Shown piece after piece: positions 1-64,000 of a stretch of 64,000 nt of DNA. The stretch is from Zwartia panacis (lineage in GTDB: Bacteria; Pseudomonadota; Gammaproteobacteria; Burkholderiales; Burkholderiaceae_B). Each line of letters opens with the position of its first letter. Position 1 is the first letter of the stretch. A program made the translations under genes and the position numbers. The notes under the pieces are model-generated. The model was given only the letters and a program-made list of their open reading frames with translations. It did not search any database and had not been told where the DNA came from. The stretch lies in assembly GCF_030410395.1 (NCBI RefSeq), contig NZ_JAUHHF010000004.1:124001-188000 (forward strand), written 5' to 3'.

Positions 1-517
1 ATCCTCTCATCTCGGTATTACAGAATAAAAACTGAGCGCCATAGGGGGCAATGCCCAGCATCTTTATTTGCTGTGAGGACGAAAGGTAATGACTCAGCAC
101 GGGTGAAAAGGCACTGGCGGTTTCTTTGGCAATGCTTGAACTGGATGCAAGTCCTGCTATGTCAACGGCTTCGAAAAGGGGATTGTCGGGTGCGTAATAT
201 GAGAGTGGCAAGACGCCAAATTCAATCACCCCCTGCCCCATGAGACGCATCAGCTCCTGGCCTTTGAGGCCCATTTCGTCAAAACCCTTGATCTGAGCGG
301 TGACTGCACCCGCAGAGCGTTCTGAAAGAGTGTCGCTCCAAAATGGTTTTTCAACATCTGTGTAAGTTAAACGTGTACTGCGCCCGCCGACAACATTCAA
401 CTCAGTTTGAGGTAAAAACTGGGCAAAAGCATTGAGGGAAATGCTCAAAAACAGACCCAAAACCACCCGTAAGATGATGGTTCGATAAAAATCCGTAAAT
501 AGGCGGTTGGTTTTCAT
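1..517 (-). CDS. TRAP transporter substrate-binding protein (DctP family), partial
   Basis: The reading frame starts with ATG at 517 and stays open to the left edge, so only about the first 172 residues are present. A signal peptide is visible (basic MKTNR start, hydrophobic stretch near residues 14-28, ending in NAFAQ), followed by FLPQTELNVVGG and a region with GQELMRLMGQGVIEFGVLP, typical of DctP-type periplasmic receptors that deliver organic acids to a TRAP permease. The ligand is unknown and the membrane subunits would lie outside the window. There is no Shine-Dalgarno sequence before the ATG, and a good -10 hexamer sits only 8 nt upstream. Confidence 0.72.
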   Translation of the reverse strand, partial: MKTNRLFTDFYRTIILRVVLGLFLSISLNAFAQFLPQTELNVVGGRSTRLTYTDVEKPFWSDTLSERSAGAVTAQIKGFDEMGLKGQELMRLMGQGVIEFGVLPLSYYAPDNPLFEAVDIAGLASSSSIAKETASAFSPVLSHYLSSSQQIKMLGIAPYGAQFLFCNTEMRG

Positions 518-525
518 AATGTAGG

Positions 526-553
526 ATTTTAGCAAGGCTCTGTCACGATACAA
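526..553 (-). promoter_or_regulatory. Candidate sigma70 promoter of the TRAP receptor gene
   Basis: On the minus strand TTGTAT (553-548) is followed after 16 nt by TAAAAT (531-526), a reasonable -35/-10 pair. The -10 ends 8 nt before the ATG at 517, so transcription would start at or next to the start codon and give a leaderless or nearly leaderless mRNA. Confidence 0.45.
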
Positions 554-618
554 GATAAATAACAAGCGTATGATCTCAGTCGTACCCCCAAAATACACTA
601 CAGATAGGAGTCTGGTCG

Positions 619-1548
619 ATGCCCCGGGTCACCGCCCTCAATTCAGCACAAGCATCCACCTACCCTGCCCAGCGGCCTTTGTTAGGCGTCGCTTCCTTAC
701 TTCTTTCCTTGCTTCTATTGACAATGCTTGATGGCATGGGCAAGTGGGTCATGGCCGTCGGGGTTCCCCTGCTCGTTTTTTGCTGGTTTAGATACGCCAT
801 TCATTTGGTTTTGTTGTTATTCATTATTTTGCCCAGCCGCGGATTGACTGTTTTTAAAAGCAAAATGCCGAAACTGCAGTGCTTGCGGGCAGCTGCGATG
901 CTGGGATCGGCACTTTCTTTTTTTACTTCTTTAAGCTACCTGCACCAAGCCGAGGCGACGGCCTTGATTTTTATCGCACCACTTCTGATGCTTTCGATCG
1001 CTCCATGGGTTTTAAAGGAGCCCATCAGAAAATCGCGCTGGGTAGCCGCAGCGATTGGATTAGTCGGGGTGATGATAGTGATACGACCGTCTGCAGGACT
1101 GCCAGCGATGGGCGTCATCATGGGTCTCATCACAGCCTGTTTATTTACGGCTCAGCATCTTTTATCAAGAATGCTCGCCCACGACAGCGCATTCACAACG
1201 GTACTTTGGAGTGGAGCGATCGGTGCAGGAACACTGACATTAAGCTTGCCTTTTGTTCTTCCGGATGCCGTGGATATTCTTAAAACACTCAGCCCGCTTA
1301 ACTGGGTGATTTTATTGCTCAGTGGTGTTGCAGGCGGCTTGGGACACCTCTTACAGATTCAATCCTATCGATATGCTCCAGCGTCCTTGCTGGCGCCATT
1401 TATTTATATTCAGATTACTTTTGCCGCGACCATCGGATGGATCGTCTGGTCCCATTTACCCGATCAAACCACGTGGATCGGTATAGGTATTATTTGCGCA
1501 AGTGGAATATTCAATAGTCTGATTGAGTGGCGTCGGAGTCGTACTTGA
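619..1548 (+). CDS. EamA/DMT-family inner-membrane transporter
   Basis: This 309-residue protein is very hydrophobic, with about ten predicted membrane segments arranged as two repeated EamA halves (residues about 20-150 and 165-305). Motifs such as LDGMGKW, FxRYAIH and the APLLMLSIAPWVLKEP stretch before the midpoint fit drug/metabolite exporters of the EamA family. The substrate cannot be read from sequence. The ATG at 619 is preceded by TAGGAG with 8-nt spacing, supporting this start. It is convergent with the YbbA-type ATPase gene, 14 bp away, and is probably monocistronic. Confidence 0.85.
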   Translation: MPRVTALNSAQASTYPAQRPLLGVASLLLSLLLLTMLDGMGKWVMAVGVPLLVFCWFRYAIHLVLLLFIILPSRGLTVFKSKMPKLQCLRAAAMLGSALSFFTSLSYLHQAEATALIFIAPLLMLSIAPWVLKEPIRKSRWVAAAIGLVGVMIVIRPSAGLPAMGVIMGLITACLFTAQHLLSRMLAHDSAFTTVLWSGAIGAGTLTLSLPFVLPDAVDILKTLSPLNWVILLLSGVAGGLGHLLQIQSYRYAPASLLAPFIYIQITFAATIGWIVWSHLPDQTTWIGIGIICASGIFNSLIEWRRSRT

Positions 1549-1562
1549 TGTTCAGCCGCAGA

Positions 1563-2237
1563 TCATAGATCGAGACGACCAGAATGCAAAACAAGCTGCC
1601 TGTCACAACGGGCCGCCAATGATGGATCATGAGTCACCAAGATCAGAGTGGTGTTTTGTTGCCTTGCCAGTTCGAACATCAACTCAATGACTTTCGAACC
1701 TGTTGTTTCATCCAGACTACCTGTTGGCTCATCAGCAAAAATAAGGACTGGCTTTTGAACAAAAGCGCGAGCAATCGAAACGCGCTGCTGCTCTCCGCCA
1801 GATAATGTGGTTGGGTAATGATTGAGTCTTGCACCAAGCCCCACACGCAGCAACATTTGTTTGGCAGGTTCCTCCGCAGCAATCCCAGCCAATTCCAGAG
1901 GAAGCATGACATTTTCAATGGCAGTTAAATTTGGAAGAAGCTGAAAAGACTGGAATACAAAACCAACGTTATTTGCTCTAAAGGCTGCTCTTTCATCCTC
2001 ATTCATGGCTGAAAGAGATTGACCTAGCAATTGAACTTCCCCAGAGCTTGGCTGGTCCAAACCCGCAAGTAAGCCCAGGAGCGTTGACTTGCCTGATCCC
2101 GAAGCTCCAGTAATTGCAATAGACTGGCCTTGAGTGACGGTAAAACTGACGTCATCTAAAATATTCAACATACCCGATGCATCGGATACCCGCTTGCAAA
2201 GCCTATTGACTACTATCGCATTAGTGGCAGCATTCAT
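1563..2237 (-). CDS. ybbA: ABC transporter ATP-binding protein, YbbA type
   Basis: This 224-residue ATPase has Walker A GASGSGKST near residue 43, a Q-loop in FVFQSFQLLP, the signature LSGGEQQR, Walker B LIFADEPTG and the switch histidine in LVTHDP. It belongs to the LolD/MacB/YbbA class that pairs with FtsX-like permeases. As in E. coli it lies head to head with tesA, but here no permease (ybbP) gene follows: the next gene downstream is an unrelated convergent EamA transporter. Its ATG (2237-2235) overlaps the tesA ATG (2236-2238) inside a single CATG, so its 5' signals lie in tesA codons. A purine-rich AAGAGAA lies upstream of the start. Confidence 0.88.
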   Translation of the reverse strand: MNAATNAIVVNRLCKRVSDASGMLNILDDVSFTVTQGQSIAITGASGSGKSTLLGLLAGLDQPSSGEVQLLGQSLSAMNEDERAAFRANNVGFVFQSFQLLPNLTAIENVMLPLELAGIAAEEPAKQMLLRVGLGARLNHYPTTLSGGEQQRVSIARAFVQKPVLIFADEPTGSLDETTGSKVIELMFELARQQNTTLILVTHDPSLAARCDRQLVLHSGRLDL

Positions 2238-2895
2238 GAATTCATTCTCTTTCTATCGACGCATGATCTTATTAGGGATCTTGGGGCTGTCTGTTGGCCT
2301 AGCATCGCTTCAACACGCCCAAGCTCAACAACCAACACAAACAATAACAGAACGGATCCTGATCATTGGGGACAGCCTGTCGGCTGAGTATGGATTAAAG
2401 CGAGGGACTGGCTGGGTAGAACTATTGAAACAATCCCTGGCTAAAACGCATCCGTCTGCGGAAATTATCAATGCAAGTATCAGCGGCGACACGACAAGTG
2501 GGGGGGTGTCCAGAATCAAAGCACTACTTGCGCGGACAAAACCGAATATTGTCTTGATCGAACTCGGGGCCAATGACGCGTTGAGAGGTCTGCCCTTGTC
2601 ATTGACGAGAAATAATATCCTTGAAATGGTTCGGCTGGCGAAAGAGACTGGCGCACAGGTTCTGCTTGCAGGCATGCAAATTCCACCAAACTACGGTACG
2701 GAATACACCACTGCATTTAGAGAATTATTTGCGCAGATTGCGCAGTCTGAGCAAACCGGACTCGTGCCATTTTTTCTGGAAGGTATTGCCGATCGGCCTG
2801 AAATGTTCCAGGCCGATACCATTCACCCTAATGAACAAGCTCAACCAATTTTGATGGGAAACGTTCTTGAAAAGCTCGCACCCATGCTTCGATAA
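2236..2895 (+). CDS. tesA: GDSL lysophospholipase/thioesterase TesA (arylesterase)
   Basis: The protein is a 219-residue SGNH/GDSL hydrolase with an N-terminal signal peptide (residues about 1-31, ending AQAQ), so it is periplasmic and hydrolyses acyl-esters and thioesters. Catalytic blocks are clear: GDSLS (Ser47), a glycine in the SISGDTTSGG block, GAND (Asn113) and DTIHP (Asp194, His197). Start 2236 is chosen because it places the signal peptide at the N terminus; a longer frame reaching back to 2134 would put about 34 non-homologous residues ahead of it. The gene is divergent from ybbA with overlapping start codons and is convergent with ppiD. Confidence 0.9.
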   Translation: MNSFSFYRRMILLGILGLSVGLASLQHAQAQQPTQTITERILIIGDSLSAEYGLKRGTGWVELLKQSLAKTHPSAEIINASISGDTTSGGVSRIKALLARTKPNIVLIELGANDALRGLPLSLTRNNILEMVRLAKETGAQVLLAGMQIPPNYGTEYTTAFRELFAQIAQSEQTGLVPFFLEGIADRPEMFQADTIHPNEQAQPILMGNVLEKLAPMLR

Positions 2896-2899
2896 CTAT

Positions 2900-4864
2900 T
2901 TAAAGTTTGGCTGCGTCTAACTCACCGCTGATGAGTTTATTCGCATCCGGCAATAGTTTGACTTTGAACTCGTTTCGCAACACCTTGAGAGCCGCTTGTT
3001 CCTCTGCAGCCCCCCATGCTTGAGAGAGTTGTGCTTGCAACTGATTAAGCTGAGTTGCCTCAGGTTTTGCACCTGGCTCAATCTTTGATACTTTTAGGAT
3101 CGTATATTGATCCGCCCCTGCCACACCTACAAAACTGGGTAAAGGCTGTGGGCTCGCAGACATTGCAGCTTCGAGCTGCTCTCGTGTCAAAGATGAAGGT
3201 TGTTGCCGAGTGACTTCTACCGCTGGTTCAAAATCCTTAACCTCACTATCGGGTTTGGCCTTCAGCAGATCCAACTCCTTTTGACCCGCAGCTTGTGCCG
3301 CGGCTAAGGAAAGCTCATCAGTTAACCGTTGCTTGATTTGCTGTGACACAGCAGCCAAGGCTGGAACATGCGCGGGATGAATAGCCGATACACGAATGGC
3401 CACAATCACATCGGGAGAAACTTCAATTACTCCTGAGTTGAGTTTTTCCTTCAAAACGTCCGAGGAAAAAACAGCCTGACGAACTTTAGGATTACCCAAG
3501 ATAGTCTGTTCATCTTCAGGCAACTCAGGTCCCGATCGTTGCGAAGCGGGCAAGAGACCATCGCGCGTCAAACCGGAAGCCGAACGAATCGGCAAATTCA
3601 ACGCTGTCGCAATAGGACTCAAACTATCTCTTTGGTCATATACCAAACTGGTCAGTTTGCTGCCAAGCTGAGCGAATTGTTCTGCAGCAAGTTGCTTGCG
3701 AATTTCGTTTGTAATGTCCTCTTTGACTTCTGCGAGAGATTTGACCGAGGCAGGCTGAATATCTACGACGTTGATGATGTGATATCCAAAAGGACTTTCC
3801 ACAACACCTGATATCTTGCCACGCTCCAGATCGAACACTGCATTTTCAACTTGGGGGACAAGCATGTTTTTAGTGATCCAGCCTAAATCCCCACCTTGAT
3901 TGGCCGAACCCGTATCTTGGGAAAAGTCCTTGGCGAGCGACGCGAAAGACTGGGGAGCCGCGGCAGCTTTCTTGGCCAAATCCTCTGCTTTCGCACGAGC
4001 CTCTGCCTTGACTGCATCATTGGCCGAGGCAGGTAACTCTATCAATATATGACTCACACGCCTACGCTCGGGTTGGCCATATCTTGCTTGGTTCTGTTTA
4101 TAAAAACTTTCTATGTTTTCTTCGGTCACCTTGACATTTTTTGAGGCGGCCTGCTCATTGAGAACAATAAACTGAACGTCAACATTTTCAGGAATCAATA
4201 ATTTTGACTGATTACTGTCGTACCACTTTTTGATATCCGCCTCGGTCACATCGATTGATTTTGAAAAATCAGTAGCAGAAAAGACACGACGCTCAACAGT
4301 CCGTTTCTCAGTCAGAAGCGCAAGAATATTTTCAGAGACTTCGGCAGGAACCCGCGCAGTCAATCCAATGGGTTGAAGCACTTGAGCGATAGCCAAATCA
4401 CGCCGTAGGCCCAGTTCGAACGTCGTGGGGGTCATGCCTTGAGCCGCCAGCACGTCGCGATAGCGCTGAGATGAAAACTGACCATTTTCCTGGACTGCAG
4501 GGATGGCTGCGATTGTGCGACGAAGCGTCTCGTCAGACACTGAGTAACGCCCTTTGGCTGCTGCAAGCGCTACGGTCCGCTCATCAATCATCCGATTGAG
4601 AAGTTGTTCACGAAATTCTGGCGTATCAAACGCTGCCGGATCGAACTGGCTACCTAAAGCATTGCGATACTGCTCGAGCTGAGCCGTTCTTGCTTGGTTG
4701 AACTGACCCAAAGTGATGGGTTGATCCCCGACAGAGACTAGCTCAGGCTCACTGGCCATGAAGCTCGAATATCCCTGAACGCCAAAGAAGACAAAGGAAG
4801 GAACAATGAGGAGCAACAAAATAAGCTGCATCCAGCGCTGATGACTACGAATGAAATCAAACAT
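2900..4864 (-). CDS. ppiD: Periplasmic folding chaperone/peptidyl-prolyl isomerase PpiD
   Basis: This 654-residue protein is anchored in the inner membrane by one N-terminal segment (about residues 12-28, after MFDFIRSHQRWMQL) and faces the periplasm, where it assists newly exported proteins. An SurA_N-like domain follows (about 40-190), then a parvulin rotamase domain around residues 255-360 (RRVSHILIELP, GGDLGWI, SPFGYHIINV) and a long C-terminal chaperone region. Length fits the PpiD family (E. coli 623 aa). Start ATG 4864 matches the usual MFDFIR start and has AGGTG upstream; a GTG at 4879 would add five residues. hupB, the usual neighbour in enterics, is absent. Confidence 0.9.
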   Translation of the reverse strand: MFDFIRSHQRWMQLILLLLIVPSFVFFGVQGYSSFMASEPELVSVGDQPITLGQFNQARTAQLEQYRNALGSQFDPAAFDTPEFREQLLNRMIDERTVALAAAKGRYSVSDETLRRTIAAIPAVQENGQFSSQRYRDVLAAQGMTPTTFELGLRRDLAIAQVLQPIGLTARVPAEVSENILALLTEKRTVERRVFSATDFSKSIDVTEADIKKWYDSNQSKLLIPENVDVQFIVLNEQAASKNVKVTEENIESFYKQNQARYGQPERRRVSHILIELPASANDAVKAEARAKAEDLAKKAAAAPQSFASLAKDFSQDTGSANQGGDLGWITKNMLVPQVENAVFDLERGKISGVVESPFGYHIINVVDIQPASVKSLAEVKEDITNEIRKQLAAEQFAQLGSKLTSLVYDQRDSLSPIATALNLPIRSASGLTRDGLLPASQRSGPELPEDEQTILGNPKVRQAVFSSDVLKEKLNSGVIEVSPDVIVAIRVSAIHPAHVPALAAVSQQIKQRLTDELSLAAAQAAGQKELDLLKAKPDSEVKDFEPAVEVTRQQPSSLTREQLEAAMSASPQPLPSFVGVAGADQYTILKVSKIEPGAKPEATQLNQLQAQLSQAWGAAEEQAALKVLRNEFKVKLLPDANKLISGELDAAKL

Positions 4865-5025
4865 AAATGAGTCGCACACCTAAAGAGTAAGCCGCCGAAG
4901 TTTACCACTCGCTTGCGTTATGCTTAAAGCGCTTTTACGGCTCTGGTACAGATGGGGTTAGACTGCGTCAACCGCCTTTCTGATCCCACACGAACACTAA
5001 AATTAGCTTTATAACGGAGAGTCAT

Positions 5026-5883
5026 TTGTTCAGTTACCGCCATGGTTTTCATGCAGGCAATCATGCCGATGTGCTCAAACACATCGTTTTGACCCATATT
5101 CTTCAATACTTCAATCAAAAAGACACGCCCTACTGGTTCATCGACTTGCATGCTGGCGCTGGTTTATATGACTTGGAAGGACAATGGGCCCAGAAAAAAG
5201 GCGAATACGTGGATGGAATCGCTCGAATCTGGCAAGCAAAATCGCCACCACCCGCTGTGATGCATTATTTAGACATGATCCGGGATCTGAACCCTGACGG
5301 AAACCTACGCATTTATCCCGGATCACCTTGGTTGGCTTTGGAAGCATGTCGATCTCAAGACAAATTACGACTGTTTGAAATGCATCCGAACGAATCGAAC
5401 ATCTTGAGACAAAATCTTGACCAACGCACAGTCCGTGTGCCCCGCCAAACTGCTGTGTTTGGTGATGACGGATTCGCAGGACTCAAAGGTCACATTCCTC
5501 CCCCCTCTCGTCGTGCAATCGTGTTGATTGATCCTTCTTACGAAGACAAACATGATTACAGAAGGGTGATTGATACGATGAAAGACGCGATGGTCCGTTT
5601 TCCAACAGGCTGCTATGCAATATGGTATCCACAAGTGCAACGTCGCGAAGCTCAAGAACTCCCGCGACAAATTGAAAAACTAGCTGGAAAAAACTGGACA
5701 CATGTCAGCTTGACTGTTCACAAACCAGGCGCGGACGGTTTAGGACTGCACGGGAGCGGTATTTTTGTGATCAATCCCCCGTGGACCCTCGCCGCTACGA
5801 TGAAAGAAACATTGCCCTGGCTTGTCCGCACCCTTGGTCAGGATGAGCGAGCGTCATACAAACTCGATTTTCTGACACACTAG
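5026..5883 (+). CDS. rlmJ: 23S rRNA (adenine-2030-N6)-methyltransferase RlmJ
   Basis: The 285-residue enzyme begins with FSYRHGFHAGNHADVLKH, the hallmark N terminus of RlmJ (YhiR), which methylates A2030 of 23S rRNA using SAM. The SAM site is visible as DLHAGAGLYDL, and the catalytic motif IV reads IDPSYED in place of the commoner DPPY. The start is TTG at 5026, selected because CGGAGAG lies 7 nt upstream and because this matches the family N terminus. It is divergent from ppiD, and its TAG stop directly abuts the stop codon of rluF (5884), so the two genes converge with no gap. Confidence 0.93.
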   Translation: MFSYRHGFHAGNHADVLKHIVLTHILQYFNQKDTPYWFIDLHAGAGLYDLEGQWAQKKGEYVDGIARIWQAKSPPPAVMHYLDMIRDLNPDGNLRIYPGSPWLALEACRSQDKLRLFEMHPNESNILRQNLDQRTVRVPRQTAVFGDDGFAGLKGHIPPPSRRAIVLIDPSYEDKHDYRRVIDTMKDAMVRFPTGCYAIWYPQVQRREAQELPRQIEKLAGKNWTHVSLTVHKPGADGLGLHGSGIFVINPPWTLAATMKETLPWLVRTLGQDERASYKLDFLTH

Positions 5884-6612
5884 CTAAAAGCGCTCGTGGG
5901 GACCAAGGTAACGCCATTGCCCAACAGGAAGATCTGAGAGCCTGACGCCTCCAATTCTGACGCGTTTAAGTCCGAGGACCTTGAGACCGACGAGTTCGCA
6001 CATCCGGCGAATTTGGCGTTTCTTGCCTTCGCGCAGCACGAACTGAAGTTGATCATCGTTTTGCCATCTGACTTGCGCGCGTTTTAAACGCTTGCCGTCA
6101 AGCGAGAGACCTTCATTCAGCAGCTCAAGTCCACCAGGGGCTAAACGCCCCTGAACACGGACCAGATATTCTTTTTCGATTTCGGAGTCCTCGCCGATCA
6201 ACTGTCGCGCGATGCGCCCATCTTGAGTCAGTACCAAGAGTCCTGTCGAATCTATGTCAAGCCGACCAGCCACAGCCAACCCACGCAAATGAGCACGATC
6301 GAATTTAAGCGGACTTCTATCCGTCTCAGATCGACTTTGAGCATTGATCAGGGCGACTGCAGGGGTGTAGCCATCCTCCGCTTGTCCCGAGACATAAGCC
6401 ATCGGTTTATGGATCAGGATTGTGACTCTGGATATTTGCTGCGCAGCAGCATTTCTATCAAGAGTAATCGTCTGCGAGGGAAAGGCTCGTTCGCCAAGCG
6501 TGGCGACTACACCATCGACCTTCACCCAACCGCGTTCGATATAGCTGTCCGCTTCTCGACGTGAGCACAAACCCCGGTCTGCCATCAATTTTGAAATACG
6601 CAACTTTTCCAT
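5884..6612 (-). CDS. rluF: 23S rRNA pseudouridine synthase, RluF/RsuA family
   Basis: The 242-residue protein has an N-terminal S4 RNA-binding domain (residues about 3-50, [17 protein letters not shown]) and the RsuA/RluB/E/F catalytic domain, with the catalytic aspartate in [13 protein letters not shown] and the downstream motif [13 protein letters not shown]. Overall pattern, including [20 protein letters not shown], is closest to RluF, which makes pseudouridine 2604 in 23S rRNA; RluB or RluE specificity is less likely but possible. Start ATG 6612 matches the family N terminus; longer frames run into ubiC. Only 20 bp separate it from divergent ubiC and there is no Shine-Dalgarno sequence. 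Confidence 0.85.
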
Positions 6613-6618
6613 AAGTTG

Positions 6619-6625
6619 GATAATA
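6619..6625. promoter_or_regulatory. Shared overlapping -10 elements of rluF and ubiC
   Basis: The 20-bp space between the two start codons carries GATAAT (6619-6624) for ubiC and, on the other strand, TATTAT (6625-6620) for rluF. They end 8 nt and 7 nt from the respective ATGs. For rluF a TTCAAA at 6647-6642 gives a 16-nt spacer. Both mRNAs are predicted to be leaderless. Confidence 0.45.
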
Positions 6626-6632
6626 CACATCC

Positions 6633-7202
6633 ATGAATAGATTTGAACGTCCAATGACCTGGCGCAAACAACCCAGACCTTCATTATCTGAGAACCAAAA
6701 GGCTTGGTTAACCAAACCCGGTGCGTTGACACATGCACTGCGCAAGATCGGACCCTTGACACTACGAGTGATCGCCGAGTACTCAGATGGGGCGACACCC
6801 GAAGAAGCTCAGCCTTTGGGCTTGAACACCATGTCTCCTGTATGGATCAGGGAGATTGTCATGAGTGTTGATCATGTTGAGTGTGTGGTGGCAAGAAGCG
6901 TCACGCCTCTCCAAGCCTCTCACGGCGTCTGGCAAGGCATGCGTCGCCTGAGGAGTCGGCCACTGGCGGACATTTTGTACGACAACCCCGAAATCACCCG
7001 ATCGAGCTTTGAATTAGCGTGCCTCAACAGACAAACGGCGCTTTATCGAACAGCGTATCCTTTTACCCAAAAGTCACTGGCTGAGCTCTGGCCTCACCCT
7101 GCTCTTCTGGCCAGAAGATCAGTATTTTCGAGGCAAAACACTCCGCTCTTAGTCACGGAGTGTTTTTTACCTGAGTTTTGGCGGATAAGTTTAAGCAAGT
7201 GA
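6633..7202 (+). CDS. ubiC: Chorismate lyase UbiC
   Basis: Chorismate lyase removes pyruvate from chorismate to give 4-hydroxybenzoate, the first step of ubiquinone synthesis, in the cytoplasm. The 189-residue product shows family motifs: [13 protein letters not shown] near residue 25, IREIVM in the middle, and the C-terminal block LLARRSVF followed by [11 protein letters not shown]. Length is near the family norm (E. coli 165 aa). No ubiA follows; the downstream gene is convergent. The codons for the conserved C-terminal block also form a strong terminator-like hairpin (7135-7168). Confidence 0.88.
7135..7168. terminator. Terminator-like hairpin inside ubiC
   Basis: AAAACACTCCG (7135-7145) and CGGAGTGTTTT (7156-7166) form an 11-bp perfect stem with a 10-nt loop, followed by a T-run to 7168. 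On the minus strand the same stem is followed by TTTT. It lies within ubiC codons, 34 nt before the stop, and may serve as the terminator of the convergent gamma-glutamyltransferase gene. Confidence 0.6.
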
Positions 7203-7216
7203 AAAAGCCCAAAGCC

Positions 7217-8842
7217 TTAAAAGCCTACGGCCTGACCATCACGTCGACTATCACTTGCCACGACATATCCATGTTCAAGATCTTTGGATAAGCGCCAGAT
7301 AAACTGACCCGAACCAAAATCCATGTATGGATCGTCAATGGCCTTCAGAGAGTGACCCAGTTTTTCAAGCCCTGCGATCGTTGAAGCACGCATCGTGGAC
7401 TCGACATCGAGCGTGAAGTCGCGATTGACTTTCCAGCGCGGAGCATCACATGCAGCTTGTGGTTGTTGGTGATAGTCCACCATGCGAATCACAGTCTGTA
7501 TGTGTCCCTGGGGCTGGATGTCTCCACCCATGACACCAAAACTCATCACAGGCTCTCCGTCTCGAGTCAAAAAGCCGGGAATGATGGTGTGGAAAGGACG
7601 CTTGTGACCCTTGACAACATTGGCTGAGGTCGGATTCATTGAAAATCCGACTCCACGGTTTTGGAAGCTTACGCCAGTCCCTGGCACAACAACGCCAGAG
7701 CCAAAACCCATGTAATTGGATTGAATGAAAGAGACCATCATGCCATTTTCATCGGCTGCGGTCAGATAAATCGTTCCTCCTGTGGGAGGCATGCCAGCGG
7801 GGAAATGGGTTGCCCGTTTCATATCGATCAGTTTGGCGCGTTCAGCCAGGTAAGCATCATCTAGCATTTGCTCAGGGCTGACCTCCATCGTGCGAGGATC
7901 AGCCACATAGCGATACAAGTCAGCCATCGCGAGCTTCATCGCTTCGATCTGCACATGCTGGGATTCGACAGAATCAACCTTCATGTTTGCGAGATCGAAG
8001 TGCCCAAGAATACCGAGTGCCTGCAGTGCGGAAATGCCCTGACCGTTGGGAGGAATTTCATGCAAAGTGTAACCACGATAATTTTTCGAAATCGGAGTGA
8101 CCCATTCCGGCCGGTACTGACGGAAGTCCTCCAACGTATGTGCACCACCATGCTCACGAATAAAGGCCACCAGCTTTTCAGCAGTTTCCCCTTCGTACAT
8201 GTCTCGACCCAGCGTCGCACCGATACGCTTTAGAGTCTGGGCGACATCCTTGAAAACAAACCGTTCACCGACTTTAGGCGCCCTGCCCTCGGGCATAAAA
8301 GTATGGGCAAAACCGGGTTGATCCTTGAGTTCTGGAACAGCCGCTGCCCATTTTTGAGCCACGACGGGAGGAACGGCATAGCCACGCTCGGCAATTTCGA
8401 TAGCGGGCTCCATGAGCTCTGCAAACGGGAGTTTGCCGTAACGCTCATGTAGGGCCGCCCAACCCGCCACCACACCAGGCACGGTGATAGCATCCACACC
8501 ACGTTTGGGTGCCTTGGCCAGACCGTTGACGTCTACGCCATATTTCTTTTTGAAATAATCGATGTCCCATGCCTGTGGCGCATAACCCGAAGCATTTAAA
8601 CCTTGTAAAGTTTTTCCGTCCCAAACAATGGCGAAGGCATCTCCGCCCAATCCACAAGAGACTGGCTCCACAAGCGTTATCGCAGCCGCAGCGGCGATGA
8701 CGGCATCGACCGCGGATCCACCCTTCAGAAGCATGCGCAAACCAGCTTGTGCGGCCAAGGGATGTGAGGTTGACACCACATTGCGCGCGAATACCGGAAT
8801 GCGAATCGTTGGATAGGGGTTGGCCCAGTCGAATTGTTTCAT
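7217..8842 (-). CDS. Gamma-glutamyltransferase-family Ntn hydrolase, cytoplasmic type
   Basis: This 541-residue protein is a GGT-family proenzyme that would self-cleave before the threonine of TGGTIYLTAADENG (near residue 354) to yield large and small subunits. Other family marks are the N-terminal STSHPLAAQAG and GGSAVDA, VEPVSCGLGGDAF, and PFHTIIPGF with GVMGGDIQPQGH near the C terminus. There is no signal peptide, unlike periplasmic Ggt, so it resembles the YwrD/cephalosporin-acylase-like branch. Actual substrate (glutathione, gamma-glutamyl compounds or acyl amides) cannot be decided. It stands between convergent ubiC and glnB, which lies downstream of nadE on the same strand. Confidence 0.85.
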   Translation of the reverse strand: MKQFDWANPYPTIRIPVFARNVVSTSHPLAAQAGLRMLLKGGSAVDAVIAAAAAITLVEPVSCGLGGDAFAIVWDGKTLQGLNASGYAPQAWDIDYFKKKYGVDVNGLAKAPKRGVDAITVPGVVAGWAALHERYGKLPFAELMEPAIEIAERGYAVPPVVAQKWAAAVPELKDQPGFAHTFMPEGRAPKVGERFVFKDVAQTLKRIGATLGRDMYEGETAEKLVAFIREHGGAHTLEDFRQYRPEWVTPISKNYRGYTLHEIPPNGQGISALQALGILGHFDLANMKVDSVESQHVQIEAMKLAMADLYRYVADPRTMEVSPEQMLDDAYLAERAKLIDMKRATHFPAGMPPTGGTIYLTAADENGMMVSFIQSNYMGFGSGVVVPGTGVSFQNRGVGFSMNPTSANVVKGHKRPFHTIIPGFLTRDGEPVMSFGVMGGDIQPQGHIQTVIRMVDYHQQPQAACDAPRWKVNRDFTLDVESTMRASTIAGLEKLGHSLKAIDDPYMDFGSGQFIWRLSKDLEHGYVVASDSRRDGQAVGF

Positions 8843-8887
8843 TTAAGTCGTCACTATTAAGATTTTTAAAAATACAGCGCGGCGAAA

Positions 8888-9256
<369 letters not shown>

Positions 9257-10918
9257 TCAATCACGAAAACCGTTTGATAAAGGATAACGCCAATCCCGTC
9301 CGAATGCCCGCTCAGTGATGCGCGGACCAAAAGGACCCTGCTTGCGCTTGTATTCATTGATCCGGATTAAGCGGACAACCTGCTCAACGGCTTCTTTGGA
9401 ATAGCCGGAAGCAATGATGTCTGCGACGGAGGCGTTACGCTCAACGTAATGCTCAATAATTGCGTCAATCACGTCATATTCAGGCAGATTATCCTGATCG
9501 GTTTGATCCGCTCTCAGTTCCGCTGAGGGCGGACGCGTGATGATTCTGACAGGGATGACCTCTGAAATAGTATTGCGCCAGCGAGCGAGTCGATACACCA
9601 AGGTTTTGGCCACATCCTTCAAAACAGCGAATCCACCAGCCATATCGCCGTACAAGGTGCAATAACCAGTAGAAAGTTCAGACTTATTACCCGTCGTGAG
9701 AACTAAGTGGCCAAACTTGTTGGAAAGCGCCATCAAGAGCATGCCACGCAATCTGGCCTGAATATTTTCCTCTGTGGCGTCTGGGGCTCTGCCAGCGAAA
9801 AAAGGTGCCAATACTTGATCAAAGCTATTGGCTAGTTCAGCAATCGCAATTTCTCGGTAGTCGATTCCAAGCCGTTTGGCCATATCCCGGGCATCGATCT
9901 GAGAAATATCAGCAGTAAATCGTGAAGGCATCATCACGGCATGAACGCGATCGGCGCCCAACGCGTCCACAGCCACGGCCAACACTACGGCCGAATCTAT
10001 CCCGCCAGACAAACCTAGAATTACGCTGCGGAAACCGTTTTTGTGTACATAATCAGTTAAGCAAAGCTTGAGGGCTTCCCAAACAAGGGCCTCCTCTGAT
10101 TGGATTTGAGGGGTCAATGCCCTTTGGGCCAATGAAGAATCCGCAGTGGTACCAATTTTTGGCGCCAAAACCTCACCAGATTCCGAAATTTCAATAAAAC
10201 TTAGATCGGATGAAAAGTCGGCCGACCGCAAGACCATCAGACCGTCTCGTGACAACACAAAAGATGCGCCATCAAAAATAAGCTCGTCTTGAGCCCCCAC
10301 GAGATTTGCATAAATCAGTGCGCAATGCGTGCGATTGACACACCTGGATGCCACACGAACCCGTTGTTCCTGCTTGCCCAGGCTAAAGGGCGAGGCATTC
10401 AGCACGAGTAAAGCCTGAACATTTTGGTTCGCTGCCGCTTCGGGTGCTGAGTTTCCCCAGATGTCCTCGCAAATATTGATCCCAAATCGCACGCCTTCGA
10501 TACTGAAACTCAGAGGAGCCTCACCAGGAACAAAATAGCGCTTTTCGTCGAAAACCGAATAATTGGGCAATTCTTTTTTAAAGTATGTGCCAAGAATCTG
10601 GCCATCTGCCAGAACAGAGGCCGCATTGCGCAAACCCTCAGGAGTTTGACAAACATGCCCAACCACCACGTGCATCCCCTTTAGGGAAGAGAGCTCCGCA
10701 CATAGGCTGCGTAATGAAACTTCGCATTTTTGGACAAAAGCAGGCCTGAGCAATAAATCCTCGGGTGGATAACCCGTCAGCGCAAGCTCGGGCGTCAATA
10801 AAACCCTTGCGCCCTGGGCATAAGCGTCTCGGGCAGCCTCGAACACAAGCCGGGCGTTCCCCGCCAAGTCACCTACCAATGCGTTAATTTGTGCAATGCC
10901 GACCCTGACCGCAGCCAT
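9257..10918 (-). CDS. nadE: Glutamine-dependent NAD+ synthetase
   Basis: The 553-residue bifunctional enzyme amidates deamido-NAD using ammonia from glutamine. The N-terminal nitrilase-like glutaminase domain (about 1-260) shows the catalytic triad context: Glu in [14 protein letters not shown], Lys in [13 protein letters not shown] and Cys in GINICEDIW. The C-terminal synthetase domain starts with the P-loop [16 protein letters not shown], then [18 protein letters not shown] and [16 protein letters not shown] at 10918 gives the expected N terminus [16 protein letters not shown]. It is divergent from argH and heads a probable nadE-glnB operon. Confidence 0.95.
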
Positions 10919-10987
10919 ATTGAATCCGGTTTAAACGAGTTATCACGAGGAAAATTATCTCATGCCCGCCGAGGTGGCGCTGCGTTC

Positions 10988-10993
10988 TATAAT
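10988..10993 (+). promoter_or_regulatory. Consensus -10 element immediately before argH
   Basis: A perfect TATAAT lies 9 nt before the argH ATG at 11003. No good -35 is visible at the 16-18 nt position and there is no Shine-Dalgarno sequence. If used, transcription starts within about 3 nt of the ATG. Confidence 0.45.
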
Positions 10994-11002
10994 TTGAACA
11001 CT

Positions 11003-12430
11003 ATGAAAAATACTCAAAACCCCACACAGAGTCAGTTCGACAAGAAAGCCCAAGCTTGGTCCGCCCGGTTCTCGGAGCCAGTATCGGAGCTTGTCAAACG
11101 CTACACCGCTTCCGTAGACTTTGATAAACGTCTCGCCAAATTTGATATTCAAGGCTCTCTGGCCCACGCTCAGATGCTTGAAGCTGTGAAAGTGATTTCA
11201 CCTCAGGATCGCTCAGATATCGAACGCGGAATGACCCAAATTCTGGGTGAAATCGAGGCAGGCCGCTTCGAATGGCTGCTGGATCTTGAGGATGTCCACC
11301 TCAATATAGAAAAACGATTGGTCGAACTTGTCGGTGATGCGGGAAAGCGTTTGCATACCGGCCGATCCCGCAATGACCAAGTCGCAACCGACATTCGTCT
11401 GTGGTTGCGCCACGAAATCGATGTTCTGATCGAATTACTCAATTTATTGCGTCAAGCCTTAGCAACTGTTGCGCTTGAGCATAGTTCGACGATTTTGCCT
11501 GGCTTTACGCATATGCAAGTCGCTCAGCCCGTCACCTTTGGCCACCATCTACTGGCCTATGCAGAGATGTTCGGAAGGGATGCCTCTAGGCTCGCAGATT
11601 GTCGAAAGCGCGTCAACATCCTGCCTCTGGGGGCAGCAGCATTAGCAGGAACGAGTTTCCCGATCGATCGTCCGTTGGTCGCCAAACTTTTAGGATTTGA
11701 CGATGTCTGTCAAAACTCCTTGGATGCGGTTTCCGATCGTGATTTTGCGATCGAGTTTTGTAGTGCTTGCGCACTGATCATGACGCATATTTCAAGATTT
11801 TCAGAGGAAATCGTGATTTGGATGAGTCCTCGCGTCGGTTTCATCGATCTGGCGGATCGTTTTTGCACGGGCAGTTCAATCATGCCGCAAAAGAAAAATC
11901 CCGATGTGCCAGAGTTGGCGCGTGGCAAAACAGGTCGGGTCAACGGACACCTGGTGGCACTCCTCACCCTCATGAAAGGTCAGCCACTCGCCTATAACAA
12001 GGATAACCAGGAGGACAAAGAGGGACTCTTTGATACGGCTGATACTGTTCGCGACACTTTGACAATCTTCGTGGATCTCGTTGCTGGCATCAAGGTCAAA
12101 GCAGACGCAATGCGCGCGGCTGCCTTGCAGGGCTTCGCGACTGCAACAGATCTTGCGGATTACCTTGTCAAGCGTGGCGTTCCATTTCGAGACGCACACG
12201 AGGCAGTCGCCCATGCAGTGCGCGAATGCGAAATCAAAGGCTGCGATCTCGCTGATCTCAGTGTTGCGGAGCTGCAAAAATTTCACGCATCAATCGGGCC
12301 TGATGTGCACAGCGTACTCACCCTTGAGGGCTCGGTGGCTGCACGTAATCATATTGGCGGCACCGCTCCTGAGCGCGTACGTCAGGCGGCTCAGAAGATA
12401 CTGGACTCAACTCTCGAAAACGGCCATTGA
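11003..12430 (+). CDS. argH: Argininosuccinate lyase
   Basis: Argininosuccinate lyase splits argininosuccinate into arginine and fumarate, the last step of arginine synthesis. The 475-residue product has the fumarase/lyase superfamily signature [19 protein letters not shown], the [17 protein letters not shown] block and [18 protein letters not shown]. Start ATG 11003 fits the family; the frame upstream is intergenic. Its 3' end overlaps the convergent rlmD by 24 bp. No arginine operator is obvious in the short nadE-argH spacer. Confidence 0.95.
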
Positions 12431-13717
12431 TTCAACGTGTCCGGTGTGGGGAAACATATTCACTACACCGGCAGCTTTGAGTTTATATCCGCCCTCGTGC
12501 AAAAGAATCGCCGTATCACGCGCAAGAGTCGCTGGATTACAAGAGACATAAACAATACGTGACGGTCTTAAATTCATAGGCAAGTTTGAAAGAGCCTGGG
12601 AAAAAGCCAGAGCCCCTTCACGTGGAGGATCGATCAGCATTCGATCGAAATGCCCAAGCTCCGCAAGCCATTCAGTCGTCACTTCAAATAAATTCAGTGT
12701 TTGAAATTTGGCGTGTTCAATACCGGCACGCGAAGCAGCGTCTTTTGCGCGCGCAGTCAGTGACTCGCTACCTTCGATGCCGATCACTTCGCGACAGCGT
12801 GTCGCCAGTGGGAGTGTGAAATTACCCAGCCCACAAAATAAATCTGCGATTCGATCATCTTTTTGTGGTTCAAGTAACGTCAAAGCGCGTGAAACAAGAG
12901 CCCGGTTAATCTGATGGTTTACCTGGGTGAAGTCTGTTGGTTTAAAAGGCATATTCAAACCAAACTCAGGCAACGTATAGTAGAGTCGATCCTCATGCGA
13001 GGGATCAAGCGGCACGACGGTATCCGGTCCTTTGGACTGCAGCCACCACTGCACATCATATTTATTCGCAAAGTCGCGTAAGCACTGCACATCCTGGACG
13101 GTCAATGGAACTAAATGTCTTAGAACCAGCGCGACAACTCCCTCCCCGACTGACACCTCAATCTGAGGAAATCGATCTGGCGCAGATAAACTCATGACAA
13201 GCGTGCGCAAAGGCAACAACAATGCTGCAATTTTTTCTGGCAAGACATGGCACGTTTTGATATCTGCAACAAAACTACTTTTCCGCTCATGGAAACCAAC
13301 TAAAACAGTTCCCTTCTTGGCGACCCATCTCACAGCGAGGCGTGCACGATAGCGGTATCCCCAGTAAGGCCCGTGTAATGGGGGCAACACACGCTCAGGT
13401 TTGGTTTTACCGATGTGCTGTAAAGCATCCTCAAGAGCGCGTTGCTTGATGGCAACCTGGGCACTTGGTTCGAGATGCTGCATCACACATCCACCACAAA
13501 CACCGAAATGTTCACAGCGTGGATTCACGCGGACCGCCGACTCGCGTCGAATTTCTTCGACACGCCCGATCTCATAAGAGGGTTTACGCCGAAAAGTGTG
13601 AATAGTCACCTTTTCGGATGGCAGCGCACCCTCGATGAAAACAACTTTTCCTTCGCGACGTGAAATGCCGCGGGCTTCGAGGTCGAGAGATTCGACCTGT
13701 AATACATCTTCAGACAT
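12407..13717 (-). CDS. rlmD: 23S rRNA (uracil-1939-C5)-methyltransferase RlmD
   Basis: This 436-residue RumA/TrmA-family enzyme starts with a TRAM RNA-binding domain (about 1-60), then the 4Fe-4S ligands [15 protein letters not shown] and a distal cysteine in the TCHVLPEK segment. The SAM site [14 protein letters not shown] and the catalytic cysteine in [12 protein letters not shown] are intact. It methylates U1939 of 23S rRNA. Its cluster would be supplied by the isc operon further along the window. It follows the exonuclease gene by 2 bp, so the two are probably cotranscribed, and overlaps argH tail to tail by 24 bp. Confidence 0.93.
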
Positions 13718-13719
13718 TT

Positions 13720-14496
13720 TTAACGACCCCAGGCCTCTAGATACTGCTTCCAGTGTGGCTCTTCACTTTTTTCCAGAGTCTCCCGAACGAGCGCGATTTC
13801 AGCATCATAGGAAGACGCATCCAATTCGCCACGCAGTAATCTGAATCGGCAATAAACCAACCAAGTATTCACAACATCAGTTTCACAATATGCCCTGACC
13901 TCATTGCCGCGACCCTGAGTCCAAGCTTCCCAGACTTGGCTACCGTCCATTCCCAGTTTCCCTGGAAAGCCGCAGAGCTTGGATAGATCATCCAGCGGCG
14001 CGTTGCCTCGACCGTTATATTTTGCTAAAACGTCCATTAAGTCGAGGTGGCGGGTGTGGTAACGGCTGAGATAGTTGTTGTAACGAAAATCGCGGTCATC
14101 CTCGCCCGTGTCCCAATATCTTGGAGCGACAACACCATGAATCAAGCTTCGATAATGCAGGACGGGTAAATCAAAACCGTTACCATTCCAGCTAATGAGC
14201 TTAGGGGTATAGCGTTCAATCGTCTTAAAAAAACCCGCGAGTAACGTCTGCTCCGGATCGTCCGCTTGTCCAAGACAACGAACTCGAAATCCCTGATCAT
14301 CACGAAAAACACAACCCACCACGGCAACACGTTGCAAATGAAGAGGTAAAAAATCGCTTCCAGTCAGCTCTTTTCTGGCAGCAAATGCACGTTGCGCAAC
14401 CTCGGCATCCGAAACATCCTCCCCCCAGCCATGGAGACGCCTCAAGCCCTCTACATCCGGAATTGTTTCAAGATCAAATACAAGTGTGGGCGTCAT
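13720..14496 (-). CDS. 3'-5' exonuclease of the DNA polymerase B exonuclease-like family
   Basis: The 258-residue protein starts with the Exo I motif VFDLETIPDVEG, carries Exo II within LISWNGNGFDLPVLHYR and an Exo III-like ETDVVNTWLVYCRF, matching the stand-alone DnaQ-like exonucleases annotated as predicted 3'-5' exonuclease related to PolB. It likely degrades single-stranded DNA or RNA ends; the cellular role is not established. It sits between the nlpD-like gene and rlmD, at the place where many betaproteobacteria and gammaproteobacteria carry rpoS. A 9-bp gap to nlpD suggests a surE-pcm-nlpD-exonuclease-rlmD operon. Confidence 0.85.
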   Translation of the reverse strand: MTPTLVFDLETIPDVEGLRRLHGWGEDVSDAEVAQRAFAARKELTGSDFLPLHLQRVAVVGCVFRDDQGFRVRCLGQADDPEQTLLAGFFKTIERYTPKLISWNGNGFDLPVLHYRSLIHGVVAPRYWDTGEDDRDFRYNNYLSRYHTRHLDLMDVLAKYNGRGNAPLDDLSKLCGFPGKLGMDGSQVWEAWTQGRGNEVRAYCETDVVNTWLVYCRFRLLRGELDASSYDAEIALVRETLEKSEEPHWKQYLEAWGR

Positions 14497-14505
14497 GAAT
14501 CAATA

Positions 14506-15258
14506 TCACCGTGGAGGAAGATATTGAAGTGGGTCAACTGGAGTGCCGCGGCGACGGACCTCAAAGTGCAGGCGCACAGACGTCGTGTCAGACTGACCCA
14601 TCTCGGCGATCTTCGTGCCACGCTTGACTGTTTGGCCTTCTTTGACAAGCAATGTCTTGTTGTGTGCGTACGCTGTAATGAATCCATCACTGTGTTCAAC
14701 AATCACCAGATTGCCCAGGCCTCTCGGTCCGTCACCGGCAAATATCACCTTACCGTTGGCAGCTGCTTCAATCGGATCTCCGGAATTTCCGGCGATATCA
14801 ATGCCTTTGGTTGTGGGCGTAAAGCCCTGGATGATCTTGCCTTTTGCGGGCCATCCCCAACTGATCAAGCCAGCATCCGATGCACGACTTGTACTCGTTT
14901 CAGTAGGTGCTGGCGCGCTGGCCGCTGAAGCGGTTGAAGCGCTCGAAGCAGCTGGACGCGCAGCAGGAGCTGGGGCTGGACTTTGGGCATCTGTCAGACG
15001 CAAGGTTTGTCCAACGATTAAAAGGTTTGGATTTGTGATCTTGTTGATTCGTACGATGGTATTTTCAGACACGCCCGTTGATCGGGAAATCTTATTTAAC
15101 GTATCTCCCGGCTTGACAACGTAGGTCGAAACGGATGGTACGCCCGTAGACAAATCGGAAACAGGCGCGCGCGTACTTGACGTGCAGCCAGCTAGAACTA
15201 GTGCAACAGTGACGCAAACCGAAAAAGAAAATGTTTTGAACTGGGTCATGGATTTCAC
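14506..15258 (-). CDS. nlpD: NlpD-like lipoprotein, LysM plus M23 domain
   Basis: An outer-membrane lipoprotein that in E. coli activates the amidase AmiC at the septum. The product (250 aa) has a lipobox LVLAGC, a LysM peptidoglycan-binding repeat (YVVKPGDTLNKISRSTGV), an Ala/Pro/Ser linker and a C-terminal M23 domain (GIDIAGNSGDPIEAAANG, LVIVEHSDGFITAYAHN). The usual zinc ligands of active M23 peptidases are partly replaced (GIDIAG where active enzymes have GxDxxA/H), as in degenerate activator-type NlpD. I chose GTG 15258, with GAGG 5 nt upstream; a GTG at 15327 overlapping the pcm stop lacks such a site. Confidence 0.87.
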   Translation of the reverse strand: MKSMTQFKTFSFSVCVTVALVLAGCTSSTRAPVSDLSTGVPSVSTYVVKPGDTLNKISRSTGVSENTIVRINKITNPNLLIVGQTLRLTDAQSPAPAPAARPAASSASTASAASAPAPTETSTSRASDAGLISWGWPAKGKIIQGFTPTTKGIDIAGNSGDPIEAAANGKVIFAGDGPRGLGNLVIVEHSDGFITAYAHNKTLLVKEGQTVKRGTKIAEMGQSDTTSVRLHFEVRRRGTPVDPLQYLPPR

Positions 15259-15323
15259 ACTTGCCTCTTTATTATCCCTGATGCATGTTTGGGCTTGCCC
15301 ACGCATACCTTTCTCCTGTGTAT

Positions 15324-16136
15324 TCACGGTTGCAATCCAGACTTGAGCGGCACAAAACGCACCTCCTCAAGTTCTTGTCTTGACCAGCTTGTTTCGCTGG
15401 TACGTTGTATTCGTATCAACTTCTGTGCGCCAGCACCTTCAGGGGCAATCAGTATGCCGCCCACTCTGAGCTGTTGCATCAGCGCCTGAGGAATTTTCAA
15501 TCCTGCTGCCGCCACGACAATCGCATCGAATGGTGCTGCGCTGGCGAGTCCCGCCATGCCATCACCATAACTTAATCTGACCTTAGTCAACCTCAGCTCA
15601 CGCAAATGATCCTTGGCCATATCGTACAACGAGCGGATGCGCTCAATCGAGTAGACTTGCGGAAAGACATATGACATCACCGCGGCTTGATACCCACAGC
15701 CAGTGCCAACCTCAAGTACTTTCGTTGGCAATTCAATTTCGCAAACAGCGGAAATCATGCGTGCGACAACCCAAGGCTGGGAAATTGTCTGTCCGTGTCC
15801 GATGGGCAAGGCCGCATCATCATAGGCTCGGCTCGCGAGAGCTTCGTCAACAAATGCGTGACGAGGAATTCGTTGCATGGCGCTCAGGACTCTTTCGTCT
15901 GTGATGCCTTGCGCATGAAGTCTTTCGACCATAGCGGCCCGCAACCTTTCAGAATTCAATCCTAAATTTTCTTGCGTTTTCCGCGCAAGACTGTTGGTTT
16001 CATGACCGCTCGTCAAACGAGAAACAGAAATCTTAGTGTTACTGTTTGTCGCAGTGATGCCCTGAAGTCCCCTGGTACCCAGGGACTTTAAATCCTTGGC
16101 GGAAGCGAACACCCGAGGTGGCTTTAGCCATTGCAT
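15324..16136 (-). CDS. pcm: Protein-L-isoaspartate O-methyltransferase
   Basis: Pcm methylates isoaspartyl residues in damaged proteins so that they can revert to aspartate. The 270-residue form has an unconserved N-terminal extension of about 65 residues, then the conserved core: [33 protein letters not shown], the SAM motif [13 protein letters not shown] and YGDGMAGL. The start is uncertain: ATG 16136 has GGGTG upstream and overlaps surE by 13 bp; TTG 16151 would add five residues. The order surE-pcm-nlpD is a widely conserved stationary-phase cluster. Confidence 0.9.
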
Positions 16137-16879
16137 AGCGGTCGCACCCAAGTTGTGACATCCGACAATTGCGCATGCTGCGTGAGATCCAGACGCAACG
16201 GCGTGACAGAAACGTATCCTTTTGCAATCGCATCAAAGTCTGTCCCCTCTGTCGCATCGTTCGCCGCGCCTGCGGGCCCAATCCAGTACACAGTTTCGCC
16301 ATATGGCGTACTGGAACGCACCACGGGTTGAGATGGATGACGCTTTCCCAGTCGAGTGGCCATCACACCCTTTTGTTGAGCGTGCGGCAAATCAGGAAAA
16401 TTGACATTCAACAGAGCAGGACCGCGCAAAGGATGTTTGATTTGCTGCTCCACAACTTTACGCGCCATCGCAGCAGCCGCATCAAGATTTGACCAGCCTT
16501 TGGCAACCAAAGAAAAGGCAATCGAGGGAATACCAAACAAATATCCCTCAGCGGCTGCAGCGACTGTTCCGGAGTACAGCGTGTCATCCCCCATGTTCGC
16601 ACCATTATTGATCCCGGAGACCACAAGATCGGGACGGCGGTCAAGCAAGCCAGTCAGAGCAACGTGCACGCAATCAGAAGGCGTGCCATTGATATAAGTA
16701 AAACCATTCGGGGCCTGACGTACTGCCAAGGGACGACTCAGCGTGAGTGAGTTTGAGGCCCCGCTATGGTTGACCTCGGGAGCAACGACAGTAATGTCTG
16801 CCAAATCACGTAGCGCGGCTACTAAGGCCTCTAGTCCAGGGGCGTTATAACCATCGTCATTGGAGACAAGTATGTGCAT
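16124..16879 (-). CDS. surE: 5'/3'-nucleotidase SurE
   Basis: SurE is a metal-dependent nucleoside monophosphate and exopolyphosphate phosphatase. The 251-residue product begins [15 protein letters not shown], with the metal-binding Asp-Asp pair, then the serine/asparagine block [15 protein letters not shown] and [19 protein letters not shown], and keeps the family length. It is the first gene of a probable surE-pcm-nlpD-exonuclease-rlmD operon. The 140-bp space to divergent plsY should hold its promoter; no clear hexamers stand out. Confidence 0.94.
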
Positions 16880-17019
16880 AGGGTCAGACTAAATGTACTT
16901 TTAGAAATAGAGGATTACATTGTACTCGCAGCAAGCCTTGCCAAGAGCAGAAGAACACCCTGATTGAGCCTTCAAGCTAGAATAAACAACCCTGATATTA
17001 CCCACTCCGGAACTGCCTG

Positions 17020-17652
17020 ATGGACACTTCGCCGAACACCCTAGCTAATCTAGCGATTCTTGCAATGGCTTATTTGCTGGGATCCATACCGTTTGCCGTG
17101 GTTTGTAGTCGACTGTTCGGCCTGCAAGATCCCCGTACTTATGGTTCCGGAAACCCGGGAGCAACCAATGTTTTACGCTCCGGAAATAAAGCTGCCGCAG
17201 CGTTAACCCTGATCGGCGATGCTGCGAAGGGTTGGTTTGCGGTGTGGGTGTCGATCCGGCTGGGTTTCAGTCCCTTAATCGTGTCAGGCGTGGCGGTTGC
17301 GGTCTTTCTAGGGCATCTTTACCCGATTTTCCTGAAATTCAAGGGAGGGAAAGGAGTTGCGACCGCCTTTGGCGTCATGATCGCCATTCAACCTATTCTT
17401 GCCCTTGCTGCAGCGGCAACCTGGATCATCATGGCAGTCTTTTTCAGATATTCCTCCCTAGCTGCACTGACTTGCGCTTTATTTGCTCCGTTTTATTACT
17501 TTTTTGGAGGCATGCTTGTCTGGCAGTCTCATCTGGTGATCGGTGCCGCGCTGATTGTGATTGCAGCCTTCCTTTTTTATCGGCATCGAGCCAATATCAC
17601 TCGTCTGATTCAAGGAACCGAACCTAAAATTGGCTCCAGCAAAAAAACTTAA
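17020..17652 (+). CDS. plsY: Acyl-phosphate:glycerol-3-phosphate acyltransferase PlsY
   Basis: PlsY transfers an acyl group from acyl-phosphate to glycerol-3-phosphate, starting phospholipid synthesis. This 210-residue integral membrane protein has about five membrane segments and the family cytoplasmic motifs: [37 protein letters not shown] and a C-terminal [19 protein letters not shown] lies 7-8 nt before the ATG. It is convergent with tsaD at 23 bp. Confidence 0.94.
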
Positions 17653-17675
17653 GATTCTCGAGACGGCACTAGGGG

Positions 17676-18704
17676 TCAGATAGCGGCGAGCTCCCAGCGA
17701 GGTTTGACATCGAATCCATGCTGTTGATCGGACAAGTCCACCAACCCGCGCACGATTCGCTGCGCTGCAGCGAAAGCGATCATAGCGCCATTGTCTGTGC
17801 ATAGTTCGAGTGGAGGAAAAAAAACCTCCGCCTTGCGTTTTTTGAGAGCAACGGCCAATTTCTGACGTAAAGCCCGATTGGCGCCAACGCCACCTGCAAC
17901 GACAAGCCTCTTCAGTCCCGTTTGATCCAAGGCGGCGATCGATTTAGCCACCAAGACATCCACGATCGCCTCTTGAGTCGCTGCGGCAAGATCCGCTGAT
18001 AAAGTTTCACTCACATGCGAGAGTGCTTGTGCGTCTTTCAACCTGGTCAGCACCGCGGTTTTGAGGCCGCTAAAGCTAAAGTCTAAATTGCCGCTATGAA
18101 GCATCGGTCTTGGCAAACTGATGATCGTGGGGTCACCCTGCTCGGCAAGCTTGGCTAGAGCCGGACCACCTGGATAACCCAACCCCAGCAATTTGGCAGT
18201 CTTGTCAAAAGCCTCTCCGGCAGCGTCGTCCATCGTCTCGCCAAGCAATGAATACTGACCGACATCATCCACACGCATGAGCTGAGTATGTCCACCCGAT
18301 ACAAGGAGAGCAACAAATGGAAAATCAGGACGGGGATCAGCCAGCCGAGGTGAAAGCAAGTGCCCTTCGAGATGATGGATGGCGATAGCGGGTAAAGATA
18401 ATGACCAGGCAAGAGACTGCGCGACGCTGGCCCCGACTAGCAAAGCTCCAGCAAGACCCGGTCCTGCCGTGTAAGCAATGGCACCCACATCTTGCAAAGA
18501 CAAATTCGCGTCGCTCAGCACTTGGCGCGTTAAAGGAATCACTCTGCGCACATGATCTCGGGAGGCGAGCTCGGGTACGACTCCCCCATAAGCAGCATGC
18601 ATCGCGACCTGAGTATGCAAAGCATGAGACAGCAAACCTTTCTCAGTGCAAACAAGCGCAACCCCTGTCTCATCGCATGAACTTTCAAACCCGAGAACAA
18701 TCAT
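17676..18704 (-). CDS. tsaD: tRNA N6-adenosine threonylcarbamoyltransferase TsaD
   Basis: TsaD, with TsaB and TsaE, attaches threonylcarbamoyl to A37 of ANN-decoding tRNAs. The 342-residue product shows [17 protein letters not shown] at the N terminus, the metal-binding HLEGH motif and the nucleotide-binding LVSGGHTQL and [13 protein letters not shown] blocks. ATG 18704 matches the family start. It follows ybiT by 7 bp on the same strand and may be cotranscribed with it. rpsU, a frequent neighbour, is not here. Confidence 0.95.
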
Positions 18705-18711
18705 GTTTGAA

Positions 18712-20316
18712 TCAGCCCTCAATCCCTTTGGAGGCGAGATATTCTTCGTAAGGACCTCGATAGTCTGTGACCTGCCCCGTTGGCTGAATTTCCCAAACAC
18801 GCGTTGCAAGCGCTGAGACGAACTCACGATCATGGGAAACAAAAAACAAAGTTCCAGGGTACTTGTCGAGCGCAAGCTGCAAAGACTCGATGGACTCCAT
18901 ATCCAGGTGATTTGTTGGCTCATCGAGCAGCATGACATTGTGTTTTCTAAGCATCAATCGACCAAAAGTCATGCGATTTTTTTCACCCCCGGAGAGCACG
19001 TTAGGTGACTTTGGTAAATCATCCGCCGAAAACAATAACCGCCCTAGAACCGAACGAATCGACTGATCATCGTCCGTTGGTTGGCGGTAATGCGTCATCC
19101 ATTCGAACAAATTACTGTCTTTATCCATAAAGAGCTCTGAAACATCCTGAGCCATGTAGCCCAAATCAGCATTTTCAGACCACTTCACAGTTCCGCGATC
19201 AGGCGCCAAATCAAGCGCAAGCATGCGCAATAGCGTTGTCTTACCTGCACCGTTGGCACCAATGATGGCTATTTTCTCTCCGGCCTCGACCATCGCGGAA
19301 AACGGACGAATCACGGGTGCATCAAAACTTTTTTCCACTGATTCAAGCGTGACAGCCTGTCGATGAAGCACTTTAAGTTGTTCAAAGCGAATAAACGGGT
19401 TTTGTCGCGAAGAAGGCTTGACCTCGATTTGAGCGGATTTGATGCGATCAATCTGCTTGAGACGCGAGGTCGCTTGGCGTGCTTTGGATTTGTTTGCAGA
19501 AAAGCGACGGACAAAATCCTGCAACTCACTGACGCGCTCCTTTGCCTTGGCATTAGCATTTGAGACGCGCTCTCTGGCTTGCGTAGAGGCAAGCATGTAA
19601 TCATCGTAATTGCCAGGATAGACACGCAACTCCCCAAAATCCAAGTCTGCCATGTGTGTGCATACTTGATTCAGAAAGTGACGATCATGGCTAATAATGA
19701 TCATTGTGCTTTGATAGCCATTCAGAACATTTTCAAGCCAGCGAATCGTGTTGATATCCAGGTTGTTTGTCGGTTCATCCAGTAACAGTACATCCGGATT
19801 TGAAAACAAGGCTTGTGCCAACAGCACGCGGAGTTTCCAGCCAGGCGCGATTTCACGCATAGGCAATTGATGTTGTTCGACAGGAAACTCAAGACCCAGC
19901 AATAGTTCACCTGCACGCGCCTCGGCAGTGTAACCATCGTATTCAGCAAACTTAGCCTCAAGATCTGCGGCACGCATATAGTCCTCATCCGAAGACTCGG
20001 CGTTTGCATAGATCGCATCTCGCTGGGACATCGCCTCCCACATTTCTGTATGCCCCATCAGCACGACATCCAAAACACGGTAGTCTTCGAAAGCGAACTG
20101 ATCCTGACGCAACTTGCCCAGGCGAAGACCCGGCTCCAAGAAAACGTTACCGGCAGTCGACTCAAGATCGCCACCAATGATTTTCATCAGAGTCGATTTG
20201 CCTGAACCGTTCGCGCCAATCAAACCATAGCGATTTCCCTCCCCGAATTTGACATTGACGTTTTCAAATAAAGGTTTGGGTCCGAACTGAATAGCTAAGT
20301 TTGAAGCAGTTATCAC
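18712..20316 (-). CDS. ybiT: ABC-F ATPase YbiT
   Basis: This 534-residue soluble protein has two ABC domains: Walker [10 protein letters not shown] near residue 35 and GANGAGKTT in the second half, Walker [12 protein letters not shown] and [11 protein letters not shown], the degenerate first signature APGWK typical of YbiT, the second signature LSGGEKNR, and the interdomain linker with [14 protein letters not shown] and [16 protein letters not shown] proteins act on ribosomes as translation factors. The start is GTG 20316, without a clear Shine-Dalgarno sequence. Its first 187 codons and upstream region are repeated exactly 818 bp away, where the second copy is truncated; this copy is intact. 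Confidence 0.93.
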
Positions 20317-20573
20317 GGTAGGCTACTTTAGTAAATAAGGGAGTTACATCTTGATAGATATGTTTTCAGTGTAACAACACGGGCAAAACCGCCCTTTTTA
20401 AATCCTCCATCCCTATGATGCGCAGGGTCAGCAACCAAGCTGAACTCAATGACACAATGCGAGGAGAAAAAGTTGGAACAACTCACTATTTTATTTCATA
20501 CCCTTGGTGGTTTCGTTTGGGGCCCCATTCTGCTGGTTTTATTGGTCGGAACCGGGATTTACCTCACACTCAG
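19756..20573. repeat. Copy 1 of a perfect 818-bp tandem duplication
   Basis: This unit holds the first 187 codons of ybiT (minus strand), the ybiT-symporter intergenic region and the first 34 codons of the symporter gene (plus strand). It is identical, base for base as far as I could compare, to 20574-21391. The intact ybiT uses the promoter region in this copy; the symporter start in this copy is broken at the junction. Confidence 0.97.
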
Positions 20574-20688
20574 ATCCAGGTTGTTTGTCGGTTCATCCAG
20601 TAACAGTACATCCGGATTTGAAAACAAGGCTTGTGCCAACAGCACGCGGAGTTTCCAGCCAGGCGCGATTTCACGCATAGGCAATTGA
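20473..20688 (+). pseudogene. Truncated 5' copy of the Na+:alanine/glycine symporter gene
   Basis: The TTG start, GAGGAG ribosome site and first 34 codons equal those of the intact gene at 21291. At 20573 the frame runs into the repeated ybiT antisense sequence and ends at 20688, so the predicted product has 71 residues, half of them unrelated to any symporter. It contains one membrane segment. It overlaps the truncated ybiT copy tail to tail. Confidence 0.9.
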
Positions 20689-21134
20689 TGTTGTTCGACA
20701 GGAAACTCAAGACCCAGCAATAGTTCACCTGCACGCGCCTCGGCAGTGTAACCATCGTATTCAGCAAACTTAGCCTCAAGATCTGCGGCACGCATATAGT
20801 CCTCATCCGAAGACTCGGCGTTTGCATAGATCGCATCTCGCTGGGACATCGCCTCCCACATTTCTGTATGCCCCATCAGCACGACATCCAAAACACGGTA
20901 GTCTTCGAAAGCGAACTGATCCTGACGCAACTTGCCCAGGCGAAGACCCGGCTCCAAGAAAACGTTACCGGCAGTCGACTCAAGATCGCCACCAATGATT
21001 TTCATCAGAGTCGATTTGCCTGAACCGTTCGCGCCAATCAAACCATAGCGATTTCCCTCCCCGAATTTGACATTGACGTTTTCAAATAAAGGTTTGGGTC
21101 CGAACTGAATAGCTAAGTTTGAAGCAGTTATCAC
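20559..21134 (-). pseudogene. Truncated copy of ybiT (N-terminal ABC domain only)
   Basis: Starting at the same GTG context as intact ybiT, this frame encodes the first 187 residues of YbiT, through Walker A and Walker B ([11 protein letters not shown]), then four junction residues (LSVR) and a stop. It lacks the rest of domain 1 and all of domain 2, so it cannot form the paired ATP sites of an ABC-F protein. Its upstream region is an intact copy, so it could be transcribed. Confidence 0.93.
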
Positions 21135-21391
21135 GGTAGGCTACTTTAGTAAATAAGGGAGTTACATCTTGATAGATATGTTTTCAGTGTAACAACACGG
21201 GCAAAACCGCCCTTTTTAAATCCTCCATCCCTATGATGCGCAGGGTCAGCAACCAAGCTGAACTCAATGACACAATGCGAGGAGAAAAAGTTGGAACAAC
21301 TCACTATTTTATTTCATACCCTTGGTGGTTTCGTTTGGGGCCCCATTCTGCTGGTTTTATTGGTCGGAACCGGGATTTACCTCACACTCAG
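20574..21391. repeat. Copy 2 of the perfect 818-bp tandem duplication
   Basis: Direct repeat of 19756-20573 with no spacer. The breakpoints share only one ambiguous base, so no homologous repeat flanks the event. The intact symporter gene starts in this copy at 21291, while the ybiT copy in it is truncated. Confidence 0.97.
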
Positions 21392-22628
21392 ACTCGGCGC
21401 ACTCCAAATACGACTATTGCCCGTCGCGCTTCACATGGCGTTCTCAAGGGACAGAAACTCCAACTTGCCTGGCGATATTTCTCAATTTCAATCGCTCATG
21501 ACTGCGCTGGCTGCCACCATTGGCACAGGCAACATTGCGGGAGTGGCCACCGCTGTTGTTCTCGGCGGACCGGGAGCGCTCTTTTGGATGTGGGTCAGTG
21601 CCTTTTTTGGTATGGCCACCAAATATGCCGAAGGTCTACTCGCAGTGAAATACAGGGTAAAAGAACCAGACGGTACGATGTCGGGCGGTCCGATGTATTA
21701 CATTTCCCTCGGTTTGAAAATGAAATGGCTCGGCATGTCTTTCGCAGTATTTGGGATGATTGCCGCGCTTGGAACAGGTGCTTCGGTCCAATCCAACTCT
21801 CTTGCCCAGTCCATGCAGGCAAGTTTTGGGGTTTCCGGCTGGTTAACGGGGGTTGTGCTGACAGGGGTCACCGCATTAGTCATTTTGGGTGGCATCAAAA
21901 GTATCGGACGCGTGACTGCCGTGATTGTTCCGTTTATGGCTGCTATTTACCTCTTGGGTGGACTCGCCGTCATCCTCAGCAATATCGAAGGCCTCTGGCC
22001 CGCGCTTAAACTCATTATGACGGACGCCTTCACAGGATCAGCTGTCGCAGGTGGTGCAATCGGCACCATGATTCGCTACGGGGTTGCGAGAGGCGTATTT
22101 TCAAACGAAGCGGGCTTGGGCACAGCTCCTATCGCCGCAGCGGCGGCCAAAACCGACCAACCTGTCAAACAAGCCCTCGTCTCCATGACCGGGACTTTTA
22201 TCGATACCATTATTGTGTGCTCGATCACAGGAATCGTATTGGTCATGGGAGGACAGTTTACGTCTGGGGTCACGGGCGCTGCGCTCACAGCCCAAACTTT
22301 CGAGCAGATGCTTCCTGGACCGGGCGGATGGATTGTCACGATCGGCTTAATATTTTTTGCGTATTCGACGATACTTGGGTGGAGCTATTACGGGGAAAAG
22401 TGCGCACAATACGCTTTAGGTCAACGCATCATTTGGCCATACCGATGCTTGTATACAGCGTTTGTCATGATCGGAACCGTGGTCTCGCTTGATCTGGTCT
22501 GGGCCGTGTCGGATGTTGTGAATGGTTTGATGGCGTTTCCAAATCTGATCGGTATTGTGCTGCTCTCAGGCGTAGTGATTAAAGAAACTCAAGATTATCT
22601 GGCTAGTGAAAAAAACAATAAAAATTAA
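21291..22628 (+). CDS. Alanine/glycine:cation symporter family (AAC/AGCS) protein
   Basis: A 445-residue inner-membrane symporter with about ten segments. The AGCS family imports alanine or glycine with Na+ or H+. Visible motifs include [23 protein letters not shown] at the N terminus, the family signature region ALAATIGTGNIAGVATA, GGPGALFWMW, and GVARGVFSNEAGLGTAPIAAAAAKT. The start is placed at TTG 21291, five nt after GAGGAG and matching the family N terminus; ATG 21267 would add eight residues and lacks a ribosome site. Its first 34 codons are in repeat copy 2. Its end overlaps ldcA by 4 bp tail to tail. No glycine riboswitch was recognised upstream. Confidence 0.92.
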   Translation: MEQLTILFHTLGGFVWGPILLVLLVGTGIYLTLRLGALQIRLLPVALHMAFSRDRNSNLPGDISQFQSLMTALAATIGTGNIAGVATAVVLGGPGALFWMWVSAFFGMATKYAEGLLAVKYRVKEPDGTMSGGPMYYISLGLKMKWLGMSFAVFGMIAALGTGASVQSNSLAQSMQASFGVSGWLTGVVLTGVTALVILGGIKSIGRVTAVIVPFMAAIYLLGGLAVILSNIEGLWPALKLIMTDAFTGSAVAGGAIGTMIRYGVARGVFSNEAGLGTAPIAAAAAKTDQPVKQALVSMTGTFIDTIIVCSITGIVLVMGGQFTSGVTGAALTAQTFEQMLPGPGGWIVTIGLIFFAYSTILGWSYYGEKCAQYALGQRIIWPYRCLYTAFVMIGTVVSLDLVWAVSDVVNGLMAFPNLIGIVLLSGVVIKETQDYLASEKNNKN

Positions 22629-23551
22629 ATCTCCTCAAGATGCTCATCCAGCACGATATGGGCGACTCCATCCTCCGTGGCGACGCCCACTTTAGCTCCG
22701 ATTGGAAGAGTGACCTTCATGGGCGTGTGACCAAAGGGCAATCCAGGAATGACCGGGATTTTGACCGATTGTTTGATGAAATCAATCGCAGAGTTCAGGT
22801 CATATCCTCGGTCATGTTCTGCCAGCCGGTAACCTGTGAAACCTCCCAGCAAGAGTGCCTTTTGTTTACCTAAGATACCCGCTTGAGCAAGTTGGTTAAG
22901 CATGCGTTCGATGCGATAGGGATGTTCCCCCACATCTTCGACGAAAAGAATACCGCCTTTAATTTTTGGCATGAATGGTGTGCCAATCAAAGCAGTCATC
23001 ATCGCAAGATTTCCGCCCCACAAGATGCCACGGCCATCCACCGGATCGGCATGTTCTGATTCAAAACTAAGTATTTCAAGTTCACCGCGCATCACTTCGC
23101 CAAATATTTCAGTTGTAAGTGGCTCAGTCTTGGTGGCACCGAAATCGAAACATGCAGTGGGTCCTGCGTAACTGATGCGTCCAGTCTTAGCCAGAAATGC
23201 CAAATTGAAAGCAGTGAAATCACTTTGTCCGACAAATCTCTTTTCAGAGTCAGCCAGCGACGCCCAATCGAGATGGGGTAAAAGTCTGGTGACTCCATAT
23301 CCTCCCCTCGATGCCATCACAATGGGTAATTTTTGTTTAACGGCGCGACCAAAAGCTGCCAATCGTTGAGCGTCCGTTCCCGCGAAGCGCTGTTCACAAG
23401 CAAGCACTGTGCGGTCAAGTGCAACCTTAAATCCCATTTTTTCAAGTCGCTTGACTCCTCGCATCAGTACTTTCGCGTCTGCGACAGCACTTGAGGGGCT
23501 CATAATGTAAATACCCTGATGAGACTGATTGGTCTTCAACATTTCTAGCAT
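22625..23551 (-). CDS. ldcA: Muramoyltetrapeptide L,D-carboxypeptidase (peptidase S66)
   Basis: LdcA removes the terminal D-alanine from recycled murein tetrapeptides in the cytoplasm. The 308-residue product shows the S66 pattern: IYIMSPSSAV at the N terminus, RFAGTDAQRLAAFGRA, the nucleophile serine in MASRGGYGVTRLLPHLDW, and later Glu and His blocks (ILFVEDVGEHPYRIERML, GLPFGHTP). Start ATG 23551 follows the tadA stop by 16 bp; the frame could extend to 23662 inside tadA, but that part is not family sequence. Probably cotranscribed with tadA and the HAD gene upstream. Confidence 0.9.
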   Translation of the reverse strand: MLEMLKTNQSHQGIYIMSPSSAVADAKVLMRGVKRLEKMGFKVALDRTVLACEQRFAGTDAQRLAAFGRAVKQKLPIVMASRGGYGVTRLLPHLDWASLADSEKRFVGQSDFTAFNLAFLAKTGRISYAGPTACFDFGATKTEPLTTEIFGEVMRGELEILSFESEHADPVDGRGILWGGNLAMMTALIGTPFMPKIKGGILFVEDVGEHPYRIERMLNQLAQAGILGKQKALLLGGFTGYRLAEHDRGYDLNSAIDFIKQSVKIPVIPGLPFGHTPMKVTLPIGAKVGVATEDGVAHIVLDEHLEEI

Positions 23552-23567
23552 GGTTTTATCACTTGTA

Positions 23568-24876
<1,309 letters not shown>

Positions 24877-24932
24877 CGTCTCTATCCGGCGGTTCTGAAC
24901 GTTGTCATTGTAGCGACTTCCAGAAACTCACC

Positions 24933-26087
24933 CTATTGTGCAGATTCGCCCAAAGCTAAATCTGAACTTCCTGGGCAGACCCATCGCACCACATCACGGG
25001 AAGCGTCAATACAACCACCCTCGGCATAAACACCCCTGACATCTCGATAACGCATCATGCGCTCGACAATTCTCTGACTTTCCAGAGGCGAGTTTTTGGT
25101 TTGAAGCACCTTTTCGCGAACGATGTCTTCGTTCATTCTGAGTTCGCCTGAATCATCAAAGAAAACACCATCTCGCCAATGGTAAATTTCTAGACATTTA
25201 TCAGACAGAGTAAACGGCTTGGCACGCTCCCAAAGATTACAAAACTCGCCGCCTCCATGGTAGACCACCCAAGAGCCCTCAAAACCCTCTACATCGGCTG
25301 AGTGGCTGTCTGGATTACGAAACCACAAGCGACAACCGGGAACATAAAAAGTCATTGGCATCGGACGATCCAAACCACCTACTTCATAAATAAAAGCGTC
25401 ATTAAAGTCATCCGCCAGCAACGCTCGCTTTTGCCATTGATTGGTAAGTGATTGATACATGCTAGGGTTGTGGCCCTTAAGCTCTTGGGCAATTGCCAGC
25501 AACATAATGTATTCAGCCGCACGACCGCATGAAAAGGTGTAGAGCTGCTGCCCAGATACTTCAGGCTGAGTCGTTTTAATCAATGCTTCAACCATATCAA
25601 CGCCAGGACGAAGTAAAAAACCACTGTTTTCGTCATAGGTCCAACACTCTTGGGGACGTTCATAGCCATCCGGGTTGAACGCGAGCTCAGTGCGGCGAGC
25701 CGCATCCACTGCGAAATGACGCACCCGAACAGCGGCTTTCAACTCATCAACAGATGGGAAACAGTAAGCGATCGGTGCTCGAGATAGACATAGGACGATC
25801 TCAAGATCGAGCTCTTCAGAGGATGTGAGTGTATTAAGACCAAGCTGTCTATTTAACCCGAGCGTGTTGTAGCCGGGTGTCAGGTATTTCAACGCATCAG
25901 TCGCGGTGACCCTGACCACTGATTGACCTGAATATGAAGCGATGGAAATATTGAGGTAAGCTTGTGCTCCAAGAGCTTGTCTCCATTCAGTGATTTCAGA
26001 AGCTGCGTGTTTCGCTTGATGCTCTTGTTGAAACAGCAAGCAGATCCCCTCAAGCTCCTCTATCTTATGTTTTGAATAATCAGTCAT
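24933..26087 (-). CDS. Protein resembling spore-coat protein-glutamine gamma-glutamyltransferase (Tgl)
   Basis: A 384-residue protein with no signal peptide. From memory of the 245-residue Bacillus subtilis Tgl I see a matching order of blocks: a helix LKAAVRVRHFAVDAARRTEL (Tgl ELKLRMNIVAAAKTL), GFLLRPGV, then LYTFSCGRAAEYIMLLAIA (Tgl FYAFECATAIVIIYYLAL) with the catalytic-type Cys at residue 187, and GCRLWFRNPD (Tgl GDCLYFKNPE). The Glu preceding the Cys is Ser here, and the positions of Tgl Glu187 and His200 do not show the same residues in a simple alignment, so activity is uncertain. Extra regions of about 70 residues at each end are unassigned. Cys252, Cys283 and His277 lie near the expected active-site region. 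It is divergent from a methyltransferase gene. Confidence 0.55.
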   Translation of the reverse strand: MTDYSKHKIEELEGICLLFQQEHQAKHAASEITEWRQALGAQAYLNISIASYSGQSVVRVTATDALKYLTPGYNTLGLNRQLGLNTLTSSEELDLEIVLCLSRAPIAYCFPSVDELKAAVRVRHFAVDAARRTELAFNPDGYERPQECWTYDENSGFLLRPGVDMVEALIKTTQPEVSGQQLYTFSCGRAAEYIMLLAIAQELKGHNPSMYQSLTNQWQKRALLADDFNDAFIYEVGGLDRPMPMTFYVPGCRLWFRNPDSHSADVEGFEGSWVVYHGGGEFCNLWERAKPFTLSDKCLEIYHWRDGVFFDDSGELRMNEDIVREKVLQTKNSPLESQRIVERMMRYRDVRGVYAEGGCIDASRDVVRWVCPGSSDLALGESAQ

Positions 26088-26120
26088 TGCGATAAAGAGT
26101 CCCTAAATTAACCTTTATTC

Positions 26121-26153
26121 GACATGAGTATGTCTGTTTACATACTTTATGTC
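26121..26153. promoter_or_regulatory. Imperfect inverted repeat over the methyltransferase start
   Basis: GACATGAGTATGT (26121-26133) faces ACATACTTTATGTC (26140-26153), with a perfect inner GTATGT/ACATAC. It lies between the divergent Tgl-like and methyltransferase genes and covers the first possible ATG (26149), so it could be an operator or an mRNA hairpin. Confidence 0.35.
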
Positions 26154-27018
26154 ATACCGCTTAGCTATGTCGACCCCCGAAATTCGCCCAGAACAATCTG
26201 TTGAATTACTCAAAGCGCTTCATATTCTGACGCGTGATGGAAAGCTCAACCAGGACAGCCGACGAAAGCTCAAGCAGGTTTACCACTTGTTTCAGTTTAT
26301 TGAGCCGCTCCTCAAGCAAGTACAGTCGACGCACGAGGACTTCTGCGTCGTGGATCACGGTGCGGGTAAATCCTACCTAGGATTTATACTCGTTGACCTT
26401 TACCTGAGACACCATGCACCTCGCGCAAAGATGATTGGCATTGAAACCAGATCTGAACTTGTCGAACAAACTGAGAGACTTGCCCGGGATCTTGGTTTCA
26501 ATCAAATGCTCTTTTTGAACGAGTCAGTATCCCAGTCAATCAACTCGCCCTCTCTGCCTAAAAAAGTTGACCTCGTCACGGCGCTTCACGCTTGCAACAC
26601 GGCAACGGATGACGCGATTCGTTTTGGGCTGTCCAAGGAAGCCGAGTTTATGGTTCTCGTTCCTTGCTGCCAGGCCGAAGTCGCCAGTGTCTTGCGCAAA
26701 CACAAAGCGCAGCAACTAAAAGACCCATTGGCTGAAATTTGGCGACATCCTCTCCATACCCGCGAGTTTGGAAGTCAAGTCACGAACACCTTACGCTGTT
26801 TGCAACTTGAAGCGCATGGCTATCAGGTGACGGTGACTGAGCTTGTGGGCTGGGAACACTCCATGAAAAATGAACTGTTGATCGCGCAACGTAAAGGTCC
26901 ACCCAAGCCACATACGATCGCTCGTCTTCAGTCGCTCCTGGAGAGACTCGGCCTAGAAGAACTCAAAGAACGATTTTTTGTGCCTGAATTAACCGCTGCG
27001 AATGAAGTAGGTAGATGA
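26149..27018 (+). CDS. SAM-dependent methyltransferase, Methyltransf_32-like
   Basis: The product (up to 289 aa) has a SAM-binding motif VVDHGAGKSYLGFIL near residue 68, an acidic IGIETRSELVEQ, and the pattern ALHACNTATDDAI with MVLVPCCQAEV, characteristic of the Methyltransf_32 family, whose eukaryotic members include tRNA methyltransferases; the bacterial substrate is unknown. Start is uncertain: ATG 26149 or ATG 26167, neither with a Shine-Dalgarno sequence. Its end overlaps the next gene by 4 bp (ATGA), indicating coupling. Confidence 0.78.
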   Translation: MSYRLAMSTPEIRPEQSVELLKALHILTRDGKLNQDSRRKLKQVYHLFQFIEPLLKQVQSTHEDFCVVDHGAGKSYLGFILVDLYLRHHAPRAKMIGIETRSELVEQTERLARDLGFNQMLFLNESVSQSINSPSLPKKVDLVTALHACNTATDDAIRFGLSKEAEFMVLVPCCQAEVASVLRKHKAQQLKDPLAEIWRHPLHTREFGSQVTNTLRCLQLEAHGYQVTVTELVGWEHSMKNELLIAQRKGPPKPHTIARLQSLLERLGLEELKERFFVPELTAANEVGR

Positions 27019-27887
27019 ACATGCGCTCAACACCGATACGTCTGTTAATCGCAGGTTGCGGCGATCTTGGCATGAGGGTCGCTCTCAAAGTCCTACAAGA
27101 TCCCGATCACCGTGTATGGGGACTGAAACGATCCATTCAAAACAGCACAGAAATACCAGCTGGATTTCAGTGGCTTGCCGCTGATCTATCCAAACCGGAG
27201 ACATTAACAAAATTGCCAGAAGGCCTGACACATATATTGTTTTGTGCCGCTCCAAACATTCGCACTGAACAAGACTACCGGGCTGTTTATTTGAATGGGC
27301 TGCAAAACGTTGTTTTAGCTGCTCAGCACTCAGACATGAAACGTATCATTTTCGTTTCTTCAACGGCTGTGTACGGTGAACATCTTCACGAGTGGATCGA
27401 TGAGCGAACGCCGGTTCAGCCTAAAAACTTCAACGGTCGTATTCTCGTCGAGGCGGAAAAATGGCTCGAACATTTCGGCAAGGAACGCCAGCTTGAAACG
27501 CTGAGTCTCAGACTCTCGGGAATTTATGGACCTGGGAGAGCATTTTTGCTGGATAAGCTCAGGCAGGGGCAAGCTTCTGCTCCGACATATCCTGTCCATT
27601 GGGTCAACCGTATCCATGTCGATGATGCGGCAACGGCCATCACTCACCTGATGACATTCAATCAGCCAGAAAATACCTACATCGTCACAGACAGTCACCC
27701 ACTGCCCATGCGTACTTTGTATGAATCACTCGCCAAACTTGTGGGCGGTCCTGTTCCACCAGAAGGTCCCGCACCAGACTTTGTAGGAAGTAAGCGTTTG
27801 AGCAATGCGAAATTGCTGTCAACCGGAGTCAAACTCCGCTGGCCAGACTGTCGCGACGGATACGCGCAAATTATTCAATCCGGATAA
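27015..27887 (+). CDS. NAD(P)-dependent epimerase/dehydratase-like SDR (YeeZ-like)
   Basis: The 290-residue protein has a Rossmann start RLLIAGCGDLGMRVALKVL, a THILFCAAPN turn, and the extended-SDR active site SSTAVYG (Ser-Tyr) though the Tyr-x3-Lys is not in the classical place: NGRILVEAEKW follows. It resembles YeeZ/YtcB-type proteins of unknown substrate. It overlaps the methyltransferase gene by 4 bp and converges on greB with a 13-bp overlap. Confidence 0.78.
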   Translation: MNMRSTPIRLLIAGCGDLGMRVALKVLQDPDHRVWGLKRSIQNSTEIPAGFQWLAADLSKPETLTKLPEGLTHILFCAAPNIRTEQDYRAVYLNGLQNVVLAAQHSDMKRIIFVSSTAVYGEHLHEWIDERTPVQPKNFNGRILVEAEKWLEHFGKERQLETLSLRLSGIYGPGRAFLLDKLRQGQASAPTYPVHWVNRIHVDDAATAITHLMTFNQPENTYIVTDSHPLPMRTLYESLAKLVGGPVPPEGPAPDFVGSKRLSNAKLLSTGVKLRWPDCRDGYAQIIQSG

Positions 27888-28426
27888 ATAATTTCAAGAA
27901 TATCGAGTTCCTCTATTCCACCGGGGGTTTTCAGCGTCACAGTGTCGCCCAACTTCGCTTTGGTCAGCGCTCGGGCTACAGGAGAAATCCAGCTGATCTT
28001 TCCCTGCAATGGCTCCGCCTCATCGACTCCTACGATCGTGACACGGTATTCTTGTCCCTGCTGGTTGGCATACAAAACCGTCGCTCCAAAAAAAATCTGA
28101 TCGCGATTCGTTTGCAGCGCTGGATCGACGACCTCTGCAATTTCCAGACGTTTGGTCAAAAAACGCATGCGTCGGTCGATTTCGCGCAAACGTTTTTTCC
28201 CATATAGATAATCACCATTTTCAGAACGGTCACCATTCGAAGCGGCCCAGGAAACAATTTGAACCATGGCAGGCCGCTCTTCGTTCATGAGGTGCGCAAG
28301 CTCTTTGCGAAGAGCCTCATAACCACCTGGCGTCAGATAATTTTTGGTCCCTGAGGGTAAAGCCTGCGTTTCTGGAAGATCATCATCCTCCGCACTATCT
28401 TGCTCTTTGACGAATGCTTTGTTCAT
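27875..28426 (-). CDS. greB: Transcription elongation factor GreB
   Basis: GreB rescues backtracked RNA polymerase by stimulating transcript cleavage. The 183-residue product has an acidic N-terminal extension (QDSAEDDDLPE), the coiled-coil domain with the tip acidic residues in NGDRSENGDYLYGKKRLREID, and the FKBP-like C-terminal domain (ISPVARALTKAKLGDTV). KRLREIDRRMRFL separates it from GreA. It overlaps the convergent SDR gene by 13 bp and follows the PHP gene by 6 bp. Confidence 0.93.
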   Translation of the reverse strand: MNKAFVKEQDSAEDDDLPETQALPSGTKNYLTPGGYEALRKELAHLMNEERPAMVQIVSWAASNGDRSENGDYLYGKKRLREIDRRMRFLTKRLEIAEVVDPALQTNRDQIFFGATVLYANQQGQEYRVTIVGVDEAEPLQGKISWISPVARALTKAKLGDTVTLKTPGGIEELDILEIIYPD

Positions 28427-28432
28427 CTTAAA

Positions 28433-29284
28433 TCACACCAAATCAAGCCAAACTGGCTTTAAATCCGCAGGTAAAGGTGGCAGACTGCCAAGACCCACGC
28501 GACTTTCGTCCGGGCTATGGAAATCTGAACCACATGAGGCTTGAAAACCATAATGACGGGCGATCTGAGCGTACTCTTTGAACTGAGGCACACTGTGACT
28601 TCCTGTAATGACCTCAATGGCGCAGCCACCCAGATCCTTGAATGTGTCAAACAGCGCGCCGAACTGAGTCGCCGTATATTTGTACCGACCAGGATGCGCA
28701 ATCACAGCGACACCTCCCGCGCCACGAATCCATGTGACCGCAGCTTCGAGGCTGGCCCACTGCATCGGCTCATGTGCAGGGCCATCGTCTTTGAGCAAAC
28801 GATCAAAGACGGCCTGCACTTCAGAAAAATACCCCGCTTGCACGAGAAAACGGGCAAAGTGGGTACGGCTGATCAGCTCGGGATTTCCGGCAAAAGGTAA
28901 TGCACCCTCGAATGCCCCGGGCATTCCGAGAGCGGCTAATTTATCCCCGATACGTTTTGCACGATCCGCACGTCCTGCCCTCGTTCTTCGCAAACCTTCA
29001 ATCAGCGATGCATCGTCAGGATTAATCCCTAAACCGACAATATGCACAGTCTGATTGGCCCACGTGACAGAAATCTCAACGCCAGTCAGATATGCAAGAC
29101 CGATCTCTCGTGCAGTCGAGATCGCCAGCTGTTGACCGGCAAGTTCATCATGATCCGTCAAAGACCAAAGTGATACACCAGAATCCTTTGCGCGCCGGGC
29201 AAGCTCGTCTGGCGTGAATACCCCGTCAGAAATCACTGAGTGACAATGCAAGTCGGCACAAAAACTACTAGTAGAGGTGTTCAT
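28433..29284 (-). CDS. PHP-domain phosphoesterase, RNase AM/YciV-like
   Basis: The 283-residue PHP protein has the metal-binding motifs DLHCHSVISDG, LTDHDELAG, GVEIS, AHPGRY and GSDFHSP. Relatives are E. coli YciV (RNase AM, a 5'-3' exonuclease acting on RNA) and a Chromobacterium 3',5'-nucleotide bisphosphate phosphatase; either activity is possible. GGGAG 8 nt before the ATG supports the start. greB follows after 6 bp, so the two are likely cotranscribed. Confidence 0.87.
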   Translation of the reverse strand: MNTSTSSFCADLHCHSVISDGVFTPDELARRAKDSGVSLWSLTDHDELAGQQLAISTAREIGLAYLTGVEISVTWANQTVHIVGLGINPDDASLIEGLRRTRAGRADRAKRIGDKLAALGMPGAFEGALPFAGNPELISRTHFARFLVQAGYFSEVQAVFDRLLKDDGPAHEPMQWASLEAAVTWIRGAGGVAVIAHPGRYKYTATQFGALFDTFKDLGGCAIEVITGSHSVPQFKEYAQIARHYGFQASCGSDFHSPDESRVGLGSLPPLPADLKPVWLDLV

Positions 29285-29318
29285 TGTGTGAGCTCCCTGA
29301 TTAATCGTAAGGGGGCTA

Positions 29319-30257
29319 TTAACCCAAAGATATTAAAAACTCATGAATCAAAGCAATCTGGTCAGGGCTCATAAGTGTGGGCGCATGACCAACCCCTGAA
29401 ACTTCTATAAACCGAGCATGAGGATGAATTTGGCGCATTTTTTCGCATGTTTGGACTGAGAGTAAATCTGAATACTCACCACGGATAATTTGTATGGGCA
29501 CAGCGATCGAACCGTACGCACCCCAAAACAAACTTTCACCCTGAGATGCCAACTCGGGAGTTATTTGCTTGAACGCGGCTCCGATCGACAGGTCGTAATG
29601 TTTAACCCATTTTCCGTTATTTTCGATGTAAACATGACGTGTCAATTCTTCCCATTGTTCAGGACGATGGGGGCCAAATGATGCACATGTTTCTCGAATG
29701 TAGGCAACAGCGTCTTTGAAACTTGAAAACTGAACAGACTCGCCAACATAGTGGCCGATACGCTCAAGAGAAACAGGCTCAAGGTGCGGACCCACATCAT
29801 TCAAAACAATTGAATCTAGGCGCAAATGGGTATCAGGAACCGCAGTGTGTTGTTGGGTAGGGGTTCGTGAAGCCGCCTTCAATCTTGATTGAGCCAGCGC
29901 ACCTGCATAGACCATGCCGATTAAACCGCCCATCGAAGTACCCACCCAATGCAAGCGTCCGGGTTCTAATCGCGCGATGAGCGTGACCATATCCGAGACA
30001 TACTGGGGAACCGCGTAATAGGATGGATGGGCCAGCCAGTCCGAAAGTCCACGACCGACTACATCCGGACAAACGACTCTGTAGCGCGTACCCAACGATC
30101 TGGCAAGCAAGTCAAAATCTCTGCCTGTACGTGTGAGTCCGTGCACACACAACACCACATCAGGATTCTGAGGATCTCCCCACTCGTGATAAGCCATGCG
30201 GTGTAAGCCTGCAGGGCTACTGCAGGTCACTGCATGCAAACGTGGCGAAAACATCAT
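29319..30257 (-). CDS. Alpha/beta-fold hydrolase
   Basis: This 312-residue protein has the oxyanion region LCVHGLTRTGRDFD, the nucleophile elbow GTSMGGLIGM, a late Asp (GEYSDLL) and the catalytic His in SGVGHAPTLMSPDQ. The substrate is unknown. It has no signal peptide. It lies 88 bp downstream of the Bug-receptor gene on the same strand; a long inverted repeat occupies that space. Confidence 0.82.
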   Translation of the reverse strand: MMFSPRLHAVTCSSPAGLHRMAYHEWGDPQNPDVVLCVHGLTRTGRDFDLLARSLGTRYRVVCPDVVGRGLSDWLAHPSYYAVPQYVSDMVTLIARLEPGRLHWVGTSMGGLIGMVYAGALAQSRLKAASRTPTQQHTAVPDTHLRLDSIVLNDVGPHLEPVSLERIGHYVGESVQFSSFKDAVAYIRETCASFGPHRPEQWEELTRHVYIENNGKWVKHYDLSIGAAFKQITPELASQGESLFWGAYGSIAVPIQIIRGEYSDLLSVQTCEKMRQIHPHARFIEVSGVGHAPTLMSPDQIALIHEFLISLG

Positions 30258-30263
30258 CTGACC

Positions 30264-30320
30264 CCCAGGACGGTTTCGAAAACATCTCGAACGATATGAT
30301 TATTGTAGTACCGACCTGGG
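30264..30320. promoter_or_regulatory. Nested inverted repeat before the alpha/beta hydrolase gene
   Basis: CCCAGGACGGT (30264-30274) pairs with ACCGACCTGGG (30310-30320) at 10 of 11 positions across a 35-nt spacer, and inside it TTCGA and TCGAA form a second small repeat. It lies directly upstream of the hydrolase start and downstream of the Bug gene, so it could be an operator or a processing/termination hairpin. There is no T-run. Confidence 0.3.
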
Positions 30321-30345
30321 ATTTATTTCCGCACTGCAGCAATAC

Positions 30346-31308
30346 TTATTTTTTAAGCATTCCAGCGTTTCGAGCATCTTCCATGACCAGGGGCTCCTTT
30401 TCTTTCATGAAAGAAGGGATTTTCTCCAAAGGGATGTCAACCAACACAAAACCACCTTCCTCCAACCGTTTTTTAGTCGCTGGATCGGCATTGAGCTTGG
30501 CCATGAAATCAGACATTTTCTTTTGAGTCTCTATCGGAGTGCTCTTAGGCATCGCAATCCCGCGATAAGCACCATCCACCCAATTTAAACCAAGCTCTTT
30601 AAAAGTAGGCACATCTGGTAATGCAGGATGACGCTGTTCGGTTGCAATGGCCAGTGTCCGCACGCGATTTTTTTGTTGAATGGCCAAGGGTAGATAACCC
30701 ATCGCTCCATCGACATGCATCCCGATCAACGAGGCAATCAAATCACCCGTACCTTTAAATGGAACATAATTGACTTTGACATCCGCCAACTTGTTCAAAC
30801 GCTCTGTGGCCATGTGATTGGCAGAGTACTGAGCTGAACCTGCAAGCGTCATTTTTCCTGGATTTTTTTTCGCTGCGGCCACAAACTCCTGATAAGTCTT
30901 GTAAGGACTATCTGCGGAAACCATCAAGGCATCAGGCGTGAAATGATAGTAGTACACAGAATTAATATCATCGGTCTTGTATTGAGTCCCCTCTTGTAAG
31001 GGCTGCAACATGATGTGAGGAATATTCACGCCGATGATATTCGTTCCGTCATTGGGATAGTTATTTAATTGACTCCACACAAGTGCGCCACCTGCTCCCG
31101 CACGATTGATCACGACCATCGGCTGTTTATATTGCTTTGATGAAATATCCGATTGCAAACGCGCCACGACATCAGATTCACCACCAGCGGGAAAGGGAAT
31201 GATGTACTGAATAGGTTTATCTGAAATCACTTGCGCGGCTGCGGGCGAGCCGTTTATCAGTGCAATTGACAGCATACCCAGAAGCGAGGCAATTTTTCTT
31301 ACTTGCAT
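30346..31308 (-). CDS. Tripartite tricarboxylate transporter receptor (Bug family)
   Basis: The 320-residue protein is a periplasmic TctC/Bug receptor: signal peptide 1-25 (ending SPAAAQ), then PIQYIIPFPAGGESDVVAR, VVINRAGAGGALVW and AGSAQYSANH, the usual ligand-binding landmarks. Such receptors are greatly expanded in Alcaligenaceae. The ligand is unknown and no tctA/tctB membrane genes are nearby. ATG 31308 is used because GGAGA lies 7 nt upstream; TTG 31314 would be too close. Confidence 0.88.
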   Translation of the reverse strand: MQVRKIASLLGMLSIALINGSPAAAQVISDKPIQYIIPFPAGGESDVVARLQSDISSKQYKQPMVVINRAGAGGALVWSQLNNYPNDGTNIIGVNIPHIMLQPLQEGTQYKTDDINSVYYYHFTPDALMVSADSPYKTYQEFVAAAKKNPGKMTLAGSAQYSANHMATERLNKLADVKVNYVPFKGTGDLIASLIGMHVDGAMGYLPLAIQQKNRVRTLAIATEQRHPALPDVPTFKELGLNWVDGAYRGIAMPKSTPIETQKKMSDFMAKLNADPATKKRLEEGGFVLVDIPLEKIPSFMKEKEPLVMEDARNAGMLKK

Positions 31309-31430
31309 ATTCAAGTCTCCATTGATCTTTTATTCACAGCCAAACTTCTCACATTATCGGCATTTAACTTAGACCGTGATGGATTTACTTTACCCCGAGA
31401 TACTGTCAAATGGCTGACAATTAATAAAAT

Positions 31431-33983
31431 TCATGGGGGATTTTCAAGGGAAAACTCCCTTTCATGCCAATACTTCTTGTGACTGACTGCCTCTGAATAC
31501 AAGCGTAGTTCCTTGTCGTCAGACTCCGCAATCACAGCGCCATGTTGATCGGTTCGCCAAAATTGCACGTGACTAGCCCGCCATCGTCGCTCAATTTCAC
31601 CCGCAGGATGAGAAAAACGATTGAAATAACCAGTTTGTGCAATCGCATGTTGCGCCCGAATCAGCGAGATAAAATTTTGTGAGGAGGATGTCAGTGATCC
31701 ATGATGGGCCACAACGACGACATCCGCTCGCAAGTCTTCACTCGCAGTGCGCTGAAGGATTTCGTTCTCTTGTTTAATACTGATATCGCCAGGCAATAAA
31801 ACCGAGTGATATCGACCTTTCACATGCAGCACGCAACTTTGAGCATTAGATCGGACCTTTTTTTCTTTATATCCGCTGGCCTGATCTGCGCTGTCTTTGG
31901 CAACTGCTTCTTTCTCAGGATGCAGCATACTGAACGTCACATCATCCCATATCCATTTTTGTCCGACCACGCAATTCAACATCTTTAGAGGCATAGGGCC
32001 AGAGTGATTCTGTTTGAGTTTGATCCGCTGAAGTTTGATCCATTGTTCAAGATTGAAACTCGAATATGAAATCGATACTGGAGTCTCCTTGAGTAGTCCG
32101 GGAAGGCCTCCTGCATGATCGATGTCTGAATGCGATACGACAAGAGCGTCAATATGCTTGACTCCCAGTGCGCGCAGCAATGGATTCACGACTCGTTGGC
32201 CTGCATCACTCACACCCATCCTCGGTCCGACATCAAAAATAAGCATATGTCTGCTTGTTTGAACAAGTACACCTCCTCCCTGACCGACATCCATCGCAAT
32301 CATCCTCCATGATCCAGGCGCTGGACGTTGAGGTTGCCATGTCAGGGCGGGCAACAATAACGACCATCCCACCCACCTCAGTGGAACCCCTGGAGGTTGA
32401 AGTGCCCAAGCGATTCCGGCGAGCGATATCACCAGGCACCAGATTGGCATTGCTGAAACTGAAAGACTAGACCAAGGTGCGTAGGCAAGCCATCCCACTG
32501 GCATCATGCTCCAGTCCAATGCGAAATGTGCACCCCAGGCGATACCCTGCGCGACAACATCTAACCACGGCATCAGGGCAACCACTCCCATTAACAAAGC
32601 AAGTGGGGTCACAATAAATGTAACGACTGGTATTGCGATCGCGTTTGCAAGCGGGGAGCTAATCGATACTTGCTGGAAGAGATACGCCAGTGCTGTCAGC
32701 ATGGAAAGTGTGATCAACCACTGCAAACGTGCCGACTCTTTAAACATGCGCCAACACCGTTGATGCCATGAGTAGGTTTCATTAGTTAGATTTTGTGTCT
32801 GTGACCCTAGGTAAAACAGGACAGCTACTGCTCCAAAAGACAACCAGAATCCTGTTGAAACCCCAGACCACGGATCAATCATTGTGACGATTGCAGCGGC
32901 TATGCAGAGCACACTCGATGCTCGTATTGGAAGACGAGATAACAAAGCAAGTCCAGAAACTAAAAGCATGAAAAAAGTTCTTCTGGCTGGAACGCCCCAT
33001 CCTGCAAGCAAGCAATACATCCAAGCCACCAAAAGTGCCGTGAGCGCTGCCATGATTTTCGCAGGAACTTTTTCAGCCAGTGATCTTCCGCCCCATCGCA
33101 ATCTTTTCCAAGCCCAGAGCATTGAAAATCCACCAAATGCTGCCAGCATCGTGACATGAGAACCGCTGATGGAAACGAGGTGGGTAATGCCCGTTTTGTT
33201 AAAAACCTCCCAGTGCTCGGGTGAAACACTGTCCTGATCTCCGATAGCCAGTGCGATGAGTACAGCACCGTAGGTCATGTCAACAACATGCTTTCTCATT
33301 GCAGATCGTAAATATTGTCGGCCCCTGGAAACGATGACTTGCATCGAAGCGAATGGTTCATCTCTCACCAAGACTGGAACACCACGCACGCGTCCGATCG
33401 CACGTATATTGCGACTCAACAAATGAGCCTCGTAGTCAAAACCATGTGGATTCAATGCACTTCGGGGTTTTCGAAAAATCAAAGCAGCACGCCAAATCTG
33501 ACCCGGAATAATTTCAGGCAAACCACGGTCATCATTTGATTTACGCCAAACCACTTGAATGTGCCTTGGAATTCCTGGACGCTCAGAATGTGTTTGATCT
33601 TCATCCAGGACTTGAGCTTCGAATCGAAAACTATCACCTTGATCTTGAACTAAACCGGTGATGAGGAATGAAAGCTTGGTGACCACGTTTTCATGCGCGG
33701 CATCGAGTCTATCCTGGAGGCGCCACTCCGCCCGCTTGGTAGACCATGCGCAAGAAACAGTCATAATCAAGATCAAAAGAAGAATGTTGCGTAGAGTGCG
33801 CAACATGCTGGTCGTGAATGATTGATCTGACCGCTCAGCCCAGAGGAGTACTCTGGAAATAAGAATCAGACATCCGCAAATCCCACCCATTGCAAGCAAA
33901 AGCTCAAAGAATGAGGGCAAAGCAGCTAGGTTTTGTATATAAACGGATCCCGCTACGATTGAAAGTGCGAGCAATCTGCCCAT
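31431..33983 (-). CDS. comEC: DNA internalisation protein ComEC/Rec2
   Basis: ComEC forms the inner-membrane channel for single-stranded DNA during natural transformation. The 850-residue product has an N-terminal DUF4131/OB-like part, the Competence membrane domain (LVSISGSHVTMLAAFGG and multiple segments, about 240-530) and a C-terminal metallo-beta-lactamase domain (DVGQGGGVLVQT, VVSHSDIDHAGG, LLPGDI, VVVAHHGSLTSSS). ATG 33983 is preceded by AGGAG at 6 nt; a TTG at 34019 would add 12 residues. It appears full length. No other competence gene is in the window. Confidence 0.9.
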   Translation of the reverse strand: MGRLLALSIVAGSVYIQNLAALPSFFELLLAMGGICGCLILISRVLLWAERSDQSFTTSMLRTLRNILLLILIMTVSCAWSTKRAEWRLQDRLDAAHENVVTKLSFLITGLVQDQGDSFRFEAQVLDEDQTHSERPGIPRHIQVVWRKSNDDRGLPEIIPGQIWRAALIFRKPRSALNPHGFDYEAHLLSRNIRAIGRVRGVPVLVRDEPFASMQVIVSRGRQYLRSAMRKHVVDMTYGAVLIALAIGDQDSVSPEHWEVFNKTGITHLVSISGSHVTMLAAFGGFSMLWAWKRLRWGGRSLAEKVPAKIMAALTALLVAWMYCLLAGWGVPARRTFFMLLVSGLALLSRLPIRASSVLCIAAAIVTMIDPWSGVSTGFWLSFGAVAVLFYLGSQTQNLTNETYSWHQRCWRMFKESARLQWLITLSMLTALAYLFQQVSISSPLANAIAIPVVTFIVTPLALLMGVVALMPWLDVVAQGIAWGAHFALDWSMMPVGWLAYAPWSSLSVSAMPIWCLVISLAGIAWALQPPGVPLRWVGWSLLLPALTWQPQRPAPGSWRMIAMDVGQGGGVLVQTSRHMLIFDVGPRMGVSDAGQRVVNPLLRALGVKHIDALVVSHSDIDHAGGLPGLLKETPVSISYSSFNLEQWIKLQRIKLKQNHSGPMPLKMLNCVVGQKWIWDDVTFSMLHPEKEAVAKDSADQASGYKEKKVRSNAQSCVLHVKGRYHSVLLPGDISIKQENEILQRTASEDLRADVVVVAHHGSLTSSSQNFISLIRAQHAIAQTGYFNRFSHPAGEIERRWRASHVQFWRTDQHGAVIAESDDKELRLYSEAVSHKKYWHEREFSLENPP

Positions 33984-34088
33984 CCGATCTCCTGCGAAAC
34001 ACCCAATAGTGCAACGCAAGCTTCAGACTTGTATCGTATCTTGAATGCTTTTGGCATCAAGTAAAAATACTAGATTAACAAAACTGGG

Positions 34089-35453
34089 TTAACCATTGAC
34101 TGGAAAATCAAGATGACATTCAAGTCCAGTCTTGGCTCCATTTTTCAAAATCAAAGTTCCACCATGCTGCTCGACAATACTGCGGGCGATCGTTAAACCC
34201 AAACCCGTACCGCCATGGTCTCGATTTCGTGAAGACTCAAGCCTGTAAAACGGATCGAATAGCTTCTCCAATTCTTCGGGAGGGACTCCCGATCCTTCAT
34301 CGCTGATGACGATATGCAGAGACTTTGGTAACTGAATCAGTTGAACGTGCGCGATTGCTCCGTATTTGATCGCGTTATCCAAAAGATTGGAAAAACATCT
34401 TTTTATGGCTTGCGGCCGACAATAAAAAGGCGTGTGAATGCGTCCGATAATCTTTACAGTGTGACCGCATTCAAGCGCATCGGACTGTAAACTTTCAAAT
34501 AGCGCATTGATATCCAGAGGTTGCACGGGTTCACTCGTTTCAAGGCCACGCATAAAATCCAGGGTGCCGCTCACCATTGACTCAAGCTCTGTCAAATCTC
34601 GTTTGAATTTTTCTTTACTGACCTCGTCATCCAGCAACTCGGCTCTCAGGCGCATACGAGTAATCGGCGTTTTGAGATCGTGCGACATCGCAGCAAGAAT
34701 ACGCGTGCGGTCATGCAAATATCTCGATAAACGTGCTTGCATACCATTCAGGGCCCGAGCGGCTTGTTGAACTTCAACAGGCCCTGTTTCAGGCAATGGC
34801 GGCCGATCGAGATTTTTCCCCAACTCAGTGGCTGCCTGAGAAAAGTTTTTGAGTGGTTTTGTCACCCACCGTACACCGATCACTGCAAGTAACAATACAC
34901 CTATAAGTAGAACAAGCGCGCTTAATAGTGCCCGATATGGCCAAGTCCAGGTGTCTGGCTGAAGTTGTGAATCGAAAATTGCCCAATTACCGTCATCTAG
35001 TTTGATTTGAGCGACCACGGATGTATTCAAACGGCCATGATAGCGAGGGATGGTCGTTGTTTGCTGAGAGGGCTCCAAGACGACAAGTTTGATGTCTCTC
35101 TCGCGACCCAACATACGCTGAAGAATGGAGGTAAACATCACAGACTGAGGCGATTCGTTCGTTTCGCGAAGCACACGCGCGACCGGCAAGCGTGGTCTCT
35201 CCGACATGATTGAAATCCGCATTGAAGGTGAACTCAATAACTTCACGAGTCGTTCACGCTCTGAAATACTCACGGTATCAAACAAAATGACCGTATCGGC
35301 GATACGCCTCACGGACTGAACGCCACTGGCTCTGGATAAAAACTCACCACGATCCTGAAGCACGATTGCAAGACTGGCCACTTGGGCAACAATCAAACCC
35401 AATAAAAATACGATGACTAATCGACTAAAAAGGGAACGGGGAATCATCCTCAT
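34089..35453 (-). CDS. Sensor histidine kinase, EnvZ-like
   Basis: The 454-residue kinase has two membrane segments (about 9-30 and 167-190) around a periplasmic sensor of some 135 residues, a HAMP domain, the H-box AAMSHDLKTPITRMRLRAE, and the ATPase domain with the N-box CFSNLLDNAIKYG, G1 DEGSGVPPEEL and G2 GGTGLGLTI. The signal is unknown. Its ATG overlaps the response-regulator stop (ATGA, 4 bp), so the two are translationally coupled. Confidence 0.9.
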   Translation of the reverse strand: MRMIPRSLFSRLVIVFLLGLIVAQVASLAIVLQDRGEFLSRASGVQSVRRIADTVILFDTVSISERERLVKLLSSPSMRISIMSERPRLPVARVLRETNESPQSVMFTSILQRMLGRERDIKLVVLEPSQQTTTIPRYHGRLNTSVVAQIKLDDGNWAIFDSQLQPDTWTWPYRALLSALVLLIGVLLLAVIGVRWVTKPLKNFSQAATELGKNLDRPPLPETGPVEVQQAARALNGMQARLSRYLHDRTRILAAMSHDLKTPITRMRLRAELLDDEVSKEKFKRDLTELESMVSGTLDFMRGLETSEPVQPLDINALFESLQSDALECGHTVKIIGRIHTPFYCRPQAIKRCFSNLLDNAIKYGAIAHVQLIQLPKSLHIVISDEGSGVPPEELEKLFDPFYRLESSRNRDHGGTGLGLTIARSIVEQHGGTLILKNGAKTGLECHLDFPVNG

Positions 35454-36178
35454 TCATTTTCCAATATGACTTCAGCGGCTAGCACATATCCCTCGCCTCG
35501 CGCTGTTTTAATGATTGATGGCTCTTTGGGATTGTCATTCAAACGCCTTCTGAGACGACTGACTTGCAAATCAATACTTCGATCAAAAGGACCGGCATCG
35601 CGGGACTGAGTCATGTCAATCAACTGATCACGGTTTAAAACCCGATTGGGGTGGTCCAAAAAAATTCTCAGTAGTTTGTAATCCGTACCACTCAAAGCAA
35701 CATTGACCCCCTCGGGTGAAATAAGATTTCTGGTTGCAACATGGAGTGACCATCCAGAAAATCTGAATACTCTCACTTGTTCCGGTTTCAAATTTGAAGG
35801 CAAAGCGCGACTTCGTCTCAAAATGCTTTTAATGCGGGCGACCAGCTCTCTTGGGCTAAAGGGTTTAGACAAATAATCATCCGCTCCCATCTCTAAACCA
35901 ACGATGCGATCGACTTCTTCACTTCTTGCTGTCAACATGATGATGGGAATGTCTGAATGCGCCCTCACCTCACGGCATAAAGACAACCCATCCTCTCCTG
36001 GCATCATTAAATCTAAGACAATCAGGTCAGGCTCAGCGCGTGAAATAGCCGATCGCATAGAGCGACCATCTGCAGCGGCAGTAACACGATAGCCTTGCTT
36101 TTGTAAATATTCGCTCAGAAGATCTCTGATGTCGCGATCGTCGTCAACGATGAGAATGTGGTCCATAGTGCTCATCAT
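35450..36178 (-). CDS. OmpR-family response regulator
   Basis: The 242-residue regulator has a receiver domain with the acidic pocket DDD, phospho-acceptor Asp in LIVLDLMMPGEDG, Thr in MLTARSE and Lys in LSKPFSPREL, followed by an OmpR/PhoB winged helix (about 135-238, DRSIDLQVSRLRRRL and IKTARGEGYVLAAEV). It pairs with the downstream kinase. Divergent from a Spy-like gene across a 196-bp region with repeated GTATCA elements that are candidate binding sites. Confidence 0.92.
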   Translation of the reverse strand: MMSTMDHILIVDDDRDIRDLLSEYLQKQGYRVTAAADGRSMRSAISRAEPDLIVLDLMMPGEDGLSLCREVRAHSDIPIIMLTARSEEVDRIVGLEMGADDYLSKPFSPRELVARIKSILRRSRALPSNLKPEQVRVFRFSGWSLHVATRNLISPEGVNVALSGTDYKLLRIFLDHPNRVLNRDQLIDMTQSRDAGPFDRSIDLQVSRLRRRLNDNPKEPSIIKTARGEGYVLAAEVILENE

Positions 36179-36232
36179 GCCTTCATGACTCCCTCGTGAA
36201 AACCACGCTAGATCACTAAATTGTATTGAAAT

Positions 36233-36265
36233 GTATCAAACTACAGTATCAATGAGTAATGATAC
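36233..36265. promoter_or_regulatory. GTATCA repeats between response regulator and Spy-like gene
   Basis: GTATCAA occurs at 36233 and again at 36246, 13 bp apart, and the second pairs with TGATAC (36260-36265) to give a perfect 6-bp inverted repeat with an 8-bp spacer. This arrangement in a divergent promoter region beside an OmpR-type regulator suggests an operator. Nothing else was recognised in the 36179-36374 space except an AGGAA ribosome site before 36375. Confidence 0.4.
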
Positions 36266-36374
36266 AAAAATGATGAGCCGTGACATAAAAAATACCATTC
36301 AAACTGCTCAAATGTGATCTATCCGTTGCACCAAAAGGTTGTGACGGCGACTTGACCTCAATAGGAAATAGATC

Positions 36375-36830
36375 ATGAAAAGCACACGCAACATTGCAAC
36401 TACATTATTAGCCACTTTGGGTGTTTCTCTGGTTTTTGCCGGCGCCCAGGCGCAATCGACCTCATCGCAAAATAGCGACGCTGTGCAGTCATCGGCCGCG
36501 AACCCTGCAACAACACCCGCTCCGGTCACACCTTCCACCAATCAGAATCGTGACATGAGTCAAGGTATGCAGCATGGTCAAGGACCAGGAATGGGTCAAG
36601 GCAAACATCATGGGATGAAAGGACAGCGTTCAGAAATGAGCAAACTCATGACCCCGGAAGAGCGCACTCAAATGCGTGCCAAGATGCAAGCTGCGAAAAC
36701 CCCAGAGGAGCGGCAAGCGATCCGAAAGAGCATGCGGGCCGAAATGCAGAAGCGTGCGAAAGAAAAAGGGATGACTCTGCCTGATCGTCAAGAAAGCCGT
36801 CCTCACCAGCATGGTAGCCATTCAGGCTAA
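36375..36830 (+). CDS. Small periplasmic Spy/CpxP-like protein, Met/His/Gln-rich
   Basis: A 151-residue secreted protein: signal peptide 1-26 (ending AGAQAQ), a Ser/Thr/Pro linker, a segment rich in Met, His, Gly and Gln (MQHGQGPGMGQGKHHGM), then charged helical repeats (MTPEERTQMRAKMQ and KTPEERQAIRKSMRAEMQ), and an HQHGSHSG tail. The helical part recalls Spy/CpxP envelope-stress chaperones and the Met/His content suggests metal binding, but no family assignment is secure. Being divergent from the two-component genes it is probably their target. AGGAA 7 nt upstream supports the start. Confidence 0.7.
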   Translation: MKSTRNIATTLLATLGVSLVFAGAQAQSTSSQNSDAVQSSAANPATTPAPVTPSTNQNRDMSQGMQHGQGPGMGQGKHHGMKGQRSEMSKLMTPEERTQMRAKMQAAKTPEERQAIRKSMRAEMQKRAKEKGMTLPDRQESRPHQHGSHSG

Positions 36831-36838
36831 GTCTTTGA

Positions 36839-37642
36839 TCATGCTGCGAGTGTTGCCAAGCGCGGCAATACTCGCAGTGCGGTTTGAGCCGTTGCTTCAA
36901 GTACTTCATATTCAGTTTGAGACCGAAGCTCGGCGAGGACTCGGGCGATTTCTGCAACTTGATCAGGTTCATTTCGACGGTGACCGTGCAACCAAGCGGG
37001 TGCAATATCTGGAGAGTCCGTCTCAATCACAAGTGCGTTCAGGCTGAGTTCTGTGGCCAAGCGTCGGATTTGAAGCGCACGTGGAAACGTCATCGCTCCA
37101 CCTATTCCCAACGCAAAACCTCGCTCGATAAACTGCGTGGCTTGTTGCATGCTGCCATTGAAAGCATGCGCAATGCCTCCCCGTACCTTGCTGCGCCTCA
37201 AGTATTTGAGCAATACATCCTGGGACCGTCTGACATGTAAAAGGACGGGCAAATCAAACTCACACGCCATGGCAAGCTGAGCTTCGTAAAACTGCTCCTG
37301 TTTGATTCGGGCCGAGCCTTGTGAAATGTCCGGGATAAAAAAATCCAAGCCAATTTCACCCACAGCGACTAATTTGGGGTCATCTCGATATCGCACAAGC
37401 AAATCATACAGACCATCCAAGTCTTGTTGAGTCGCGTGCTGAACATACATGGGATGAATACCAAGCGCATAAAACCCTTGCGGAAACGAATGAGCCAATG
37501 CTCGAACGCGCTCAAAATTCCCAGCATCTACCGCAGGTATGACGATCGCACGAACATCTAGATTGACAGCTCGGTTAATGACAGCTTCACGATCTGAGTC
37601 AAACTCCGAAGCATCAAGATGACAGTGTGTATCAAGGCGCAT
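36839..37642 (-). CDS. TatD-family metal-dependent hydrolase (YcfH-like)
   Basis: The 267-residue protein has MRLDTHCHLDASEFD at the N terminus, AVGEIGLDFF, LPVLLHVR, GGIAHAFNGS and ETDSPDIAP, the metal ligands and signatures of TatD DNases; the YcfH branch lies beside DNA or lipoprotein genes in many genomes. Start ATG 37642 fits the family; the longer frame runs into lolD. It overlaps lolD by 11 bp. Confidence 0.9.
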   Translation of the reverse strand: MRLDTHCHLDASEFDSDREAVINRAVNLDVRAIVIPAVDAGNFERVRALAHSFPQGFYALGIHPMYVQHATQQDLDGLYDLLVRYRDDPKLVAVGEIGLDFFIPDISQGSARIKQEQFYEAQLAMACEFDLPVLLHVRRSQDVLLKYLRRSKVRGGIAHAFNGSMQQATQFIERGFALGIGGAMTFPRALQIRRLATELSLNALVIETDSPDIAPAWLHGHRRNEPDQVAEIARVLAELRSQTEYEVLEATAQTALRVLPRLATLAA

Positions 37643-38351
37643 GGACCAGTCGCCCGGCATCCATAAACAGTCGTCGGTCTGCCAGTGCAGCGAGCTCGGG
37701 ATCATGCGTCACGATCAAAAATGCAGTGCGAGACTCTTCATTAACCTGTTTAAGGAGTTTGAACATCTGATGGGCCGTATGTCTATCCAGGTTACCGGTT
37801 GGCTCATCGGCGAGTACGCAGGCGGGTTGCGTCACAAGGGCTCGGGCAAGTGCGACGCGTTGCCGCTCTCCACCAGACAGTTGACCCGGATAGTGTGTGG
37901 TTCTGGCAGACAAGCCCACTAAATCTAAAAACTTTGCTGCCGCCGCGCGCGAGTCTCCGCGACTGTCTCGACGCACAATCAGGGGCATCGCAACGTTATC
38001 CAGCGCGGTGAACTCAGGCAATAAATGATGAAACTGATACACAAAGCCTAGTTCCCGGTTACGCAAACGGCTTCGGGCTGACTCAGACAAGCCCTCGGAT
38101 GGTTGGCCTGCCACACAAACCGTACCGGATGTTGGCAAATCCAATAGCCCCAGTGCATGCAACAACGTACTCTTTCCGGATCCGGAAGCACCAATGACAG
38201 CAACCAACTCTCCCCGTCTGATGTCAAGGCTCACTTCGCGCAAGACATCAATACGCGTATTTCCATCGTCATAGAATTTGGACAGATTCTTTGCCTGAAG
38301 AGCAAAAACAGAGGGCTCGGCTGATTTATGCGCGAAAGACTGATCAGTCAT
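37632..38351 (-). CDS. lolD: Lipoprotein-releasing system ATPase LolD
   Basis: LolD powers release of outer-membrane lipoproteins from the inner membrane to LolA. The 239-residue ATPase has Walker A GASGSGKSTLLH, the Q-loop in FVYQFHHLLPEFTALDNVAMPL (the LolD-specific motif), LSGGERQR and Walker B VLADEPTGNLD. ATG 38351 overlaps the lolC end by 8 bp; the frame upstream to 38414 is lolC antisense of no family similarity. Operon lolC-lolD-tatD. Confidence 0.94.
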   Translation of the reverse strand: MTDQSFAHKSAEPSVFALQAKNLSKFYDDGNTRIDVLREVSLDIRRGELVAVIGASGSGKSTLLHALGLLDLPTSGTVCVAGQPSEGLSESARSRLRNRELGFVYQFHHLLPEFTALDNVAMPLIVRRDSRGDSRAAAAKFLDLVGLSARTTHYPGQLSGGERQRVALARALVTQPACVLADEPTGNLDRHTAHQMFKLLKQVNEESRTAFLIVTHDPELAALADRRLFMDAGRLVHAP

Positions 38352-39624
38352 GACGTAACACCTCAGCTGGCTGGAGGCGAGAAGCCCTCCAGCTCGGGTA
38401 AAGCGTGGCGACAAGCGACATAACCAGCGAAGTCAATCCAATCGTCGTAATGTCGGACAATCGAGGATCTGAAGGTAAGGCGCTAATGAAATATATTTCA
38501 CGGGGTAAAAACTGAGCGCCAATCATTCTCTCGATTGCAGGAACTAAAACATCCACATTAAAGGCGATTGAAACCCCTCCAATCACGCCCAAAAGCGTTC
38601 CGATCACACCGATGAGAGCGCCCTGCACCAGGAATATTCGTGCGATTTCACCTGGAGTCGCGCCAAAACTTCGAAGGATGGCAATATCAGACTGTTTATC
38701 TTTGACGGCCATCACCAAAGAGGACAAAAGGTTAAACGCCGCAACGGCGACAATCAAAGCCAGAATCAGAAACATCATTCGCTTTTCTGTCTGGACTGCC
38801 GCGAACCAGGTTCTGTTGTTACGTGACCAATCAGCCACAGCAACATTGCCGGGTAATAAGGGGATCAAAGACTGGGCAATTTCGGGCGCACGGTGCATAT
38901 CATCCACTCTGAGCCTGACACCTGCCATGCCGCTGTCGCGAAACATTTTGGCAGCGTCCGTCGCATCGATAAACGCCAGAGATGAGTCGTATTCGTAGTG
39001 TCCGGAACGAAATGTCCCGACAAGAGTGAACTGACGCATTCTGGGTGTAAAACCTGCGGGACTGATGCTGGCCGCAGGAGCAAGCATCATGACTGTCTGG
39101 CCGATCCTGACCTGAAGTAAATCGGCCAACTCCTGCCCCAAAATAATGCCAAAAGAACCGGGTTTGAGGTCAGAGAGCTTTCCCCGAACCATTTGGCGCC
39201 CAGCTTCGGAAACCTCTTTTTCAGTCTCTGGATCAATCCCTCTGACTTGAACGCCGCGTAAATCTTGCCCACGCATCAACATGGCTTGTGCGGCGACAAA
39301 CGGGGCGGCTCCCGTGACATGCGGGGACTGACGTGCCTGCTTTGCCAAATCAGCCCACTGTTCCAAGACTTGGGTAGGCTCACCACCAGGCACATAGATT
39401 TCGACATGAGGCAGAACAGAAAGCATGCGATCACGCACATCTTTCTGGAAGCCATTCATCACGGAGAGAACCACAATCAAGGCTGCTACACCCAGCGCAA
39501 TCCCGGCCATCGAAGTCGCAGCGACAAACGACACAAAGCCATCGCGTCGTCCTCCACGGGCACGGGCGCGACTCAAGCCCGCATAGCGGGCACCAATCCA
39601 AAGTTCGTAAGGTAATTTAAACAC
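38344..39624 (-). CDS. lolC: Lipoprotein-releasing system permease LolC/LolE
   Basis: The 426-residue permease has four membrane segments (about 27-50, 275-300, 320-350, 385-405) and a large periplasmic MacB_PCD-type domain after the first. GFVSFVAATSMAGIALGVAALIVVLSVMNGF and AAFNLLSSLVMAVKDKQSDIAILRSFGAT are family hallmarks. Only one permease gene is present, so it presumably works as a homodimer with LolD (LolF-like arrangement). The start is GTG 39624, without Shine-Dalgarno sequence but with GATAAT 6 nt upstream. Confidence 0.92.
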   Translation of the reverse strand: MFKLPYELWIGARYAGLSRARARGGRRDGFVSFVAATSMAGIALGVAALIVVLSVMNGFQKDVRDRMLSVLPHVEIYVPGGEPTQVLEQWADLAKQARQSPHVTGAAPFVAAQAMLMRGQDLRGVQVRGIDPETEKEVSEAGRQMVRGKLSDLKPGSFGIILGQELADLLQVRIGQTVMMLAPAASISPAGFTPRMRQFTLVGTFRSGHYEYDSSLAFIDATDAAKMFRDSGMAGVRLRVDDMHRAPEIAQSLIPLLPGNVAVADWSRNNRTWFAAVQTEKRMMFLILALIVAVAAFNLLSSLVMAVKDKQSDIAILRSFGATPGEIARIFLVQGALIGVIGTLLGVIGGVSIAFNVDVLVPAIERMIGAQFLPREIYFISALPSDPRLSDITTIGLTSLVMSLVATLYPSWRASRLQPAEVLRHD

Positions 39625-39630
39625 CTATGC

Positions 39631-39674
39631 ATTATCGCATCAAACCCCCAAATACATGGCCATCCAACTACAAT
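39631..39674. promoter_or_regulatory. Two -10-like hexamers between lolC and the RpfE-like gene
   Basis: GATAAT (minus strand, 39636-39631) ends 6 nt before the lolC GTG, and TACAAT (plus strand, 39669-39674) ends 7 nt before the ATG at 39682. Neither gene has a Shine-Dalgarno sequence. Good -35 elements are not evident. Confidence 0.35.
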
Positions 39675-39681
39675 TCCGAGT

Positions 39682-40602
39682 ATGCAACTCATCATTCCAG
39701 GTTCTCTCCCACCTTCATCCGTTGCGGCGGATCTTATTGCCCATGTTCAAGAAAAATGTCCGGCTTTGGTTAGACGCTTGTCCACTCTTGCCGCAAAAGA
39801 AATAGACTGTCCCCCTGAAAGCTACGGGTGCACTCCCTTGGAGTATTTACAACTTTCCGATAACGGTTTTACCGGACAGGATGGACACACTTTTGGCGCC
39901 GGTCTTGGCCCTCTGAGGGCAGGGATAATAGTAGGTGATGAAGCCGTCTGGATCGCAGACATGTCCTCCGTTTCAATTGGGCGGGATGGCGCGACATTGA
40001 AGCCGTCCGAATTACTGGAACTGAACCATGAGCATGCAGAGGCGCTCTACGATTCAGTGAAACCTCTATGGGAGGAGCGAGGCATCTCTGCTCTGCCCAT
40101 CGATTTAGGCCGTTGGCGAGTATGGTTACCTGGATCCGTGCGACTGAACTCCATTTCGCCTGCGGCCGTTTCTTCTCTGGAGGTCTCGGACTGGTGGCCC
40201 CAAGATGATTCAACGACTGTTTGGCGCAAGTTGCTCAATGAAATCCAAATGATTTGGCACTCTCATCCAGTGAACGAGCAAAGAGCCCTGAAAGGCCTTG
40301 AACCCGTCAATAGCCTTTGGCTTTATGGCGGTGCCTGTGGGTGGAAGCCCTTAAACAAAGCTTCAGATTCTCTTTATTTAAATGATTTAACAAAGAGTTT
40401 TTTAGTAAACGATTGGGCAAGCTGGATTGAACAACTTCCGACGCTGTCCAAACAATTGAGCCTTTTACCTGAAGGCCTCGATATCACACTTGTGGGACAG
40501 CGCAGAATCGTCAAGCTCAGCCCTCCTCAACAATCCTGGTGGCAACGCGCACTGCCCCGCCGCCCTCAAAACTGGACTGCATGGTGGACACGCCCAAATT
40601 AA
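39682..40602 (+). CDS. Conserved hypothetical protein, RpfE-like
   Basis: A 306-residue cytoplasmic protein conserved ahead of recJ in many betaproteobacteria and variously annotated as RpfE-type regulator or, probably wrongly, phosphoglycerate mutase. The recognisable part is PVNSLWLYGGACGWKPL near residue 210, like the NSLWxWGGG motif of that family, and PPESYGCTPLEYLQL near the N terminus. No catalytic function can be read. It overlaps recJ by 22 bp, so the pair is translationally linked. Confidence 0.7.
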   Translation: MQLIIPGSLPPSSVAADLIAHVQEKCPALVRRLSTLAAKEIDCPPESYGCTPLEYLQLSDNGFTGQDGHTFGAGLGPLRAGIIVGDEAVWIADMSSVSIGRDGATLKPSELLELNHEHAEALYDSVKPLWEERGISALPIDLGRWRVWLPGSVRLNSISPAAVSSLEVSDWWPQDDSTTVWRKLLNEIQMIWHSHPVNEQRALKGLEPVNSLWLYGGACGWKPLNKASDSLYLNDLTKSFLVNDWASWIEQLPTLSKQLSLLPEGLDITLVGQRRIVKLSPPQQSWWQRALPRRPQNWTAWWTRPN

Positions 40603-42293
40603 TCATTCGACCGTCTGATCCCCAGACCACTCAACGACTTCAAAATGCAGGGATTCATCCGCTGCTGGCTCGTCTTTGGTCAGCCAGAGGGGTTCAGCGC
40701 CAGGAAGATGTGCAGCTGGACTGGCCAGCAATGCTTGCCCCGAAAATGCTGACGCAAGCTGAATACGCCGCGCAATTACTGGCGGATGCCATCAAAGCAG
40801 GCAAAAGAATGCTGATCGTCGCCGATTATGACTGCGATGGCGCAACAGCCTGCGCAGTCGGTATGCGGGCATTGACAGAAATGGGCGCACGCGTTGACTT
40901 CCTCGTTCCGAATCGTTTTGAAACAGGATATGGTCTGTCCCCCGCCGTCGTTGAGCTTGCATGTCAACATGCCTCAGGACGCCCAGACATCCTGATTACC
41001 GTGGATAACGGCATTGCGAGTGTTGAGGGCGTGGCTGCGGCAAACGCAGCAGGAATGGGCGTCATTGTGACTGATCACCATTTGCCGGGTGATCGATTGC
41101 CCGAAGCCCTCGCAATCGTCAATCCAAACCAGCCTCACTGTGGTTTCCCTTCGAAAAATCTTGCAGGTGTAGGCGTCATTTTTTATCTCATGCTAGCCCT
41201 GAGGGCGGAACTTCGAAACCGAGGTCATTTTCCCCCCAATGGTGGTCCCAGACTCGACGCTCTCGCGGATTTGGTTGCTCTGGGTACGGTGGCCGATGTC
41301 GTCAAACTTGACGCCAACAACCGGCTGCTTGTGACGCGGGGACTTGAGCGCATGCGAAGAGGCCTGATGCAACCTGGTATCCGGGCATTATTCGCAGTTG
41401 CCTCCAGGGATCCACAAGCAGCCAGTGCCTTTGATCTAGGTTTCGCGATAGGTCCCCGCATCAACGCGGCTGGTCGCCTGGCCGACATGGGACTTGGCAT
41501 ACGTTGCCTCATCACGAATGATGACATGCAGGCTTTATCCCTCGCGCGCGAGCTCGACACCATCAATCGAGAGCGCAGACAAATTGAAAACATCATGAAG
41601 GAACAAGCCCTTGCGGCCACAGATTCTGTTCAGACCGGCAGACTGGGCGCCTCGGTTTGCGTATTTCATCCCGATTGGCATCAAGGCGTTGTGGGTCTCG
41701 TGGCCTCACGTCTAAAGGAAAAGTTTTTCCGTCCGACTTTGGCGTTTGCACCAGCAGGCGATGATGAATTGCGGGGTTCAGGACGATCTATCCCGGATGT
41801 GCATTTACGAGACGTACTTGATCTGGTCTCGAAAAGACACCCTGGCTTGATTCGCAAGTTTGGTGGCCATGCCATGGCGGCTGGATTGACTCTGGGTAGA
41901 GACGATTTCGATCGTTTTGCGCCTGCTTTTGATCTGGCCGTCATCGAATTAACGGGGCGGTCTAGCTTCGAACCTGTCATCGAGACAGATGGCTCTCTTG
42001 AGGAGGGTTATGCGAATGCCCAAGTGGCCAATATCCTTGAGCAGCAGGTGTGGGGAGCGGGATTTGCAGCCCCTCTGTTTTTAGACGAATTTCATATCCG
42101 TAGTCAGAAACTTGTCGGAGAGAAACACCTCAAGCTATCTGTACAACGTGGCCATCAAAGATTTGACGCCATCTGGTTTAATCACACGGACAGACTCCCT
42201 GAATTTGTCAAAATGGCATACAAACTAGACCAAAACGTCTGGAATGGCGTGATTTCAGTTCAGCTCATCGTGGAATACGCTGAAGCAGCCTGA
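40581..42293 (+). CDS. recJ: Single-stranded-DNA-specific exonuclease RecJ
   Basis: RecJ degrades ssDNA 5'-3' in recombination, base-excision and mismatch repair. The 570-residue product has DHH-phosphoesterase motifs ADYDCDGATA, TVDNGIAS, VTDHHLPGD and GVIFYLMLALRAEL, the DHHA1 domain (FGGHAMAAGLTL) and the C-terminal OB-fold. Start ATG 40581 is within the end of the preceding gene; the frame could open at 40539 but family members start near VDTPKLIIRP. Confidence 0.93.
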   Translation: MVDTPKLIIRPSDPQTTQRLQNAGIHPLLARLWSARGVQRQEDVQLDWPAMLAPKMLTQAEYAAQLLADAIKAGKRMLIVADYDCDGATACAVGMRALTEMGARVDFLVPNRFETGYGLSPAVVELACQHASGRPDILITVDNGIASVEGVAAANAAGMGVIVTDHHLPGDRLPEALAIVNPNQPHCGFPSKNLAGVGVIFYLMLALRAELRNRGHFPPNGGPRLDALADLVALGTVADVVKLDANNRLLVTRGLERMRRGLMQPGIRALFAVASRDPQAASAFDLGFAIGPRINAAGRLADMGLGIRCLITNDDMQALSLARELDTINRERRQIENIMKEQALAATDSVQTGRLGASVCVFHPDWHQGVVGLVASRLKEKFFRPTLAFAPAGDDELRGSGRSIPDVHLRDVLDLVSKRHPGLIRKFGGHAMAAGLTLGRDDFDRFAPAFDLAVIELTGRSSFEPVIETDGSLEEGYANAQVANILEQQVWGAGFAAPLFLDEFHIRSQKLVGEKHLKLSVQRGHQRFDAIWFNHTDRLPEFVKMAYKLDQNVWNGVISVQLIVEYAEAA

Positions 42294-42374
42294 CATCGAT
42301 TAAAAATGAAGCAAAAGTAAGACTCCGTTAAACTACGGGGTTACACCTATTTATAGAGCGGAAATCAAAAAAAC

Positions 42375-43479
42375 ATGGACGCAGAACGTCAAAATCAAAT
42401 TTCTTCACGCCTTTTAGATTACGCCGCGCGTGAGGCAGCACTTCGGGGGTATCTTTGACTACGACGTCAAAGCCGAACGACTCCATGTCGTTAATGCCGA
42501 ACTGGAAGATCCAAACGTCTGGAATGATCCCAAGCGCGCCCAAGACTTGGGTCGCGAGAAAAAAAGCATTGAAGATGTCGTTGTCACACTGACTTCACTC
42601 GCACAGTCGATTACTGACTCTCTGGAGCTATTTGAATTAGCAGCCTCCGATAATGACGATGCGACACTCGAAGCCATTGAAAAAGATGCTGAACAATTTC
42701 AGGCCACACTCGAAGGCATGGAATTCAGGCGAATGTTTTCCAATCCCGCCGATCCACTGAACTGCTTTTTAGACATTCAGGCAGGAGCCGGTGGAACCGA
42801 GGCACAAGATTGGGCATCGATGCTATTGCGGCAATATCTTCGATACGCCGAACGCAAAGGTTTTAAAACAGAACTGCTCGAAGAATCCGAGGGTGAAGTC
42901 GCAGGCATCAAATCTGCCACCATTAAAATTGAAGGTGAATATGCCTTCGGATTTTTACGTACCGAAAGTGGTGTTCACCGACTCGTACGCAAAAGCCCCT
43001 TCGACTCCTCGGGAGGACGCCATACCTCTTTTGCGAGTGTCTTTGTATATCCCGAAGTCGATGATTCGATCGAAATTGATATCAATCCGGCTGATTTGCG
43101 CATTGACACATATCGCGCGAGTGGCGCGGGTGGTCAGCACATCAACAAAACCGATTCGGCTGTTCGTATTACACACATTCCGACAAACATTGTCGTGCAA
43201 TGTCAAAATGACCGCTCTCAACACCGAAACCGCGCCGAAGCCATGCAAATGCTGAAATCGAGACTCTATGAACTCGAGATGCGCAATCGCATGGCTGAAC
43301 AGCAAAAAATGGAAGATGCGAAAACAGATGTTGGTTGGGGACATCAGATCAGATCCTACGTGCTGGATCAAAGTCGAATTAAAGACTTGCGCACCAACGT
43401 CGAGATTTCCAACACGCAAAAGGTGCTGGATGGAGATCTGGATCCATTTATCCAGGCGAGTCTGAAGCAAGGAGTATAA
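42375..43479 (+). CDS. prfB: Peptide chain release factor 2, with programmed +1 frameshift
   Basis: RF2 recognises UGA and UAA. Translation starts at ATG 42375, reads 27 codons to CTT (42453-42455), meets an in-frame TGA (42456-42458) and must shift +1 to continue at GAC (42457), giving 367 residues in total. Motifs: the codon-recognition SPF in [13 protein letters not shown] and the peptidyl hydrolysis GGQ in [15 protein letters not shown]. The coding sequence is therefore join(42375..42455,42457..43479). Together with the SDR and lysS genes downstream (2-bp gaps) it forms a compact operon. Confidence 0.96.
42445..42458 (+). other. prfB programmed frameshift site
   Basis: The internal Shine-Dalgarno-like GGGGG (42445-42449), the TAT spacer codon and the slippery CTT TGA C form the classic RF2 autoregulatory site: low RF2 makes the ribosome pause at TGA and shift +1. 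Confidence 0.95.
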
Positions 43480-43481
43480 AT

Positions 43482-44228
43482 ATGAAAAAGCTGACTATTC
43501 TGACGGGTACGACTCGCGGTCTGGGCGCTGCGATGGCCGAGCAACTCGCCGCAGGTGGTGAACATCTTGTGACTCTGTCGCGAAAAGCCTCTCCGAATTT
43601 AATTGAGATTGCCAAATCGCATGGCACAGCATTGACACAAATCGAAGTCGATCTCTCGAATAGCGAAGCGGTCAAAAATGCTGCCTCACAGCTCTTACCG
43701 CTGTTCGCTGGTTACTCACACATACGCTTTATTCACAATGCCGGCACTGTGACGCCAATCGCGCAGACTCCAAACTTGACAAATCTTGAGGCGATTAACG
43801 ATGCCTTCCATGTCAACATCACCTCAGCCATTTTTCTCACGGCGCATGTCCTGAACAGCGCGACACAGGCAACCGATCGCAGAGTCATGCTTATTTCCTC
43901 AGGAGCGGGACGAAATGTGAGCTCAGGCTGGGCGGTTTATTGTGCGACCAAAGCCGCTATGGACAGGTTTGCAGAGGCTGCGCAGCTTGACATGGGAGAT
44001 CGTGCTCGAGTTGTTTCCATGGCGCCAGGGGTCATTGACACACCGATGCAAGAAACTATTCGGGCAACCTCTAAAAACGATCTTCCCTCGCTCGATCGGT
44101 TTATCGGCTTCAAGGAAAACAAGCAACTTGCTGATCCCGCTACGGTCGCTCAACGTCTGCTGAAGATTCTCGAAAGCGAAGCCTTTGGTACCAAAACAAT
44201 CGACGATATCCGTCAACACAACGCCTGA
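43482..44228 (+). CDS. Short-chain dehydrogenase/reductase
   Basis: The 248-residue classical SDR has the cofactor motif [12 protein letters not shown] (TGxxxGxG), NAG in IHNAGT, catalytic Ser in LISSGAG and YCATKAA (Tyr-x3-Lys), then [10 protein letters not shown]. It resembles sepiapterin/benzil-reductase-like SDRs, probably NADPH dependent; substrate unknown. It lies between prfB and lysS with 2-bp gaps on each side, so it is cotranscribed with translation genes. Confidence 0.85.
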
Positions 44229-44230
44229 TC

Positions 44231-45745
44231 ATGACTGACTCGAATACTCCCCAGCACGATGAAAACCACCTGATCGCAGAACGACGGGCCAAACTGACCG
44301 GTCTGCGCTCCAATGGTGTCGCCTTTCCAAATGATTTTGTCCCGACACACCGTGCGGATAAATTGCATACAGAGTTTGGCGAACAAGATCAGGCAACACT
44401 GGCTGCCGCCGCGCACCCCGCGTCTGTTGCCGGACGCATGATGCTCAAAAGAGTCATGGGTAAAGCCAGCTTTGCGACACTTCAAGATAGCACTGGACGT
44501 ATACAGATCTATCTCGAACGGGGCAGTCTCGGGGAGGATCTTTACGATTCTTTTAAGCAGTGGGACATTGGCGACATCATTGCCATCACAGGCCACATCT
44601 TCAAAACGAACAAAGGCGAATTATCCATCCACGCCACGCAAGCGCGTGTACTGGCGAAGTCTCTCCGCCCTCTTCCCGACAAGTTTCATGGTGTTTCCGA
44701 TCAAGAGCTTCGTTATCGTCAAAGATACGTTGATCTCATCATGACCGAACAGACGCGTGAGACGTTTATCGCTCGAAGCAAAGCGATCAGTGCAATCCGT
44801 CAAACGATGGTGGATGCTGGTTTTCTGGAAGTCGAAACACCCATGCTCCACGGTATTCCTGGCGGAGCTGCAGCCAAGCCTTTTGTCACGCATCACAACG
44901 CGCTCGATATGGAGATGTTTTTACGCATTGCACCCGAGCTTTATCTCAAGCGTTTGATCGTAGGCGGTTTTGAGCGTGTATTTGAAATTAACCGTAACTT
45001 TCGAAACGAAGGCGTCAGTCCACGTCATAACCCCGAATTTACGATGATGGAATTCTATGCAGCCTATACAAACTATCAATGGCTCATGGACTTCACGGAA
45101 CAAATCATTCGCGCTGCGGCGATACAGGCATGTGGAACAGCAACGCTGACCTATCAAGGTCGTGAGCTTGATTTATCCAAGCCCTTTCATCGTCTGACAA
45201 TCGTCGAGGCAATCCTCGCACATGTTCCAGAGTTTTCGGAAAATCAGCTTTCTGATATCGAGTTCGTTAAAAATCAACTCAAAAAGCGCGGCGTGGATGT
45301 GAACGCTCCAAATCTGGCTCATGCAGGCATTGGGGCACTTCAGCTTGCTCTTTTCGAAGAGACTGCGGAGTCACAGCTTTGGCATCCAACTTACATTGTC
45401 GACTATCCTATCGAAGTCTCTCCTCTTGCCCGCGAATCGGATACTCGCCCTGGCATTACAGAACGCTATGAGCTTTTTATTACAGGAAGAGAAATCGCCA
45501 ACGGTTTTTCGGAGCTGAACGACCCTGAAGATCAGGCAGCGCGTTTTCACGCGCAGGTCAAAGCAAAAGACGCTGGCGACGAAGAAGCGATGTTCTATGA
45601 TGCGGATTACATCCGTGCACTGGAATATGGAATGCCACCGACAGGCGGATGTGGAATCGGTATCGACCGGTTAGTGATGCTGCTGACAGACAGCCCGAGC
45701 ATTCGGGATGTCATTCTGTTTCCACATTTACGTAAAGAAGATTAA
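44231..45745 (+). CDS. lysS: Lysyl-tRNA synthetase, class II
   Basis: The 504-residue enzyme has an N-terminal OB-fold anticodon-binding domain ([22 protein letters not shown] and IYLERG) and the class II catalytic core: motif 1 around [21 protein letters not shown], motif 2 [20 protein letters not shown], motif 3 [16 protein letters not shown]. prfB-lysS adjacency is also seen in E. coli. It converges on the hyi gene. Confidence 0.96.
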
Positions 45746-45764
45746 CGTTGTCTGTCTGATCCAG

Positions 45765-46550
45765 TTAGAAACATTCAGGCAAATAAGCCGTACGCCACGC
45801 GAGACCGGTTTCAACGCTTTCGCGTGGTTTGTATTCACACCCTATCCAGCCTTGATAACCCAAGCTGTCGATATGTTTGAAAACAGCTGAATAAGCGACT
45901 TCTCCCTCATCCGGTTCAGCACGGCTGGGTACAGCTGCAATCTGAATGTGCCCAATATGAGGAAAATATTTGGTTAGCTTGGTGAGGATATCCCCTTCGG
46001 CTACGCCAACATGATAGACGTCAAACATGAGCTTGATATTATCTCGCTCACATTTTTCACGTATAGCGTTCGACTCCGCTTGAGTAGAATAGAAATATCC
46101 AGGCTTGTCGCGTTGATTGATGGCCTCAAGCAAAATAGTGACACTTTGCTCAGCCGCCAGATCTGCCGCCCACTTTAGATTTTTGACTAAAGTTTGTGTC
46201 GCCTGCCCATGCGCATGTGGATCGATGATTCCAGGCAACACATGGATGGCGGAGCCGCCTGCCTCTAAACACCATTGAAGCGACATTTCAAAAGATTTTT
46301 GAAATTCGACTTCGCGACCCGATAAAGCAGCCAAACCGGACTCACCCTTTGATCCATCCCCAATCGGTGCATTGATACCAAGCAGTTTGACTCCAAGACG
46401 CTGACAGGCCTCGCGTACCTGAGAGGCCTCTGTATCGTAGGGCCAGTGCAATTCAATGGCACGAAAATCATTGGCTGCAGCCCGCTCGATGCGTTCAAGC
46501 AACGGCAATTGAGACCACAAAAAACCAAGGTTCGCTGAAAATCGTACCAT
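45765..46550 (-). CDS. hyi: Hydroxypyruvate isomerase-family protein
   Basis: Hyi interconverts hydroxypyruvate and tartronate semialdehyde. The 261-residue TIM-barrel protein starts MVRFSANLGFLWSQLPLLERI and has ILLEAINQRDKPGYFYSTQAE, FDVYHVGVAEGDI, GHIQIAAVPSRAEPDEGEV and GCEYKPRESVETGLAW, matching Hyi/OtnI. Some members isomerise 2-oxo-tetronate, so substrate is provisional. GGAG lies just before ATG 46550. It follows the HpaI aldolase gene by 16 bp. Confidence 0.88.
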   Translation of the reverse strand: MVRFSANLGFLWSQLPLLERIERAAANDFRAIELHWPYDTEASQVREACQRLGVKLLGINAPIGDGSKGESGLAALSGREVEFQKSFEMSLQWCLEAGGSAIHVLPGIIDPHAHGQATQTLVKNLKWAADLAAEQSVTILLEAINQRDKPGYFYSTQAESNAIREKCERDNIKLMFDVYHVGVAEGDILTKLTKYFPHIGHIQIAAVPSRAEPDEGEVAYSAVFKHIDSLGYQGWIGCEYKPRESVETGLAWRTAYLPECF

Positions 46551-46566
46551 TGGATCTCCGAAATGA

Positions 46567-47358
46567 TTAATAACCAGTTTTAGAGGGTGCGGAAGTTTGC
46601 GCCCCACGCGCGGTTGACACAGCAGCTTTGGCAGCATTTGCCATCAGTGCGGCCTCATTGCCCGGAGTGACCATCTGGAAGCCTTGCTTAATCCGCATGG
46701 CAGCGGCCTCACCAGATGAACAAAAAATCCCGGCTATTTTTCCATGTGCGATAGCACGCGCACGAATATGCTCAACCGCTTTCATGACGACTGGATCGTC
46801 AGATTCAGATTTTGGAACGCTACCCAGTGCAAGTGCAAGATCATTTGGACCGATATAGATACCATCTAGGCCATCAATCTCGAGAATCTTGTCTAAATTA
46901 TCCAATCCAGCTTGTGTTTCAATCATTCCAAGCGTAAGAATTTCTTTATCAGCTTGAGGATAATAGTCTGCACCGCCATACAAAAATCCTCGAGCTGGCC
47001 CAAAGGAGCGCTGTCCATGGGGAGGATAACGGCAAGAGGAAACGAAACTAGCCGCATCGTCAACGGTTGAAATCATCGGGCAGATGATGCCATAGGCGCC
47101 GCTGTCCAAAAGACGCATGATTTGCGCTGGATCATTCCACGGTACTCGGGCCAAAGGAATCGCAGGGGTCGATGACAAAGCCTGAAACATGGAAAGCGCC
47201 GCATCGATTCCGATCATGCCATGCTGAAGATCAACGGTCACGGAGTCAAAACCCTGGTGACCAATTACCTCTGCTGAGTAGGAAGAAGGAATGGCAAGCC
47301 AACCATTGATCACTGGCTGACCAGAAGAAATTTTCTGACGAATGCTGTTGGGTCTCAT
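46567..47358 (-). CDS. HpcH/HpaI-family class II pyruvate aldolase
   Basis: The 263-residue protein has the HpcH/HpaI pattern: VINGWLAIPSSYSAEVIGHQGFDSVTVDLQHG, ARVPWNDPAQIMRLLDSGAYGIICPM, GMIETQAGLDNLDKIL and DGIYIGPNDLALALG. Such enzymes cleave 4-hydroxy-2-oxoacids to pyruvate plus an aldehyde using a divalent metal. With hyi it makes a small catabolic pair, perhaps for sugar acids. GGAGA lies 5 nt before the ATG. Confidence 0.87.
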   Translation of the reverse strand: MRPNSIRQKISSGQPVINGWLAIPSSYSAEVIGHQGFDSVTVDLQHGMIGIDAALSMFQALSSTPAIPLARVPWNDPAQIMRLLDSGAYGIICPMISTVDDAASFVSSCRYPPHGQRSFGPARGFLYGGADYYPQADKEILTLGMIETQAGLDNLDKILEIDGLDGIYIGPNDLALALGSVPKSESDDPVVMKAVEHIRARAIAHGKIAGIFCSSGEAAAMRIKQGFQMVTPGNEAALMANAAKAAVSTARGAQTSAPSKTGY

Positions 47359-47415
47359 GAGTTCTCCACTATTATTGATGTGCGGGATACTTTACACGAT
47401 TGCCAACAGAATGTT

Positions 47416-47757
47416 TTAGTGATTTTCTTTTGCGTGATTAATGGTGTATCGCGGAATTTCAATTGTTAGGTCGGCATTCGCAACGCGTGCCTGGCAAGCG
47501 AGTCTAGAGGTAGTGGAAAGTCCCCATGCTCGATCAAGAAGATCTTCCTCTGAATCAGATGCTTCGGCCAGGGACTGGAAGCCTTCTTTGACCACAACAT
47601 GACAGGTCGTGCAGGCACATGAGAGCTCACAGGCATGCTCAAGCTCCACATGATTATCAAGAAGAACTCGACAAATAGACTCACCCGTTGGAGCGTTTTC
47701 GATCACCTTACCTTGGGGACAAACTTCCGGGTGTGGCAAAACAGTAATTTTGGGCAT
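47416..47757 (-). CDS. fdx: Isc-type [2Fe-2S] ferredoxin
   Basis: This 113-residue ferredoxin supplies electrons for Fe-S assembly. The cluster ligands are in CELSCACTTCHVV, plus a distal cysteine in SRLACQARV, as in adrenodoxin-type Fdx. It is the last gene of the isc operon, 9 bp after hscA. The iscX gene that commonly follows fdx is missing. Confidence 0.94.
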   Translation of the reverse strand: MPKITVLPHPEVCPQGKVIENAPTGESICRVLLDNHVELEHACELSCACTTCHVVVKEGFQSLAEASDSEEDLLDRAWGLSTTSRLACQARVANADLTIEIPRYTINHAKENH

Positions 47758-47766
47758 GAACGAATC

Positions 47767-49623
47767 CTATAAGTCCTCTAATGAACGACCAGTCAACGCA
47801 GCACGAATACTGCGATCCATACGTCGCGCCGCAAAATCGTCGGTCACCGCTGACAAAGCTTTAATTGCCGTACGGATTGACTCAACGTCTTCACCGGCGG
47901 CTGCACGCTGAGTCATCTGCAATTGTTGCTCGATACGCGTCTGCTCAGACGCGCTCAGTAAATCCGAATCTGCGGAAAGTGCGGCCGTCACAGACTCAAT
48001 TAATTGCTGCGCGTCCACTTGAGCCTCTCTGAGCATTCGCATTGTTGCGTCATGTCCAGCCTTGGACATGCCTTCGGAAAGCATGCGGGAAATCTCATCA
48101 TCATCCAAACCAAAGGATGGTTTGACAGTGACGGAGGCTTCCACACCGGAGCCAAGCTCCCGCGCAGATACACTCAGCAATCCGTCTGCATCCACCTGAA
48201 AGGTGACGCGTATACGCGCAGCGCCAGCCACCATGGCGGGAATCCCACGTAGCTCAAAACGGGCCAAAGACCGACAGTCCGAAACTAAATCTCGTTCGCC
48301 CTGCACAACATGAACAGCCAACGCTGTCTGACCGTCCTTGAAAGTTGTGAATTCTTGGGCTCGCGCAACAGGGATCGTACTGTTACGCGGGATGATGTGC
48401 TCGACCAGTCCACCCATGGTCTCTAAACCAAGTGTCAATGGCGTCACATCGAGAAGCAACCAGTCCTCCCCGGGATGACGATTGCCCGCTAAAAGATTTG
48501 CTTGGAGAGCCGCACCCAGAGCGACAACTTGATCCGGATCCAAATCCGTTAAAGGTTCAGTACCAAATGCCTCACCCACACGTCTTCGGATCACGGGCAT
48601 GCGTGTCGCACCTCCCACCATCACCACACCTTTAATATCAGAGGTGCTCAGCGAGGCATCCTTGAGCGCTTGTTGAGCGCATGAAAGCGTACGAGCAACG
48701 AGAGGCTCAGCAATGTGTTCAAAGGCATCACGGGAAAGTTGGAGAGAATACTGAGCGCCATTCAGGCTGACAGGCTCAATATGCTCTTGATGGTCAGTTA
48801 ATTTTTCGCGTAGCCGGCGCGCGGCACTCAGTAATATCCGACGCGATGGATGATCCAGATTATTCAGATGGTGTATGTGGACGAAGTGCTCAACGATCAA
48901 TCCGTCAAAGTCATCTCCCCCCAGTCGAGTATCGCCACCGGTGGCAATCACTTCAAACACACCACGGGAAAGCCTGAGCAATGAAATATCAAAAGTGCCT
49001 CCACCTAGATCATAGACCGCATATACACCTTCAGAACCATGATCAAGTCCGTAAGCAATGGCCGCAGCAGTCGGCTCATTCAACAAACGCAATACATTCA
49101 AACCCGCCAGGCGCGCTGCGTCTCGGGTTGCTTGACGTTGCGCGTCATCGAAGTAGGCGGGAACCGTAATGACTGCCCCAACCAGGTCATCACCCAGCGT
49201 TCCCTCAGCCAGTAATTTCAATTTTTCAAGGATCTTGGCGGCAACCTCGACGGGTGAAAGGGTGACATATTGAGTCTTCACTCTGACACTTTGACCATCC
49301 TCGATAAAATGATAAGGCATCCCAGACTCAAGCGCCTCATGATAGGATCGACCCATCAACCGCTTGATCGACACGAGGGTATCAAGAGGAAATGCATCTT
49401 GTTGCGCGAGTGCATCAAAACCGATTGCCGCTTGACCATCGGCCCCCACATAAACCGCGGAAGGCACGAGCGGACGACCCGACTCATCACCCAGCACTTC
49501 GGGAACACTGCTTCGGACAGCAGCGACCAATGAATGCGTCGTGCCTAAATCAATCCCAACCGCTAAACGACGCTGGTGTGGTGCTGGTGACTCACCAGGT
49601 TCAGAAATCTGCAATAACGCCAT
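47767..49623 (-). CDS. hscA: Hsp70-type chaperone HscA
   Basis: HscA, with HscB, helps transfer clusters from IscU. The 618-residue protein shows the Hsp70 signatures [30 protein letters not shown] and [17 protein letters not shown], and a substrate-binding domain with a short lid. Length equals E. coli HscA (616 aa), shorter than DnaK. It follows hscB by 45 bp. Confidence 0.95.
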
Positions 49624-49668
49624 ATGTTTGCTTCAATCGCACTCTGTGCAGCATAGAGACCGCAAGGT

Positions 49669-50211
49669 CTAATTAATTGCACGTAACTGCGCAATCAGCT
49701 TGTTTAAAAATAACCACTCGCGGACACGCGAAGCCGCCATATCGTAACGCTCTTGTTCCAAAAATTCACTGACAGCATTTGAAACTTCTTGCTCGGCCTC
49801 AATCAGCTCTTGATTGAGAGCTTGATATGCAGAGAGACGGGAGGATTGATCTTCGATCTCAAGCAAAGAATCAAGCTGCTCGTGCCAACTCATCTGTCTG
49901 AATAAAAAATCAGAAGACATTGCAGTGTTTGTTTCAGTTTGCAAATCAACACCCGCGAGTTCGCACAGATAGCGCGCTCGGGAAAGTGGATCTTTCAAAA
50001 TCCGATAAGCCTCATTTGCCTGAGAACTCCACTGCATAGCTACCCGTTTTTCAGCGGCAGAGCGTGTAGCGAAACGATCCGGGTGAACAGCCAAAGCCAC
50101 TTTCTTCCAAGACGACTCAAGCACTGTAGGATCAATGCTGAAACGCCTGGGGAGTCCCAGCAAAGTGAAATGATCCTGGGATGCAAGTGGACCTTGACTG
50201 AGCGTATCCAA
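49669..50211 (-). CDS. hscB: J-domain co-chaperone HscB
   Basis: HscB delivers IscU to HscA. The J domain (DHFTLLGLPRRFSIDP to NEAYRILKDPLSRARYLCEL) has HPD in ALAVHPDRFATRS, and the C-terminal helical domain binds IscU. The start is unclear: TTG 50211, just after the iscA stop, gives 180 residues; TTG 50241 overlaps iscA by 25 bp and gives 190. Neither has a good ribosome site, so translation is probably coupled to iscA. Confidence 0.9.
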   Translation of the reverse strand: MDTLSQGPLASQDHFTLLGLPRRFSIDPTVLESSWKKVALAVHPDRFATRSAAEKRVAMQWSSQANEAYRILKDPLSRARYLCELAGVDLQTETNTAMSSDFLFRQMSWHEQLDSLLEIEDQSSRLSAYQALNQELIEAEQEVSNAVSEFLEQERYDMAASRVREWLFLNKLIAQLRAIN

Positions 50212-50216
50212 GAGAT

Positions 50217-50540
50217 TTATACCGTGAAAGACTCGCCGCAACCACAGGTCGCCTTTTCGTTCGGATTACGAAACTTAAAGCCTTCGTTCAGCCCTTCGCG
50301 AGCGTAATCGAGTTCGGTGCCATCCAAATAGGACAAGCTCTTTGGATCAACGAACACTTTGACACCAAAACTCTCAAACACTTGGTCTTCGGCAGCAGGC
50401 TCGTCTACGTATTCAAGTTTGTAAGCCATACCAGAACAACCCGTTGTTCTCACGCCCAAACGTAGTCCAATACCACTACCACGTTTTTGAAGGTACTTGC
50501 CGATATGGTCGGCAGCCTGAGATGTCAATGTGACGCCCAT
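50217..50540 (-). CDS. iscA: Iron-sulfur assembly protein IscA
   Basis: The 107-residue A-type carrier has the three conserved cysteines in [17 protein letters not shown] and CGCGESF. It passes Fe or clusters to [4Fe-4S] targets. It follows iscU by 3 bp. Confidence 0.95.
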
Positions 50541-50543
50541 GAT

Positions 50544-50927
50544 TTACCCCGTATGCTTATTTTTGTAATCCTCAACTGCAGCCTTGATCGCATCCTCAGC
50601 AAGAATGGAACAATGAATCTTGACAGGAGGAAGAGCCAACTCTTCAGCGATCTGCGTGTTGCGAATGGTTAAAGCCTCATCCAGAGTCTTACCTTTTACC
50701 CACTCTGTCACGAGCGAGCTCGAAGCAATGGCAGATCCACAACCATAAGTTTTGAAACGTGCATCTTCGATAATTCCTGCATCGTTGACGCGAATCTGCA
50801 ACTTCATCACATCGCCACAAGCCGGGGCACCGACCATTCCAGTACCCACTTGGTCATCACTTTTATCGAACGTTCCCACATTACGTGGATTTTCGTAGTG
50901 ATCCAGTACTTTTTCGCTGTAAGCCAT
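50544..50927 (-). CDS. iscU: Fe-S cluster scaffold IscU
   Basis: The 127-residue scaffold keeps the ligands Cys (GAPACGDVMKLQI), Cys (KTYGCGSAIASSS) and Cys-His region (LPPVKIHCSILAEDAI) and the HscA-binding LPPVK motif. N terminus MAYSEKVLDHYENPRNVG is canonical. It lies 22 bp downstream of iscS. Confidence 0.96.
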   Translation of the reverse strand: MAYSEKVLDHYENPRNVGTFDKSDDQVGTGMVGAPACGDVMKLQIRVNDAGIIEDARFKTYGCGSAIASSSLVTEWVKGKTLDEALTIRNTQIAEELALPPVKIHCSILAEDAIKAAVEDYKNKHTG

Positions 50928-50949
50928 TTGTGTTCTCCAACCAATGCGT

Positions 50950-52161
50950 TTAGTGGGCAGCCCACTGAACTGAATTTAAATCGATACCTTCTTTGGCCAT
51001 TTCCCAAAGAGGCGACATGTCGCGCAACTTGCCCACACGTGCTTTGAGCAACTCCACTGCAAAATCGATATCCTGCTCTGTTGTGAAGCGGCCAATCGTG
51101 AAACGAATCGAGCTGTGTGCCAACTCATCATTCCGACCCAATGCACGTAAAACATATGAAGGCTCAAGACTGGCAGAAGTACAGGCGGAACCGCTCGAGA
51201 CCGCTAACTCTTTGATTGCCATAATCAAAGACTCGCCTTCAACATAATTGAAGCTCACGTTCAAATTGTGAGGAACGCGATGTTCGAGATCTCCATTCAG
51301 ATAGACCTCCTCGATTTGCGAAAGTCCGGCCCATAGACGATCCCGAAGCATGCGAATACGTTCGTTTTCAGTGCCCATTTCTTGCTGAGCCAAAGCAAAA
51401 GCCTCGCCCATGCCAACAATCTGATGAGTCGCGAGTGTTCCCGAACGGAAACCACGCTCATGTCCTCCACCATGCATCTGCGCCTCGATCCGGATGCGGG
51501 GCTTGCGTCGAACAAATAGCGCACCGATTCCTTTGGGGCCATAAGTCTTATGTGCACAGAAAGACATCAGATCAACTTTGAGCGTTTGCAAGTCAATCGC
51601 AACCTTGCCGGTTGCCTGGGCAGCATCCACATGGAAAATAATATTTTTGGAGCGACAAAGTTCACCAATTCCTGCAATGTCTTGGATGACACCAATTTCA
51701 TTGTTGACGAACATGACAGAAATCAGGACGGTATCAGGACGGATCGCAGCCTTGAGTGCATCCATGCTAATCAAGCCGTTTTCTTGCACATCAAGATAAG
51801 TCACCTCAAATCCTTGTCGCTCAAGCTCCCGGCATGGATCTAATACTGCCTTGTGTTCGGTTTTGACGGTGATAATGTGCTTGCCGCGCTCTGCATAAAA
51901 AGTCGCTGCACCTTTAATAGCGAGGTTATTCGATTCAGTCGCGCCTGATGTCCAGATAATTTCTCTTGGATCTGCGTTCACAAGAGCAGCTACTTGCTCA
52001 CGTGCGCGCTCGACGGCCTCCTCGGCTTCCCATCCGTATGCATGGCTTCGAGACGCAGGATTACCTGCATGCTCGTAAAGCCAGGGAATCATTTTCTCAA
52101 CAACTCGAGGATCTACCGGAGTCGTGGCCGAGTAGTCAAAATAAATAGGACGGGTTGACAT
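50950..52161 (-). CDS. iscS: Cysteine desulfurase IscS
   Basis: This 403-residue PLP enzyme supplies sulfur from cysteine. Motifs: [15 protein letters not shown] at the N terminus, [23 protein letters not shown], the PLP lysine in [16 protein letters not shown] and the active-site loop cysteine in [21 protein letters not shown]. It follows iscR by 20 bp. Confidence 0.97.
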
Positions 52162-52181
52162 GCTGAAACTCCTGAATATTC

Positions 52182-52709
52182 TTAAAGACTAATCGACGCA
52201 GGCTCTGTGGAAAGAGAAGAACCTGTCGTACCGACAACGTTGACACGCACACCTGCGCCAGAGGACTTGCTAGCCTCCTGGATCTGACGCAAACGCTGCT
52301 GGTCCACAAGATCTTGAAGCGACACAGAATCAAGAAAATCGACCATTTTGCGGTTGAGCGTCGACCAAAGCTCGTGGGTCATACAAATGCCAGGCTTGCC
52401 ATCAGTACCGCTATCACAGGCCGACTTACCACCACAATTGGTCGCATCGATTGGCTCGTCGACTGCAAAAATAATGTCGGCGACCGTGATGTTGCGAGCA
52501 AGACGGGACAAGGTGTAACCACCGCCGGGGCCGCGAACACTTTCAACCAGCTCGTGGCGGCGTAACTTTCCAAACAGCTGTTCCAGATAGGAAAGAGAGA
52601 TGTTTTGGCGCTGACTGATGGCCGACAATGTGACGGGACCTCCCTGTTGGCGGAGAGCCAAATCAATCATGGCAGTGACGGCGAAACGTCCTTTTGTAGT
52701 GAGCCTCAT
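52182..52709 (-). CDS. iscR: Fe-S regulator IscR
   Basis: IscR is a [2Fe-2S] Rrf2-family repressor of its own operon. The 175-residue protein has the winged helix ([30 protein letters not shown]) and ligands Cys92, Cys98, Cys109 and His112. E. coli IscR uses Cys92, Cys98, Cys104 and His107, so five residues are inserted between the second and third cysteines here (the [10 protein letters not shown] segment). Two sites resembling the IscR type 1 operator lie upstream. Confidence 0.95.
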
Positions 52710-52747
52710 GACAGTATCCTTTGAAGAAACCTTGAGTGTTTAAAGAC

Positions 52748-52772
52748 TTACCCGACTAAACAACTCAAGTAT
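52748..52772 (-). promoter_or_regulatory. IscR type 1 operator, promoter-proximal copy
   Basis: Read on the minus strand this 25-bp site starts ATACTTGAG and ends AGTCGGGTAA. It matches the E. coli type 1 consensus ATASYYGACTRWWWYAGTCR (first 20 of 25 positions shown) and its RSTAT end at 21 of 25 positions. It lies 39 bp before the iscR ATG. Confidence 0.75.
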
Positions 52773-52777
52773 ACATA

Positions 52778-52802
52778 ATTCCCGAGTGTTTTAGTTGGGT
52801 AT
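52778..52802 (-). promoter_or_regulatory. IscR type 1 operator, promoter-distal copy
   Basis: On the minus strand ATACCCAACTAAAACACTCG (start of the 25-bp site) matches the type 1 consensus at 22 of 25 positions. Its centre is 30 bp from that of the other site, the same side of the helix. Confidence 0.78.
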
Positions 52803-52840
52803 ACCCTTAAAACCTTGTTGGGATTCAGGATAAAAGTCGT

Positions 52841-52868
52841 AAAAAAACCGCGCAGTGCGCGGTTTTTC
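52841..52868 (-). terminator. Intrinsic terminator after the LMW-PTP gene
   Basis: CCGCGC (52848-52853) and GCGCGG (52857-52862), extended by A/T pairs, form a hairpin with T-runs on both strands. For the minus strand it lies just past the phosphatase stop and insulates the isc operon. Confidence 0.85.
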
Positions 52869-52881
52869 ACTCGTCAGGAGT

Positions 52882-53370
52882 TTAGGCTGCCTGATACTGA
52901 GTCGCACGCTTGCGTACGAGCTCAAGCACGCCTTGACAAGCATCTTCGAGATAATCCAGCACCTTTCCAAATCCCTCTGGGCCACCATAATAAGGATCAG
53001 GAACCGTTGCTTCCTCAAACTCGTTCGCAAAGCGCATCAACAACATCAGTTTGTGTTGATGGGGCTTGGGGCATTGTTGCTGCAAAGCAGAAAGGTTTTC
53101 CCAATCCATCGCAAGTATGAGATCGTACTCAAGGAAATCTTCGGGTTCGACTTGTCGAGCCTCAGCACGGGTAATCTCATAACCACGCTTTCGTGCGGCA
53201 GCGATCGCCCGCGGATCAGGGGCCTCGCCAACGTGGAAGCTATGGGTGCCGGCGGAATCAATCCCGACGACCTCTGAGAGGCCTGCGTCATTGATGAGGT
53301 GGCGAAAAACGCCTTCTGCGCTGGGCGACCGGCAAATGTTGCCCATGCATACGAAGAGAACTTTTGTCAT
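52882..53370 (-). CDS. Low-molecular-weight protein-tyrosine phosphatase
   Basis: The 162-residue enzyme has the N-terminal active-site loop VCMGNICRSPSAEG (CX5R) and the catalytic acid in VPDPYYGG. LMW-PTPs remove phosphate from tyrosine, and in bacteria often act on BY-kinases of exopolysaccharide systems; no such kinase is nearby. The ptp-iscR adjacency is common in betaproteobacteria. Confidence 0.93.
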   Translation of the reverse strand: MTKVLFVCMGNICRSPSAEGVFRHLINDAGLSEVVGIDSAGTHSFHVGEAPDPRAIAAARKRGYEITRAEARQVEPEDFLEYDLILAMDWENLSALQQQCPKPHQHKLMLLMRFANEFEEATVPDPYYGGPEGFGKVLDYLEDACQGVLELVRKRATQYQAA

Positions 53371-53400
53371 GATGGTGCATATTGTGCGGGAAAACCCGTA

Positions 53401-53575
53401 ACATGTCCAGATATTTTTTTCGTTTTTTTAAAAACAACCAAACATAAAAATAAATTATTAGTTGTTATAAAACAATGGGTTAAAGAATTTTTCTTTTCAG
53501 AAACTTTAATTTTTAATTTTATAAAACCCAATGTTAATGAACAAAAAACCCCTTTTCAGATGCACTGCAACAACG
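53401..53575. other. Strongly AT-rich intergenic spacer
   Basis: The space between uvrB and the phosphatase gene (both minus strand) is markedly AT-rich: 22 of 120 bases in 53401-53520 are G or C, against roughly half in neighbouring genes. It contains long A and T runs but no gene, clear terminator or mobile-element end that I can recognise. Confidence 0.8.
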
Positions 53576-53589
53576 CTTTGACATCAAAA

Positions 53590-55692
53590 CTATGCACCAG
53601 AGAGCAGCACACGCTCTTTCAACGCCTTGAGTGCATCACGAGCCGCAGCAGCCTGTTCAAACTCAAGATTGCGTGCATGATCCAGCATGAGCTTTTCCAA
53701 ACGTTTGAACTCTTTGGCCAACGCCTTCTCGTCCGTCAGCAATGACAGTGAAACCCCCTGCTCCTCTTGTTCTCTGAAGGCTGGTGCCACAATTCCATCA
53801 ATCAGTTCCCGCACGGCTTTACGAACACTTCGAGCCTGAATGCCATGCTCAAGATTAAATGCAAGCTGCTTTTGACGTCGGCGCTCGGTTTCGCCCATCG
53901 CGCGTTTCATTGAGTCAGTGATACGGTCTGCGTACAGAATGGCTCGCCCGTTTAAATTTCGGGCGGCACGACCAATTGTTTGTATCAGACTCCTGTCTGA
54001 ACGCAGAAATCCCTCTTTATCCGCATCCAAAATTGCGACGAGCGAAACCTCTGGGATATCAAGACCTTCTCTTAGTAAGTTAATCCCAACTAACACATCA
54101 AATACACCCAGACGTAGATCTCGGATGATTTCTACTCGCTCAACAGTATCAATATCCGAATGCAGATATCGAACTCGAATGCCATGCTCCGTCAAATAAT
54201 CCGTTAAATCCTCGGCCATGCGTTTGGTTAAAGTGGTCACAAGCACTCTCTCTTCGATTGCGACTCGTAACTTGATCTCTCCCAATAAATCATCCACCTG
54301 CGTGCGGGCGGGTCTGACCTCCACAACAGGATCCACCAATCCAGTCGGACGCACAACCTGCTCGACCACATTGTCAGTATGTGTTTGTTCATACTGACCT
54401 GGAGTTGCAGACACAAAAATACACTGACGCATCCGCGCTTCAAACTCTTCCATTTTCAAAGGACGATTATCCATCGCGGAGGGTAAGCGGAAACCATAAT
54501 TCACAAGCGTTTCTTTGCGCGCACGATCTCCCCGATACATACCGCCAAGCTGCCCAATCGTGACGTGGCTTTCATCAATAAACATCAGGGCATCAGACGG
54601 TAAGTAATCTATCAGTGTGGGCGGGGGCTCACCCGGCAAGGCACCTGACAAGTGTCGCGAATAGTTTTCAATACCTTTGCAAAACCCGAGTTCAGTCAGC
54701 ATCTCGAGATCGAAACGCGTGCGCTGTTCGATACGTTGCGCTTCAACGAGATGCCCCCCATCTACAAAAAACTTAACGCGTTCGCGCAACTCCTCTTTGA
54801 TCGTTTCTATCGCGCGCAACACAGTGTCCCGAGGCGTTACGTAATGTGAACCTGGGTATACAGTAAATCGAGGCACTTTTTGACGGATTTTTCCAGTCAG
54901 GGGATCAAAGAGCTCAAGGCTCTCAATTTCGTCGTCAAACAAAGACAGGCGAACTGCGAGTTCCGCGCTCTCTGCGGGAAAAATATCAATCGTCTCTCCG
55001 CGGGCTCGAAATGTGCCGCGCGTAAATTCAGTGTCGTTTCGCTCGTACTGCATTGCAACGAGTCGGGCGAGGATTTCGCGGCGTGGAATGCGATCGCCCA
55101 CGCGCAAAATCAGCACCATCGAGTGATAGTCGGAGGGGTTTCCAATGCCATAGATACAGGAAACCGTGCCGACGATGATGGTGTCACGGCGTTCAAGCAG
55201 GCTTTTGGTCGCCGATAAACGCATCTGTTCAATATGCTCGTTAATTGAAGAGTCCTTTTCAATAAACAAGTCGCGAGTGGGAACATACGCTTCTGGTTGG
55301 TAATAGTCGTAATACGAAACAAAATACTCAACTGCGTTTTTAGGAAAAAACTCTCGCATTTCGGCATATAGCTGCGCAGCGAGTGTCTTGTTAGGTGCCA
55401 ATACCACTGCTGGACGCCCAAGGCGTGCAATCATGTTGGCCATCGTGAATGTTTTACCTGATCCCGTCACGCCTAACAGCGTCTGCATCATGAGCCCGTC
55501 TCTGACACCCTGCTCAAGTTGATTGATCGCATTGGGTTGGTCACCGCCCGGGGGATAAGGCTGGTAAAGATGAAATGGGCTGTCTGGATATTCAACAAAA
55601 CGAGGTTTTTCGTGACCTGTCGAGATTGACGCAGGAAGAGTCGGGATATCGCTGTGGGCGGTCATTTGTTGAGGTGGAATCTTTGAGGTCAT
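53590..55692 (-). CDS. uvrB: Excinuclease ABC subunit B
   Basis: UvrB verifies DNA damage in nucleotide-excision repair. The 700-residue protein has Walker [13 protein letters not shown], the beta-hairpin region [30 protein letters not shown], helicase motifs V and VI ([42 protein letters not shown]) and a C-terminal UVR motif ([22 protein letters not shown]). About 20 extra N-terminal residues precede the family start. I found no CTG-N10-CAG LexA box in its upstream region. Confidence 0.96.
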
Positions 55693-55847
55693 GCTAGACT
55701 TATTGGGGAAACCCCTTGGGCGCGGGATCAGCTTCCTATTATGTCCCTAGACAGGCAGAGCGTCCACCCAAAACAATGAGTGTTATTCAGACACTGGTTT
55801 TTACAATTCTGCTTTCACCTTTTAGACACACTCTACAAAAACCGCAA

Positions 55848-57053
55848 ATGAGCACCCTCTTTCAATCCGTAGAACTCGCCCCACGCGACCCGATTTTGGG
55901 TCTGAACGAACAATTTAACGCTGACACTCGTGCACACAAGGTCAACCTGGGTGTGGGTGTCTATTACGACGATAACGGGAAAATTCCCCTTCTTTCAGCT
56001 GTACATCAGGCCGAAGTCGCAAGGGTTGAGGCTGCTGCAGCACGTGGTTATCTTCCCATCGAAGGGATTGCCGGCTACAACAAAGGCGCTCAAGAGCTTG
56101 TGCTCGGAAAAAATTCACCACTTGTCGCGGCGGGTCGCGTGCTCACCATGCAAGCGCTAGGCGGTACGGGCGCACTTAAAATCGGTGCAGATTTCATCAA
56201 ACAACTGGTACCTGGTGCAAAAGTCGCAATCAGCAACCCGAGTTGGGAGAATCATCGCGCACTTTTTGAGCGCGCGGGCTTTGAGGTTATCAATTACCCC
56301 TATTACGATCCTGCGACGCACGGATTGGACTTTCAAGGCATGCTCAATGCATTGCGAGCACTTCCCGCCAAGAGTGTCGTGGTTCTTCACGCTTGCTGTC
56401 ACAATCCAACTGGTGTTGACTTAACAAACGAGCAGTGGCGCGAAGTCGCCAAGGTCATTAAAGACACCAATCTCATTCCTTTCCTGGATATTGCTTATCA
56501 AGGTTTTGGTGATGGTTTGGAACAAGACGCTTCAGCTGTTAGGCTCTTTGCTGAGCTCGACATGACCATGTTTATTAGCTCCTCTTTTTCCAAATCCTTC
56601 TCCCTGTACGGCGAACGCGTGGGCGCGCTCACCATCGTCACAGGCAGCCAGGACGAATCAAATCGTGTGTTGAGCCAGGTCAAGCGGGTCATTCGCACCA
56701 ATTACTCAAACCCGCCAACCCATGGAGGCACGATCGTATCGACTGTGCTCAACACTCCAAAGCTTTTTGCTCTTTGGGATCAAGAGCTTGCTGGAATGCG
56801 CGAACGTATCAGATTGATGCGACGCCAACTCGTCGAAAAACTTGCACAAAATGGTGTGAAAGAGGACTTCAGCTTTGTGATGAAGCAACGCGGGATGTTC
56901 TCTTATTCCGGATTAACTGCCGCACAAGTGGACCGCCTACGCGACGAACATGCGATTTACGCAGTCAGCAGTGGTCGCATTTGCGTAGCAGCTCTCAATA
57001 GTCACAACATTGACGTTGTAGCCAAAGCAATGGCCAATGTGATGAAAACCTGA
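55848..57053 (+). CDS. Aromatic/aspartate aminotransferase, class I
   Basis: The 401-residue PLP enzyme of the AspC/TyrB type starts MSTLFQSVELAPRDPILGLNEQF and shows NLGVGVYYDDNGKIP, CCHNPTGVD, the PLP lysine in SSSFSKSFSLYGERVG and the Arg of QRGMFSYSG that binds the carboxylate. It makes aspartate or aromatic amino acids. The frame upstream to 55716 is not family sequence. It is divergent from uvrB and ends ahead of a strong terminator. Confidence 0.93.
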   Translation: MSTLFQSVELAPRDPILGLNEQFNADTRAHKVNLGVGVYYDDNGKIPLLSAVHQAEVARVEAAAARGYLPIEGIAGYNKGAQELVLGKNSPLVAAGRVLTMQALGGTGALKIGADFIKQLVPGAKVAISNPSWENHRALFERAGFEVINYPYYDPATHGLDFQGMLNALRALPAKSVVVLHACCHNPTGVDLTNEQWREVAKVIKDTNLIPFLDIAYQGFGDGLEQDASAVRLFAELDMTMFISSSFSKSFSLYGERVGALTIVTGSQDESNRVLSQVKRVIRTNYSNPPTHGGTIVSTVLNTPKLFALWDQELAGMRERIRLMRRQLVEKLAQNGVKEDFSFVMKQRGMFSYSGLTAAQVDRLRDEHAIYAVSSGRICVAALNSHNIDVVAKAMANVMKT

Positions 57054-57123
57054 AATAAGGATTCGCTGAAGCACCTTCAGTGATCACTTTTAGTATTTTT
57101 ATTCTTTTTAGTCCCTGTATTTG

Positions 57124-57152
57124 ACAGCCTCGCATAGCGGGGCTGTTTTTTT
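57124..57152 (+). terminator. Intrinsic terminator after the aminotransferase gene
   Basis: ACAGCCTCGC (57124-57133) and GCGGGGCTGT (57137-57146) form a 10-bp stem with one mismatch and a 3-nt loop, followed by seven T residues. Confidence 0.9.
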
Positions 57153-57165
57153 ATACAGATAATAT

Positions 57166-57194
57166 TTGCCAACACTCAGGAAATCAGGCAAAAT
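57166..57194 (+). promoter_or_regulatory. Candidate lexA promoter
   Basis: TTGCCA (57166-57171) and CAAAAT (57189-57194) are separated by 17 nt and match the sigma70 consensus at five and four of six positions. The LexA box follows directly, covering the expected start of transcription. Confidence 0.5.
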
Positions 57195-57197
57195 TAG

Positions 57198-57217
57198 TGC
57201 TGTATATAAAAACAGCA
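57198..57217. promoter_or_regulatory. LexA (SOS) box upstream of lexA
   Basis: TGCTGTATATAAAAACAGCA contains CTG-N10-CAG with symmetric flanks, like the E. coli consensus. It should bring about LexA autorepression. A weaker relative, CTG-N10-CAC, is at 57293-57308. Confidence 0.9.
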
Positions 57218-57267
57218 CTGCAAAAAACCACTGCAAAAAACCACTGCAAAAAAGCACCGCAAAAACA
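57216..57267. repeat. 13-bp tandem repeats in the lexA leader
   Basis: CACTGCAAAAAAC at 57216-57228 and 57229-57241, CACTGCAAAAAAG at 57242-57254 and CACCGCAAAAACA at 57255-57267 form four units, beginning inside the LexA box. The A-tracts recur every 13 bp. Confidence 0.93.
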
Positions 57268-57332
57268 GTACTGTAGAAAACATTGCGCAACACTGTACAA
57301 ACAAGCACCAAGCACGCACGAAGGATTGGACG

Positions 57333-58061
57333 ATGACTATCAAACTGACTGATCGCCAGCAGCAAATTCTGGATCTGATCCGCGATGCCGTGCTTCGCAC
57401 CGGATTTCCTCCTACCCGTGCTGAAATCGCTCAAAAATTAGGTTTTCGATCTGCCAATGCTGCCGAGGATCATCTGAGAGCGCTGGCACGCAAAGGGGTC
57501 ATTGAGCTCACAGCAGGTGCATCGCGTGGCATACGTTTAACCGAGAGTGCTGCAGATTTTCCTTCAGATTCGAACAGTTCTGGAGAGTTGATCAACAATA
57601 TTGACAGTACAGATGATTCTACGCGCACAGATTCCAGACGGATCAGCCTGAAACATTTGCCTGACATGGGTCAAATGCTTGTTCCACTGATCGGTCGTGT
57701 CGCGGCAGGCTACCCGATGCTCGCGGCTGAGAATATAGAAAAAGAAGTTTCCGTCGACCCCGCTCTCTTTGGACAAATGCCTGACTATTTATTGAAAGTC
57801 AAAGGATTGAGCATGCGCGATGTAGGCATACTGGATGGTGACTTACTTGCGATCAAAAAAACGAGTGATGCACGTAACGGTCAAATCATCGTTGCCCGGA
57901 TTGATGACGATGTCACTGTCAAACGTTTGAGCAAACGTGGCGGACAAATCGAACTTCTTCCAGAGAATCCTGATTTCGAGCCTATCGTGGTTCAACCAGG
58001 ACAGGACTTTTCTGTCGAAGGTATTGCCCTCGGTCTGATTAGAAACTCACCACTACACTGA
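57333..58061 (+). CDS. lexA: SOS repressor LexA
   Basis: LexA represses SOS genes until RecA filaments stimulate self-cleavage. The 242-residue protein has a winged helix (residues 1-69, [30 protein letters not shown]), the cleavage site Ala125-Gly126, Ser160 ([14 protein letters not shown]) and Lys197. Spacings from cleavage site to Ser and Lys equal E. coli LexA (A84-G85, S119, K156), but the linker is 41 residues longer and rich in Ser, Asp and Asn. AAGGA lies 8 nt before the ATG. Confidence 0.96.
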
Positions 58062-58062
58062 G

Positions 58063-58098
58063 ACTCAAACTCAAACTCAAACTCAAATTAAAACTCAG
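58063..58098. repeat. Hexanucleotide repeat ACTCAA
   Basis: Four exact ACTCAA units (58063-58086), then ATTAAA and ACTCAG, fill the space between the convergent lexA and hslR stops, immediately after the lexA TGA. Confidence 0.9.
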
Positions 58099-58105
58099 AG
58101 CCACT

Positions 58106-58495
58106 TTAGCCTTCCCTCCATCGCACTAATGCTCTTCGATTCCGCTTTGTTGGGCGACCTTCAATGTCTTGGGATGGCTCACTGTAAAAACGCCTGTTTT
58201 CTGCCGCAGTTTGTCTCATGAGAACACTTTCAGGCGTTTCTTCATAAAGTAGTCTCGCTAAGGGCGCAGACTTTCGTTGTTCAGTAATGCCACGAACAAC
58301 GAGTTCGAAACGCTCCTGTTCACGTTGAATTTTTAAACGTTCTCCTACTTTGATCAAGCGAGCAGGTTTTGCTCGCTCGTCAGCGACAAGGACACGACCT
58401 GACTCGATTGCTGAAACAGCCAGGGTACGAGACTTGAAAAACCTGGCGGCCCAAAGCCATTTATCCAGACGCACTGAATCTACAAATATATGCAT
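58106..58495 (-). CDS. hslR: Heat-shock protein 15 (S4-domain RNA-binding protein)
   Basis: Hsp15 binds 50S subunits carrying stalled nascent chains and helps recycle them. The 129-residue protein is an S4 domain (VRLDKWLWAARFFKSRTLAVSAIESGRVLV) with a basic C-terminal tail (RPTKRNRRALVRWREG). ATG 58495 is 5 nt after a perfect AGGAGG; TTG 58498 would be too close. It lies downstream of lon, separated by a terminator. Confidence 0.9.
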   Translation of the reverse strand: MHIFVDSVRLDKWLWAARFFKSRTLAVSAIESGRVLVADERAKPARLIKVGERLKIQREQERFELVVRGITEQRKSAPLARLLYEETPESVLMRQTAAENRRFYSEPSQDIEGRPTKRNRRALVRWREG

Positions 58496-58510
58496 CAAGA
58501 CCTCCTAACC

Positions 58511-58543
58511 AAAAGAGAGGCGCCTGACCGGCGCCTCTCTTTT
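58511..58543. terminator. Bidirectional terminator between lon and hslR
   Basis: AAAAGAGAGGCGCC (58511-58524) and GGCGCCTCTCTTTT (58530-58543) form a 14-bp perfect stem with a 5-nt loop and T-runs on both strands. It ends lon transcription just before the hslR ribosome site, so hslR may depend on read-through or a promoter that I cannot see. Confidence 0.88.
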
Positions 58544-58571
58544 GAACGGGTTAAATAGGTAGAACGATCAA

Positions 58572-61022
58572 TTAGTGCTTAATCACCGGATCTGTTGAAG
58601 CGGCTACCTCGGACTTTGCAACAACTTCCTTGGCGACAACAGCTTCCTCGGGCAAAGGTTTTGTCGGCTCAGACAAAGCCACCTCTAAAACCTTGTCAAT
58701 CCAGCGAACTGGCACGATCTCAAGATGATTTTTGACATTATCTGGAATCTCGGCCAAATCTTTGACGTTCTCTTCGGGAATCAAAACTGTTTTGATTCCA
58801 CCGCGATGTGCCGCTAAAAGTTTTTCTTTTAAGCCACCAATAGCAAGAACTTCACCTCGCAACGTGATCTCACCAGTCATCGCGACATCCGCACGAACAG
58901 GAATATGCGTCAGAGCAGAAACGATCGCTGTGGTGATCGCAATACCTGCAGAGGGACCATCCTTGGGAGTCGCACCTTCAGGAAAGTGAACGTGGATATC
59001 ACGCTTCTCAAAAACTGAATCTGCGATTCCTAGGCGAGCCGCACGAGCACGCACGACGCTTCGAGCAGCCTCGACGGATTCTTTCATCACATCGCCGATC
59101 GAACCTGTGCGCTGAATCACACCCTTACCAGGCATGTCTGCGACCTCGATTGTGAGCAAATCACCACCCACCTCAGTCCATGCAAGACCCGTCACTTGAC
59201 CAATCTGATTTTCCTTTTCAGCCATGCCAAAGTTGTAACGGCGAACTCCCAAGTAATCACTCAGATTTTCAGACGTCACGACAACCTTCGCGACAGGATC
59301 GGATGACTTCTCGGCTTTTTTCGCCTCAGTCTCTGCAAGAAGTTTCTTGACGACTTTGCGACAAATCTTTCCGACATCCCGCTCAAGAGAACGTACGCCA
59401 GCTTCACGCGTGTAATAACGAACGATGTCACGTATTGCAGACTCTTCGATGACGAGCTCTTCAGGCTTGACACCATTGTTCTTCATTACCTTAGGAATCA
59501 AATGATCAAGGGCGATATGGATTTTTTCGTCTTCTGTGTAACCAGACAAACGAATGACTTCCATGCGATCCAGCAATGCTGGAGGAATGTTCAACGTATT
59601 ACTCGTCGCGACAAACATCACATCTGAAAGATCAAAGTCAACCTCGACATAATGATCCTGGAATGTATGGTTCTGTTCTGGATCAAGCACCTCAAGCAAA
59701 GCCGATGCTGGATCACCACGGAAGTCCATGCCTAACTTATCGATCTCGTCGAGCAGGAACAGTGGGTTTCTCACTGCAACCTTGGACATGTTTTGAAGGA
59801 TTTTCCCTGGCATAGAACCAATGTAGGTTCGACGATGACCACGAATCTCTGCTTCATCGCGTACGCCGCCCAAGGCCATCCGAATGAACTTTCGGTTAGT
59901 CGCTTTGGCGATGGATTGACCAAGGGAGGTTTTACCCACGCCTGGAGGTCCAACTAGGCAAAGGATCGGAGCCTTGACTTTATCAACACGCTGCTGAACA
60001 GCAAGATATTCAAGGATACGCTCTTTGACCTTGTCCAAACCATAATGGTCATTATCGAGGACACTTTCAGCATTCGGAATAGAGTTGTTGACCTTGCTTT
60101 TTTTGCGCCAAGGTAAAGCAATCACAGTGTCGATATAGTTACGGACCACAGTCGCTTCAGCAGACATGGGCGACATCAGCTTGAGCTTTTTAAGCTCTCC
60201 ATCAACTTTTTTACGGGCGTCTTTGGGAAGGTGCGCAGCCTCGATTTTTTTCTCGAGCTCTTCAATATCAGCACCCTCTTCGCCCTCACCGAGCTCTTTT
60301 TGAATGGCCTTGACCTGCTCATTCAAATAGTAGTCTCGCTGGCTTTTTTCCATCTGTTTTTTAACGCGACCGCGAATACGCTTTTCGACTTGCAGAATGT
60401 CGATCTCTGTTTCGAGTTGGGACAACAATGCCTCGAGACGCTCAGAAGTCGAGATGATCTCTAACATCTTTTGCTTTTGCTCGAGCTTCAATGGCAAATG
60501 TGCAGCAATAGTGTCAGCAAGTCGACCCGCGTCATCAATGCCTGCCAAAGAAGTCAAAATCTCAGGAGGGATCTTTTTATTGAGTTTGACATACTGCTCG
60601 AACTGACTCACGATCGCACGACGCAGGGCCTCGATCTCGGCACCGGTTGTCGCATCGGGTGTGATCGGTACTAATTCAGAAGTGAAATGCGTGTCTGCAT
60701 CCTGAATATTGGTGAGACGCGCACGCTGTGCGCCCTCAACCAACACTTTCACCGTACCGTCAGGAAGCTTCAGCATTTGCAAGATTGTTGCTACGCAACC
60801 AATCTCATACACATCCTCAGGAGTCGGATCGTCTTTGCCGGCAGATTTTTGAGCGGCAAGCATAATGCTCTTGCCTGCTTCCATAGCAGCCTCAAGAGCA
60901 CGAATTGAACGGGGTCTCCCGACAAAGAGCGGGATGACCATGTGCGGAAACACGACAACGTCGCGCAACGGCAACAAAGGCAAATTGATGGGTTCAGAAG
61001 GCAAGGCCTGATGTCCGGACAT
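58572..61022 (-). CDS. lon: ATP-dependent protease Lon
   Basis: Lon degrades misfolded and regulatory proteins. The 816-residue protein has the N-terminal LON domain ([23 protein letters not shown]), Walker [10 protein letters not shown], Walker [10 protein letters not shown] and the proteolytic Ser/Lys in [14 protein letters not shown] and [16 protein letters not shown]-terminal tail of about 30 residues ([15 protein letters not shown]) extends past the usual end. AGGAGG lies 5 nt before ATG 61022. Confidence 0.97.
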
Positions 61023-61098
61023 AATGTCCTCCTAATAAAAACTCGGCAAATCCTATAGGGCGGCCGATACAAAGCCCGTGTTTCTACGAATAGCTTCG

Positions 61099-61126
61099 TT
61101 ATTGGGACAATAGCCTAAATTTCAAG
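61099..61126 (-). promoter_or_regulatory. Candidate sigma32 promoter of lon
   Basis: On the minus strand CTTGAAA (61126-61120) and CCCAAT (61106-61101) are separated by 13 nt, resembling the heat-shock consensus CTTGAAA-N13-17-CCCCAT. Transcription would start about 70 nt before the lon ATG. Confidence 0.55.
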
Positions 61127-61149
61127 TTACATACCCCCATAAATACAAA

Positions 61150-61167
61150 AGCCCCTAAAAAGGGGCT
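61150..61167 (-). terminator. Terminator-like hairpin after clpX
   Basis: AGCCCCT and AGGGGCT form a 7-bp stem with a 4-nt loop, followed on the minus strand by TTTTGTATTT. A second stem (AGCACC 61185-61190, GGTGCT 61207-61212) lies nearer the clpX stop. Confidence 0.65.
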
Positions 61168-61224
61168 GGGTACTGTATCACTGAAGCACCAAAAAGCAAC
61201 GAAGATGGTGCTGCAAAATCTTAC

Positions 61225-62523
61225 TTATGCAGCAACATCCCGAACTGCGGGCCTTTTAACCTCTGGTTTGGGCTCGTTTTCATCCGCATAGACCAACAAA
61301 GGTTTCCCCTCGCCTGAAATCGAAGCCTCGTCAAGCACAACTCGCTTGATATTACCCTGAGTAGGCAGTTCGTACATCGTGTCAAGCAGCGCAGACTCAA
61401 GAATCGAGCGAAGTCCTCGGGCACCTGTTTTCCGCTTGATTGCCTTGCGAGCAATGGCTTTTAAGGCGTCTGGACGAATTTCAAGCTCTGCACCTTCCAT
61501 CGCGAAAAGTTTCTGGAATTGCTTGACCACTGCATTTTTAGGCTCAGTCAGAATTTGCATCAGCGTGTCTTCATCGAGCTCTTGCAAAGTCGCAATCACA
61601 GGCAAACGACCAACAAGTTCCGGAATCAGACCAAACTTAACCAAATCTTCGGGCTCAACCTCAAGGAAGGTATCCCCGGTTGATCTCTCTGCCTTGGACT
61701 CAACCGAGGCACCAAAACCGATCCCAGAGCGCTCAGTGCGATTGCGAATGACCTTTTCCAGACCATCGAATGCTCCACCAACAATAAAAAGAATGTTGGT
61801 CGTATCGACTTGAACGAAATCTTGGTTAGGATGCTTTCGGCCACCTTGTGGAGGGACCGAGGCCACCGTACCCTCTATCAGCTTTAACAATGCCTGTTGA
61901 ACACCCTCGCCCGACACATCCCGTGTGATGGAGGGGTTGTCAGCTTTGCGCGAAATCTTGTCGATTTCGTCAATGTAAACAATCGCGCGCTGAGCTTTGT
62001 CGACTTCGTAGTTACAGTTTTGGAGGAGTTTTTGGATAATATTTTCAACGTCCTCACCAACGTATCCAGCTTCGGTCAGCGTTGTAGCGTCCGCCATGAC
62101 GAACGGTACGTTCAACTGACGCGCCAAAGTCTGTGCAAGCAAGGTTTTGCCTGAACCCGTCGGACCAATCAATAAAATATTGCTTTTGGATAGCTCAACG
62201 CCATCACCCTTGATTTCACCGTGGCGAAGGCGTTTGTAATGGTTGTAGACAGCCACAGCCAACACGCGCTTTGGCGCCGTTTGACCAATGACATATTGAT
62301 CTAAGAAAGCCTTTATTTCAGCAGGGGTAGGCAGGTCGTTTTTAATGGACTCCTGCGCATGAGCTTGCGCCTCTTCACGAATAATGTCATTGCACAAATC
62401 AATGCATTCATCGCAAACAAACACTGAAGGACCCGCTATCAGCTTGCGAACTTCGTGCTGTGCCTTGTTACAAAATGAACAATGCAAAACTTTAGTCGTT
62501 GCTGATCCTTTTTTTTCGGACAT
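61225..62523 (-). CDS. clpX: ClpX ATPase subunit of ClpXP
   Basis: ClpX unfolds substrates for ClpP. The 432-residue protein has the N-terminal C4 zinc finger ([21 protein letters not shown]), Walker [13 protein letters not shown], Walker [10 protein letters not shown], pore and IGF-type loops ([10 protein letters not shown]) and sensor 2 [10 protein letters not shown]. It follows clpP by 31 bp. Confidence 0.97.
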
Positions 62524-62554
62524 AACGTTCCTGTAGGTCTTAGGCCGGACTGTA

Positions 62555-63211
62555 TTAAACAGAATCCGCGCGTGAGGTCAGCACTTTGTCGATCAAACCG
62601 TAGGCAACTGCATCAGGCGCTGACATGAAATTATCGCGTTCAGTGTCGATACCAATTCTCTCGACTGACTGACCTGTATGTTCTGCCAACATCTGATTCA
62701 AACGTTCGCGCAAATCGAGAATTTCACGCGCTTGAATCTGAATATCAGAGGCCTGACCTTGTGCACCGCCAGATGGCTGGTGAATCATGATGCGCGAGTT
62801 TGGCAGGGAGAAACGTTTACCTTTCTGACCTGCAGCCAACAAGAATGCACCCATACTGGCTGCAAGTCCCGTGCAAAGTGTTGACACTTCGGGCTTGATG
62901 AAGCGCATCGTGTCATAAATTGCCATGCCAGCATAAACCGATCCGCCGGGTGAGTTGATGTAGAGAGCGACATCCTTATCAGGATTTTCGGACTCTAAAA
63001 ACAGCAACTGTGCGACAACTAGATTAGCGGACTGATCATTGACAGGTCCAACTAAAAAGATCACGCGTTCCTTGAGGAGGCGTGAGTAGATGTCATAGGA
63101 GCGCTCACCGCGGCCCGATTGTTCGACGACCATCGGTATGTAGCCAAGTCCGGTTGGGGTCACAGAGGATCCGCCGTGCATGGATGCATAAAAATCGGTA
63201 AAACGTTGCAT
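62555..63211 (-). CDS. clpP: ClpP protease subunit
   Basis: The 218-residue serine protease has the triad Ser in [11 protein letters not shown], His in [10 protein letters not shown] and Asp in the [13 protein letters not shown] block, plus [26 protein letters not shown]. It has about ten more N-terminal residues than E. coli ClpP; these may be a propeptide. ATG 63211 directly abuts the tig stop codon (TAA then ATG). Confidence 0.97.
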
Positions 63212-64000
63212 TTAGGTTGTTCCCATCACTTGATCAAAAGGAACCTGCTCATCTTCGACCTGAGCCTGGGCGAGTGCATGTTGGACAACGTTGTCCTCAA
63301 GCACAATGCCTTCGACCTCAGAGCGGCGAGCACGATCCGAAAGATAATAGCTCACAACTTCAGCAGGTTTTTCGTAATTCGCGGCGAACTCTTCAATACG
63401 CGCACGCACCTGTTCAGGTTTAGCCTGGAGCTGAGCTTTTTGAACGAGTTCGGAAACCAACAAGCCCAGGCGAACGCGCCGCTCAGCCTCAGCAGTGAAT
63501 GCATCAGCCGGAATAGGCATCTTGTCAGCGTTTGGAACACCACGCTGTGTCAACTCAGCACGAGCTGCTTGAACACGAGCCTGACACTCGCTTTCAACCA
63601 AGGACTTGGGCACATCGAATGTCGCCGCACCGATCAGAGCATCCATGACACTATTTTTGGTGCGTGCGAGCGTACGGGCCTTAACTTCGCGCTCAATATT
63701 GCCTCGGATGTCAGCCAACAACTTTTCCACATCGCCTTCGGCCTGGCCCAGAGACTTTGCGAACTCCGCATCAACAGCAGGCAAAATTGGCTCGGCAACT
63801 TCCTTGACCGTAATGGTGAACTCTGCAGTTTTGCCAGCCACGTCCTTGCCACCGTAATCAGCGGGGAAAGCAAGCGGGAAAACCTTTGACTCTCCAGCCT
63901 TGAGACCGCGAACCGCGACTTCAAACTCTGGCAGCATGCGGCCCTGTCCCAAAACAAAAGGGAAATCTTCAGCTTTTCCACCGTCAAAAGGAACACCATC
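63212..64000 (-). CDS. tig: Trigger factor, partial
   Basis: The ribosome-bound chaperone and prolyl isomerase is cut by the right edge; about 262 C-terminal residues are present. The FKBP-like domain (FVLGQGRMLPEFEVAVRGLKAGE, FPADYGGKDVAGKTAEFTITVKEV) and the C-terminal chaperone arms (LLADIRGNIEREVKARTLARTKN, PEQVRARIEEFAANYEKPAEVV) are clear. It begins the tig-clpP-clpX-lon order common in proteobacteria. Confidence 0.95.
   Translation of the reverse strand, partial: DGVPFDGGKAEDFPFVLGQGRMLPEFEVAVRGLKAGESKVFPLAFPADYGGKDVAGKTAEFTITVKEVAEPILPAVDAEFAKSLGQAEGDVEKLLADIRGNIEREVKARTLARTKNSVMDALIGAATFDVPKSLVESECQARVQAARAELTQRGVPNADKMPIPADAFTAEAERRVRLGLLVSELVQKAQLQAKPEQVRARIEEFAANYEKPAEVVSYYLSDRARRSEVEGIVLEDNVVQHALAQAQVEDEQVPFDQVMGTT

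Follow-up and report, generated by a model that had tools for sequence, protein, structure and literature searches.

A perfect 818-bp repeat that lies head-to-tail across a divergent gene pair in a draft contig raises the question of whether the duplication exists in the cells, how it arose and whether it has a function. The repeat was examined within the window, that is, the whole 64-kb stretch of DNA analysed. Exact self-comparison showed that 19756-20573 and 20574-21391 are identical at 818/818 bases in head-to-tail arrangement, in agreement with the perfect tandem repeat claimed in the original prediction, and chance cannot yield an exact repeat of 818 nt. The equality at offset 818 spans 819 bases, so that the joint is ambiguous by 1 base, the A at 20574. 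No other exact direct repeat of at least 30 nt exists in the window, which contains no N. Contig C44 of the organism's own genome carries the two copies (143756-144573 and 144574-145391), and the sole further match of the unit in that genome (E 0.001) was a 31-nt segment on contig C53. The locus thus has the form of a spontaneous tandem duplication, with two adjoining copies in the same orientation and one novel joint. A megablast search of E. coli genomes gave no match. Two short tandem arrays also occur in the window, at 57209-57265 (13-nt unit CACTGCAAAAAAC) and at 58063-58097 (6-nt unit ACTCAA). The features of the locus are as follows.

19756-20573, no strand: copy 1 of the 818-bp unit (exact self-comparison)
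20574-21391, no strand: copy 2 of the unit, matching copy 1 at every base (exact self-comparison)
20573-20574, no strand: novel joint between the copies, with 1-bp ambiguity (A) (self-comparison)
18712-20316, minus strand: intact ABC-F ATPase gene of the ybiT type, 534 aa, with its 5' part in copy 1 (ORF, NF011646)
20559-21134, minus strand: truncated ybiT, 191 aa, comprising 187 native codons and 4 past the joint (ORF)
21267-22628, plus strand: intact gene for a sodium:alanine symporter (AgcS), 453 aa, with its 5' part in copy 2 (ORF, profiles)
20449-20688, plus strand: truncated symporter ORF, 79 aa, entering antisense ybiT (ORF)
20317-20448, no strand: divergent intergenic region, copy 1, facing intact ybiT (ORF limits, sequence)
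21135-21266, no strand: divergent intergenic region, copy 2, facing the intact symporter gene (ORF limits, copy identity)

The two outer ORFs span nearly the whole length of their family profiles. The product of 18712-20316 matched NCBIfam NF011646 'ABC-F family ATPase' with 933 bits (cut-off 762) and the broader NF000355 with 388 bits, barely over the cut-off of 380; the name ybiT follows the original prediction. The symporter matched PF01235 with 486 bits and TIGR00835 with 520 bits (cut-off 273). At the joint the two inner ORFs, of 191 and 79 aa, overlap by their 3' ends, and neither Pfam nor NCBIfam gave a match to the 79-aa ORF at E 0.001. Within the unit lie 187 ybiT codons, the intergenic region of 132 bp and, when the ATG at 20449 is taken as the start, 125 nt of the symporter ORF. 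The 187 codons are those originally predicted (20316 down to 19756, 561 nt), whereas the 34 symporter codons given there hold for a start at TTG 20473, the last codon being incomplete, but not for the ATG at 20449, from which the unit holds 41 codons and 2 nt. Both are candidate starts of the symporter gene, and the TTG has a GAGGAG a few bases upstream (20449-20475; 21267-21293 in copy 2). The ORF limits also bear out that each copy keeps one gene intact, ybiT through copy 1 and the symporter gene through copy 2. This integrity of the outer genes requires no selection, because any tandem duplication that ends in two divergent genes has the same outcome. A terminator-like stem was noted on the minus strand at 20381-20394 (also 21199-21212), upstream of ybiT; one such stem was found against a shuffle mean of 0.3, and as this is an odd spot for a terminator it may be due to chance.

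The region was searched for in 41 genomes, comprising the organism's own genome, 24 from its genus and 16 from its order. Matches were obtained in 36 of the 41, including every one of the 24 genus members; those in 11 order-level genomes were only partial and were left out of the copy count. When queried with the single-copy form, 23 of the 24 same-genus genomes proved to carry the region in single copy, the form that the original prediction had proposed to look for, while the 24th (G020) has its parts on different contigs and is undecidable. Among the 23, 21 align unbroken over both breakpoints, and the other two (G003 and G023) are single-copy through two collinear pieces with a spacing about as expected. 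The two closest relatives share 80-81% identity with the region. The nearest named relative among the matches listed (at least 80 loci), a Burkholderiaceae MAG (L024) with 92% protein identity, is single-copy; it is probably the same as G022 (L007), which has the same alignment figures, and was counted once. These same-genus genomes rule out a duplication common to the genus, and because 23 of these 24 have the region once, the duplication is derived in the own genome, the one genome by which the species is represented.

In front of either intact gene lies a complete 132-bp intergenic region of its own, and this arrangement could be taken as selected promoter splitting, in which the duplication is kept since each divergent gene gains its own control region. 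However, the same geometry follows from any tandem duplication ending in two divergent genes, the duplication occurs in none of the 23 decidable same-genus genomes, and a simple scan of 20200-20600 found no sigma-70-like site. We therefore regard promoter splitting as very improbable, and hardly any weight can be given to the fuller version of it, in which transcripts converging from the inner debris would add a further layer of control to the two private control regions. The repeat is most likely a real event of an ordinary kind and bears no sign of function.

The absence of any difference in 818 bp places the divergence of the copies below 0.37% (95%). The original prediction read the lack of divergence as implying a very recent event, but this bound alone is insufficient proof. 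If mutations arise at about 2e-10 per site and generation, it is compatible with an age of as much as some ten million generations, and further age could be hidden by gene conversion between the copies. Tandem repeats of about 818 bp are easily lost, and it is for this reason, rather than from zero divergence, that the duplication is probably young.

Whether the repeat could be a product of the assembly was judged from the contigs of the own genome (54 contigs, 3.34 Mb), of which 24 with readable sequence were compared at their ends and the remaining 30 were assessed by length alone. All exact end overlaps of at least 12 nt among the 24 readable contigs were of 127 nt (5 joins between 7 contigs, both strands considered); the other 17 showed no end overlap. 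In addition, 5 of the 54 contigs are 255 nt long, which equals 2 × 127 + 1. The overlaps and the 255-nt contigs indicate that the assembler was most likely of the de Bruijn type with a final k of 127. According to PMC5481147, k=127 is the upper limit of SPAdes, and we infer that the assembly came from SPAdes with short reads. One contig of 5367 bp (C15, L135/L177) is joined to C44, C5 and C53 through 127-nt overlaps; it is a collapsed repeat, perhaps, at a guess, a ribosomal RNA operon.

This signature bears on the possibility that the chromosome is single-copy and that the stretch was doubled by the assembler or by later gap-filling. The 818 bp exceed the length of short reads, as judged from k=127, so that the two-copy path would have been chosen by the assembler and not directly read, and a joint with chance-level homology is equally expected from an artefact. 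Against this, a k=127 graph collapses overlapping ends rather than doubling them, and the joint is free of N. Furthermore, 125 127-mers are present only when the joint is in the graph. Because identical copies collapse at k=127, yet the joint needs these 125 127-mers of its own, the joint is most likely derived from reads. For it to be false, chimeric reads must be common enough to pass coverage filters. No exact direct repeat of at least 40 nt was found within the 11 readable of 20 sampled stretches (216,613 bp), implying that repeats of this kind are not habitual in the assembly. An unmerged contig overlap is an unlikely source of the repeat: all exact end overlaps between readable contigs (24 of the 54) measure 127 nt, and the window holds no N. 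Taken together, we consider an assembly artefact quite unlikely; the option, already raised in the original prediction, is weakened by the k=127 signature but not removed.

A real duplication need not be uniform. It may be present in part of the culture, or cells may carry more than two copies, and a mixed or amplified state of this kind, which would include the amplification in progress raised in the original prediction, is a variant of a real duplication that is compatible with it rather than exclusive of it. Tandem repeats expand and shrink readily, and a loop in the graph would give the same two-copy contig whatever the copy number or the fraction of cells. Positive evidence for such a state is lacking, and there is no obvious target for selection on dosage, as neither gene is whole within the unit; we hold it to be possible but unlikely.

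From the sequence, it is thus quite likely that the locus represents a real, young, probably neutral, illegitimate tandem duplication of 818 bp in the sequenced culture. The stretch would have been duplicated head-to-tail by illegitimate joining, for example by template switching or sister-chromosome end joining, with its ends joined without meaningful homology. With the breakpoints within two divergent genes, the outer genes would have remained whole, each with its own intergenic copy; the inner gene pieces would be debris, and the duplication would be prone to loss again through recombination between the copies.

The joint was compared with other end pairs 818 bp apart in the window. An ambiguity of at least 1 bp occurs at 43% of them and one of at least 4 bp at 2%, and the 1-bp ambiguity therefore agrees with the original claim that the ends share no useful homology. 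Recombination at short homologies is characterized by about 8-11 bp or more shared at the joint, against the 1 bp found here. A profile search of the own genome for Ku (PF02735) gave no match at E 0.001; in the control search the profile matched 1 of 14 control genomes, that of Bacillus subtilis. Ku-dependent end joining, the classical bacterial NHEJ, is thus unsupported, and template switching or Ku-independent end joining would be the remaining routes. Several other origins were considered and rejected or given less weight. An insertion sequence or transposon is unlikely, as the unit is filled by two gene starts and the intergenic region and its ends have no inverted repeat. Recombination between flanking repeats does not fit either, since there are none at the unit ends. 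Nor does any conspicuous palindrome mark a breakpoint in the list of 23 inverted pairs, which was read without a shuffle control.

If real, the locus captures a homology-free and probably short-lived duplication in a bacterium in which no Ku gene was detected. It also provides a calibrated example of how a perfect tandem repeat in a draft contig can be weighed through the k-mer signature of the assembler and single-copy relatives.

Two known systems can be compared with the repeat. The first is misassembly at repeat resolution, to which most SPAdes misassemblies in simulated tests are traced in PMC5481147, a point that counts for an artefact and against a real duplication. In both, a de Bruijn assembly contains a repeat that exceeds the k-mer; in contrast to such a misassembly, the joint here has 125 k-mers of its own, which, we infer, are unexpected without reads or later gap-filling. 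The second is the spontaneous tandem duplication of bacteria. The Salmonella study of Sun et al. 2012 (PMC3411829) tested 8 duplication joints and confirmed 5, each with at least 11 bp of homology, and the joints with 7, 9 and 17 bp went unconfirmed (Table 1 of that paper); the engineered tandem duplication of PMC11111574 uses 9-bp microhomology borders. The 1 bp at the joint here, against at least 11 bp in the confirmed joints of PMC3411829, speaks against the preferred reading of a real illegitimate duplication. The joint would then be of a homology-free kind unconfirmed in PMC3411829 or, less likely, an artefact. The likeness lies in the head-to-tail form recognised by one novel joint, and the duplications described there were rare variants in chemostat culture, whereas the one described here is the form written in the assembly.
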